This document shows, in pieces, positions 1 to 37,561 of a stretch of DNA of 37,561 nt (position 1 is the first letter of the stretch; the number at the start of each line of letters is the position of its first letter). This DNA is from a virus. The stretch lies in the IMG/VR virus record IMGVR_UViG_3300036944_000431, positions 1 through 37,561 of that record; one strand, 5' to 3'. The translations under genes were made by a program, and so were the position numbers. The notes under the pieces are model-generated. The model was not told where the DNA came from, searched no databases, and saw nothing but the letters and a program-made list of their open reading frames with translations.

Positions 1-127
1 GGTTTGGGGGGCCGAAGCCCCCCGCGCCATTAGCCGTAACGATAGACCGTGTAAGTCGCCGTACCCGTCTTACGGAAACGAAACACCTGCGCGGTGCCTG
101 CCGTGGCAACAACAGTGGCAAGACCAA
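1..127. repeat. Left copy of the 127-bp end overlap
   Basis: These bases recur without a mismatch at 37435-37561. The copy covers a UUCG hairpin and the 3' end of the 136-aa gene at 30-440. An exact 127-bp identity equals a common maximum assembly k-mer, so the contig is best read as a closed circle of 37,434 bp. Read across the junction, the 63-aa gene (37230-37421), the hairpin and the 136-aa gene form one continuous minus-strand run. Confidence 0.97.
6..23 (-). other. Very stable GC hairpin with UUCG tetraloop
   Basis: On the minus strand a 7-bp stem GGGGGGC/GCCCCCC closes a TTCG loop. It lies just after the stop of the 136-aa gene and before the RBS of the 63-aa gene across the circular junction. 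No T-run follows on either strand, so it is not a classical intrinsic terminator. It is more likely a 3'-end stabiliser, processing barrier or attenuator between the coat and tail gene groups. Confidence 0.6.
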
Positions 128-440
128 CGATAGTAATGCCGGTGCCCGCCGTCAAGGTGATGACGCCCAAAGACGAACCATCAACGTTGATGATGCAAAG
201 ATCAAACGTCGTGCCAATTTTTGCGTTGGTCAACGCAGCGTCGATCTGCGCGCCGGTAGGGGTGGTGTAGGCTGCTGCCGAAGTACCCGGCGAACCAAGG
301 AGAATGCCGCTCAAAAGCTGTGCGACAGCCAGGGTTGCAGTTACAGTTGCGGTGGCAGGAGCGGCCATCTTGCCGACAACGATCTCGTTAAGATTGCCGT
401 CATTTGGCTGATAACCGCCGCCGATTGATGCGAGTGCCAT
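30..440 (-). CDS. Virion-associated protein next to coat (hypothetical)
   Basis: This 136-aa protein is rich in Ala, Thr, Gly and Val, with beta-type low-charge sequence and no membrane segment or enzymatic motif. It lies directly downstream of the major coat gene, with a GAAAGGTGATTTATC leader giving a good RBS before ATG 440. Position and composition fit a head decoration, head fibre or other accessory capsid protein. That role is inferred from context, as I do not recognise the family. The gene sits beside the 63-aa gene once the circle is closed. Confidence 0.8.
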   Translation of the reverse strand: MALASIGGGYQPNDGNLNEIVVGKMAAPATATVTATLAVAQLLSGILLGSPGTSAAAYTTPTGAQIDAALTNAKIGTTFDLCIINVDGSSLGVITLTAGTGITIVGLATVVATAGTAQVFRFRKTGTATYTVYRYG

Positions 441-462
441 GATAAATCACCTTTCAAGAAAT

Positions 463-484
463 GGGGCAGGCCGAAACCCGCCCC
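463..484 (-). other. Hairpin downstream of the coat gene
   Basis: On the minus strand GGGGCGGG pairs with CCTGCCCC (one G-T pair) around a TTTCGG loop. It begins a few bases past the coat stop codon, and ATTTCTTG follows it. It could be a weak terminator or an mRNA 3'-end stabiliser that keeps coat transcript levels high. It lies just before the RBS of the 136-aa gene. Confidence 0.5.
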
Positions 485-490
485 GAATTG

Positions 491-1702
491 TTAGCCCCAC
501 ATGCGGGTTGCGGCCTGAGGACGGATAGCCGCCGAACCGAACAACACGTCGATACGGCAAGGCATACGGTCATTGTTGATGTCGTACTGGCGAACAATAC
601 GCATCGAAATACCGTTGTGGGTCTGGCGCGAGGCCATATCCACGCCCTGTGGCATCAGCAAGTCGGCGCTGGCGAAGGTGAAGGCGTTCTTGTTGTAGAT
701 GAGGTTCTGCGGGTAAGCCGTAGATGCCGCACCAACAAACACGACAGCCGCGCCCGAAAGTGGCAGCGCATCCACAGTCGCAAGGGCAGTGCCAGCCGAA
801 TAGATTGGCGCAACAGTGATCGTGCCTGCACCCGAACCATTCAGCGTGACATCAGCCAACGCAACGAACTGGAACAGCGAGCCAGTCGTTTCACGCGTCT
901 GCGGGTTAACGGCATTGGTTGCCGCAACCGTGAACACGTCACCGAACTTGACCGTTGCACCATTCCCAGCGCCAGTGATCGAGATGGTGGTTGCGCCTTC
1001 AGTGGTCACCGATGCCGACAGCGTGCCGCCAGTGGCTGAACGCGAACCCGTGGTGAACACCTTGACCGACTGCGACATGTTGATCTCGTCAAGACCAAGA
1101 ATGCCTTCGCCCATCAAGCCAGACTTGAACTGCTTTGCAATCGTGCCGGTTGGATTGAACAGGCCCTTCATGCCTTCCACAAGCCCAGCATTTGCAGCAG
1201 GGTTGACGGTGGCATAACGCTCACCCATTGGCACGGCAAATTCGTTCAGCTTCTGGTTGCCAGCAAGCAGAACTGCCGAGGTTGCAGGGGTCGTGCCCGG
1301 CGTGCCGACGGTGTTGCCGACATACTTGAACACGTTGTCGTAAACAGCCTGATCAACCGACGATGCAAGCTGCGAAACGCGAGGCTTCAGGATGCGTTCG
1401 GCGAAGTCATCCAACTGCATCGTCAATTCAGCAGTGGTGAAGTTCAGGCCGATGTGCTTCTGGCTGTCAACCGTCAGGGTGGTGAACTGTTCGTTCTGGT
1501 CCTGCACCTGAAGTGCAGCGCCATCAGTCACAAGCGCACGGTCAGGCAGGCGAATGCGAAGGGTGGAGCCGATCTTAGCACCTTCCTGCGCAAAGCTGTC
1601 ATCGTACTGGCGATTGATGTTGCGGGTCAGCGTCAGGCTATTCTCGAAAATTTCGAGTGCCTTCCGCGTGATCATGTCGATAGTGAGAATTGAGTTCGAA
1701 AT
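491..1702 (-). CDS. Major capsid (coat) protein, P22 gp5-like
   Basis: This is the shell subunit of the head. The N-terminal region with ALEIFENSLTLTRNINRQYD and GAKIGSTLRIRLP is typical of the P22 coat family (HK97 fold), and the stretch near residues 210-320 probably holds the insertion-domain equivalent. Length is 403 aa against 430 in P22. The first ATG (1675) has no RBS and would remove the conserved N-terminal strand. A good AAAGGA (1715-1710) instead lies 7 nt before an ATT codon at 1702, giving the expected (M)SNSILTIDMITRKAL start, so I chose ATT. A base error changing ATG to ATT is the alternative. Scaffold lies upstream. Confidence 0.95.
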   Translation of the reverse strand: MSNSILTIDMITRKALEIFENSLTLTRNINRQYDDSFAQEGAKIGSTLRIRLPDRALVTDGAALQVQDQNEQFTTLTVDSQKHIGLNFTTAELTMQLDDFAERILKPRVSQLASSVDQAVYDNVFKYVGNTVGTPGTTPATSAVLLAGNQKLNEFAVPMGERYATVNPAANAGLVEGMKGLFNPTGTIAKQFKSGLMGEGILGLDEINMSQSVKVFTTGSRSATGGTLSASVTTEGATTISITGAGNGATVKFGDVFTVAATNAVNPQTRETTGSLFQFVALADVTLNGSGAGTITVAPIYSAGTALATVDALPLSGAAVVFVGAASTAYPQNLIYNKNAFTFASADLLMPQGVDMASRQTHNGISMRIVRQYDINNDRMPCRIDVLFGSAAIRPQAATRMWG

Positions 1703-1715
1703 AAATAATTCCTTT
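1700..1715 (-). promoter_or_regulatory. Coat RBS paired with an ATT start codon
   Basis: The minus strand reads AAAGGA, then ATTATTT, then ATT. The 7-nt spacing is optimal for the ATT at 1702-1700, while the ATG at 1675 is 34 nt away. An in-frame TGA at 1717-1715 overlaps the start of the Shine-Dalgarno stretch, so no ATG, GTG or TTG exists upstream of 1675 in this frame. Confidence 0.7.
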
Positions 1716-1722
1716 CAAGCGG

Positions 1723-2466
1723 TTAGCCGCCTGCGCGCTTCAACTGCCTTGCCCGTTCCGCTGCGATCCATTCCGATGTTGACATAGTTTTAAGGCTACG
1801 CGGATCGGTGGTATCGTAGACAGGCGCACCTGAAGTGCGGGCAGTGACAGGGGAAAGCGGGGCAGGCGCGGTGGTTGTTTTCCGTGCCGGTGGGGTCGTC
1901 ACCAAAGTGGCTTCGATCCTGCCGAGTTCCTTTGCCTGCAAGAAGGGGGCAAGTCGGGAGATACGTTCCGCTTCCTTCGGATTGCTGCCGAGATGATAAA
2001 TTAAATCGGGGCCAATATCCGAAGCTTGGATAACCTGCGCCATTTCGCTCGTGACTTTTAGCGTTGGATTGTATGCGACCTGTTCAAAGTCATCATACTT
2101 TTCCCGCGCCTGTTCTTCACGGTCGTGATAGGCGTCCAAAGCGGTTTGCTGCGCGCGGGTTTGTTCCCGTTTTGCCAGCAATTCCTCAGCTTTACGTTCG
2201 GCTAGTGCATCTACATAAGCCTCGGTTGAATCGAAGTCGTCCGAATAAATCTCACCCTTAGGGGCTTCCGGAGCCTTCGCTTCACGTTCCCACTTGCGCT
2301 GCTCTCTTGCGAGACGCTTGCCGACAATCGCGTCAAGCTCTTCTTGTGTGAAGGTCTTGACCGCCTCGACATTCGTTTCCGGCGCTTCAGGTTCTGCGAT
2401 TGCCTGATCTGCCGTAAGATCAAGAACCGGCGCGGTTACTTCCGCTTCAAAAGTTTCGTCGTCCAT
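1723..2466 (-). CDS. Capsid scaffolding protein
   Basis: This 247-aa protein is acidic at the N-terminus (EAEVTAPVLDLTAD), then carries the typical phage-scaffold stretch FTQEELDAIVGKRLAREQRK (about residues 39-58), followed by charged helical sequence and a basic C-terminal tail ending RARQLKRAGG. Scaffolds guide coat assembly and leave the procapsid, and in P22 the basic C-terminal helix binds coat. It lies directly upstream of the coat gene, the conserved order. It is shorter than P22 gp8 (303 aa). No protease domain is visible. Confidence 0.88.
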   Translation of the reverse strand: MDDETFEAEVTAPVLDLTADQAIAEPEAPETNVEAVKTFTQEELDAIVGKRLAREQRKWEREAKAPEAPKGEIYSDDFDSTEAYVDALAERKAEELLAKREQTRAQQTALDAYHDREEQAREKYDDFEQVAYNPTLKVTSEMAQVIQASDIGPDLIYHLGSNPKEAERISRLAPFLQAKELGRIEATLVTTPPARKTTTAPAPLSPVTARTSGAPVYDTTDPRSLKTMSTSEWIAAERARQLKRAGG

Positions 2467-2509
2467 TTTTAACCCTCACAGGTTCCCGATGTGCCTCACC
2501 GGTACGGTA

Positions 2510-2815
2510 TCAACTGATATTGCAAGGCTTTGCAAGCACCGTGCCACCAGCAGAAAGCTGAATTGCAGAGACGCGCCACCTTGCGCCAGTGCCCTGCGGA
2601 ACCTTAAAAACAACAGGCGTATTGGCGGGCAATGGCATACCGACCGAAGCCGTGGCCGTGACGCTTTCACCCACAACCACAACAGCGTCGGTCGTTGACC
2701 AGATAGCCACGCCCTGCGGGCCAGCGGGCCAGCCGGTGGTTGAACCAGCGGTTCCGGTATAAGCGACGCTCTGCAAAGCAAACTGCGCGCCTTCAAGCGG
2801 GTTAAAGATGTCCAT
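2510..2815 (-). CDS. Small structural protein between portal and scaffold (hypothetical)
   Basis: This 101-aa protein begins MDIFNPLEGAQFALQSVAY and is rich in Gly, Ala, Val and Thr, with beta-type sequence and no signal or membrane segment. Its ATG lies inside the 3' end of the portal gene (14-nt overlap), which implies coupled translation within the head operon. A small virion or portal-associated role follows from location only. I do not recognise the family. Confidence 0.75.
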   Translation of the reverse strand: MDIFNPLEGAQFALQSVAYTGTAGSTTGWPAGPQGVAIWSTTDAVVVVGESVTATASVGMPLPANTPVVFKVPQGTGARWRVSAIQLSAGGTVLAKPCNIS

Positions 2816-4982
2816 TTACGTCTTCCTCAGGCTGCGCAACAGGTGCGGGCAGTTGTTCCATTATGGGTTGTTCGGGTGGTGCCATTGGCTGTTCAGGGGC
2901 CATTGCAGGCGCTTCCATAGGCATTGCAGGCATTGCGTCTGGTAGCGGCGGCATATCGGCGTTCATGCTGTCCAACATACCCAGCACAATATCCTGCACC
3001 TGTTCGGCGGTTAGGCTTTCCTTGACCGTATCAAGGCGTTTTGTGTTCGCGTTGAAGGCGTCAACCTCTGCCTTGTATTCCTTGATGTCGAGTTCACGCT
3101 GTGCGGCGCTATCTTGGATGTTCTCCATGATCGTCGTCACTTGCGTAAGCTCCTGCGTCAGGGCTTGGATTTGCTGCTTGGCCGCTGCAAGTTCAGGCGT
3201 CATTTCGTCAGTCGCAAGAACCTTCGGATCAAGAATTTTCTTGAACCGGTCGGCCATTTCCTGCGCTCCTGGCCAATCCATGTTCTTAATGAACAAGTCG
3301 CCAGCAACCGACCACAGTTGCGGATTGCTTTGCAGGATGGTGGACATAGCCTCCAATGCCTCTTGGCGCTTAGTCATGTAACCGGGGCCGGTCGTGACCA
3401 TAACGTCATAGGTGCCGACAGTCGGGTTGTAGATTTTCTTGATCAACCCACCATTAGGATCGCGGACTTCCTTAACCGCTTCCTCTTGGTTCGGATCAAG
3501 TTCAACCATATCCACTTCGCCATCAAGCCCAACAATGCGGGCGATGCGCTGCGTGTCGTAAATCTTAGGGATCATATCAACAAGCTGGCGAGTGATATGC
3601 CGGATAGCCCGCGCAAGGTTGTCAACGTAATGATACGTGCCAACGTCGCCTTGACGTTCGCGCGCCAAGATAGCCTTGCCCGACTTTTCATTGCCAGCCA
3701 TACCAAGGCTTGCATCGTATTGGCCGGTCGTGCCCTTAATGTCGTCAGCCGCACCCATCTTGGCTTGGATCAATCCAGCCTGCGGCAGTGGCGGAGGCGC
3801 ACGGTGCGGCAGTGGCAGGGAATTACCCGCCATATCCGTTACGTCAGGGTTAACCTCAAGATATGGCCAGTTTGTGGTGTTGGCCGTCTTCCATTGCTGT
3901 TCGTAACCCTCGAACTGCCCGCCGTAACCGATGAACGGAGCCTTAGGCGCAAGGGCAAGCATCTCAGCTTCTTGGCTTACCCAGTAGTTATACATGCGCT
4001 GTGCGTCTTTGGCGTTGCGCACAAGGCCGCTGATGTAGATTTGCCCGTCGACCTCGAACTCATTGCCGACCACGCGAACGACAGGGATATACTTCCCGGC
4101 CCATTCGCGCTTTTCGAGCACCTCATAGCCGTTAGTCTTGATCCACATGACCTTTTTGCGGACAACCGAACGGCTGTTAACAGGCTTGCCAAACTGTTCC
4201 GCAAACGCTTTGTCCTCGCGGGTGCCAGCAAAAGCCGTCATGTTCCCAGCGAAAAGGTTCAGCGTTTCGGTCTTGTTTTCGTAATAGAAATATTCGGCAA
4301 TGCTGATTGTCTTGTTGTTCAACCAGCTGCTCAAACCTTCATCGCCGACGCCTTGCGCCATGATCGTGCTGATCGGCTGCGCGTCGGGAAAGTTCAGTTC
4401 GTATTCTTCAAGCGGTATATCCTCGCGGATAAAGCACCACTCAGCGTCAGCGCCACAAGGGTCTTGAATTGTCGGGTCCATATAGACCGAGAACGAGTTA
4501 CGAATACGCCCGATCTTCAAGTCCTGGTCGAAACTGTCATCGCGGCAGTATTCCGTCAGGATGCGAATATAGCCTTCGCCATAGGTCACCTGATTGTCGC
4601 AGGCGGTATCGTAAGCAACGTCAGCGTCGGAGATATACTCGATGTGCCGAACGATGCCGTCGAATATCTCAGCAACCGCCACATCGCCCTTGTCGTCGGC
4701 AGGGATGACCTTGCCCGATGGACGGTTTTGCCGCTGGTCGTTTGTGACCTGCAATACATGCTGCGGTAGCTTGTTGATGGTCAGGCAGGGCCGAGCGTTG
4801 ATTGTCTGGCCTTGCACTGATCCGCGCGTTGATAGCACATCAGCAGGCCATTGCCATTGGTTGTCGGGTGAGCCTGCACGAAAGCGCAGGTCGTCTAGCT
4901 CGTCTTCCCGACTATCGCTATACGCGCCCATCGCCATGGTGAGGCGGGCACGCATTGTGTTAAGCGTTTTGTCGTCACTCAC
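2802..4982 (-). CDS. Portal protein, P22 gp1-like
   Basis: At 726 aa this nearly equals the P22 portal (725 aa). It forms the ring at one capsid vertex through which DNA is packaged and ejected. N-terminal features such as WPADVLSTRG, TINKLPQHVLQVTNDQRQNR and VTYGEGYIRI are typical of the family. The C-terminal part is helical and coiled (about residues 590-670), like the P22 barrel, and ends in a low-complexity tail of Pro, Met, Ala and Glu (about 675-720). It follows the terminase genes, as in P22. Confidence 0.95.
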   Translation of the reverse strand: MSDDKTLNTMRARLTMAMGAYSDSREDELDDLRFRAGSPDNQWQWPADVLSTRGSVQGQTINARPCLTINKLPQHVLQVTNDQRQNRPSGKVIPADDKGDVAVAEIFDGIVRHIEYISDADVAYDTACDNQVTYGEGYIRILTEYCRDDSFDQDLKIGRIRNSFSVYMDPTIQDPCGADAEWCFIREDIPLEEYELNFPDAQPISTIMAQGVGDEGLSSWLNNKTISIAEYFYYENKTETLNLFAGNMTAFAGTREDKAFAEQFGKPVNSRSVVRKKVMWIKTNGYEVLEKREWAGKYIPVVRVVGNEFEVDGQIYISGLVRNAKDAQRMYNYWVSQEAEMLALAPKAPFIGYGGQFEGYEQQWKTANTTNWPYLEVNPDVTDMAGNSLPLPHRAPPPLPQAGLIQAKMGAADDIKGTTGQYDASLGMAGNEKSGKAILARERQGDVGTYHYVDNLARAIRHITRQLVDMIPKIYDTQRIARIVGLDGEVDMVELDPNQEEAVKEVRDPNGGLIKKIYNPTVGTYDVMVTTGPGYMTKRQEALEAMSTILQSNPQLWSVAGDLFIKNMDWPGAQEMADRFKKILDPKVLATDEMTPELAAAKQQIQALTQELTQVTTIMENIQDSAAQRELDIKEYKAEVDAFNANTKRLDTVKESLTAEQVQDIVLGMLDSMNADMPPLPDAMPAMPMEAPAMAPEQPMAPPEQPIMEQLPAPVAQPEEDVNGHL

Positions 4983-5064
4983 TAGCGCAAACCCTCGGTC
5001 CTACTGTCATCACGACGTTGGCGGACTACGTTAACACGCGATTTAGCATTATGCAAGGGTTGCT

Positions 5065-5160
5065 GCGGGCTGGCAGGATTCGAACCTGCGGGGGGACGTA
5101 TCTAGAAAGTCTTCCCTCTGCTTGCGACAGCGCCTTAAACCACTCAGCCACAGCGCCGCA
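5065..5160 (-). tRNA. Class II tRNA-like gene (Ser/Leu type, degenerate)
   Basis: The minus strand shows the D-arm GCTGAGTGGTTTAAGGC, a long variable region with GGGA/TCCC ends, and a perfect T-arm GCAGG-TTCGAAT-CCTGC. The acceptor pairs GCGG(C)GCTG with CAGCCCGC, leaving one bulged C at 5155. The anticodon stem is poor: CTG/CAG closes a TCGCAAG loop without the usual T33, so I do not assign an anticodon. No CCA is encoded. It fills most of the gap between portal and large terminase. It may be a diverged phage tRNA, a decaying one, or a captured fragment. Confidence 0.65.
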
Positions 5161-5181
5161 GCCTAAACGCCATAACACCAA

Positions 5182-6711
5182 CTACGCACCGAGCCAACTT
5201 GAATTAGCGCCGCGGCTATCAACAACGCGCGGGCGCTTAGGTGTTTCCGGTGATTGCTTAGATGGCCCTGCAAGCTGTGCAGCCGCACGCCCAATCAATG
5301 ACAGGTTGTCAACGTCATCATCGTATCGACCAGCGGGGAAGGCTACGCATTCGTCAATAAAGCAATCGCCGTCATGATCGTTGCGAATGAATATCCGGCC
5401 TTCACTCACCATCGCTTGTGACGACCGAGCGCGGATAACCTTATCAACCATCGACGGCAGCCACATTAAAGCGCACGACAAGCGCCTATCGCGCATCCTA
5501 CGTTGCAAAGCTGGCAAGATGGCCTTGTGTATTACCCCAGCTTCACCATACCATGCGCGCGGCCTATAACGGGCTATCAGATCACATTGCGCCTCTATCC
5601 ATTCATCAGAGCTTGTTTGACCGCCCCAGCCGTCAACCATGTAAACTTTGGCGGGAACGCTATTGTCGATACCCCAAATGCGCAAGCGGGTGTAATCGCC
5701 ACCGCCTTCACTAACCGCATAATCGCTTGTGCCGTAATAACGCAAGTTATCCGGTGCCTCGTCATAGCGTTGAAAGCTTTTGCGCAGGAAATACGAACCT
5801 TCATCTGGCGCAGGCTTTTGCTGATACAAACTATTCCATGTGCGAGGGTTAGCTTTAAACGGCTTCCAGTGGTCTAGGTTGAACCATTGCGGCCAAAGCG
5901 TTTCACCTATCGCACGACCTAGCGGATCATCTTCACGATCAGCAATGGCGGGCAGGCATATCACATGCCATATTCTGCCGTCACGTCCTTCAAACACACC
6001 GCTTTCGCCATTCCAATCCTCTGGCAAGATGCGCCCAGCCGGATCGTCTTGGTGCCAGCGGGTGAGGATCATGATTTGCGGCGCGCCAGGTATTAAACGG
6101 GAGCAAAAGTCATCAATGTAAGCATCCCAAGTCTTATTGCGGATCGTCTCACTTTCAGCCGCTTCACGTCCGCGAATAGGGTCGTCCAGAATACCAAGCG
6201 CAGCACGGTTGCCGGTCAAGCCCGACAGCAGGCCACCAGACATATATTCCGAGCCATTGCTTAGTGCCCATTCATCAGCCGCGCTCTGGTCGGTGCGCAG
6301 CGTGACTTGTGTTAGGTTCTCGAACGCCTTGGATTTGATAAGCTGCCTTGCGCGCCTTCCCTGCTTTTTAGCGATGTCGCTGGCATAGCTGGCAAGGATC
6401 ACATTGCGCCGAGGCTTTCGCGCCATAAACCACGGAACAAACACAACATCGACATAAGTGGACTTTGCAGAACCCGGAGGCATTAACACCATAAGGTTAG
6501 GCACGCTGCCATCCTCAATGCCTTGGCATTTTTCCAACAGCAAGGCATGATGGTCCGCCAAGCTATCCAACCGCATGATGCTAAAGTCGTCCTCGTCGTC
6601 ATCTTCAGAAACGGGAGCGCTTGGAATATCAATCATGCAAGCAAAGTCAGGCAGGCTACGCTTTGCCAGTTCACGCCTTGCCGCGATAACGTGGTCAGTC
6701 GTTAGGTTCAT
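5182..6711 (-). CDS. terL: Terminase large subunit
   Basis: This packaging motor ATPase and headful nuclease has 509 aa (P22 gp2: 499). The Walker A-type loop PPGSAKST lies at residues 78-85 and the Walker B LGILDDP at about 172-178. SYASDIAKKQGRR follows the ATPase strand as in TerL proteins. The C-terminal half carries the RNase H-like nuclease, with the acidic GTSDYAVSEGGGDYTRLRIW region. The ATG lies 17 nt inside the small-terminase gene, implying coupled synthesis. The tRNA-like gene and then the portal follow. Confidence 0.95.
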   Translation of the reverse strand: MNLTTDHVIAARRELAKRSLPDFACMIDIPSAPVSEDDDEDDFSIMRLDSLADHHALLLEKCQGIEDGSVPNLMVLMPPGSAKSTYVDVVFVPWFMARKPRRNVILASYASDIAKKQGRRARQLIKSKAFENLTQVTLRTDQSAADEWALSNGSEYMSGGLLSGLTGNRAALGILDDPIRGREAAESETIRNKTWDAYIDDFCSRLIPGAPQIMILTRWHQDDPAGRILPEDWNGESGVFEGRDGRIWHVICLPAIADREDDPLGRAIGETLWPQWFNLDHWKPFKANPRTWNSLYQQKPAPDEGSYFLRKSFQRYDEAPDNLRYYGTSDYAVSEGGGDYTRLRIWGIDNSVPAKVYMVDGWGGQTSSDEWIEAQCDLIARYRPRAWYGEAGVIHKAILPALQRRMRDRRLSCALMWLPSMVDKVIRARSSQAMVSEGRIFIRNDHDGDCFIDECVAFPAGRYDDDVDNLSLIGRAAAQLAGPSKQSPETPKRPRVVDSRGANSSWLGA

Positions 6712-7147
6712 CCGCCACCTTGATTGACGCCAGCTCTTTTAGCGCATGTGTGGACAGTTTGGAATAATCGACCACCTTAGGCGTCATGCTGCCGTCGCTG
6801 GATTTGTGATCCACCTTTTCAGTCAACAACCCATGCAGCTTAGCTTTACCCATAGAAGCGCTTACAGCGGCGCTAGGTTGTCCTTCCTGTAGTGCTAGTA
6901 CCCTTGCCTCTTCAAGCTCTTCAGTGAGGCTCTGAACGGAAACTAGGGCACGTTCAACGGCTTGGGCCTGTAATTCAGCGATCCTACCCTTAACCTCCCC
7001 GTTTGCCATTAATTCCGAAGCGCGCTTGTGCACAGTCTCCGCTTTCATGTTTTCAGCATCAAAGGCAGCGCGATAGGCTTCTGACTGATTGCCTGTTTCG
7101 ATGTAGGCTAAGCAAAACGCCTCACGCTTTTGGGTTAGGTTCGCCAT
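6695..7147 (-). CDS. terS: Terminase small subunit
   Basis: This 150-aa protein starts NLTQKREAFCLAYIETGNQS-EAYRAAF, the N-terminal HTH of the Terminase_2 family, followed by a helical oligomerisation region (about 50-100). TerS recognises the packaging start site and feeds DNA to TerL. It overlaps terL, the normal order. A weak promoter-like TTGCAC-17-TAAGTT ends 6 nt before the ATG, and the GAAGGGG stretch is rather far away for a normal RBS. Confidence 0.92.
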   Translation of the reverse strand: MANLTQKREAFCLAYIETGNQSEAYRAAFDAENMKAETVHKRASELMANGEVKGRIAELQAQAVERALVSVQSLTEELEEARVLALQEGQPSAAVSASMGKAKLHGLLTEKVDHKSSDGSMTPKVVDYSKLSTHALKELASIKVADEPND

Positions 7148-7153
7148 AGCCCA

Positions 7154-7182
7154 AACTTACCCCTTCCCGTTGGTTTGTGCAA
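7154..7182 (-). promoter_or_regulatory. Candidate promoter before terS
   Basis: The minus strand has TTGCAC (7182-7177), a 17-bp spacer and TAAGTT (7159-7154), only 6 nt before the terS ATG. If used, the transcript would start at or very near the start codon. The -10 match is weak (3 of 6), so this is tentative. It lies at the change from early regulatory genes to packaging genes. Confidence 0.3.
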
Positions 7183-7215
7183 GTGGGGCCAGCCATGCGG
7201 GGGATAGCTAGCCCC

Positions 7216-7239
7216 TTTAACCCGTTCGGTCGGGTTAAA
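7216..7239. promoter_or_regulatory. Perfect 9-bp inverted repeat between regulator gene and terS
   Basis: TTTAACCCG, then ttcggt, then CGGGTTAAA. It starts directly after the stop codon of the 64-aa HTH gene. A second short hairpin (GGGGCTAGCTATCCCC on the minus strand) follows. No T-run is present on either strand, so an operator, antitermination site or packaging-related site is as likely as a terminator. Confidence 0.55.
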
Positions 7240-7240
7240 T

Positions 7241-7435
7241 CTAATCCACCACCACCCCTGCATCATCCATCATCCGGCGGATTGCGTATTCGGCTGGGCC
7301 TGGAACCTTTGACGTTCCCTTTTCCCAACGCAGGATTGATTGCCAGCCATTGACGCCCATGAGCATCTCTTGCGCCATTGCGTGTTGTGATAGGCCAAGA
7401 GCATTGCGGGCTGCGCGGAATTGTTGGGGGGTCAT
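7241..7435 (-). CDS. Small HTH (XRE-type) regulator
   Basis: This 64-aa protein is essentially one lambda-repressor-like HTH: FRAARNALGLSQHAMAQEM (helices 1-2), then a recognition region ending ILRWEKGTSKVPGPA. It resembles Cro-like or antitoxin-like single-domain DNA-binding proteins with no dimerisation or protease domain. Its ATG overlaps the stop of the upstream 57-aa gene. Lying just before the packaging operon, it could control late transcription, which is inference. Confidence 0.85.
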   Translation of the reverse strand: MTPQQFRAARNALGLSQHAMAQEMLMGVNGWQSILRWEKGTSKVPGPAEYAIRRMMDDAGVVVD

Positions 7436-7436
7436 G

Positions 7437-7610
7437 TTACAACGAAGCCTGTTCTACGATGATGTCATATCCCAACGCTTTAATTTGGCTGATAGCGCGG
7501 TCGGTAAACGTCTTTGTGCCGATCATGTCTGCGAGAAGTTTTGCTTTTGCGCAAACGGGATACACTGCGCGGTTACCAAAGTTGCTGGCGATGCGAACGG
7601 TGATGCTCAT
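7437..7610 (-). CDS. Small conserved phage protein (hypothetical)
   Basis: This 57-aa protein begins MSITVRIASNFGNRAVYPVC and continues KAKLLADMIGTKTFTDRAIS before IKALGYDIIVEQ. It follows a good RBS (AAAGGAAATCGAG before ATG 7610), and its stop codon overlaps the start of the HTH regulator. Short phage proteins with this YPVC...A...GTKT...LGY pattern are familiar to me, but without a known function. Confidence 0.7.
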   Translation of the reverse strand: MSITVRIASNFGNRAVYPVCAKAKLLADMIGTKTFTDRAISQIKALGYDIIVEQASL

Positions 7611-7648
7611 CTCGATTTCCTTTCGGCTGGGTCAATCCCAATAACCTC

Positions 7649-7676
7649 ACACTAGCAGAATGAAATGGCAGGTCAA
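7649..7676 (-). promoter_or_regulatory. Weak promoter candidate
   Basis: The minus strand has TTGACC (7676-7671), a 16-bp spacer and TAGTGT (7654-7649), in the short gap between the 53-aa and 57-aa genes. It could give separate expression of the two small regulators. The -10 is poor. Confidence 0.25.
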
Positions 7677-7679
7677 CAA

Positions 7680-7841
7680 CTATTTCACCGGCTGGTACGC
7701 GATCACATCACCACCGCTTTCACCTTCCGGCCATGGCTTCCAGCGGTATGTCTTAGGATCGATGCGGCAGACTACATGACCACAGCGCAGCTTGAGGTCT
7801 ACAAAGTCATGCGGGGGTGTGGTGCCGGTGTTTTTAGGCAT
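7680..7841 (-). CDS. Small protein overlapping the helicase stop (hypothetical)
   Basis: This 53-aa protein begins MPKNTGTTPPHDFVDLKLRC and ends GGDVIAYQPVK. Its ATG lies inside the last codons of the Toprim-helicase gene (8-nt overlap), typical of coupled phage genes. A CGHVVC pattern (Cys-Gly-His...Cys) could bind metal. The function is unknown. Confidence 0.6.
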   Translation of the reverse strand: MPKNTGTTPPHDFVDLKLRCGHVVCRIDPKTYRWKPWPEGESGGDVIAYQPVK

Positions 7842-9258
7842 CGGAGATTATCTCGAACCGGCTATTCGTGAAGTCATAACAAACCGTAACTTCACCCTTT
7901 TTGCCGGGCAATCCCATGCGAACCTTGTTTACGATGATCTTGGCTTTGTTCTCGTCAAACTTAGGCCGGTGATAGGTTAAACCATAGTCCGCCTTGTTTG
8001 CCCAATTGGCCGAGCCTGAAATATCGTAAAGGCCGGGGATTTTCTTTGCGCCCTCTTGCGGCTTTGTCGGATGCGCCACGATCCAGAATGCAACGTCGTG
8101 CTGTTTAGCAAAGCGTTTGATCGCCCGAAGCGCACGGCTGATATAATCGGTTTCGGTTTCATCGCGGCGGCGCTTGTGTTCTAATTCATTCCACGGATCG
8201 AGGACAATCATCTTTGCGCCATGGCGGACAACCGCGGTTCGGCATAGGTCCAAAAACTTGTTAAGGTCCATCTCCATATCCTCGTCAACCGACTGGGATA
8301 TGATGGTCAACCGTTGCTGTAGCATGTCGTCAATGTCGGTGGTGTCCATCTTTGCCATTTCTTGCGGATTGCTTTGGGCGATGGCCAGCTTCAATCCATT
8401 GCGCAAGATCGGCTTAACGTCCGTCTCGAATGACGCCACGCAAACCGGAAAGTGGTTAATCAGCGCGTTGCCAATAATCAGGTTCATCATGGTGGACTTA
8501 CCCATATTGGCGTAGCCTGTGACGACGGTTAGCGTTCCTGGCACTACCGCAATCAAGTCTGTGATCGGCGTAATCCCGATGCTGTATGACCGCACCTCGC
8601 CCTTTTCGGGAAAGTCTGCCAGCGTGTAAAGCCCTTGGACTGGATAGGGCTTTGCCATCGCCACACATTGCGAAACGCGCTCCGGTCCATATTCCTGCAA
8701 GACTTCGTTTAAGTCCTTGCATGGGAACGGGTACTCGACAAACTTGCATCGATCAGCGCCAAGCAACGCGACTAGATCGGCGCGCAAGTAATGGCCCGCC
8801 GGATCATCATCTATCGCAAGGATAAATTCTCGAACCTCTTTCAAGTCGTCCGCGTGACGGTCTACCCATTCGTACCGCTTTGCCGTGTCAATGTCCTTAG
8901 TCGGACTTGAAGGCGCTCCGTTGGGCACACTGACCGCGTAAGGGAACCCGCACTGCATCGCCGTTATTGCGTCCCATTCGCCCTCCGTTATCACGACAGG
9001 CACTTGCCCGTTGCGAACTTGTGGTTGCTTCAGGCAATCGGCGTTCCAGAGCGACAGCGGCGCTCCGTCGTCCATCCGATGGTCCTTCTCGGATGTCAGC
9101 CGGTACTTGTGGTTCACTGCCACGCCATCCTCTAGGTACGGCACCGCCAGCCATGCCTTGCCGTTCCTGATAACCGTATCCAGCCCCAGCTTTTCGGCAA
9201 GCTGCGGATCGATCCCGCGTCCCTTGATCCAATCGGTGTGTTTCGGGTGAATTGCCAT
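7834..9258 (-). CDS. Toprim primase-DnaB-type helicase (T7 gp4B-like)
   Basis: This 474-aa replication protein has a Toprim domain with TEGEWDA (91-97) and AIDDDPAG (148-155), then a RecA-fold helicase with Walker A GYANMGKST (248-256), Walker B IVLDPWNE (351-358) and VAHPTKP (about 394-400). It should unwind the fork and make primers. The N-terminal zinc ribbon that normally precedes the Toprim is encoded just upstream in another frame (8897-9406). A strong RBS, AGGAG, lies 6 nt before ATG 9258, so this form can start on its own, like T7 gp4B. Confidence 0.93.
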   Translation of the reverse strand: MAIHPKHTDWIKGRGIDPQLAEKLGLDTVIRNGKAWLAVPYLEDGVAVNHKYRLTSEKDHRMDDGAPLSLWNADCLKQPQVRNGQVPVVITEGEWDAITAMQCGFPYAVSVPNGAPSSPTKDIDTAKRYEWVDRHADDLKEVREFILAIDDDPAGHYLRADLVALLGADRCKFVEYPFPCKDLNEVLQEYGPERVSQCVAMAKPYPVQGLYTLADFPEKGEVRSYSIGITPITDLIAVVPGTLTVVTGYANMGKSTMMNLIIGNALINHFPVCVASFETDVKPILRNGLKLAIAQSNPQEMAKMDTTDIDDMLQQRLTIISQSVDEDMEMDLNKFLDLCRTAVVRHGAKMIVLDPWNELEHKRRRDETETDYISRALRAIKRFAKQHDVAFWIVAHPTKPQEGAKKIPGLYDISGSANWANKADYGLTYHRPKFDENKAKIIVNKVRMGLPGKKGEVTVCYDFTNSRFEIISDA

Positions 9259-9406
9259 TGTCCGCTCCTGAATATCCGCAATGGTGGCAGTGCCACAATG
9301 TTGTTCCGTTATCGATCGATACGCTTAGGCATCGGTCCCGCTTGTTTTTGCGCTTGTCGCTGCACTGGGGGCAAGTGTGCTTGCCTGCCTTGCGAGGGAC
9401 TAACAT
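8897..9406 (-). CDS. Primase zinc-ribbon domain ORF, out of frame with the helicase
   Basis: Residues 1-50 hold CPQC, a basic stretch and CHHCGYSGA, the zinc ribbon of T7-type primases that reads template DNA. After that point the frame runs 119 residues antiphase through the Toprim gene with no recognisable domain. The helicase frame is +1 to this one. Either the ribbon is made as a separate short protein, a +1 (or -2) shift near 9260 fuses it to the helicase, or an indel lies here. The ATG at 9406 overlaps the end of the loader-like gene. Confidence 0.6.
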   Translation of the reverse strand: MLVPRKAGKHTCPQCSDKRKNKRDRCLSVSIDNGTTLWHCHHCGYSGADNGNSPETHRLDQGTRDRSAACRKAGAGYGYQERQGMAGGAVPRGWRGSEPQVPADIREGPSDGRRSAAVALERRLPEATTSSQRASACRDNGGRMGRNNGDAVRVPLRGQCAQRSAFKSD

Positions 9407-10065
9407 GGGCCGGTGAAGCTATCTTCGTCAGCCTCCCTCTTTGCCTTACGCAAAACCCGTTGGATGTACGGTATCGGATCGACCGCACCTTCGGCCTGTG
9501 CCGATGTTATCGCCCGCCTAACGTCAACTTCGTCAAAATCCTTGAGCCACTTGCCAATCATGCCGCCGGGATTTTTACCGCCAATGTAGGATTTAGCATT
9601 GGTCCAAAATTCAGTCCTCTTGGACGCAACCGCGTCACTAGCTTTAGCTAGTGTATTATCTGTCTCTGTCTCTGTCTCTGGTGCGTTCCGCTGCGTTCCG
9701 CTGCGTTCCGTTGCGTTCCGTTGCCGCTCTTTCCATTCCTGTTTGCGTTGGAACGCAGTGCTATCTTCCCGTTTTGGTTGCCTTTTTTCCCAACCGGTCA
9801 ATTTGCCATCGTCATCAATGACCTTGCCGCGCATTGCATCCATGATAGCGGCAACATCGGCCTCTTGCAGGTCAAGAGCGCTAGCAACATCATCGCAATC
9901 AAAGTTTTTGAGTTTTCCGCGTTCCGCTGCGTTCCCGCTTGCGTTGCAAATGACGAAGTTAAAAACGGCGATAACGTCGCCCACCCTCTGCCCGCTCTTG
10001 CGTGCAATAGTCCGCCATTTTGGATCGGTTGGCATGTCGTGCCAGAGGCGTACCCAATCGGTCAT
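9400..10065 (-). CDS. Replication protein, helicase-loader/O-like
   Basis: This 221-aa protein has an N-terminal winged-helix-like region (DWVRLWHDMPTDPKWRTIA, then RVGDVIAVFNFVI, about residues 1-90), a repetitive hydrophilic linker (about 100-140, RNATERSGTQRNAPETETET) and a C-terminal helical part (GGMIGKWLKDFDEVDVRRAI) like replisome organiser or DnaT-type proteins. The linker is encoded by iteron-like tandem repeats. Lambda's origin likewise lies inside gene O. It is directly upstream of the primase zinc ribbon and helicase. Confidence 0.75.
   Translation of the reverse strand: MTDWVRLWHDMPTDPKWRTIARKSGQRVGDVIAVFNFVICNASGNAAERGKLKNFDCDDVASALDLQEADVAAIMDAMRGKVIDDDGKLTGWEKRQPKREDSTAFQRKQEWKERQRNATERSGTQRNAPETETETDNTLAKASDAVASKRTEFWTNAKSYIGGKNPGGMIGKWLKDFDEVDVRRAITSAQAEGAVDPIPYIQRVLRKAKREADEDSFTGPC
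9659..9757. repeat. Tandem 10-bp iteron-like repeats: candidate replication origin
   Basis: Plus-strand units at 9681, 9691, 9701 and 9711 each contain TGCGTTCCG in exact 10-bp phase. They follow a CTGTCT hexamer repeat (about 9660-9680). The palindrome TGCGTTGGAACGCA lies at 9744-9757. Two more related copies are at 9917-9936. The repeats lie in the linker region of the loader-like gene, where lambdoid origins sit. One turn of helix per unit suits cooperative protein binding. Confidence 0.6.
9917..9936. repeat. Second cluster of the TGCGTTCC repeat
   Basis: CCGCGTTCCG is followed by CTGCGTTCCC, two imperfect units of the 10-bp repeat seen at 9681-9720, about 200 bp away in the same gene. 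TTGCGTTGC follows. This supports a repeated binding site rather than chance codon repetition. Confidence 0.45.
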
Positions 10066-10274
10066 TCTGACACCTCAAACGCACGAATAAACCACACCCA
10101 TGCACTCGCTTTAAAGCTGTTCCAAAGCGGTATTTTGAGCAAATCAGGGCAGTCTATTTCGGCGCGCTTCATGGCGGCATAGACCAGATACGCGCTATCA
10201 GCGATAGCGGCATCGCATGTTATGACACGCAACGCCTTGCGCGTGACGCAACTATCCTGTAAATGGGTATTCAT
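10062..10274 (-). CDS. Small hypothetical protein
   Basis: This 70-aa protein follows a strong RBS (AAGGAG 10 nt before ATG 10274) and ends in a 4-nt overlap with the loader-like gene. It contains IADSAYLVYAAMKRAEIDC and LWNSFKASAWVWFIRAFEVS. There is no clear domain. It is probably cytoplasmic and accessory to replication by position. Confidence 0.65.
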   Translation of the reverse strand: MNTHLQDSCVTRKALRVITCDAAIADSAYLVYAAMKRAEIDCPDLLKIPLWNSFKASAWVWFIRAFEVSE

Positions 10275-10343
10275 CTGGCAAATCTCCTTGCCGGTTGACT
10301 TTGTCCGGGTAGAGCGCCGTTGCCATGTCGCTCCCCGGACTTT

Positions 10344-10520
10344 TCATTTAGCACTATCACCGTTCGGATGCAACGCTGCCTCGACGTTAGCCCAATACCT
10401 TGCCCGCCTCTCAGCGGTAAACTGGGCAAGCATGTTATGCCTGTATGTGGGATTAGGCCGGAGGGAGCGCTCCAATGCTCGGCGGGCTAGGTAGCGTTTG
10501 ATTGCGCGGATCATATCCAT
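10344..10520 (-). CDS. Small basic protein (hypothetical)
   Basis: This 58-aa protein, MDMIRAIKRYLARRALERSL and on, is strongly basic at the N-terminus, with Arg and Lys in a likely helix. The start at 10520 is chosen because AAGGA lies 6 nt upstream; an ATG at 10526 sits directly against the RBS. It overlaps the end of the VRR-NUC gene. Possible DNA binding is inferred only from charge. The 70-nt gap downstream holds only a possible 24-codon reading frame. Confidence 0.55.
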   Translation of the reverse strand: MDMIRAIKRYLARRALERSLRPNPTYRHNMLAQFTAERRARYWANVEAALHPNGDSAK

Positions 10521-10858
10521 CCCCATTCCTTGAGAGTATCGGTAACATCATCGATCGATCGGCACACCGCATAGCGATGCCCAAACTCGGTAAGCCATCG
10601 CTGGCATTCCTTTTGGCTGGCCTGCTGGTAATTGCCTTCGCACTTGACCTCGATAAAGCCTACGCGCCCACCCTTGGCGAACAGGATTAAATCCGGAAAG
10701 CCTGGAGTAAGACCGTCGCGCTTTAAGCTGGCCATTTGCCTCGCGCGTTGTTCCGCACCGCCTGCCAAGACAGACCCGTTCGGAACTGCCACGGATCGAA
10801 AGCCAAGCTTGCCGATGTAGTCGCGTAGCTGGCGCTGTAGGATAGTCTCCGGTCTCAC
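10511..10858 (-). CDS. VRR-NUC domain endonuclease
   Basis: This 115-aa stand-alone PD-(D/E)XK nuclease of the VRR-NUC family has PGFPDLIL with D56, then GFIEVKCEG with E70 and K72, followed by QKECQRWLTEFGHRYAVCRS. Small phage members cut branched or junction DNA and sit with recombination or replication genes, as here. The ATG overlaps the stop of the upstream HTH gene by 4 nt. Confidence 0.92.
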   Translation of the reverse strand: MRPETILQRQLRDYIGKLGFRSVAVPNGSVLAGGAEQRARQMASLKRDGLTPGFPDLILFAKGGRVGFIEVKCEGNYQQASQKECQRWLTEFGHRYAVCRSIDDVTDTLKEWGWI

Positions 10859-11016
10859 CGCGACAGATACTCGCGCAACACGTCCAAAGTGCTTTCACGC
10901 GGCGGGTTATGTCCCTTGCGGAAACGGACCAGTGTATTGTGGTGAATGCCAGTTGCATCAGCTACGCGCCGGAGGTTGCGGTCGTTCAATGCGTTGCGAA
11001 TTTGATCTTCGTCCAT
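10855..11016 (-). CDS. Small HTH regulator at the divergent promoter
   Basis: This 53-aa protein (MDEDQIRNALNDRNLRRVAD and on) is a single HTH with RRVADATGIHHNTLVRFRKG, then ESTLDVLREYLSR. A longer reading frame starting at 11109 would run through the divergent promoter and into the next gene, so the ATG at 11016 is preferred. It is the first gene of the leftward operon and is divergent from the ERF operon. It probably binds the inverted repeat between them, acting like Cro. Confidence 0.82.
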   Translation of the reverse strand: MDEDQIRNALNDRNLRRVADATGIHHNTLVRFRKGHNPPRESTLDVLREYLSR

Positions 11017-11019
11017 GTG

Positions 11020-11092
11020 TTTTTCCGTATTCGATGTTGACTGCGCAACCATTAGCGCGTAATTAGGGTTGTGGCAACGGAGTACGGAAAAA
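11020..11092. promoter_or_regulatory. Divergent regulatory region with 10-bp inverted repeat
   Basis: TTTTTCCGTA (11020-11029) and TACGGAAAAA (11083-11092) are perfect inverted copies, each ending next to one of the two divergent start codons. The copies may serve as paired operators and also form part of both leaders. A rightward promoter lies between them, and a weaker leftward one (TTGCCA-17-TAATGG) is also possible. Confidence 0.65.
11037..11065 (+). promoter_or_regulatory. Promoter of the ERF/SSB recombination operon
   Basis: TTGACT (11037-11042), 17-bp spacer, TAATTA (11060-11065). The spacing is ideal and both boxes are good. The start would fall near 11072, about 20 nt before the ERF ATG. 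Confidence 0.65.
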
Positions 11093-11800
11093 ATGACTGA
11101 AACACCCAAACTAACGAACGTCTACGCCAAGATTGCAGCGGTGCAGTCCGAACTGGCAAAGGTTGGCATCTCAAAATCGCGCCGCAATCAGCAAGGCAGC
11201 GGTTACAATTTTCGCGGCATCGACGAGGTGTATAACACCCTATCGCCTATCATGGCAGAGCAAGGGCTTTGCATCCTGCCGCGCATTCTTGGACGGACGC
11301 TGGTAGAGCGCAGCGCAAAATCAGGCGGGACGTTGTTTTATGTCGTGGTCGAGGCTGAATTTGACTTTGTGAGCGCCGATGATGGCAGTACTCACACCGT
11401 GCGCACGTTTGGCGAAGCAATGGATAGCGGCGACAAAGCCACTAACAAGGCTATGTCAGCAGCTTACAAATACGCGGCTTTGATGACGTTCGCCATTCCA
11501 ACCGAAGGCGATAACGATGCGGACGCGACAACGCATGAGGTTGCACCCGCCAAGCCCGCACAACAACGCCAGCAAGCCAAGCCAGCCGAAGCGCTAACAG
11601 ACGCGCAATGGATGATCATCAGCGACTTGATCAGCCAGACTAATACGGATGCCAAGGCGTTTTGCGACCACTACAAAATCAAGAGCGTCAAGGAATTGCC
11701 AGTCACCGCATTCGATCAGGCGCGCAAGCAATTGAACGGCAAGCTGGCCAAGATTGCAGCGGAAATTGAGGCCGCAAAATCAAACGACATTCAGTTTTAA
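11093..11800 (+). CDS. ERF-family single-strand annealing recombinase
   Basis: This 235-aa protein has the ERF core: YAKIAAVQSELAKVGISKS, YNFRGIDEVYNTLSPIMAEQ, then GEAMDSGDKATNKAMSAAYK, which is highly typical of P22 Erf. ERF anneals complementary single strands and circularises or repairs phage DNA. A Pro/Gln-rich linker leads to a small C-terminal domain (about 160-235). ATG 11093 is chosen over a TTG at 11069, which lies within the likely leader. SSB, VRR-NUC and GapR-like genes nearby form the recombination set. Confidence 0.93.
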   Translation: MTETPKLTNVYAKIAAVQSELAKVGISKSRRNQQGSGYNFRGIDEVYNTLSPIMAEQGLCILPRILGRTLVERSAKSGGTLFYVVVEAEFDFVSADDGSTHTVRTFGEAMDSGDKATNKAMSAAYKYAALMTFAIPTEGDNDADATTHEVAPAKPAQQRQQAKPAEALTDAQWMIISDLISQTNTDAKAFCDHYKIKSVKELPVTAFDQARKQLNGKLAKIAAEIEAAKSNDIQF

Positions 11801-11810
11801 GGGGTAAGCC

Positions 11811-12776
11811 ATGATCTATAAATCAAGCAGTGGCGACAAAGAGATTGCCACAATGCCGCTTTCATATGCCTTGAACGCCTTGCGCAAACTTGAACGCACC
11901 GAACCGGAGCGCGTTGATGAGATTGCAGCACTCAAGGCGCACACTGACAAGCTATCGGCTGAAAACACGGAAAAGGCACTGGCTGGCGAAGCGCGCGAAC
12001 CTGTCATGGGTGACAACGGCGGGCCTCCGATTGATGATCCCAAGCCAGAGGGCCGCGAAGCTATCGAAATCCACGTTGACGACCTTTTGACCGAGGCCGG
12101 TAACTGGGCCGATGGTGTGGCGCTTGAACGCCAAGAACAAGCTGACGCGGTAGGCAAATTGCAACGCATGTTGCAGGAAGCCGCAAAGATGGTGGATGAA
12201 CGCGCTGCGGTCGAAAAGAAGCCCCTTCAGGACGCCGTTGCAAAGATTGGCGACTGGCAGAACGGCTATACTGCCAAGGGCCTTAAAAAGACGCCTGACG
12301 GCAAACTAACCAAAGCCATTCTTGCGACCAGCAATCTAACCACTGGCTGGCTTAGGAAGCAGGAATCCGAACGCAAGGCCCTTGCTGACAAGCTGGCGCT
12401 GGAAGCAGCCAAGGCCGCACAAGATGCCATTGCGCAGCGCCAAGAGGCTAAGGCATCAACTGATATCGAAGTCATGGACAAGGCTGAGGATGCGCTCGCA
12501 GCGGCAAAGGCTTTGATCGCACAAGCGGATGGCGCGGCAAAGGAAAAGGTCAAGGCCGTGGCTGGCGATGGTTATCGCGCCATTACGCTACGGTCTATTT
12601 GGGATGCCGAAGTTACAAACTACGCGCATGCCTATGCGCATTACAAAACCAATCCCGAATTTATGGAAGAGTTTTTCGCGCTCATTCGCAAGTATGCGGA
12701 TCGCGATGCAAAACACGAAGCAAGCCGCCGGACTATTCCAGGCGTACTATGGCACGAACGAAAGGTAGCCCAATAA
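11811..12776 (+). CDS. Coiled-coil protein of the recombination operon (hypothetical)
   Basis: This 321-aa, highly charged, Ala/Lys/Glu-rich protein has a GDNGGPP linker near residue 70 and long predicted coiled coils (about 100-150 and 190-260), followed by a more ordered C-terminus (ITLRSIWDAEVTNYAHAYAH). Proteins of this kind often lie between ERF and SSB in phages of alphaproteobacteria. It may bridge or regulate recombinase and SSB. The RBS AAGGGG is well placed. The function is not established. Confidence 0.8.
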   Translation: MIYKSSSGDKEIATMPLSYALNALRKLERTEPERVDEIAALKAHTDKLSAENTEKALAGEAREPVMGDNGGPPIDDPKPEGREAIEIHVDDLLTEAGNWADGVALERQEQADAVGKLQRMLQEAAKMVDERAAVEKKPLQDAVAKIGDWQNGYTAKGLKKTPDGKLTKAILATSNLTTGWLRKQESERKALADKLALEAAKAAQDAIAQRQEAKASTDIEVMDKAEDALAAAKALIAQADGAAKEKVKAVAGDGYRAITLRSIWDAEVTNYAHAYAHYKTNPEFMEEFFALIRKYADRDAKHEASRRTIPGVLWHERKVAQ

Positions 12777-12777
12777 C

Positions 12778-13170
12778 ATGCTTATCGTCACACTGGCCGG
12801 CAACATCGGCAAAGACGCTCAATTCAAGCAAACGCAAAGCGGTACGGATATTTGCAGCTTTGGCGTTGGCGTTACCGTTGGATACGGGGAGAACAAGTCA
12901 ACCGTATGGGTAGACGTAACCAAATGGGGCAAGGGCGCTCAGGGTCTTGCCAATATATTACGCAAAGGCAGTCGGGTTACGGTATCCGGCGAACTGTCCA
13001 CGCGGGAGCACAACGGCAAGACATACCTGCAATGTCGCGCGGATCATGTGACAATTATGGGCACACCTAATAGCGGACAATCGCAGCGGCGCGATGATGA
13101 CCGCGAAGAAACGACCGGCCAAGTTGGCGGTGGCGGATATGATGATTTGTCCGATGAGATTCGATTTTAG
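12778..13170 (+). CDS. ssb: Single-stranded DNA-binding protein
   Basis: This 130-aa OB-fold SSB reads MLIVTLAGNIGKDAQFKQTQ, later VWVDVTKWGKGAQGLANILR and KGSRVTVSGELSTREHNGKT. After a Gly/Asp-rich linker the C-terminus ends YDDLSDEIRF, an acidic tip with terminal Phe like the DDDIPF partner-binding tail of bacterial SSB. It coats single strands for replication and ERF recombination. Two bases separate it from the upstream gene. Confidence 0.94.
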   Translation: MLIVTLAGNIGKDAQFKQTQSGTDICSFGVGVTVGYGENKSTVWVDVTKWGKGAQGLANILRKGSRVTVSGELSTREHNGKTYLQCRADHVTIMGTPNSGQSQRRDDDREETTGQVGGGGYDDLSDEIRF

Positions 13171-13179
13171 GGGGCAATC

Positions 13180-13386
13180 ATGCAAATAAGTTTCAGAGCA
13201 AACCTTGAAACCGGCGAGGCGGAAATAAGCAAACCAACGCTTGATCGCCTTGCCACCCTATGGCCATTGATGCGCGCGGATCTTCTCAAAGATGTCGTTT
13301 ACGATGCGATGCGGGAATATAACGCCGCGCTTGTCGCAATGCGCGATGAATTTGAAGAAGTCCGCGACAAGAGGAAAATACCATGA
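13180..13386 (+). CDS. Small hypothetical protein
   Basis: This 68-aa protein, [20 protein letters not shown] and on, is mostly helical and acidic to mixed in charge. Its stop overlaps the start of the GapR-like gene by 4 nt. No recognised domain. It lies in the recombination operon between SSB and GapR-like. Confidence 0.7.
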
Positions 13387-13610
13387 GTGACGACCGCCTA
13401 AGATTGCTAATTGAGCGTATAGAACGCCTTGAGGAAGAAAAGAAAGGCATCGGTGACGACATCAAGGATGTTTACAACGAGGCTAAGATGACCGGCTATG
13501 ATAGCAAAATCTTGCGCGCCGTTATCCGCCTTCGCAAAATGAAGCCAGACGACCGCAAGGAATTTGAAGCGGTTCTCGAAACCTATATGAACGCCTTGGG
13601 GATGTCATAA
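13383..13610 (+). CDS. GapR-like (DUF2312) DNA-binding protein
   Basis: This 75-aa protein has [20 protein letters not shown], then [20 protein letters not shown] and KMKPDDRKE, the hallmark of DUF2312/GapR. In Caulobacter GapR is a nucleoid protein that encircles overtwisted DNA and stimulates gyrase and topoisomerase IV. A phage copy could ease supercoiling during phage replication or compete with host GapR. The N-terminal extension of the bacterial protein is short here, but the coiled-coil and C-terminal helices are kept. It also points to an alphaproteobacterial host. Confidence 0.9.
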
Positions 13611-13611
13611 C

Positions 13612-13740
13612 ATGCTGCCACCGCGCCTAGCAAAGAAGCCCAAGCGCGAAAGCCGGTGGCGCTCGCAAAAGCATTGCAACTTCGTTCGGAGCCACGCCTG
13701 TTCGGTTTGTGGCTCCGATGTTGCGATAGAGGTTGTATAA
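13612..13740 (+). pseudogene. Truncated HNH/DUF968-like nuclease fragment
   Basis: This reading frame encodes 42 residues, MLPPRLAKKPKRESRWRSQK then HCNFVRSHACSVCGSDVAIEV, and stops. The end matches the start of Ref/DUF968-type HNH nucleases at their first CxxC, where an AHVR-like stretch should follow. The sequence turns abruptly AT-rich at the stop and runs into the HNH-AP2 gene. A second intact protein with a parallel segment (SHMAYVASLPCLVCG) follows that gene. It looks like the 5' stump of a gene hit by a homing endonuclease. Confidence 0.6.
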
Positions 13741-13760
13741 ATTCATTGAGTGTGTATAAT
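13733..13760 (+). promoter_or_regulatory. Own promoter of the HNH-AP2 gene
   Basis: TTGTAT (13733-13738), 16-bp spacer, perfect TATAAT (13755-13760). The ATG is 7 nt after the -10, so the transcript would be essentially leaderless. TGTGTA-taattt-TACACA (13751-13768) forms a palindrome over the -10. Confidence 0.5.
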
Positions 13761-13767
13761 TTTACAC

Positions 13768-14307
13768 ATGAGATACAATCATTCAATTGAGCCAAGCATT
13801 TTACGGGAATTGATTTCGTATAATGCTGATACTGGAATTTTAACTTGGAATGAAAGGGTTGAAAAACACTTTCCAAACCGGCGGGCATGGAAAATTTGGA
13901 ATACACGATATGCTGGTAAGCCTGCATTTTGCAGAATTAGAGGTTACCTTCGTATTCGCGTAACTGGGCAAGCGCTTTTTGCACATAGAGTAGCTTGGGC
14001 TATTTATCATGGTCGCTGGCCCATCGACCAACTAGATCACATAAATGGCATAACAGACGACAATCGCATACAGAATCTACGAGAAGTTAATAATGCCGAA
14101 AATAGTAGAAATTCAAAAAAGCCCGCACATAATAAGAGTGGTCGCATTGGTGTTAATTATTTGAAAAAGAATAAGAAATGGCGTGCGGAAATTGGATACG
14201 AAGGAAGTAATTTTCATTTAGGAAGTTTTGACACATTTGAGGCGGCGTGTGCTGCTAGAGAATGGGCTGAAAAACAATTGGGGTTTTCAGAAAACCATGG
14301 GCGCTAA
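13768..14307 (+). CDS. HNH homing endonuclease with AP2 domain
   Basis: This 179-aa protein begins MRYNHSIEPSILRELISYNA and has an HNH core with AHRVAW (about 72-77), LDHINGITDDNRIQNLR (about 89-105), then an AP2 DNA-binding domain from SGRIGVN to EWAEKQLG (about 124-172). It is clearly more AT-rich than its neighbours, a sign of transfer. It separates the 42-residue HNH stump from the next HNH-type gene. It is a free-standing selfish endonuclease gene, and no group I intron sequence is evident. Confidence 0.93.
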   Translation: MRYNHSIEPSILRELISYNADTGILTWNERVEKHFPNRRAWKIWNTRYAGKPAFCRIRGYLRIRVTGQALFAHRVAWAIYHGRWPIDQLDHINGITDDNRIQNLREVNNAENSRNSKKPAHNKSGRIGVNYLKKNKKWRAEIGYEGSNFHLGSFDTFEAACAAREWAEKQLGFSENHGR

Positions 14308-14575
14308 TAAAAATGAGCGTTCTCACATGGCTTATGTTGCTAGTCTACCGTGCTTAGTATGTGGTGCGCAATCAACTGTACATCACGTGACGGGCTACGC
14401 TGATCGCATAGGTAGGGTGCCACGTTCTCATAACCGCGTGGTGCCCCTATGCCCCGTCCATCATCAAATCCAATGGGGACCGCGTGAAAGCGTTGAGGCG
14501 CTTGGCCATCGCGGTTTCTATCGTGTTCATGGCATCGACTTAATGGCAGAAGCTGAAAGGCTGGCAAATGAGTGA
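14297..14575 (+). CDS. HNH nuclease, Ref/DUF968-like
   Basis: This 92-aa protein (MGANKNERSHMAYVASLPCL and on) has CLVCG, HHVTGYADRIGRVPRSHNRV and VPLCPVHHQ, a Cys/His HNH fold like Ref and DUF968 phage nucleases. The ATG overlaps the end of the HNH-AP2 gene. The first ~100 bases are AT-rich like that element and the rest GC-rich like the phage. It may be the functional replacement for the truncated gene upstream, carried in with the mobile gene. Confidence 0.82.
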   Translation: MGANKNERSHMAYVASLPCLVCGAQSTVHHVTGYADRIGRVPRSHNRVVPLCPVHHQIQWGPRESVEALGHRGFYRVHGIDLMAEAERLANE

Positions 14576-14999
14576 TCAACCGCCCCTAATCTTTGAATCG
14601 CACCTTGGCATGTTGCGACCTGCCAACCGCATGGCAGAGGAGGCCATGAAAGAGATACGCGGGAAGGTGACTGTCACCATCAAAGGCGGACAGGCTAACC
14701 AACGTCGCAGGTCTTTATATTGGGCATGTGTGCATGTTGTAACGCCAATCTTGAACGACCTGCACAACCTGACACTAACCGAAGCTGAATTGCACGACAT
14801 TACCCGCGATAAGCTGGGCATGTTTGACGAGATCGCACTGCCGTCTGGTCAGGTCTTTAAGCGGTATCACTCCACCAGCAATCGCGCCATGAATGAAAAC
14901 GCCCGGTCAGAATATACCAACCGGGCGCTTGATCTATGGTCTAGGTGGATCGGCGTAGATGTCACTACGCTACGCAATGAGGGCGAGTTAGTCCGTTAA
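14568..14999 (+). CDS. Conserved phage protein, NinB-like region
   Basis: This 143-aa protein has VTVTIKGGQANQRRRSLYWA, then ELHDITRDKLGMFDEIALPS, and a C-terminus with SEYTNRALDLWSRWIGVDV. Size and position at the end of a recombination operon resemble NinB/DUF1367-type proteins, but I cannot assign the family with confidence. It overlaps the HNH gene by 8 nt and converges with the 48-aa minus-strand gene, overlapping it by 12 nt. An oppositely directed terminator lies inside it. Confidence 0.75.
   Translation: MSDQPPLIFESHLGMLRPANRMAEEAMKEIRGKVTVTIKGGQANQRRRSLYWACVHVVTPILNDLHNLTLTEAELHDITRDKLGMFDEIALPSGQVFKRYHSTSNRAMNENARSEYTNRALDLWSRWIGVDVTTLRNEGELVR
14894..14930 (-). terminator. Intrinsic terminator for the leftward regulatory operon
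   Basis: On the minus strand CGCCCGGT and ACCGGGCG form a perfect 8-bp stem around a 12-nt loop, followed by TTTTC. It lies about 60 bp past the stop of the 48-aa gene and inside the coding sequence of the convergent gene, which fits termination of the 16057-14988 operon. Confidence 0.7.
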
Positions 15000-15134
15000 C
15001 CCCTCCACCACCATATGCGCCAATTCCGTAACGCGGCGCACCTCGATGTCGAGCAAGTCGGCGGGGATGCCGTCCGGGTTATCCTTGACCAGCTGGGCGA
15101 GGCGTTCGGCTAGGTTTGTTAAATGGTCGGTCAT
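14988..15134 (-). CDS. Small acidic protein (hypothetical)
   Basis: This 48-aa protein begins MTDHLTNLAERLAQLVKDNP and ends ELAHMVVEGLTD. It is helical and acidic. The ATG overlaps the stop of the DnaA-like gene (ATGA), and the 3' end overlaps the convergent plus-strand gene by 12 nt. Function unknown. Confidence 0.6.
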   Translation of the reverse strand: MTDHLTNLAERLAQLVKDNPDGIPADLLDIEVRRVTELAHMVVEGLTD

Positions 15135-15703
15135 GCTGCAATCCTTTCAAGTATAGCTGCAACCTCTTGGCGCTGGCGTTCTTTGGTGCGCAATGCCTCA
15201 CTGCGAATAATGGCCACCATATCGCGGAACAGGCCATCCGTTTCGATTAGCTTGTGTGATTGCTGGCAACCATAAATCACCGTAGCATGATCGCGGCCAA
15301 AGGCGCGGGCAATGCCAGCGTATGAGTAATGGCCTTGTGCCAGATACCATATTGCCCACCGGATGCGAACGAGGTAGCGATTGCGTCGATGTGACTTGAT
15401 GTCTGCTGCACTTGAGCGCGTAACCATTGCAGTGGCGTTAATCAGGCCGGTTAATGCGTAAGGTGGAGCTGGGCGGATAATGTCAGGCACGGCGCGTTTT
15501 CGGCCATGATTGAATTTCACAATACGTTCGATATTGCGCCGGTTTGCTTCCTCTTTAGGAAGGGTGCATTCCATATGCCGCAGCGCAGTGACAATGCGGT
15601 GCATTGTTGTTCCGTAGTGATCTGCGATTTGCTGGCGTGTCATGCCTTGGTTTAGATATTTGTCGCGGATGTCAGGCCATGCGGCGCGGGGGATATTGTT
15701 CAT
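15131..15703 (-). CDS. Stand-alone DnaA domain IV-like DNA-binding protein
   Basis: This 190-aa protein has an N-terminal HTH (MTRQQIADHYGTTMHRIVTA, residues 21-40), a basic linker, and a C-terminal region with NRYLVRIRWAIWYLAQ then IARAFGRDHATVIYGCQQSH (131-150). That second stretch matches the DnaA box-binding signature with its GRDH-TV core. There is no AAA+ domain. It could bind DnaA boxes in host or phage DNA, either competing with DnaA or marking a phage origin. An in-frame extension to 15817 is rejected because a small membrane-peptide gene overlaps it with an ATGA junction. Confidence 0.85.
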   Translation of the reverse strand: MNNIPRAAWPDIRDKYLNQGMTRQQIADHYGTTMHRIVTALRHMECTLPKEEANRRNIERIVKFNHGRKRAVPDIIRPAPPYALTGLINATAMVTRSSAADIKSHRRNRYLVRIRWAIWYLAQGHYSYAGIARAFGRDHATVIYGCQQSHKLIETDGLFRDMVAIIRSEALRTKERQRQEVAAILERIAA

Positions 15704-15810
15704 TGGATGAGGCTCCAAACTGTTCCAATCACGGGGATCCAAAAGCACATAGACAGCGCCACGCCAAAGACGAGGGCGTTGCGCGCGCGGCGGGCTTGTT
15801 CGGGGGTCAT
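15700..15810 (-). CDS. Small single-pass membrane peptide
   Basis: This 36-aa peptide begins MTPEQARRARNALVFGVALS, and its hydrophobic stretch runs from about residue 13 to 34 with a basic N-terminal head, giving an N-in membrane orientation. Start and stop both overlap neighbours by ATGA, so it fits a coupled operon. Function unknown. Confidence 0.55.
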   Translation of the reverse strand: MTPEQARRARNALVFGVALSMCFWIPVIGTVWSLIQ

Positions 15811-15884
15811 TGTCCACTCTCCTGCACCTGATGCCATGCGTTGCGGATTGCCCAGAGCCATGCGGGGATGTACCAGGGTTTCAC
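15807..15884 (-). CDS. Trp-rich micro-peptide with GTG start
   Basis: A 25-aa frame begins (M)KPWYIPAWLWAIRNAW. The GTG overlaps the stop of the HTH gene and its stop overlaps the next ATG, so every junction in this operon is a 4-nt overlap. Four Trp residues suggest membrane association. Size makes it uncertain, but the two overlaps favour a real gene. Confidence 0.4.
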   Translation of the reverse strand: MKPWYIPAWLWAIRNAWHQVQESGQ

Positions 15885-16057
15885 TTCACCATCTCCACCA
15901 ATTGAGCAGCCTTCGCCACAATGGCAGCACGGACCTGCGATGCGCGCGGTTCAGGAATGATGGCAGGCCATTGGCGGACAGCTTCATAAGTTACGCCAGC
16001 CGCAGCAGCTAGATGCCTGATCGTCCCGAACGCTTCGATTGCTTTAGATTTTTCCAT
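15881..16057 (-). CDS. Cro-like HTH repressor of the divergent early region
   Basis: This 58-aa protein (MEKSKAIEAFGTIRHLAAAA and on) has an HTH with AAGVTYEAVRQWP, like Cro or YdaS-type regulators, then a short basic helix. The ATG at 16057 follows AAAGGA. It is the first gene of a leftward operon and is divergent from the accessory operon, with an inverted-repeat operator between. It probably controls both directions. No CI-type repressor with a cleavage domain is present. Confidence 0.85.
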   Translation of the reverse strand: MEKSKAIEAFGTIRHLAAAAGVTYEAVRQWPAIIPEPRASQVRAAIVAKAAQLVEMVK

Positions 16058-16084
16058 TCGTTGTTTTCCTTTATGCAGAATATA

Positions 16085-16120
16085 GCTTGACAATGATGCA
16101 AGCCCGCTAGTATGTCAAGC
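16085..16120. promoter_or_regulatory. Operator-promoter with inverted GCTTGACA repeat
   Basis: GCTTGACA (16085-16092) and TGTCAAGC (16113-16120) are perfect inverted copies around 20 bp. Flanking ATATA on the outer sides extends the symmetry. Each half contains a TTGACA -35 box. The rightward promoter has TAGTAT or GTATGT as -10. This makes repressor binding and RNA polymerase binding mutually exclusive in both directions. Confidence 0.65.
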
Positions 16121-16143
16121 ATATAGCAACGAGGAACCGGAAA

Positions 16144-16344
16144 ATGACCGACCTAACCCAACTAGCCCGCGACATCGCGGCGGATCAATACATCCGCTTG
16201 GCGATGAAACGCGCATCACAGCGCCACACCGCTACCGAATGGGCAGAGCATATCCAGTCTTACACCGCTTTTATGCGTGAAGGCAGTTATGACGATGACA
16301 TCTCAGTGCAGTCCGCGCTTGCCGCATTGCGGGGTGCCCAATGA
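16144..16344 (+). CDS. First gene of the early accessory operon (hypothetical)
   Basis: This 66-aa protein begins MTDLTQLARDIAADQYIRLA and is helical and acidic. A GAGGAACCGG RBS precedes it. The stop overlaps the next gene by 4 nt. As the first gene after the operator it should be made early. No known domain. Confidence 0.7.
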   Translation: MTDLTQLARDIAADQYIRLAMKRASQRHTATEWAEHIQSYTAFMREGSYDDDISVQSALAALRGAQ

Positions 16345-16601
16345 GCGCCACAGGCTGGCAGGCTATTGCAGACAGCGTTCCCGACAAGAATACCGAAGTG
16401 CTTTTGCTCTGGACCTATCCAGACGACGGCTTTCCGATTGTCCGTCTTGGTGAGTTTTTCATGACCGTTTTTACTCGTGAGAACAACGCCCGCCACTTGT
16501 TCAAAGTGCAGTTGGATTTTGGCGACTTCTCAAGCTGCGTTTACACGGATCGCGATGACCCGCCGACGCACTGGCACGAATTGCCGGAGTTACCAGCATG
16601 A
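16341..16601 (+). CDS. DUF551-like protein
   Basis: This 86-aa protein starts MSATGWQAIADSVPDKNTEV, followed by LLLWTYPDDG, and ends PPTHWHELPELPA. The W-I-P start and the THW-LP-LP end are the DUF551 pattern, common in phage accessory regions and of unknown biochemical role. ATGA overlaps join it to both neighbours. Confidence 0.85.
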   Translation: MSATGWQAIADSVPDKNTEVLLLWTYPDDGFPIVRLGEFFMTVFTRENNARHLFKVQLDFGDFSSCVYTDRDDPPTHWHELPELPA

Positions 16602-16783
16602 GCGCCACAGGCTGGGCAATACGCCACGACGCAACCGCGCTGTCAGACCCATGGATCGCCAGCAACCTTGACCACTGCGTCACTGTGTTTGGCCGTGACC
16701 GTGCAGAGGTCCGCAGCGAGATCGCAGCTTATGAAGGCAGGCGCTGGTTCGACGCCCGCCGCAACGCAAACGGGAGCCGGTGA
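16598..16783 (+). CDS. Small hypothetical protein sharing the MSATGW start
   Basis: This 61-aa protein begins MSATGWAIRHDATALSDPWI. Its first six residues equal those of the upstream DUF551 protein, and the DNA around both starts (gagcgccacaggctgg) is the same, so the 5' end may come from local duplication. The rest is unlike DUF551. Function unknown. Confidence 0.65.
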   Translation: MSATGWAIRHDATALSDPWIASNLDHCVTVFGRDRAEVRSEIAAYEGRRWFDARRNANGSR

Positions 16784-16784
16784 G

Positions 16785-16940
16785 ATGCAGCAAGCACCAA
16801 CCTACGCCGACTTCGACCGCCTGTATGCTGCCACGCTGGAAAGCATTGCGCGCTGGAATGAAGCCGAACGCGAACTTGCACAGGCCCGTCAGGACATGGC
16901 GCGCGATGTGCGGGTGTTGATTGAGGAGAAAACACAATGA
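16785..16940 (+). CDS. Small coiled-coil protein (hypothetical)
   Basis: This 51-aa protein begins MQQAPTYADFDRLYAATLES and continues with a heptad-like helix, WNEAERELAQARQDMARDVR. It starts 1 nt after the upstream stop and overlaps the next gene by 4 nt. No known family. Confidence 0.6.
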   Translation: MQQAPTYADFDRLYAATLESIARWNEAERELAQARQDMARDVRVLIEEKTQ

Positions 16941-17263
16941 ACCATCTGACCAAAACCGAACGCCAGACGCTTAACAACGCCCATGCCATACTAATGGCGA
17001 ACCTTGGCGAGTGCGATTACTGGTCTTTTGGCTGGCGCTGGACACAAGGTTGCGGCCCGTCATTCGACGTGACGATGTTCACGCCCATCAACAATGAGCA
17101 GCATAGCTGTGTTGAAGGCGAAACATTCGCGGACAAGATCGAAACCGGCTTGGCGATTATCGCAGCCGAGCGCGCCAATGTCCCGACACCAGAAGAAGTT
17201 AAGCGCCGCCGCATCGATGCTTTGCGCGCCCAGCTTGAGAGGTTGGAGGCCGCAGCGCCGTGA
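16937..17263 (+). CDS. Hypothetical early protein
   Basis: This 108-aa protein has YWSFGWRWTQGCGPSFDVTM, then an acidic part and a basic coiled-coil C-terminus (KRRRIDALRAQLERLEA). No membrane segment. It overlaps both neighbours by 4 nt. Function unknown. Confidence 0.7.
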   Translation: MNHLTKTERQTLNNAHAILMANLGECDYWSFGWRWTQGCGPSFDVTMFTPINNEQHSCVEGETFADKIETGLAIIAAERANVPTPEEVKRRRIDALRAQLERLEAAAP

Positions 17264-17388
17264 CCCGCACCCTTCGCACCATCGCCCACATTTACCGCCA
17301 AGACCCGCGCGACTTCTGGACATGCCTAGCGGTTGTCCCTGCCGCCGTCGTCTTTTGGACCGCTCTATTTTGGATTGTAGCAGGATGA
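17260..17388 (+). CDS. Small membrane peptide with GTG start
   Basis: This 42-aa peptide has a GTGA overlap with the upstream stop, a basic head (MTRTLRTIAHIYRQDPRDFW) and one membrane segment (about residues 21-41, CLAVVPAAVVFWTALFWIVA). It is probably an inner-membrane peptide. An 11-codon frame follows by ATGA overlap at 17385. Confidence 0.55.
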   Translation: MTRTLRTIAHIYRQDPRDFWTCLAVVPAAVVFWTALFWIVAG

Positions 17389-17421
17389 ACGAGACACTAC
17401 CCCGTTGGCACCATCTTTGAA

Positions 17422-17667
17422 ATGGCCGCAATTCCGGAAGAAGCATTCCCTCGTTTTTTGGCGGAACTGCCTGAAATGGTGGGAATGCTCCGGCACATGC
17501 TGTCCATGAATGAGGCACTTGAAGCGCTTGGTGCAAAGATCACCCCGCAATCCCCGACTTGGGTTGACGATGATAAGCGCACCGGCACCGTAACCCTTCA
17601 TGCCGATGGCGAGGAAATTGCATCGGTAAAGGTCAAACTGCCTCCCAAGCAGGAGCGCGCCAAGTGA
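17422..17667 (+). CDS. Hypothetical early protein
   Basis: This 81-aa protein begins MAAIPEEAFPRFLAELPEMV. The N-terminal half is helical, and the C-terminal half, with TGTVTLHADGEEIASVKVKL, looks like a small beta unit. The stop overlaps a GTG start. No known domain. Confidence 0.65.
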   Translation: MAAIPEEAFPRFLAELPEMVGMLRHMLSMNEALEALGAKITPQSPTWVDDDKRTGTVTLHADGEEIASVKVKLPPKQERAK

Positions 17668-17810
17668 AACCCGCCCTTCGCCAAGTCGCTACCGTCACTC
17701 GCGTTACAGCGGACGGTAAGCGGATCACCGGCCCCGCGCATTGGTTCAGCACCGATCGCGCAAAGGCTCCTGTTCCTATGAAAGAATGGATGCAACGCCA
17801 TGACGCTTGA
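17664..17810 (+). CDS. Small basic protein with GTG start (hypothetical)
   Basis: This 48-aa protein begins (M)KPALRQVATVTRVTADGKRI and ends KEWMQRHDA. The GTG overlaps the upstream stop (GTGA), and its last 11 nt overlap the next gene. It is basic. Function unknown. Confidence 0.55.
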   Translation: MKPALRQVATVTRVTADGKRITGPAHWFSTDRAKAPVPMKEWMQRHDA

Positions 17811-17928
17811 ACAATGGTGCCGCGCTCGCAAACAGGCCGAGGAACTGGCATACCTCGACAAAGACCCCAAGGGCTACTTTGAAGCTGTGGACTTGCTGCA
17901 CACGCTGGCGAAGGCTTTGGGTAAATGA
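17800..17928 (+). CDS. Small helical protein (hypothetical)
   Basis: This 42-aa protein begins MTLEQWCRARKQAEELAYLD and ends LLHTLAKALGK. It overlaps the upstream gene by 11 nt and the next by 4 nt. No recognised domain. Confidence 0.55.
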   Translation: MTLEQWCRARKQAEELAYLDKDPKGYFEAVDLLHTLAKALGK

Positions 17929-18290
17929 GCTTCTATCGAGAAACCATTATCAAAGCTGTCAGAAAGCCGCGTTATTGCGTTGGATGTGGTGTGATGATCA
18001 ATGCAGGTGAAAGCGCGTTAGACTGCTCCGGCAAGCACAATGGCGACTTTTGGAGCGCAATCTATCATCAAGAATGTCGAGCCGCCGAATGCGCTTTGAA
18101 TGACCTGCGTGATTATCGGTGGAATGATGAATGGTTAGCACTGTCTGAAATTGAGTGGGATGATTGGCAGTGGTTGCTTGCAGAACATCCTAACGTCGCA
18201 AAGCGCATGAAGATCACCGCCGAACGCTACCAGAAAGTGGTGGACGAAAAAGAGCGCTGCCGACTTGCATTTAGGCAGGCTAAGCCATGA
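17925..18290 (+). CDS. Zinc-ribbon phage protein (hypothetical)
   Basis: This 121-aa protein has CVGCGVMINAGE at about residues 18-29 and YHQECRAAEC near 47-56, a CxxC...HxxC pattern that probably binds zinc. A Trp/Asp/Glu-rich helical part follows (YRWNDEWLALSEIEWDDWQW). Similar proteins occur in phage accessory regions. Role unknown; metal binding is inferred. ATGA overlaps join it to both neighbours. Confidence 0.75.
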   Translation: MSFYRETIIKAVRKPRYCVGCGVMINAGESALDCSGKHNGDFWSAIYHQECRAAECALNDLRDYRWNDEWLALSEIEWDDWQWLLAEHPNVAKRMKITAERYQKVVDEKERCRLAFRQAKP

Positions 18291-18475
18291 CCTACACCCA
18301 TCCCCTTTTGGTCAAGGCCGATCCAGACGCCCAGCTAACCGACATTGGCCTGGACCTGCTAGACCTATGGGAAATTCGCAGCGATATGGAATTGGCGCTT
18401 AACGTCGTCATTCCAGAGGCGGACTTTGATAAGTGGCGATTTGTGCGGGATATCACCGCGCGCGCCATAGCCTAA
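18287..18475 (+). CDS. Acyl-carrier-protein-like protein lacking the attachment serine
   Basis: The 62-aa sequence DIGLDLLDLWEI (19-30), MELALNVVIPEADF (about 34-47) and KWRFVRDITARAI follows acyl carrier protein closely: the DxGxDSLD motif, an acidic helix II, an IP turn and helix IV. The phosphopantetheine serine is Leu24 here (codon CTG), so the usual carrier chemistry is not possible. The N-terminal helix is short. It may mimic ACP to bind a host partner (AcpS, fatty-acid enzymes, SpoT or MukB/SMC-type partners). It ends the first block of the accessory operon. Confidence 0.7.
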   Translation: MTYTHPLLVKADPDAQLTDIGLDLLDLWEIRSDMELALNVVIPEADFDKWRFVRDITARAIA

Positions 18476-18570
18476 CCACCCCTAATCGCGGCGAAGTCTG
18501 GCACGGTGTCAGGCGGGCTTAATTGGAGAGTATCCCCCAAGCGACAGCCCCGCGATGGTTCGGACGCTTT

Positions 18571-18596
18571 GACCGGCAGCGTAGGGAAAGCCGGTC
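18571..18596. other. 7-bp inverted repeat in the 170-bp operon gap
   Basis: GACCGGC, 12 nt, GCCGGTC. This lies in the only sizeable untranslated stretch (18476-18645) of the accessory operon. No T-run follows on the plus strand. It may be a weak terminator of the first block or an operator for the promoter 15 bp further on. Nothing else is seen in the gap. Confidence 0.45.
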
Positions 18597-18610
18597 TAAC
18601 AGTTTACGGC

Positions 18611-18639
18611 TTGACCGTCTCGCCTGTGGAGTATATCTA
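18611..18639 (+). promoter_or_regulatory. Internal promoter giving a leaderless transcript
   Basis: TTGACC (18611-18616), 17-bp spacer, TATCTA (18634-18639). The start would fall at 18645-18646, which is the A of the ATG of the next gene. No usable RBS precedes that ATG (GGAG is 14 nt away). Confidence 0.6.
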
Positions 18640-18645
18640 TACACC

Positions 18646-18789
18646 ATGAAGAACGCAGAACTTATGGACGCCATCGAAAAAGCGGAATGGGAGCGTAGCA
18701 AGCGGATCATGGCGGAATGCCGCAAGGTCCAGCAACGCATTCGCAACCGGCTATTCATGCGCGCCAAACGAGCAAAGGAACCGCAATGA
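18646..18789 (+). CDS. Small basic helical protein, probably leaderless
   Basis: This 47-aa protein, MKNAELMDAIEKAEWERSKR and on, is helical and strongly basic at the C-terminus. The ATG is placed exactly where a promoter-derived transcript should begin. A TTG-started extension back to 18523 would cover the promoter and is rejected. The stop overlaps the Lar-like gene (ATGA). Function unknown. Confidence 0.6.
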   Translation: MKNAELMDAIEKAEWERSKRIMAECRKVQQRIRNRLFMRAKRAKEPQ

Positions 18790-18986
18790 CTGACACCCCC
18801 GCGCATACGCCTTTGCCTTGCCCGTTTTGTGGCAGTGGTCATCTGACGGTCTGCGAGATCGTTGGCCGTGGCTACACCATCGAATGCGAAGGGTGCCACA
18901 TTGAAGGCCCGCTAGCTAAGGATGGGCCGTCATTGCTTGAGCGTTGGAATACCCGCGCCGCCCTCTCGCAGGCAGGAGGTGAGTGA
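18786..18986 (+). CDS. Lar-like restriction alleviation protein
   Basis: This 66-aa zinc ribbon has LPCPFCGSGHLTV (C12, C15), YTIECEGCHIEGP (C34, C37) and a C-terminal ERWNTRAA, the Lar family pattern. Lar of Rac prophage lowers type I restriction, probably by changing the activity of the restriction-modification complex. A second Lar-like gene lies at 20359-20556. ATGA start overlap with the upstream gene. Confidence 0.85.
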   Translation: MTDTPAHTPLPCPFCGSGHLTVCEIVGRGYTIECEGCHIEGPLAKDGPSLLERWNTRAALSQAGGE

Positions 18987-19273
18987 TGGCGGAACAAACA
19001 CGGGTAATGTGGGCATATCCCGAGAGCCTGCGCAGAAGTCTTCCAATTATCACGCCAGAGCAGCGCGCGGCATCTGATGTGGAATTTCAGGAGCGGCATA
19101 AGGCAACTCTTGCCCGCATTGATGATCGCGTCAGGGAGAGCCGGGAATTGCGCATAGAAATGGCGCAAGCCCTCGCGTGGTGCCGCGCGAACGGAAATCC
19201 TCATATCATAGGAGGCGCAATTGAGTCAGACTTGCTCGACAGACCGCTGCGACAACTGCGCACACTTCCATAA
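18986..19273 (+). CDS. Hypothetical early protein
   Basis: This 95-aa protein begins MAEQTRVMWAYPESLRRSLP, then has a charged helix (LARIDDRVRESRELRIEMAQ) and a short C-terminal part. AGGAGG lies 6 nt before ATG 18986. It overlaps the Cys-rich gene by about 50 nt in another frame. No known domain. Confidence 0.65.
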   Translation: MAEQTRVMWAYPESLRRSLPIITPEQRAASDVEFQERHKATLARIDDRVRESRELRIEMAQALAWCRANGNPHIIGGAIESDLLDRPLRQLRTLP

Positions 19274-19391
19274 GGGCTATCGGGTTTACGGATCAAAGGT
19301 GCCGTCATCCTGCAATCGCCACTTCCATACGGTGCACGGCGATGACCCTGCCTGCCCATCCCACCAACCCAAGGAGGGCGGTCATGGGTGA
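19221..19391 (+). CDS. Cys-rich zinc-binding protein with TTG start
   Basis: This 56-aa protein begins (M)SQTCSTDRCDNCAHFHKGYR. Cys at 5, 10, 13, 31 and 45 and many His residues suggest one or two zinc sites. TTG 19221 is preceded by GGAGG with 5-nt spacing, and the stop lies 8 nt into the next gene. The RBS and composition make it convincing despite the rare start. Confidence 0.65.
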   Translation: MSQTCSTDRCDNCAHFHKGYRVYGSKVPSSCNRHFHTVHGDDPACPSHQPKEGGHG

Positions 19392-19605
19392 GGGGCGGAG
19401 AGAGGCGCTTGCCAAGATCATCGCATCAGCAATGGGCGACAACTACGCGGACGCATTCAAAAACAAGGAGCGCTGGATTGCCAAGCGCGGGCAAAGTGGT
19501 GGCCGGTTTCGTGATGTGAACGAACCGTACCAGTCCGATTATCTGGACGCCGCCGATGCCGCGATTGCTTTCCTCGCAGCCACAGGAGGCCATAATGCAG
19601 ACTGA
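19384..19605 (+). CDS. Small early protein (hypothetical)
   Basis: This 73-aa protein begins MGEGRREALAKIIASAMGDN and has a C-terminal LDAADAAIAFLAATGGHNAD. ATG 19384 has AAGGAGG upstream, and a longer frame from 19342 lacks an RBS. DAADAAIAFL endings are common in short phage proteins of this kind. Function unknown. Confidence 0.65.
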   Translation: MGEGRREALAKIIASAMGDNYADAFKNKERWIAKRGQSGGRFRDVNEPYQSDYLDAADAAIAFLAATGGHNAD

Positions 19606-19861
19606 CCCGACGCCTCAGAGCGTGATTGAATACATCGCCAGGGTATCAAGGGCTATTGGCATTCAAGCGAATGTCGGTGCGATGGAAACTGCGGGCAGTA
19701 TCGTGTCGTTCTTGGCAGCGAACCCGCACTATCTGGACGACTTCCTCGCAGGTGGAAGTGTGCTTGATTGGCCGATCAACTGGCACGGTGCAGGCGTCCT
19801 ATCTTGGCAGGGCATGGACGGCAAAATCCATTGGCCGGGTGAAAAGGAGCGCGTGCAATGA
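19595..19861 (+). CDS. Small early protein (hypothetical)
   Basis: This 88-aa protein begins MQTDPTPQSVIEYIARVSRA and contains LDWPINWHGAGVLSWQGMDG. AGGAGG precedes ATG 19595. It overlaps both neighbours. No recognised domain. Confidence 0.65.
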   Translation: MQTDPTPQSVIEYIARVSRAIGIQANVGAMETAGSIVSFLAANPHYLDDFLAGGSVLDWPINWHGAGVLSWQGMDGKIHWPGEKERVQ

Positions 19862-20079
19862 CCCAGACTAACCCGACACAGGCCGCGATAGACCTGTGCA
19901 TCGCGCTTGGCATACCAGATCACCACGCGCCTACCATCCAAGCAGCCTTTGCCGAGCGTGAAGCGCGGTTGGTGGGGGCTTTGGAGCAGATCAAGCGTGA
20001 GGCTCGCAAGAACAAGCCTGATCCAGATCAGATCTACGCCACCACCCTCGCAGCCCTAAAGGACCGGACCAATGGATAA
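19858..20079 (+). CDS. Small helical early protein (hypothetical)
   Basis: This 73-aa protein begins MTQTNPTQAAIDLCIALGIP, and its helices EREARLVGALEQIKREARKN may form a coiled coil. ATGA overlap with the upstream gene and 8-nt overlap with the next. Function unknown. Confidence 0.65.
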   Translation: MTQTNPTQAAIDLCIALGIPDHHAPTIQAAFAEREARLVGALEQIKREARKNKPDPDQIYATTLAALKDRTNG

Positions 20080-20362
20080 GATCGAAGTTACGCAGGCTGA
20101 TTACGACGCCGCACAAGCGTTTTTCCGCGATGATCGCACCGGCCTTGCAGTCAAGTTTCAGCTTGGCGCAGAACCGCAGCCCTTGCTTGAAGCTTTCGCC
20201 CGCCACCGCCTCGCCACACGCACAGATGTGGCTGCGCTGGTGGAGGCTGCGAAGGCGATGGACGAGGACCACATGACCAGCGAACGTCATCACCCCGGAT
20301 ATGTTCTCGTGCCCACGGTGGCGTTTGAGAAGATGCGGGCACTCGTGGAGCACGGACAATGA
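20072..20362 (+). CDS. Small early protein (hypothetical)
   Basis: This 96-aa protein starts MDKIEVTQADYDAAQAFFRD and ends VAFEKMRALVEHGQ. The starting stretch ITQADYDAA and the RHRLATR segment recur in many short alphaproteobacterial phage proteins of unknown role. It overlaps both neighbours. Confidence 0.7.
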   Translation: MDKIEVTQADYDAAQAFFRDDRTGLAVKFQLGAEPQPLLEAFARHRLATRTDVAALVEAAKAMDEDHMTSERHHPGYVLVPTVAFEKMRALVEHGQ

Positions 20363-20556
20363 CTATGGTCGGCGGGCACGATGCCGAAGACTGCCCCAAG
20401 TGCGGCAGTGACGAACTCCGCCTCTGGCACTCACACCGTTGCCAAGCATTTTTTGTGATCTGCAAGCAGTGTGATCACGAAGCGGGGCGTGAGCGGTCGG
20501 AGCATCAAACAGTCGCAGTATGGAACCGTGAAGCATGGGCGAAAGGCCAGCCATGA
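20359..20556 (+). CDS. Second Lar-like zinc-ribbon protein
   Basis: This 65-aa protein has CPKCGSDELRLW (C12, C15), FFVICKQCDHEAG (C35, C38) and a C-terminal TVAVWNREAW, the Lar pattern of two CxxC knuckles and a WN-R end. It is only distantly like the 66-aa protein at 18786. It may act on a different restriction system. ATGA overlaps at both ends. Confidence 0.75.
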   Translation: MTMVGGHDAEDCPKCGSDELRLWHSHRCQAFFVICKQCDHEAGRERSEHQTVAVWNREAWAKGQP

Positions 20557-20756
20557 CGACGCCAGAGCAGATCGCGGCGGGACTTACGGAAAATCAAATC
20601 TGGTCAGTCCGAACAGGTCTTTGGCCCACTGGCAACCGAAGGCTCTCTACGATTGAAAGTTTATGTAAACTCGGACTTTGGCGGGCAAATGGTACATTTA
20701 CCCCACTATGCCAATCCGTCCGCGCAATCCTGAAGGAGCAAGCCGATGCTAAGTGA
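20553..20756 (+). CDS. Small winged-helix-like protein (hypothetical)
   Basis: This 67-aa protein has LTENQIWSVRTGLWPTGNRR, STIESLCKLGLWRANGTFTP and SVRAILKEQ, a helix-helix-wing layout like small phage winged-helix proteins. DNA binding is possible but not shown. Starts by ATGA overlap with the Lar-like gene. Confidence 0.6.
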   Translation: MTTPEQIAAGLTENQIWSVRTGLWPTGNRRLSTIESLCKLGLWRANGTFTPLCQSVRAILKEQADAK

Positions 20757-21039
20757 GCAGCAGATTGCGGCGCTTCCATCGGGAACACATGTTGCCGAAC
20801 ACCACTACGGCAACACATGGTCAGCAACGGTCTATTTTGGCGAGGGTGGCGAAGCTCGTGATGCAATGCGCTTGTTCGCAGATGCAGTTCGCACCGGCCA
20901 GCTTGTCGCAGTGCAGGCGGATGGTGCGACTGTGGAGCAGCGTTGCCCAAGCTGCGGCGTGAAGTTCCGTGAGATAGCGGATGTTGATGCGCACATTGCA
21001 GCCCTCGCACCCTTCACGAAAGGCCAGAATGATGGATGA
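20746..21039 (+). CDS. Small early protein with CxxC knuckle (hypothetical)
   Basis: This 97-aa protein begins MLSEQQIAALPSGTHVAEHH. RTGQLVAVQADGA is encoded by a 24-bp direct repeat also present in the gene at 21628. RCPSCGVKFREIADVDAHIA looks like a small zinc finger. It overlaps neighbours at both ends. Confidence 0.7.
   Translation: MLSEQQIAALPSGTHVAEHHYGNTWSATVYFGEGGEARDAMRLFADAVRTGQLVAVQADGATVEQRCPSCGVKFREIADVDAHIAALAPFTKGQNDG
20890..20913 (+). repeat. 24-bp direct repeat, copy 1
   Basis: Bases 20890-20913 (start CGCACCGGCCAGCTTG, end TCGCAGTG) recur at 21766-21789, and similarity continues as gcggatgNtgcga after a 2-nt length difference. Both copies encode RTGQLVAV followed by ADxA. 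The repeat marks a shared segment of two otherwise different small genes. Confidence 0.85.
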
Positions 21040-21256
21040 CGCAACCCTATTACGCTGCCTGTCAGCTATCGAGGACCGCTTGGCAGTCAAGATCGCAGAG
21101 CGCGGGCTTGTTACGCCAGACGCCGCAGGAAAGCGCATTCTACGCAGCAATTGGCATTTAGCCAGGAGCCGTGCCGATCTGTTCATGCAGATGGCGATGG
21201 AAGCTGAAAGTGGCGTTCAGACCACCAGCAAAGTCAACGCGAACGACGAGGGATAA
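21029..21256 (+). CDS. Small helical early protein (hypothetical)
   Basis: This 75-aa protein begins MMDDATLLRCLSAIEDRLAV. It is mostly helical with mixed charge. The double ATG at 21029 overlaps the upstream stop region. No recognised domain. Confidence 0.6.
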   Translation: MMDDATLLRCLSAIEDRLAVKIAERGLVTPDAAGKRILRSNWHLARSRADLFMQMAMEAESGVQTTSKVNANDEG

Positions 21257-21261
21257 GCGCC

Positions 21262-21459
21262 ATGCCTCGTCCTAAAATGCGCTGGAATGCTGCGATGATC
21301 GAGGCACTCAAGCAACTTCGTGCGCAAGGTGCATCGTCTATCGAATGTGCTGAACGTATTGGAGTTTGCTCCGAGGTTGTGCAGCAGAAATGCCGCGAAC
21401 TTGGCATCGACAAGCGTATGAACCGTGGCTTCATATCAGGCCGCGACAACAGAGTTTAA
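21262..21459 (+). CDS. GcrA-like HTH protein
   Basis: This 65-aa protein has MRWNAAMIEALKQLRAQGAS, then SIECAERIGVCSEVVQQKCR and ELGI. The spacing resembles the GcrA HTH (W-x-L-K-L-x-x-x-G-x-S-x-x-I-A). GcrA is a cell-cycle regulator in alphaproteobacteria that binds methylated promoters with sigma-70. This short form keeps only the DNA-binding part. The assignment is by pattern and moderate. Confidence 0.65.
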   Translation: MPRPKMRWNAAMIEALKQLRAQGASSIECAERIGVCSEVVQQKCRELGIDKRMNRGFISGRDNRV

Positions 21460-21502
21460 CCAATCCCGCAAGGGGTAGCCGTGGTGGTAATTGGCGGGAC
21501 AT

Positions 21503-21631
21503 TTGATCAGTAACACCCAACGTGGGCGTAAGCACGAGCGGTTCGAACCAATCAATGCAATACAGATCGCATGTCACAAATTGTCCGACAGGTTGCACCA
21601 CGGCTTTAGATTAAAGGAGCCAAACCCATGA
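21503..21631 (+). CDS. Possible small protein with TTG start
   Basis: A 42-aa frame begins (M)ISNTQRGRKHERFEPINAIQ and has a stop that overlaps the next ATG (ATGA), in the style of this operon. The RBS is weak (GGCGGG). It fills the 168-bp gap 21460-21627, which otherwise shows nothing but the RBS AAAGGAG for the next gene. Confidence 0.35.
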   Translation: MISNTQRGRKHERFEPINAIQIACHKLSDRLHHGFRLKEPNP

Positions 21632-21978
21632 CACTTGAGCAATTGAGCGCGGCTGCGACGGAGGGGGAGGCAATGTCGTATGCAAAGAGTATTGTCGAAG
21701 CCGTCGAACAGGGCTGCAACTATGAGGACAAATGCCTTGCAGTTCGTGATTGGCTCTTGAGATACCGCACCGGCCAGCTTGTCGCAGTGGCGGATGATGC
21801 GATTGAGCGGGTAGCGAAGATTGCAGCCGAAGCATATTTCGCCAGACAGGTAGACGCAGGCTATATCACGACGCCATGCACAGGCGGGCAAGATTGGATC
21901 AATGTCGCTACCGCTGTTATCGCAGCAATGAAGGACACCCAGCCAGCCCTCAAGTCACCAAAACCGCCGATCCTTTGA
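21628..21978 (+). CDS. Last gene of the accessory operon (hypothetical)
   Basis: This 116-aa protein begins MTLEQLSAAATEGEAMSYAK, has RTGQLVAVADDAIERVAKIA encoded over the 24-bp repeat, and ends with a Pro/Lys tail. A good AAAGGAG precedes ATG 21628. It converges with the winged-helix gene with only 4 nt between stops, and no terminator hairpin is seen there. Function unknown. Confidence 0.7.
   Translation: MTLEQLSAAATEGEAMSYAKSIVEAVEQGCNYEDKCLAVRDWLLRYRTGQLVAVADDAIERVAKIAAEAYFARQVDAGYITTPCTGGQDWINVATAVIAAMKDTQPALKSPKPPIL
21766..21789 (+). repeat. 24-bp direct repeat, copy 2
   Basis: Identical to 20890-20913. It lies in the same reading register of the gene at 21628-21978, 876 bp from copy 1. 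Recombination between copies would delete the three small genes between them. Confidence 0.85.
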
Positions 21979-21982
21979 CACG

Positions 21983-22312
21983 TCACCCCACTCTCACCGG
22001 AGTATACATCGCCCTGTCTGTCGGCTCCTGGATCAATTCAAACCAGCCGGCGTGACCAGACCTCGCAATCCGAAACGAACCAACCTTAGCCCGCAAGTTG
22101 TGCAATTGCTGATAGATCGCCGGATACGCCGCCTCTGGTTCATCATCCGGCAATGGCCACACTGCTTCGATCAGCGTCAGAATGTCAGTCGGGCGCGGGT
22201 ATCGCATGAGCATAACCAGCAATATCTCTGCCTCGGTTGGTGACAGGTGGATGCGAAAGCCGCTCACCCTGCACTCTTGGCGTTGATACTCTGGCCATGT
22301 CATGCGGATCAT
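21983..22312 (-). CDS. OmpR-type winged-helix protein without receiver domain
   Basis: This 109-aa protein has IHLSPTEAEILLVMLMRYPR, DILTLIEAVWP, AIYQQLHNLRAKVGSFRIAR and GWFELI, matching the effector domain of OmpR-family regulators (LTPTEFxLLxxLxxxxG, V-x-x-H-I-x-x-LR-K). There is no receiver or membrane segment. ATG 22312 lies 2 nt past the stop of the LamG fibre gene; a longer frame to 22375 would start inside that gene. It is the last gene of the late strand. Confidence 0.78.
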   Translation of the reverse strand: MIRMTWPEYQRQECRVSGFRIHLSPTEAEILLVMLMRYPRPTDILTLIEAVWPLPDDEPEAAYPAIYQQLHNLRAKVGSFRIARSGHAGWFELIQEPTDRAMYTPVRVG

Positions 22313-22314
22313 GG

Positions 22315-24408
22315 CTAGGTAATTCGAACAATCTCGGTTTGCGCCTTGATCACGAACGACTGCCCCGCCGCGCAAATGCCGACATAATGCAGGAACAAAC
22401 TTGCACCCGCGCCCACGACAACCGTGTTTGTCTGGTCAATCGTGCCGGTGCCTGTCAGGTCGAATACCGTCGTTCCGGTAAGCCCGACGCCATCCGATGC
22501 GGCGCGGCAAATGATGCGCGTGGCATTGTTGTATTCGATCACAGACCGGACGCGGTAAGACAGCGCAATGGTTGGATCATTGCCCAGCGCTACCCATGCA
22601 CGGCCATTGGTTCCGCCTGCCCGTGTCGTAATGCGAATATCATCACCGCTTGCGCTTGGATCACCGGCAACAGTCGGATCGGTTGACGCGGTGAAGAACG
22701 GCAAAGCGCGCCGCCCAACGAACTTGTCAGCCAGCGTAATGCCACCGACAACCGTTGGCAGCGTCGTGCGGAAGTCCCAAACATTGGAAGCGGACGGCCC
22801 TGTCCAAGCGGTGTTATCGCGCGCCGATGCAAACAGGGTGGAAGCTTGAGCGTCGGTCAATTCGGACGCCCAAACCTGCACACGGTAAATCTCGCCAACG
22901 CGGTTGATGTTGTTGCCCGCGAAATTGGCCGAGTTGACATAGACCGGCAGTGATGTGCCAGCCCCGCCATTGGTACGGTTGCCGTATGCCGGTTGGTTTA
23001 GATCGACATTGTATTCCTTGACGACATGACCGTTCAGCCAGACACGCCATTTGCCCGTGCCGTTGTGCGTCACGACTACGTGGATTGCATCGCCCTGACG
23101 AACCAGAACGCCCGTGTTCATGTTGTAGTAGTTGATATTGGCGTTGGTGCCGGTCCGTGCCCGCGCAAGGTAATTGCTATGGATCACACGCAGCACACCG
23201 CCGCGCCAACCGTTCGCATCAGGATCAGTGGCAAACAGGTAAATGCCGCCGTTCATCGTGCCAGCAGCGCCTTGGTCTGCACCATCGCCAAACATCAGCA
23301 GCGGGTTCGACCATGACGAAAAATCACCAGCACCGGGCTTGCCGTAATATTCGTATGAGCAAGCGCCTGACATGGGTAAGCCGCTGGTCAAAGTGGCAAG
23401 GCCATAGGTGCGACCGGACTTGGCAGTGACCGGCTCAACAGGTTCTGGCACAATAGCTGCGCCTGCGTCATCAAGCGATAGCACGATGTAATCAACGCCA
23501 GTCGTGTTGTAGGATGTTGGGAGTGTCAAAGAGCCACCAGACAGGCTTACAGGAGCCACAGGGGCCGTGCCGTTGAAGCCGTCACCGCTCTGCCCGTCGA
23601 TCACGATTTGCGGCACCACAGCCCCGCCGCCGCTTGTCCGTGTGGCGTCCAGAACGAATGCGACCTTGCCGTGCCCTGTCAGAACGCGAGAGCCTGCACC
23701 GTTGCCGGTAATGCGTTCAACCTTTACGCCTTCGCCGTTGATGAACGACAGATATTCGATGCCTTCACCAAGGGCAGGCGGCGTGTTTTCGTTGACCCAA
23801 ACGGAATCGGAAAGCGTTACGCCCGCATCACGAATAGCGATTGCGCTGGTTAGCGGCCCTTCGCTGATTGCGCCGGTGGGATTGGCTGTCGCACCATCCG
23901 TTGCCCACACCGATGACCGCGCGCTATCTCGCTTGCCAATGACCAGCGCGCTCCGGCGTGTGGTGAAGTCAAGCAGGCGACCGGACAGCGCGTTGCCGAT
24001 GATCGAGACTTCTTCGACAGCATCGCCCCCATTGGCCCTGATAGCCGCGTACCGATAGACCTTGGCGCTTACCGAATAGGACGCTTCAACCGAAAACTTG
24101 GCTTCAAAGAACGGGAGCCACACCGGATCTGTAGCGTTCGGCCCGATGATGTGCGCCGATGGCGTTGCGTCCAAACGCTGCGACCGGCCATGCCATGCCG
24201 TGCGATTGCGCCAATATGGGGCTTGGTCAGCCGCCCAAACATAAACCATATCCGGCACGAACGGCAGTGTGATTTCCTGCTTTGCGCCAGTGCCTGTGAA
24301 TGTGCCCGTAGCGGTGCGCAGTGGTGCTACGGCAGGAGGTGGACTACCGCCGCCACCGCGATAAGCCATAGAAAGCGTCAGCGCGCTTGATAGGGACAGG
24401 CCAGCCAT
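22315..24408 (-). CDS. LamG/concanavalin-type virion fibre protein
   Basis: This 697-aa protein has a Gly/Pro linker (YRGGGGSPPPAVAP) after a short N-terminus, then beta-rich modules. About residues 345-545 resemble a LamG/concanavalin jelly-roll (SYEYYGKPG, VVVTHNGTGKWRVWLNGHVV, VGEIYRVQVWASELTDAQAS), which usually binds sugars. The C-terminus is another beta module. It is likely a receptor-binding or adhesin-like virion protein. ATG 24408 overlaps the lipoprotein stop. Its place after the lysis genes is unusual for a tail gene. Confidence 0.8.
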   Translation of the reverse strand: MAGLSLSSALTLSMAYRGGGGSPPPAVAPLRTATGTFTGTGAKQEITLPFVPDMVYVWAADQAPYWRNRTAWHGRSQRLDATPSAHIIGPNATDPVWLPFFEAKFSVEASYSVSAKVYRYAAIRANGGDAVEEVSIIGNALSGRLLDFTTRRSALVIGKRDSARSSVWATDGATANPTGAISEGPLTSAIAIRDAGVTLSDSVWVNENTPPALGEGIEYLSFINGEGVKVERITGNGAGSRVLTGHGKVAFVLDATRTSGGGAVVPQIVIDGQSGDGFNGTAPVAPVSLSGGSLTLPTSYNTTGVDYIVLSLDDAGAAIVPEPVEPVTAKSGRTYGLATLTSGLPMSGACSYEYYGKPGAGDFSSWSNPLLMFGDGADQGAAGTMNGGIYLFATDPDANGWRGGVLRVIHSNYLARARTGTNANINYYNMNTGVLVRQGDAIHVVVTHNGTGKWRVWLNGHVVKEYNVDLNQPAYGNRTNGGAGTSLPVYVNSANFAGNNINRVGEIYRVQVWASELTDAQASTLFASARDNTAWTGPSASNVWDFRTTLPTVVGGITLADKFVGRRALPFFTASTDPTVAGDPSASGDDIRITTRAGGTNGRAWVALGNDPTIALSYRVRSVIEYNNATRIICRAASDGVGLTGTTVFDLTGTGTIDQTNTVVVGAGASLFLHYVGICAAGQSFVIKAQTEIVRIT

Positions 24409-24674
24409 TACTTGCGCTCCATTTCGTCTACCCACGCCTTCACGCCAGCAACAGCGGCCTTGCATGACCCCCACGCCGACCGCAGGCCGAGGATGTATTC
24501 CAAAGTCATCACATCGCGTTGGTCCTGCATTCCGCGCGGTGGCAGATCAGGCGCGATAGGTTCGTCAGCGCATTGCAGGAGAGCGACAGGGGGCTTAGCC
24601 ACCGCTGGTCTTGCTTGTCCGCAGGAAGCAAGGGTGGCCGAAGCCACCCCCACCAAGATTGCGCGCCGGATCAT
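24408..24674 (-). CDS. Lipoprotein, candidate outer-membrane spanin (Rz1-like)
   Basis: This 88-aa protein has a signal peptide MIRRAILVGVASATLASCGQ with lipobox LASC (Cys18), then a Pro-containing periplasmic part with two more Cys. With the membrane-anchored 94-aa protein two genes upstream it may form a two-part spanin that fuses the membranes at lysis. Separate rather than nested genes are known in phages. ATGA overlap with the upstream gene. Confidence 0.65.
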   Translation of the reverse strand: MIRRAILVGVASATLASCGQARPAVAKPPVALLQCADEPIAPDLPPRGMQDQRDVMTLEYILGLRSAWGSCKAAVAGVKAWVDEMERK

Positions 24675-24910
24675 GGGAAGTATTTCGCCACGGTAGCGCC
24701 CTTTCCGTTCATCACGAAAACCGCACCAAAAGGGCCTTCAATATCGAATTCGAAATAATCCGATGGTAAAGTGTCGAGGTTGACGCCGTGGGCAATAAAC
24801 TTGCCGACAGCAGGAACGCATTGTTCCCCATCGGGATTTACGCGGTGCAGTGTTTCGGCCTCAAAAAGCTGCTCATTGCCGTCTTTGTCGCGCTTGAGAA
24901 TTGTAAGCAT
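24671..24910 (-). CDS. Small hypothetical protein in the lysis region
   Basis: This 79-aa protein begins MLTILKRDKDGNEQLFEAET and has FEFDIEGPFGAVFVMNGKGA. It is cytoplasmic-looking, with beta-strand character and no membrane segment. A GGAGAAAACAA leader gives the RBS. A regulator or virion role cannot be told from sequence. Confidence 0.65.
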   Translation of the reverse strand: MLTILKRDKDGNEQLFEAETLHRVNPDGEQCVPAVGKFIAHGVNLDTLPSDYFEFDIEGPFGAVFVMNGKGATVAKYFP

Positions 24911-24950
24911 TTGTTTTCTCCTTCTATGCCACTGAACCCCGTGGCCGGGA

Positions 24951-25235
24951 TCACTTCTTGTTTAACGCGCGCAAACCATCAGCCAGCGGGTCATCAGACT
25001 TCGCCGCCGCCGTTCGCGCTTCGCTGTTCTTGGTTTCCACCGCAGCCGCTTGCGTGGCCGCAACCTGCCCCGCCGCATCATCGGCAATGGCATCCATGCG
25101 CTGGACCGCCGCAGCGTCCTCTAGGCGCGCCTGTTCAACCTGCCCTGCCACGTAGAGCCGGAACGCCACGAACAGCGCCACAACAAGCCCCACGCCGATC
25201 AGAGCGCGATGGTATCGGATGATGAAGGGGATCAT
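24951..25235 (-). CDS. Membrane-anchored coiled-coil protein, candidate inner spanin (Rz-like)
   Basis: This 94-aa protein has an N-terminal membrane segment (about residues 11-27, ALIGVGLVVALFVAFRL) followed by an Ala/Glu/Gln-rich periplasmic coiled coil (30-80), the layout of i-spanins. It lies after the endolysin and holin-like genes and before the lipoprotein. ATGA overlap with the upstream gene. Confidence 0.65.
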   Translation of the reverse strand: MIPFIIRYHRALIGVGLVVALFVAFRLYVAGQVEQARLEDAAAVQRMDAIADDAAGQVAATQAAAVETKNSEARTAAAKSDDPLADGLRALNKK

Positions 25236-25471
25236 TGCGGTTCATCCACAGTCGGGACCGGCTGCGAAGGCGGATTGTCCACCGTGACGGTCTTGTGCGA
25301 AGGGGTGCGTAAAATGCCGATCAAGCCGCCCGTGATCGTGCCAAGGCCGAACATCTCCACCTTGCCAGCGACAGACGGATAATTCGCGGCAAACACCAAC
25401 GTGCCGATGTAGACGACAAGCAGGGCAATCAGCGTTGCCAGGAATGCGATAAGTTGGCCGTGGTCTTTCAT
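25232..25471 (-). CDS. Small two-segment membrane protein
   Basis: This 79-aa protein has LIAFLATLIALLVVYIGTLV (about 7-26) as membrane segment 1, a second weaker one around MFGLGTITGGLIGIL (40-54), and a Pro/Asp-rich soluble tail (PPSQPVPTVDEPQ). It is a possible holin or antiholin component. It overlaps both neighbours. Confidence 0.65.
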   Translation of the reverse strand: MKDHGQLIAFLATLIALLVVYIGTLVFAANYPSVAGKVEMFGLGTITGGLIGILRTPSHKTVTVDNPPSQPVPTVDEPQ

Positions 25472-25746
25472 GCGTCTTCACCGCATTCAAAGCGAGCAAG
25501 AGCCGACGCCAAGACACCCTTACAAGCGAAGTACCCGCACTTTTCACCAAGGCCATGCGTCTGCCAATTAAAGCCCTCCGACACACCCTCGCGGTCATGC
25601 TGGCGAATTTCAGTGGCAAGCACGACAACAGCCATATTTGGATCAAAGCTATATGCGCCCGCCTCAATATCATCAGCAATGTTGCGCAATGCCTTGGCGA
25701 GATCGAACGCATCCGGCTTTGGTTTTAATTCGATAACGTTCATCAC
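25468..25746 (-). CDS. Conserved phage protein in the lysis region (hypothetical)
   Basis: This 92-aa protein begins MMNVIELKPKPDAFDLAKAL; its helix IADDIEAGAY and NMAVVVLATEI segment are familiar from small phage proteins, without known role. No membrane segment. ATGA overlaps on both sides. Confidence 0.7.
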   Translation of the reverse strand: MMNVIELKPKPDAFDLAKALRNIADDIEAGAYSFDPNMAVVVLATEIRQHDREGVSEGFNWQTHGLGEKCGYFACKGVLASALARFECGEDA

Positions 25747-26342
25747 ACGCCCCCCATAATCTGCTCAAGCATCGGCAAAATATCCAAAGGCTTAGGACGC
25801 ACAGGCCGATACGATGGCTTGGCAACCGACCAGATGGGTGTTGTCAGATCAGGCCACACACCTTCGAAAAACATCGCAGCATCACGCTTGCGGCGCGGGA
25901 TGATCGATGCTGGCTTGTTCCAATCGAGATAGGCCACGCGCGCTTGATCGATCAGGCCCGCTTTCCAGTGCTTGACCCATGATGCCCGCCCGATTGCGCC
26001 GGTATTCCAATGGAACGACAACGCGCCTGCAATCTCATGCTCTTTCAGCCGGTGCCCATCGAATGCCCGTTGCACCGTTGGCAGGTACCGCTCTTGCAGC
26101 AGCCAGATTGCCACCTCTAGCGCCCGTTCAACGCTGGTTGGCTTGTCGAGATAGCGCGGGTGCACTTGATGCCCCGATGCGTTGGTGACGCCCATGCTCC
26201 ACGTCCACACGCCCACGCTGTCTTTGTAGGCTTCCAGAACAAGCCCTTCTTCATGCGCCACAGCCGCAACGATGCGCGGGGTTAGCTTGAACTGGAGCGG
26301 GGGGGCTTCGACTGATAGGGTCACTTCCGTTCCCCCAGCCAT
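25743..26342 (-). CDS. Endolysin, GH24 lysozyme
   Basis: This 199-aa muramidase has HEEGLVLEAYKDSVGVWTWS. Glu32, Asp41 and Thr47 have the same spacing (9 and 6) as the catalytic Glu11-Asp20-Thr26 of T4 lysozyme, then SMGVTNASG. The second half has FHWNTGAIGRASW and RRKRDAAMFFEGVW typical of the P21/lambdoid type. The N-terminus has no signal or SAR segment, so it needs a holin to reach the cell wall. Its ATG lies inside the holin gene. Confidence 0.94.
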   Translation of the reverse strand: MAGGTEVTLSVEAPPLQFKLTPRIVAAVAHEEGLVLEAYKDSVGVWTWSMGVTNASGHQVHPRYLDKPTSVERALEVAIWLLQERYLPTVQRAFDGHRLKEHEIAGALSFHWNTGAIGRASWVKHWKAGLIDQARVAYLDWNKPASIIPRRKRDAAMFFEGVWPDLTTPIWSVAKPSYRPVRPKPLDILPMLEQIMGGV

Positions 26343-26614
26343 GACGACACGTCAAACCGTTCAGCCGCCTTGCGAACTGAAAAGATGATGCCCAGCGTTG
26401 CCGTTGATGCGATGCCAGATGCTACACCTGGATGATTGCCGACGATGTTAATCATGGCTTCAAAGCCGATGAACCCGCCCATGAACGTGACCGCAGCGCC
26501 GATCAGAACGCGCCATCCTTGCGTTTTGGTGAAGTATACGTACCCACCCGCCGCCGTTGCAGCGCCCGCAACTACTTGCGCCGTCTCATGCGAGAAATGA
26601 TTGCCCGCGTCCAT
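26321..26614 (-). CDS. Holin candidate
   Basis: This 97-aa protein has three likely hydrophobic segments (about 12-29, 34-55, 65-79) and a charged C-terminus (RKAAERFDVSSWLGERK), the class I holin layout. It lies directly before and overlaps the endolysin gene, the classic holin-endolysin order. It would form the pore that triggers lysis. Confidence 0.78.
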   Translation of the reverse strand: MDAGNHFSHETAQVVAGAATAAGGYVYFTKTQGWRVLIGAAVTFMGGFIGFEAMINIVGNHPGVASGIASTATLGIIFSVRKAAERFDVSSWLGERK

Positions 26615-26715
26615 TCAGTGCGCTTTCGTGTGGTAGATTGCCACATCTCGAATATAGTGGCCCAGCCAAGGGCTAAGGCTATCAAGCCGATCAGCAATGC
26701 GTCGGCCCAAGTCAT
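26572..26715 (-). CDS. Embedded membrane micro-protein overlapping two lysis genes
   Basis: A 47-aa frame begins MTWADALLIGLIALALGWAT with one membrane helix and ends in a very basic tail (RAIISRMRRRK). It starts inside the 153-aa membrane gene in another frame and runs 43 nt into the holin gene. A GGTGGGGG stretch lies 8 nt upstream. A helix with a strongly positive end suits an antiholin or lysis regulator. Real use is unproven. Confidence 0.45.
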   Translation of the reverse strand: MTWADALLIGLIALALGWATIFEMWQSTTRKRTEWTRAIISRMRRRK

Positions 26716-27076
26716 CCACAAAGCCCCCACCAATAAGAAGTTGCAGCAACGCACCACAATTCAACAGGGCGGCATAGGTCGGATAATTGATATACGAGCC
26801 AAGGACATACGCGACAGACCACCAGATATTGATGCCAGCCACAGCGGCAACCAATCTATCGCGCGGACGGTCATGCCATACCTTGACAGCAAAGACTGTC
26901 GCTAGATCAATCAGGATAAACGCGATAATCCGGTCAGCGCTGTGCAGATGCGAACCAGCAAGGAACCCGCCGATTAACGCGCCCGCAAGGATGAACAAGA
27001 CAGGCCGCACACCAGCCCTTGCAAAGCCACCTGCAAGTAACAGAATGCTTGTGGTGTAGATCGCAGCCGACAACAT
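26615..27076 (-). CDS. Multi-spanning membrane protein of the lysis cassette
   Basis: This 153-aa protein has four hydrophobic segments (about 3-18, 24-41, 48-64, 76-118) and a soluble C-terminus. It lies one base before the holin gene. It could be a second holin, a superinfection-exclusion protein or a membrane regulator of lysis. No family is recognised. Confidence 0.7.
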   Translation of the reverse strand: MLSAAIYTTSILLLAGGFARAGVRPVLFILAGALIGGFLAGSHLHSADRIIAFILIDLATVFAVKVWHDRPRDRLVAAVAGINIWWSVAYVLGSYINYPTYAALLNCGALLQLLIGGGFVDDLGRRIADRLDSLSPWLGHYIRDVAIYHTKAH

Positions 27077-27276
27077 CAGCCCGCGTCCTTTGGTGCGCGC
27101 GCCGCCGATACGGTGCCATTATCAAGGCCAGCGTCATCAATGCAATCTGTCAGCAGTTCGCACAGTTCTGCATCCAACGCGACCAGTTGCGCCGCGTAAT
27201 GGTGCATTAGGCGGGTTAGCTTCGATTGCTTGTTGCGGATGCGGACAATGCGCCGCGCCTTTTCGTTCTTATCCAT
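27076..27276 (-). CDS. Small basic helical protein (hypothetical)
   Basis: This 66-aa protein begins MDKNEKARRIVRIRNKQSKL. The N-terminal half is very basic and the C-terminal half acidic (ELCELLTDCIDDAGL). It starts in an 8-nt overlap with the upstream 42-aa gene. Function unknown. Confidence 0.65.
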   Translation of the reverse strand: MDKNEKARRIVRIRNKQSKLTRLMHHYAAQLVALDAELCELLTDCIDDAGLDNGTVSAARAPKDAG

Positions 27277-27397
27277 TGCCCATCACCTCCATTTTAACCC
27301 GCGCACCATCACGCCAGACGACCCACTTGCCCGGCGCGCATATCCGTTCCGCTTGGCCGCGCCACACGCGATAAATTGCTACCCATCTTGCTATCAT
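27269..27397 (-). CDS. Small Trp/Arg-rich protein (hypothetical)
   Basis: This 42-aa protein begins MIARWVAIYRVWRGQAERIC. The GGAGGGTGGG before ATG 27397 is a strong RBS inside the end of the fibre gene, and the ATG overlaps the fibre stop (ATGA). Function unknown. Confidence 0.55.
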   Translation of the reverse strand: MIARWVAIYRVWRGQAERICAPGKWVVWRDGARVKMEVMGNG

Positions 27398-28698
27398 CCC
27401 ACCCTCCAAGCTGCGCCGTCGTCGAATACAGGCACTTTGTTTGCACCGCCGCCAGCAGCAACAGCGTTAAATGTGGTTGTGGTGCAGTCGCTAATCACGG
27501 CTTTACGGCCAAATACACCAGCGGTGGGGAGCGTCGCGAAAGTGAGAGGACGGCTCCAAATCGTGCCGTCTTGACGCAGCGATGACTGGTCAACGCCACC
27601 TGCGCCATACGTCAAGCCTACTGTCGATTGGTATCGCATACGATGCTGGCTGTTTTCATCGAAGGATACAGTTTGACCGGATGCGATCTTGACAGCATCG
27701 CCAGAGACTTCCGCCGTAGAGCAATCAAATGCAGTCACAACCTTGGTTGTGTTCGCAAAGCCAAAGCCGGTCTTTACTGTGGCGCTGGCGTCACCAGATG
27801 TTTGAACCCGAACGCCGAATCCTGCCTGCATGGCAGTTCCGGTTGGAGATCCAGAAACAAGTTGGCGCGTCACAACGACATCTACGCCAACGCGGTTATT
27901 GTTGTTGTCCGTACCATTGGCGCGAATATCAACCTCGGCTCCCACAAGACCAGTTGTGGGATTGGCGGTTCCGGTTGTGTCGATAGCTTCCAGAACGCCT
28001 GCCCACGTTGGGCCGGTGCTGTTCTTCTTACCCTGCCAATAGCCCGCGACATTCTCGCCAGCAGTGGCGTTGTTTTCCATGATGGACAAAGACGCCCACT
28101 CAAATGAGGCAGTCCCAGCCTGCGCAACATGGATGACGCGGAATGCTGAATTTGTAACACCAGCAGTGCCACCAGTTGCGGACCGACGCAAGATACCAAA
28201 ATCAGCAACATCGGTCGCAGTTGGGGCTGGGTTGTACCAGATGAAAGGTTTAATTAAACCGGCGTCCGACCCACTACCCTCAAAATCGAGAGAAACACCT
28301 TTATTGAGAATGACGCGCAGCCATGATCCTACAGTGTCAGGGTCGTATGTTACAGCGTCATCGATTCCAACTAAGTTTGCGCCTTTGCCGGATGCGGTTG
28401 AGGCTAGGTCGGCGCGCAAAGCCAAGGATTCAACAACAACATTGTCTTGCGTCCAAATCGTCGTGCCAAGGCTATCCTTTAGAACAACCTTGTATGAACC
28501 ATCCCAAAAAACAGTTGCCTCGCCTCGGCTATCTAAAACAATCGGGTTAGCGTTTGGCGTCGTTCCCGCAGCATCTGAATACGTTACCTTAGGCGTCGTC
28601 GTCCCTGCCTCATACGTATACAGCAATCCGCCCGAAAGAGGCACGCCATTAGCCGTGAAATATTGCTGTTTGGCATTTGGCATCAAGGACGTTGTCAT
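27394..28698 (-). CDS. Tail fibre/spike with podoviral head-binding N-terminus
   Basis: This 434-aa protein has an N-terminal ~95 residues (KQQYFTANGVPLSGGLLYTY, then PIVLDSRGEATVFWDGSYKV) typical of podovirus tailspikes and fibres, where they attach to the tail hub. Beta-rich repeats follow with many N, G and T residues (GTDNNNNRVGVDVVV, about residue 255). The C-terminus (GVFGRKAVISDCTTTTFN and on) is a module seen on many fibre ends. There is no obvious depolymerase active site. It should bind the host surface. Confidence 0.85.
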   Translation of the reverse strand: MTTSLMPNAKQQYFTANGVPLSGGLLYTYEAGTTTPKVTYSDAAGTTPNANPIVLDSRGEATVFWDGSYKVVLKDSLGTTIWTQDNVVVESLALRADLASTASGKGANLVGIDDAVTYDPDTVGSWLRVILNKGVSLDFEGSGSDAGLIKPFIWYNPAPTATDVADFGILRRSATGGTAGVTNSAFRVIHVAQAGTASFEWASLSIMENNATAGENVAGYWQGKKNSTGPTWAGVLEAIDTTGTANPTTGLVGAEVDIRANGTDNNNNRVGVDVVVTRQLVSGSPTGTAMQAGFGVRVQTSGDASATVKTGFGFANTTKVVTAFDCSTAEVSGDAVKIASGQTVSFDENSQHRMRYQSTVGLTYGAGGVDQSSLRQDGTIWSRPLTFATLPTAGVFGRKAVISDCTTTTFNAVAAGGGANKVPVFDDGAAWRVG

Positions 28699-28756
28699 GT
28701 TATGGTCCTTCGTTATCCAACGATGGGGTTAATTCTTGAAAGTCTGGCACGCGATT

Positions 28757-28785
28757 GTGTTATGCTGTCTAATTATGCTGGTCAA
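28757..28785 (-). promoter_or_regulatory. Candidate promoter for the fibre-lysis genes
   Basis: The minus strand has TTGACC (28785-28780), a 17-bp spacer and TAACAC (28762-28757), in the 112-bp gap between the ejection and fibre genes. AAGGACC forms the RBS before ATG 28698. The -10 is weak. Nothing else is seen in the gap. Confidence 0.35.
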
Positions 28786-28810
28786 ACCCATTTGGCTTAA
28801 GCGTCATTTA

Positions 28811-30652
28811 TTATTCCTGCTGATTTTCTTTACCATCACCGGCTGCTGCGCGCACCCCGACATTATCGTTTAGAGCACGCACTGGTTTATTGTTGTTAGC
28901 GAAGGCTGTCAGGGCAGTTGCGACGCGCTGCATGGCTACGCCATGTTGCCCGCTAGGAGCCTTGGCAAGCCCGATCAGCGCATTGCGCACCGGGGCGCTT
29001 TCATATGCCCTTGCAAGCCCGCCTGCGCCTAGTGCGGCAAGTGTGCCCTTAACTGCGCCTAGCGATGCAAAACCACCGCCGATCAGATAAGGCACAGACT
29101 GCGCGCCGGTCGTCGGGTTTGCATTGGCAATGCCCGCTTGGCGGGTTGCGTTAATCAACCGTGAAAAGCCTTCAACCGCCGCCGCGTCATTGCCTTGGAA
29201 TGTCACACCGATGTTTTTGCCGAGCCGTGAAACCTCGTTAACGAACCGTTCGGGGCTAACGACATTTGCGCCATCAGGCCCGATAGAACCAGCCTTTTCC
29301 ATTGCCCTGTGGAGCAATGCCGCGCGGGCCTTTGTCTGGCCAGCGGGGCTTAGGTTGCTAAACAGAAGGCGTGTTTCGCTAGGCTTGGCGCTAAACAACA
29401 TGGAAGCGACATTCTCAGGCGTTGCATCCGCTGTGCGCAACAAACGCTTAAGGCCGGAAACCTTCAATTCCCCCGCAAGGCTGGAAAGCTGCGCATTAGC
29501 TGAGCGCCATGCTCGATAGGCTTCGGTACCTTGGGTTGACTTGATGAAATAACCCATATCTTGCCGCAATGGATCATAGATCGCACGAATTGCCTTTTCG
29601 CCAACGTCCTTGATGTCGGCCATCGTGTCTGACTTGAACACGCTACCAAGTTCATCTTGGCGCATTGCTTCAAGCTGCTGTAGCGTCTTACCTTCAAAGC
29701 TAGGGCGAAGCGATTTAAGCACTTCCGCAGCCTTCAACGATGACGGCGTTGCGCGCGACGTTAGATCCGCAATTTGCCCGTCGATAGCGTCTAGCGTCTT
29801 GGAAACAGGCGCAAGGCCCTGCGCACGATTAATAACCGCAGACTTTTGCCGCGTCAGGGAAGACAGCGCCTTACCCCGTGTTGCAAGGAAGTCCTTAGCC
29901 ACAGCTTCGACAGCGCCAGGATTATCAGCGCCAAACTCAGCCGCAAAATCTGTGACCGCCTTGACCCGCTCGCCTGCCTGTGCAGATCGCGAACCACCTG
30001 TGCCCGCGAATGGGATTTTCTCACCCAGCCCGCGTAAGGCTTTGCCGACGATTGTTTTTGGTGGGCGAATGTCGCTAGTGAACACGCGAACGCCGCGCTT
30101 TTCACCTTCTTTCACAACTTCACGCAAGGCGTTTGGTGATGTCGCGCGGGGCGCTGTAGGGCGTGCGGGAGCCTTAGGTAGCATTGCATTAACGGGGCTA
30201 ACCATACCACCCATCAACTGTGCACCCATACGCGCCGCTTGTCCTGAACCGCTCTTCGGTGTGGGGGATAGCTTTTCAACCTCACTACCTATAGTCGGCC
30301 CACGGCGATCAGTTGCGGCAACACCTCTGTCAATAAAGTTTGCCGCACGATCTGCACCAACCGCACGTAAGCCACCACTCACAACACCGCCGACGCCGCG
30401 CCTAATTTGCCTATTGATAACATCGCCAGCATCAGCAGCCATATCAGGAATAGACGTTACGCCCTGCACAAGACCGGCAAGCGTATTAGCGCTTGCGTCG
30501 AGCATTTGTTGCCCAAAGCCTTTAGGCTTGGCAGGAGCCTTGGGCGCGCTTTTCGTCACGTGCGACTTAACCACACGATCCATCACCGCATCGGGCGTAT
30601 CGTCCGGAAATTCCAGAATGTCGCCATTGGGGAGTTGCGCCCGCTTGCTCAT
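28811..30652 (-). CDS. Ejection (DNA injection) protein
   Basis: This 613-aa protein has a short N-terminal domain (KRAQLPNGDILEFPDDTPDA, VMDRVVKSHV), a glycine- and Ala-rich middle, and long helical parts, as in podoviral ejection proteins that leave the virion with DNA and make a channel through the envelope. Hydrophobic stretches near residues 540-570 could enter membranes. It is the third of three consecutive ejection genes, corresponding to the P22 gp7-gp20-gp16 set. ATGA overlap with the upstream gene. Confidence 0.82.
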   Translation of the reverse strand: MSKRAQLPNGDILEFPDDTPDAVMDRVVKSHVTKSAPKAPAKPKGFGQQMLDASANTLAGLVQGVTSIPDMAADAGDVINRQIRRGVGGVVSGGLRAVGADRAANFIDRGVAATDRRGPTIGSEVEKLSPTPKSGSGQAARMGAQLMGGMVSPVNAMLPKAPARPTAPRATSPNALREVVKEGEKRGVRVFTSDIRPPKTIVGKALRGLGEKIPFAGTGGSRSAQAGERVKAVTDFAAEFGADNPGAVEAVAKDFLATRGKALSSLTRQKSAVINRAQGLAPVSKTLDAIDGQIADLTSRATPSSLKAAEVLKSLRPSFEGKTLQQLEAMRQDELGSVFKSDTMADIKDVGEKAIRAIYDPLRQDMGYFIKSTQGTEAYRAWRSANAQLSSLAGELKVSGLKRLLRTADATPENVASMLFSAKPSETRLLFSNLSPAGQTKARAALLHRAMEKAGSIGPDGANVVSPERFVNEVSRLGKNIGVTFQGNDAAAVEGFSRLINATRQAGIANANPTTGAQSVPYLIGGGFASLGAVKGTLAALGAGGLARAYESAPVRNALIGLAKAPSGQHGVAMQRVATALTAFANNNKPVRALNDNVGVRAAAGDGKENQQE

Positions 30653-32274
30653 TTGATGCGGTTCCCTTGCGCGTCATAGCGAATGACGTTGCCACCGGGA
30701 CTAGCGGCCCCACCCTTCATCCCGCGTTGCTTGTATGCCTGCAAATCCTTGATGACGCGGTTCAGGGATGAACGGAAACCGCTTTCGCTCATATTCGCAT
30801 CAAGCGCACCAATTGCAGCCGTCAACTTTTCGCCTTCAGCGTTCGACAGCGCGCCCATGCCCTTCATGCTCTGCACCATAGGCAAAAACACCTGCGCCTT
30901 AAGCGCGTTCAGTTCGGCGCGGAAGTCAGCGGCAGGCGAACCGGGCACAACCATGCCAGCAAGGTTGCCATCAAGCGGGTTAATTGAAGGAAGGCCAACG
31001 CCAGCATTAAAGCCGGGATGTTCAAGCAGCCGGTTAGCCGTGCCGATTGCACGGTCAAATGCATCAAGCGCACTCTGTGAGTAGGCAGGAGTTTCACCTT
31101 TATTAGCCGCAGCCGCCTTAGCTTGTGCAGCCGTAGGAGCAGGCTTCAACTGCCCGCCGCCACGGTTGCCCGTCTCGAACTCACGTTGCGCCGCTGCCAC
31201 GGCAGAAACCTTATCAGGCGGGATCGGTGCGTTAGGATCAATGCCCGCACGGCGCGCAACATAGGCCTTGTAATTTGCCACGCTGGCAGGGCTGTTTTCA
31301 GGCCCGACAGGCGCATACGTGTCAATAATCTTGCTGACCGTGTTAAGACCACGCCCGATATATCGCGAACGCAGAAGCGCCTCTTGTGCTGCAATCCCCT
31401 GCTCTGGTGTGGTGAAGGTAGCAAACCCGCCTTTAGCGCCTGCATATCCCGGCTGTGACCGCGCGAACGGCCCATCCTTGAGCGCGCCGGGGTTTGTCGC
31501 CAACGCAGGGGCAGCGCCAGAAGATATACCACCTTCAGTAACAGGCGTGGCCTGCCCCGTCCGCGTGTCAACGATGTTCCCGCCATTTGCACCCCATACG
31601 AATTGCGTCTGCGGTGGAAGCGAGCCTTGCGAACCGGGCACTACTGTAGCGCCGCCACCGCCATATTCAGGGATCGACAACACGCGAACACCATCACCGG
31701 TCGTTTGCGCTTGGAAGTGCTGTTTTAACTGCTGTTCGGCTGTCAGGTTCTTACGAAGAACATCCTGCTTCCATGCGGCAAAACCGGCAGGGTCTTTCGG
31801 CATATCAGCAAGGCCAGCCTGCAAGTGTGGTGCCATATCAGGAAACGCTTGCGCCAGCCGTTGCGCACGGCCTAGCGCGTCCTCAGGGCTTGCAGCATTG
31901 CCGAACTCGCTGCGTGACGCCTCAGAGAACTTCATGAGATGCTCGAGCTGCGCCGCGCTGGTTTTAGTCTGTTCGCCTTGCGCTTTGGAAAGCTCTTGCT
32001 GCACGCCGGGAATTGATGAGCCAAAGCCACCTTGCGCCAAAAGGCTGCTAAGTTTGTTTGCATCTATACGCCCCGTAGCTGGATCGAGCGCCTGCCCGTA
32101 TGCGTTATTCATCGCATCCGCTTCAGTCTGCTTGCGCAACATGGCGTTTTGCTCTTGCTGCTGCTTAAGCATAGCGTTCTGCCGGTCTTGCGCGTGTTCA
32201 CGGATTTGGATGTAATCCGTAAACGATGGCATATCCGGTGCGCGGGCTTGCAAGGCAATCATCTGGTTAGCCAT
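30649..32274 (-). CDS. Ejection protein with lytic-enzyme-like domain
   Basis: This 541-aa protein has an N-terminal Gln-rich coiled coil (about 20-60) and, near residues 261-350, NPGALKDGPFARSQPGYAGA, GGFATFTTPEQGIAAQEALL and NTVSKIIDTYAPVGPENSPA. I recognise this as a structural lysozyme-like domain in virion proteins, which opens the peptidoglycan during DNA entry. The C-terminus is helical. It starts within 1 nt of the upstream ejection gene stop. Confidence 0.85.
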   Translation of the reverse strand: MANQMIALQARAPDMPSFTDYIQIREHAQDRQNAMLKQQQEQNAMLRKQTEADAMNNAYGQALDPATGRIDANKLSSLLAQGGFGSSIPGVQQELSKAQGEQTKTSAAQLEHLMKFSEASRSEFGNAASPEDALGRAQRLAQAFPDMAPHLQAGLADMPKDPAGFAAWKQDVLRKNLTAEQQLKQHFQAQTTGDGVRVLSIPEYGGGGATVVPGSQGSLPPQTQFVWGANGGNIVDTRTGQATPVTEGGISSGAAPALATNPGALKDGPFARSQPGYAGAKGGFATFTTPEQGIAAQEALLRSRYIGRGLNTVSKIIDTYAPVGPENSPASVANYKAYVARRAGIDPNAPIPPDKVSAVAAAQREFETGNRGGGQLKPAPTAAQAKAAAANKGETPAYSQSALDAFDRAIGTANRLLEHPGFNAGVGLPSINPLDGNLAGMVVPGSPAADFRAELNALKAQVFLPMVQSMKGMGALSNAEGEKLTAAIGALDANMSESGFRSSLNRVIKDLQAYKQRGMKGGAASPGGNVIRYDAQGNRIK

Positions 32275-33029
32275 CAGAAAATTCCCGGATTAGAAGCGAT
32301 GGTGCTTGCAGCCGATGGGGTCAGTCTGTTGTAGACATTCCCGCCGCCGCCACTGTTATAAGCATAACCTTGCGCAAGTGAATTTCCAATGCCACCCAAA
32401 GCCGATGCCAACGCATTAGACGAGCCGACATAACCCGACGCCCTAGCCGCGCCAGCGTTCTGTATGCTGTCAGAAAGCCCTTGCCCCAACTGACCAGCCG
32501 CGTTTGTCAGTGTGTTAGCGCCTGTCTGCCCAGCGCCCATAAGCGATTGCAACGGGTTTAGCCGTGCGTTCCGCTCAACCTGATAGCGGTTAAATGCGTT
32601 GTTATATTCGTCTGAGGCTTGACCTTGGCTAAAGCGCTGGATGCCCTTAAGCATCGAACCTGACAACAGTCCGCCACGTGCAGCAGCCGACCGCTCCAAG
32701 GCCTTCATGCCCTCGTCTTGCCGGAACTGATAACCCGGATCAGCTTGGAATTGATCCATACCAAACGATTGTGCGGCGCTTCCATAACCCGCAGCGGTCT
32801 TATCACCCCCAATCCCTAGAAGCTGCAAAAGCTGGTTCTGTGCGGTAAGGCCCGCCTCACGGAAAGGCGCTTGAAGTTCAACTTGCTTGTTGAATATATC
32901 TTGCTGAACTTGTGCGCTACGATCAGCCGCCGCCGCTTGCGTCTTTGCGGCATTCTTCGCCCCGCTTGACGCGATAAGCGAACCGCCTATCGCTGCCGTT
33001 GCTCCGATTGCTGCTGCTACCGCCGACAT
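32274..33029 (-). CDS. DNA transfer/ejection protein, P22 gp7-like
   Basis: This 251-aa protein begins MSAVAAAIGATAAIGGSLIA, with a hydrophobic N-terminal helix, then AFREAGLTAQNQLL-type sequence (here LQAPFREAGLTAQNQLLQLL), DPGYQFRQDEGMKALERSAA and RGGLLSGSMLKGIQRFSQG. This pattern is very common in short-tailed phage DNA transfer proteins. It is one of the three ejected internal proteins. Two bases separate it from the cupin-SET gene upstream. Confidence 0.9.
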   Translation of the reverse strand: MSAVAAAIGATAAIGGSLIASSGAKNAAKTQAAAADRSAQVQQDIFNKQVELQAPFREAGLTAQNQLLQLLGIGGDKTAAGYGSAAQSFGMDQFQADPGYQFRQDEGMKALERSAAARGGLLSGSMLKGIQRFSQGQASDEYNNAFNRYQVERNARLNPLQSLMGAGQTGANTLTNAAGQLGQGLSDSIQNAGAARASGYVGSSNALASALGGIGNSLAQGYAYNSGGGGNVYNRLTPSAASTIASNPGIF

Positions 33030-33030
33030 T

Positions 33031-33813
33031 CTAGTGCACTCCTAACGCTTGGCGATAATCAACGGTTATTTCATCGCCGTTCATACCACCCTTGCATCCA
33101 TAAATCACGCTTTTTGCAAGCAGATAAATATCGCCGTCATTTTCAAACATTTCAGCGTTTGGCGTAGGTGAATGATTGGTGAAACGGCCTGCAATAGTCC
33201 GCTTGCCCCCTATCCGCGCAGCCGCGATAAATTCGCCCGGCTTGTAATCGCCCGTCGCAAACAATCCGCGACCATGAATGTCAGACGGCCCCGTCGTGAA
33301 CTTGTATTCACCAAACGGAAGCGAAACCATATCGCTTTCATCGGTCGAAATGCAGGCCACCTGCTGTTCCGTGAACCCGTATTCAGCGATAGCAAGGCGA
33401 AAATCTTTTCGCGCCGCCGTGTAGTCTGGTAAAAGGCGCTGCACACCAAGGAAGCCCGCGCTCTTCTCAAAAAGCTGGTCTTCAATCCTGCCAACGTCCG
33501 TTTCGTTCGTGGCGTAGATATTCTGCCAGCGCACCGTTTCGTGTATCTGTGCAATCTTGCGCCCTGGTTCCGCCACAAACGTCATGGGGGCCGTTAATTC
33601 CTCGCGCGTGCCATCCTCACGGATCAGCGTCAACCGACCTTCAAGCATCACGTTAAAGTGCGGTTCGCGGTGGTTGTGGCCGATAATATACGCCCCCGCA
33701 GGCATAACCACCTCACGGATATACACGCCCGGCCCGAAATGATGGCTAACAGGGCATTCAACCTGCTCCATCGTCAAGAAGGCGCTTTCCAGCAAGGCTA
33801 CGTCATTGCTCAA
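33031..33813 (-). CDS. Cupin-SET fusion protein in the tail module
   Basis: This 260-aa protein has residues 35-105 forming a cupin barrel with GHNHREPHFNVMLEGR (His46, His48, His52, Glu58: metal-type site). Residues 176-254 are a SET methyltransferase domain: SDIHGRGLFATGDYKPGEFI, then GRFTNHSPTPNAE (N213-H214, P218-N219) and GDEITVDY (246-253) with the final Tyr. SET proteins methylate lysine using SAM. The pre- and post-SET zinc parts are absent. ATGA overlap with the 111-aa tail gene puts it firmly in the virion operon. Target and virion presence are unknown. Confidence 0.88.
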   Translation of the reverse strand: MSNDVALLESAFLTMEQVECPVSHHFGPGVYIREVVMPAGAYIIGHNHREPHFNVMLEGRLTLIREDGTREELTAPMTFVAEPGRKIAQIHETVRWQNIYATNETDVGRIEDQLFEKSAGFLGVQRLLPDYTAARKDFRLAIAEYGFTEQQVACISTDESDMVSLPFGEYKFTTGPSDIHGRGLFATGDYKPGEFIAAARIGGKRTIAGRFTNHSPTPNAEMFENDGDIYLLAKSVIYGCKGGMNGDEITVDYRQALGVH

Positions 33814-34145
33814 GATACAGTCCTGCCCGATGCACGGATGTTGATTGACGAGGCCGTGCCTGCAATTGTGCTGATAAATGCGCCGACAGACAGATATTGG
33901 CCGACAAGCTCCGGGAATGTGTACGTCTCACTCGGCTGCAACGTCTTGGCTTTAACAATCAGATTGTCGCTGTCCGCCGTGTCCGATGCCGTGACCAGAT
34001 TGACAGACAACGTTGCCGCCGTGCCGGAATAATTGGTCGCCGTGAATTTGTCGATGATCGTCAGAACGCCAGTTGACGTATATTGCGTTGTCTGGCTGTT
34101 TTCAGCCGTCTTGGCGGGGATCAATACGGTGTTGATAACAGACAT
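33810..34145 (-). CDS. Small tail-associated protein (hypothetical)
   Basis: This 111-aa protein begins MSVINTVLIPAKTAENSQTT. It is a beta-rich sandwich-like sequence with Thr/Ser-rich strands (FPELVGQYLSVGAFISTIAG), common in podoviral tail regions between gp10-like and ejection genes. Probably a virion component. It overlaps its neighbours by 1 to 4 nt. Confidence 0.75.
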   Translation of the reverse strand: MSVINTVLIPAKTAENSQTTQYTSTGVLTIIDKFTATNYSGTAATLSVNLVTASDTADSDNLIVKAKTLQPSETYTFPELVGQYLSVGAFISTIAGTASSINIRASGRTVS

Positions 34146-34537
34146 TAGACAATCCCTGTGATGATACCGTTGATTACGGTAACGGTCTTTAGGTCAACGG
34201 TGGTGAATGTGCCACTTGCGCCCATAGGAGGCTCATAGCGCGGCGCGGTGTCCTGATAAGGTGACGCCTCGATAGAAGGCGGTAACACTACGTCAGCAAC
34301 CGCCACAGGCGCGCTAGGTGGCAACGCCTCGGTATATTGCGCCAATGCGCCTAAAGCAGCCTCAACGCTCTCAATGGGCACTACAGGGGAGCGTTGGATG
34401 TCATCCAGTGAGACAACCGACGTTCCCGATCCTGTCAGGTTGTAAAGAGACAAGAAAAACAGATACCACTCACGCGAAACCGCGCCCGTCCGAGGGTCGA
34501 GAAACGCAACGCGGGGAGGTGTGATGTTTGTAATCAT
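34145..34537 (-). CDS. Tail-associated protein (hypothetical)
   Basis: This 130-aa protein has ITNITPPRVAFLDPRTGAVS then REWYLFFLSLYNL. That LDPRTG-SREWY-FF stretch is familiar from phage tail or virion proteins. A Pro-rich middle and a short beta C-terminus (VDLKTVTVINGIITGIV) resemble the ends of fibre-attachment proteins. ATGA overlap with the gp10-like gene. Confidence 0.75.
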   Translation of the reverse strand: MITNITPPRVAFLDPRTGAVSREWYLFFLSLYNLTGSGTSVVSLDDIQRSPVVPIESVEAALGALAQYTEALPPSAPVAVADVVLPPSIEASPYQDTAPRYEPPMGASGTFTTVDLKTVTVINGIITGIV

Positions 34538-35967
34538 GACGCGGTGCCCGACACGACCAGTTCAGCGCCCATGATAGCAATTTTTACCGGGTCTGTACCT
34601 GAAATTTCGTAAACGCGGTCACGTAGCTTTAGCGTCGTCCCTAACCTGCGCCATATAACCCGCGTGCCAGTTTTGCCGATTGCGCCCATTGAACGGCTGT
34701 GTTCACTTGACCAAGTATGCCCGCCGTCATCCGACCAGCGTAGCACAACTTGTGGATCGCTGCCTTGTCCGGTGTTAAGCCCTACACCTGCCTGCACGTC
34801 GATCTGCAATGAATGGTTCACCGAACGCTTAAAATTTGTGGTTGGCAGTGCACGCCATGATCGAAGCCAGCGTTGTTCGTTTCCATTGTCAGAATACGTC
34901 AGTGGGTCCAGCGCGTAGATGTTGCCGTTTTCATAATCACCAACAATCGTGGTGCCACCAAAAGCGCACTGGTTATCCGCACGATGCCGCTCAAACGCTG
35001 TGCCACCCCAGTACGCCCGTTCATGCCAAGCGCCCGTAGCAGCGTCGAAAACCCACGACACACCGGCTTGCGGGAAGTTCAACTGATAGAAGCTATGCCC
35101 GTCCTGCTGATAGGTAAATGCCGTCGTTGCCGACAAGTCGCCATATTGCTGGATTTGCCATTCTACCGCATGGGTCGAGATACGCTGCCCGATGTAGCCC
35201 GCCGCACGATAAACCATACCGAAGCCGCGTGCGTCCTTGCCCAGCCAATAGATTTGGTTGTCCATCTTGGCGACAGAATACGGGGCCGCGCATCCAATCT
35301 CGTTAAACGCGCCTTGAATGCGTGTTAGTGGAAAGTCAGCCTGCCCGCTGTTATAGAACACTTCCGTGCTGGTCGTGCCAAAAGCCCACACTTCACGGTG
35401 GTCAACAATGATTGCGATCAATTGATCTGGCGAACCCTCCGCGCTGGCAAAATCCAGCGGGTCAACCGACGTTCCTTCCAGCAGGCTCGTCACCCATATC
35501 CTTTGGCTGTTAGGCTCATTGAACACAAAATAGCCGTCGATATAACCAACCTTGACAGCGCCAGCAAAATCAGGGTCGGTGATCTGCGCAAACACGCCCG
35601 TGGTTTCGTTGTAAATATAGCCGTCAGGATTGCAGGCAAAGAACAATTGCGTGCCATTGTCAGCAATAGACACAGGGCCGGTGCCGGTGACCGTTCCGAT
35701 TAAGGTAGGCGTGCCGGTTGCTGTCGTCAGCCTGTAGACGCCGCTGCCAGACACCACATAGAATGCCGTACCTGTGGTATTCGCCCACGAGCCGCGAATA
35801 GGGTCTGCGCTGATAGCCTGAAGCAACCGCAAACCCGGCGCACGTTGCAGCCATGCCGCTTCTTTGCCACCTTCTGGGATGACTTCCGGGAATAGGTTAA
35901 CCATCCGCGCGTCAGCCGCGTTAGGACTGCGTGCTTGGTAGGATGATCCTAATATCGGACTCTTCAT
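34534..35967 (-). CDS. Packaged DNA stabilization protein, P22 gp10-like
   Basis: This 477-aa protein (P22 gp10: 472) begins MKSPILGSSYQARSPNAADA then RMVNLFPEV, the family hallmark. Beta-propeller-like repeats follow. In P22, gp10 closes the portal channel below gp4 and links to gp26 and the tailspikes. The HNH gene sits upstream in the gap between this gene and the gp4-like gene. Its own RBS (AAAGG) precedes ATG 35967. Confidence 0.93.
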   Translation of the reverse strand: MKSPILGSSYQARSPNAADARMVNLFPEVIPEGGKEAAWLQRAPGLRLLQAISADPIRGSWANTTGTAFYVVSGSGVYRLTTATGTPTLIGTVTGTGPVSIADNGTQLFFACNPDGYIYNETTGVFAQITDPDFAGAVKVGYIDGYFVFNEPNSQRIWVTSLLEGTSVDPLDFASAEGSPDQLIAIIVDHREVWAFGTTSTEVFYNSGQADFPLTRIQGAFNEIGCAAPYSVAKMDNQIYWLGKDARGFGMVYRAAGYIGQRISTHAVEWQIQQYGDLSATTAFTYQQDGHSFYQLNFPQAGVSWVFDAATGAWHERAYWGGTAFERHRADNQCAFGGTTIVGDYENGNIYALDPLTYSDNGNEQRWLRSWRALPTTNFKRSVNHSLQIDVQAGVGLNTGQGSDPQVVLRWSDDGGHTWSSEHSRSMGAIGKTGTRVIWRRLGTTLKLRDRVYEISGTDPVKIAIMGAELVVSGTAS

Positions 35968-36029
35968 AACGCCTTTACCATTGACGAAATGCGGGTTTTA
36001 TCGCATGAAATCCCCATAGGAGAAAAATA

Positions 36030-36512
36030 ATGGTGACCATAACCCGGCTCAAAGAAGTGCTTGATTGCGACCCTGAATTGGGAATTTTTCGTTGGAAAAT
36101 TAAACCCAATCGCCGCATTATGGCGGGAAGTGTTGCGGGTAGTATTAATTGGAGTGGATACCAAGTTATTAGAATTGATCAGGTCACTTATCGTGCGCAT
36201 CGCTTGATTTGGCTTTATGTTTTTGGTGAATGGCCCAAAAACGATATTGACCACATTAACGGAAACCGAGCAGATAATAGGCTGGGTAATTTGCGTGACG
36301 TCACGACCGCTGAGAATATTCAAAATCAAGTTACCGCGCATAAACGAAACCAGACAGGACGTCTTGGTGTTGCAAAGCAAGGAAATAGCTTTCGCGCACG
36401 CATTTGTACAAATGGTGTATCGCGCTATCTTGGATCGTATACGACCGCAGATGAGGCGGAAGCTGCCTACCGCGAAGCCAAGCGGGCGATGCATCCGACC
36501 AGCCGAATATAA
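36030..36512 (+). CDS. HNH homing endonuclease with AP2 domain, opposite strand
   Basis: This 160-aa protein has YRAHRLIW (His57), DIDHINGNRADNRLGNLR (about 72-89) and an AP2 domain (about 108-152, RLGVAKQGNSFRARI and YLGSYTTADEAEAAY). It is the only plus-strand gene in the late block and is AT-rich. AGGAG lies 8 nt before the ATG. It sits cleanly between the gp4-like and gp10-like genes and breaks neither. It is only a distant relative of the HNH at 13768. Confidence 0.93.
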   Translation: MVTITRLKEVLDCDPELGIFRWKIKPNRRIMAGSVAGSINWSGYQVIRIDQVTYRAHRLIWLYVFGEWPKNDIDHINGNRADNRLGNLRDVTTAENIQNQVTAHKRNQTGRLGVAKQGNSFRARICTNGVSRYLGSYTTADEAEAAYREAKRAMHPTSRI

Positions 36513-36519
36513 CATAGCG

Positions 36520-37233
36520 TTACCCATTGGCATTACTATACACGTTGTAACGCCCCGGTTGTCCCAAAATAGCATAAGGCATCGCCATTACATCAAGTGG
36601 GCTATTCTGGCGTTTCAGGTTACGCTTGGACGCAAGGGCAATGCGAACAACCGTTGGTGAGGGCTCCATGCCAAATTCAGGCGCAAGTTCGACCGCCAAG
36701 CTATAGCGGAATGCGCGCATATAGCCGGGCGGGAACACCAAATCTGTTGCCAGCGTTGCGGGCTGCGTCAATTCATCGACAGAGATAAAATGCCATTCCA
36801 GCGCCCTTGTCGGCACAGGATAAACAAACATCTCAATGTCGGGCATGTTCATGTTCAGCCACAGCAATTGCGGGAACGTGCTGGTTACCGTCTTGAGCGC
36901 AATGGCGTCATATTGCTGCTGATTGATAATCTTGATGCCGTAGCTAATGCCTGTGCCTGCATCGCGGAAATAGGTGCTATCATCCACAGCAACAGGGCGA
37001 TTGCCAACAAAGTCGCCACTAGGGCCTAGTGTGCGGCTAATCTGTCCGGCGGGCCATGTGAACACCTGATCCTGTGTTGCAAACACTGCCAATCGTTCGG
37101 TTGACCAGCTATCAAGCATTTGGTTCATCGCTACAAGCGCGTCGTTTGACGTTTCGCTTGAAGGCGTTTCACCCTCGGCCAATACGCCGATAAGCCGCAA
37201 TGAACTGTTGATGAGGTCGCCAGCGGTGGTCAT
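36520..37233 (-). CDS. Head-tail adaptor, P22 gp4-like
   Basis: This 237-aa protein has TTAGDLINSSLRLIGVLAEG, DALVAMNQMLDSWSTERLAV and PPGYMRAFRYSLAVELAPEF, the signature of P22 tail accessory factor gp4. It binds under the portal and starts tail assembly. P22 gp4 is shorter (166 aa). The gp4-HNH-gp10 order otherwise follows P22. ATGA overlap with the upstream 63-aa gene. Confidence 0.92.
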   Translation of the reverse strand: MTTAGDLINSSLRLIGVLAEGETPSSETSNDALVAMNQMLDSWSTERLAVFATQDQVFTWPAGQISRTLGPSGDFVGNRPVAVDDSTYFRDAGTGISYGIKIINQQQYDAIALKTVTSTFPQLLWLNMNMPDIEMFVYPVPTRALEWHFISVDELTQPATLATDLVFPPGYMRAFRYSLAVELAPEFGMEPSPTVVRIALASKRNLKRQNSPLDVMAMPYAILGQPGRYNVYSNANG

Positions 37234-37421
37234 TCGGAAGCACTCTTTGGTGGCCTGCCCCGACGCTTCACAGGGGCTAGAGCGTTGTCAATTACGACAG
37301 CCGGTGTTTCCGTAGCAGTACTATAGCGCGTCCAGCCGGAAAGGCTATCATATTCCACCTCTTGCTCAGAGGTTGCCACCTTAGCGCCGTGGACAGGGTG
37401 AACTAGAACAATAGCCGCCAT
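37230..37421 (-). CDS. Small protein between coat and adaptor genes (hypothetical)
   Basis: This 63-aa protein begins MAAIVLVHPVHGAKVATSEQ and ends with a basic AT-hook-like KRRGRPPKSASE (RGRP core), which can insert in the minor groove of AT-rich DNA. TAGGAG lies 5 nt before ATG 37421. Between capsid and adaptor genes, it may be a minor head protein touching packaged DNA. This is inference. Confidence 0.7.
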   Translation of the reverse strand: MAAIVLVHPVHGAKVATSEQEVEYDSLSGWTRYSTATETPAVVIDNALAPVKRRGRPPKSASE

Positions 37422-37434
37422 ATAAACTCCTACA

Positions 37435-37561
37435 GGTTTGGGGGGCCGAAGCCCCCCGCGCCATTAGCCGTAACGATAGACCGTGTAAGTCGCCGTACCC
37501 GTCTTACGGAAACGAAACACCTGCGCGGTGCCTGCCGTGGCAACAACAGTGGCAAGACCAA
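37435..37561. repeat. Right copy of the 127-bp end overlap
   Basis: Identical to 1-127. The partial 136-aa gene seen here on the minus strand is the same gene as at 30-440 and should not be counted twice. Confidence 0.97.

Follow-up and report, generated by a model that had tools for sequence, protein, structure and literature searches.

Results

Locus and gene content

The window, i.e. the whole stretch of 37,561 bases analyzed here, is a virus record. Its minus strand encodes homologues of TerS, TerL, portal, scaffold and coat proteins as well as an operon comprising, in this order, homologues of gp4 and gp10, two small genes, a gene for a protein with a cupin and a SET domain (hereafter cupin-SET), and homologues of gp7, gp20 and gp16 (Table 1). 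This gene order is that of P22, with cupin-SET standing where P22 has gene 14. The genes from TerS to coat run across the ends of the record to the gp4-like gene and onward, provided that it is circular or circularly permuted. An earlier note on this DNA had placed the gene inside an ejection operon, and the homologues around it in this P22-like podovirus bear this out.

The cupin-SET reading frame is open on the minus strand only, the plus strand in that frame being interrupted by stop codons. Its start codon overlaps, in the letters TTGA, the stop codon of the gene before it, and its own stop is immediately followed by the gp7-like ejection gene, which starts at 33029. Weak Pfam matches to Enterotoxin_a in gp7 (E = 0.086) and to cNMP_binding (0.029) lay below the cut-off and were disregarded. 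Elsewhere in the window, ARAGORN called a tRNA-Cys (gca) between portal and TerL (5065-5157, minus strand), which did not reach the Rfam gathering threshold; a 719-aa open reading frame (22315-24474, minus strand) had no PHROG or Pfam match; and a 228-aa protein (15131-15817, minus strand) carries the C-terminal helix-turn-helix of DnaA (Bac_DnaA_C, E = 4e-13), which is notable for a phage.

Table 1. Genes of the ejection operon and parts of the cupin-SET gene, in window coordinates.
Feature	Position	Strand	Basis or remark
gp4-like tail accessory / head-tail adaptor	36520..37233	-	phrog_637, phrog_12985, weak Pfam P22_Tail-4
gp10-like head closure Hc3	34534..35967	-	phrog_578
130-aa gene, no function assigned	34145..34537	-	ORF list, Pfam and PHROG searches, locus comparison
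111-aa gene overlapping the cupin-SET start	33810..34145	-	often conserved just upstream of cupin-SET
cupin-SET gene	33031..33813	-	260 aa; TTG start, TAG stop; full-length phrog_34170 match, 264.8 bits
Cupin (RmlC-like jelly roll), residues ~15-104	33502..33771	-	phrog_12032, phrog_24280; Foldseek to cupins; BFVD cupin-only phage proteins
H46-x-H48-x3-H52, cupin motif-1 positions	33658..33678	-	homologue table
Helical linker, residues ~107-157	33343..33495	-	AF2 secondary structure
Minimal SET domain, residues ~166-256	33046..33318	-	Pfam SET, PDB profile search, Foldseek to MLL1 SET
Predicted SAM-binding GxG (G181, G183)	33265..33273	-	invariant, 49 homologues
NHS catalytic motif (N213, H214)	33169..33177	-	homologue table
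E248-I-T-V-D-Y253 motif	33055..33072	-	homologue table
gp7-like DNA ejection protein, directly downstream of cupin-SET	32274..33029	-	phrog_598
gp20-like ejection protein	30649..32274	-	phrog_2534
gp16-like ejection / DNA transfer protein	28811..30652	-	phrog_770

The protein is a fusion of a cupin and a SET domain

The fusion had been proposed in the earlier note from short motifs, and the residues quoted there are correct in identity and numbering: H46, H48, H52 and E58 in the N-terminal half, and HGRGLFA (180-186), NHS-x2-PN (213-219) and GDEITVDY (246-253) in the C-terminal half. The Pfam SET model matched the window protein above its cut-off (24.3 versus 22.4 bits) and 35 of 38 diverse homologues at E≤0.01. 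A family profile built from the 38 sequences retrieved MLL1 and other SET domains from among solved structures at E = 2.6e-7, and vSET at 7e-5. Among 200,000 shuffled versions of the protein, none had the three motifs in order. The AlphaFold (AF2) model was of high confidence (pLDDT 89, pTM 0.86). With this model, Foldseek matched the N-terminal half to solved cupins (e.g. the metal cupin TM1459) and to cupin-only phage proteins in BFVD, and the C-terminal half to MLL1-type SET domains; for MLL1 SET, the probability was 1.00 with approximately 25% identity over approximately 122 columns, at a modest TM-score by target of 0.36-0.50. The C-terminal part is thus predicted to fold as SET and not as something else. 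Together, these data show that the open reading frame is real and that its product is a genuine cupin-SET fusion. The protein had no match among the PADLOC-DB models, and its identification as a known anti-phage defence protein was rejected for that reason.

The family had previously been catalogued, without function, as PHROG 34170, which the window protein matches over its full length and which has the same cupin-linker-SET architecture. Pseudoalteromonas phage PH1 protein ANY29560.1 matches this PHROG at 517 bits, but lacks the glycine-rich GCxGG loop that precedes the E-x-T-x-DY motif. One public record names a homologue after a PBCV-1-like histone methyltransferase, and BFVD holds a matching 263-aa phage 'SET domain containing protein'. 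The statement that no function had been described for this combination in a phage therefore stands as far as papers are concerned, since our literature search found none describing a phage cupin-SET, but has to be qualified in view of these database entries. A SET open reading frame in an unrelated myophage has been mentioned (PMC9025141).

The SET half is minimal but retains its catalytic residues

The phage SET shares the GxG, NHSxxPN and E-x-T-x-DY motifs and the fold with MLL/KMT2 SET domains and with PBCV-1 vSET (1n3j, A612L). It differs from them in that it has no post-SET region, is fused to a cupin, and occurs in a bacterial phage, i.e. without histones. It also differs in the spacing of its motifs: GxG and NH lie 32 residues apart in 96/96 sequences with readable motifs, compared to approximately 66 in MLL1 as taken off an alignment, indicating that SET-I is almost absent. 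This insert is accordingly far from normal length throughout the family (approximately 8 profile positions versus approximately 43 in MLL1). The domain also lacks the Y-x-G stretch that usually follows the first strands. SET-I is a variable, non-defining part of SET domains that, in known enzymes, determines the shape of the substrate groove. Its shortness therefore marks a SET variant rather than an exclusion from the class, and the substrate pocket may be incomplete or finished by another chain.

These reductions, together with the loss of SET in some relatives (see L104 below), would fit a catalytically dead domain that extends the cupin in a structural or peptide-binding role. We consider this improbable. 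The GxG glycines and E248 were invariant in 49/49 non-redundant homologues, and among those readable at the respective position N213 was found in 48/48, H214 in 47/48 and Y253 in 48/48; the loss of the NH and Y residues in relatives, named in the earlier note as grounds for abandoning the assignment, was not seen. The SET part evolves under strong purifying selection (dN/dS of approximately 0.08; below 1 in 128/128 pairs). A mere scaffold would be expected to drop the NH/Y set in some lineages, while here the entire set is essentially invariant even in distant members, which makes a loss of catalysis unlikely. Judged by its sequence, this is a SET domain reduced to a minimum whose catalytic residues are intact, and probably an active enzyme.

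The cupin half probably lacks a metal centre

In the canonical cupin motif 1, residues are spaced as G-x5-H-x-H-x3-(E/H)-x6-G. This spacing falls on G40, H46, H48, H52 and G59 of the window protein, with a His at the Glu position, so that E58 is placed at a non-ligand position; it is Glu in just 9/49 homologues. Of the four residues read in the earlier note as a metal motif, the three histidines are thus correctly spaced and the glutamate does not belong. H46 (46/49) and H52 (47/49) are conserved in the SET-fused forms, whereas position 48 is His in 20/49 and Gln in 28/49. The His of motif 2 is absent, its position 87 being Ile in the window protein, and cupin-only relatives mostly carry Lys at position 46. 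A complete metal triad or tetrad, composed of the motif-1 HxH...E/H and the motif-2 His, is consequently lacking, and these substitutions make a conserved metal centre unlikely.

The same data bear on the proposal that the cupin is a metal-dependent oxygenase working with or against SET in a methylation/demethylation pair. The fold is akin to that of TM1459 and other metal cupins, and two of the histidines are retained; no 2-His-1-carboxylate triad can, however, be assembled from this incomplete and inconsistently conserved ligand set, and we rejected the metal-enzyme or demethylase-like half as very improbable. The domain instead corresponds to an ordinary podovirus cupin: it hits PHROGs (phrog_12032, phrog_24280) that go by the names short tail fiber and tail fiber adhesin, and GenBank labels its relatives as short tail fiber, PHA00672 or RmlC-like. 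In our literature search, we found no validation of the 'short tail fiber' annotation, and for phiAP1 at least the tail-fiber name is without experimental validation (PMC8703784).

The cupin occupies a fixed genomic slot and the SET half is an accessory

The podovirus cupins of PHROG 12032/24280 and PHA00672 share with cupin-SET both the homologous N-terminal domain and the position before the ejection proteins, but have neither linker nor SET. These cupin-only versions hold the slot in P22-like and T7-like phages alike, between the genes for tail tube or head closure and that for the first ejection protein. Most cupin-bearing loci are flanked by gp10 and gp7 homologues. In 93/93 loci checked, nearly all cupin-SET and a few cupin-only, the next gene starts -32 to +4 nt from the stop codon. 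One exception to the position is Alteromonas phage H4/4, in which the cupin lies ahead of the connector genes. P22 gene 14 (PF11039) and T7 gene 13 (PF11090) likewise lie directly before the first ejection protein; no sequence relation of cupin-SET to either product was detected. In every homologue examined, SET was fused to the same structural cupin at the same junction with the ejection genes.

In the cupin tree, which contains long branches, the SET label requires three changes, at least two of them forced by starred branches. SET was thus gained or lost at least two to three times and represents a gained-or-lost accessory; the tree reveals the changes, not their direction. A single ancestral fusion without later change was rejected, as the PH1 cupin groups with cupin-only relatives and a cupin-only member, locus L104, falls inside the SET clade. 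In L104 (8959-9399), an apparent case of SET loss, the cupin lies between a 1005-aa tail-fiber-like open reading frame and a gp7-like gene. A scan for relatives of a Vibrio cupin-only protein returned none.

The family comprises 331 matching stretches in IMG/VR and is represented in culture by Rhodoferax phage P26218 and Pseudoalteromonas phage PH1. Some public annotations at these loci appear faulty. In MW202557.1 (L036), the cupin-SET gene (4413-5207) is absent from the annotation and a reverse-strand open reading frame is annotated as 'contryphan-vn-tryptophan' just upstream. The gp16-position protein is annotated as putative TerL in two loci (L032, 11159-12997; L031, 10938-12773), probably wrongly, as L032 has a terminase large subunit annotated elsewhere.

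Discussion

Building on the established domains, folds, conserved catalytic residues, purifying selection and fixed genomic position, we tentatively propose, at a probability of roughly 0.45, that cupin-SET is a bifunctional morphogenesis factor in which an assembly cupin is joined to an active minimal SET that methylates a nearby protein, with a virion or ejection protein as the likeliest target. The cupin would be a non-catalytic virion-assembly module in the slot of P22 gp14 and T7 gp13, needed at the step of loading the ejection proteins or completing the connector. The SET half would bind SAM and methylate a lysine (or N-terminal amine) of a protein that the cupin holds close. This would presumably be one of the virion or ejection proteins, modified as particles are assembled inside the infected cell. 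This division of labor is drawn by analogy with T7 gp13, for which a role in virion morphogenesis has been suggested (PMC6775973). There is precedent for an enzyme fold at this position, as SIO1 pc40, a GNAT-domain protein, has been equated with T7 gp13 (PMC6775973). Methylation does not appear to be generally required for this assembly step, since many relatives in the same slot are without SET. The neighbouring gp7 was rejected as an obvious target because none of its lysines is consistently conserved across SET-bearing phages (best 57%); K109 is present in 42% of these and in 0% of cupin-only phages. Our literature search turned up no virion proteomics for this family.

Two other readings retain an active SET but direct it at the host. 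In the first, the protein is packaged in or near the virion and ejected with gp7, gp20 and gp16, whereupon SET methylates a host protein early in infection (e.g. RNA polymerase, a ribosomal or a nucleoid protein). Translational coupling to the ejection-protein genes, the intact active site and a separately folded domain on a linker, the architecture expected of a cargo, all fit with it. Cupin-only relatives indicate, however, that the core role of the slot needs no effector, the best-known slot occupant, T7 gp13, is tied to morphogenesis (PMC6775973), and no data point to a host target; overall we regard an ejected effector as unlikely.

In the second, SET is made late and acts on a cytoplasmic host protein, with its place in the ejection operon serving late expression only. 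SET enzymes use diverse non-histone substrates, and a removable accessory would suit such a role. We hold this to be slightly less probable still, as the same cupin fusion and the same junction recur in every homologue examined; it is this constancy that favors a local target.

A broader idea, which we regard as possible though doubtful, is that podoviruses keep a protein-modification slot before the ejection proteins, where interchangeable enzymes, GNAT-like in some T7-like phages and SET on a cupin here, modify virion or ejection proteins in assembly. The AF2 model of P22 gp14 (pLDDT 45) was too poor for judging a GNAT fold. If such a slot exists, post-translational methylation would belong to the process by which the ejection apparatus is built or fired.

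Lysine methyltransferases of the SET type are known above all for their action on histones, and no paper that we found describes one in a phage morphogenesis module. The evidence suggests that short-tailed phages with cupin-SET may methylate some protein as their particles are built or delivered. As a conserved and widespread family with an intact active site, cupin-SET provides a directly testable case of a methyltransferase that phages may use on their own virion or ejection proteins, or may deliver, and the cultured members P26218 and PH1 make such testing practical. The finding also directs attention to a slot of poorly understood function, that of P22 gene 14 and T7 gene 13.
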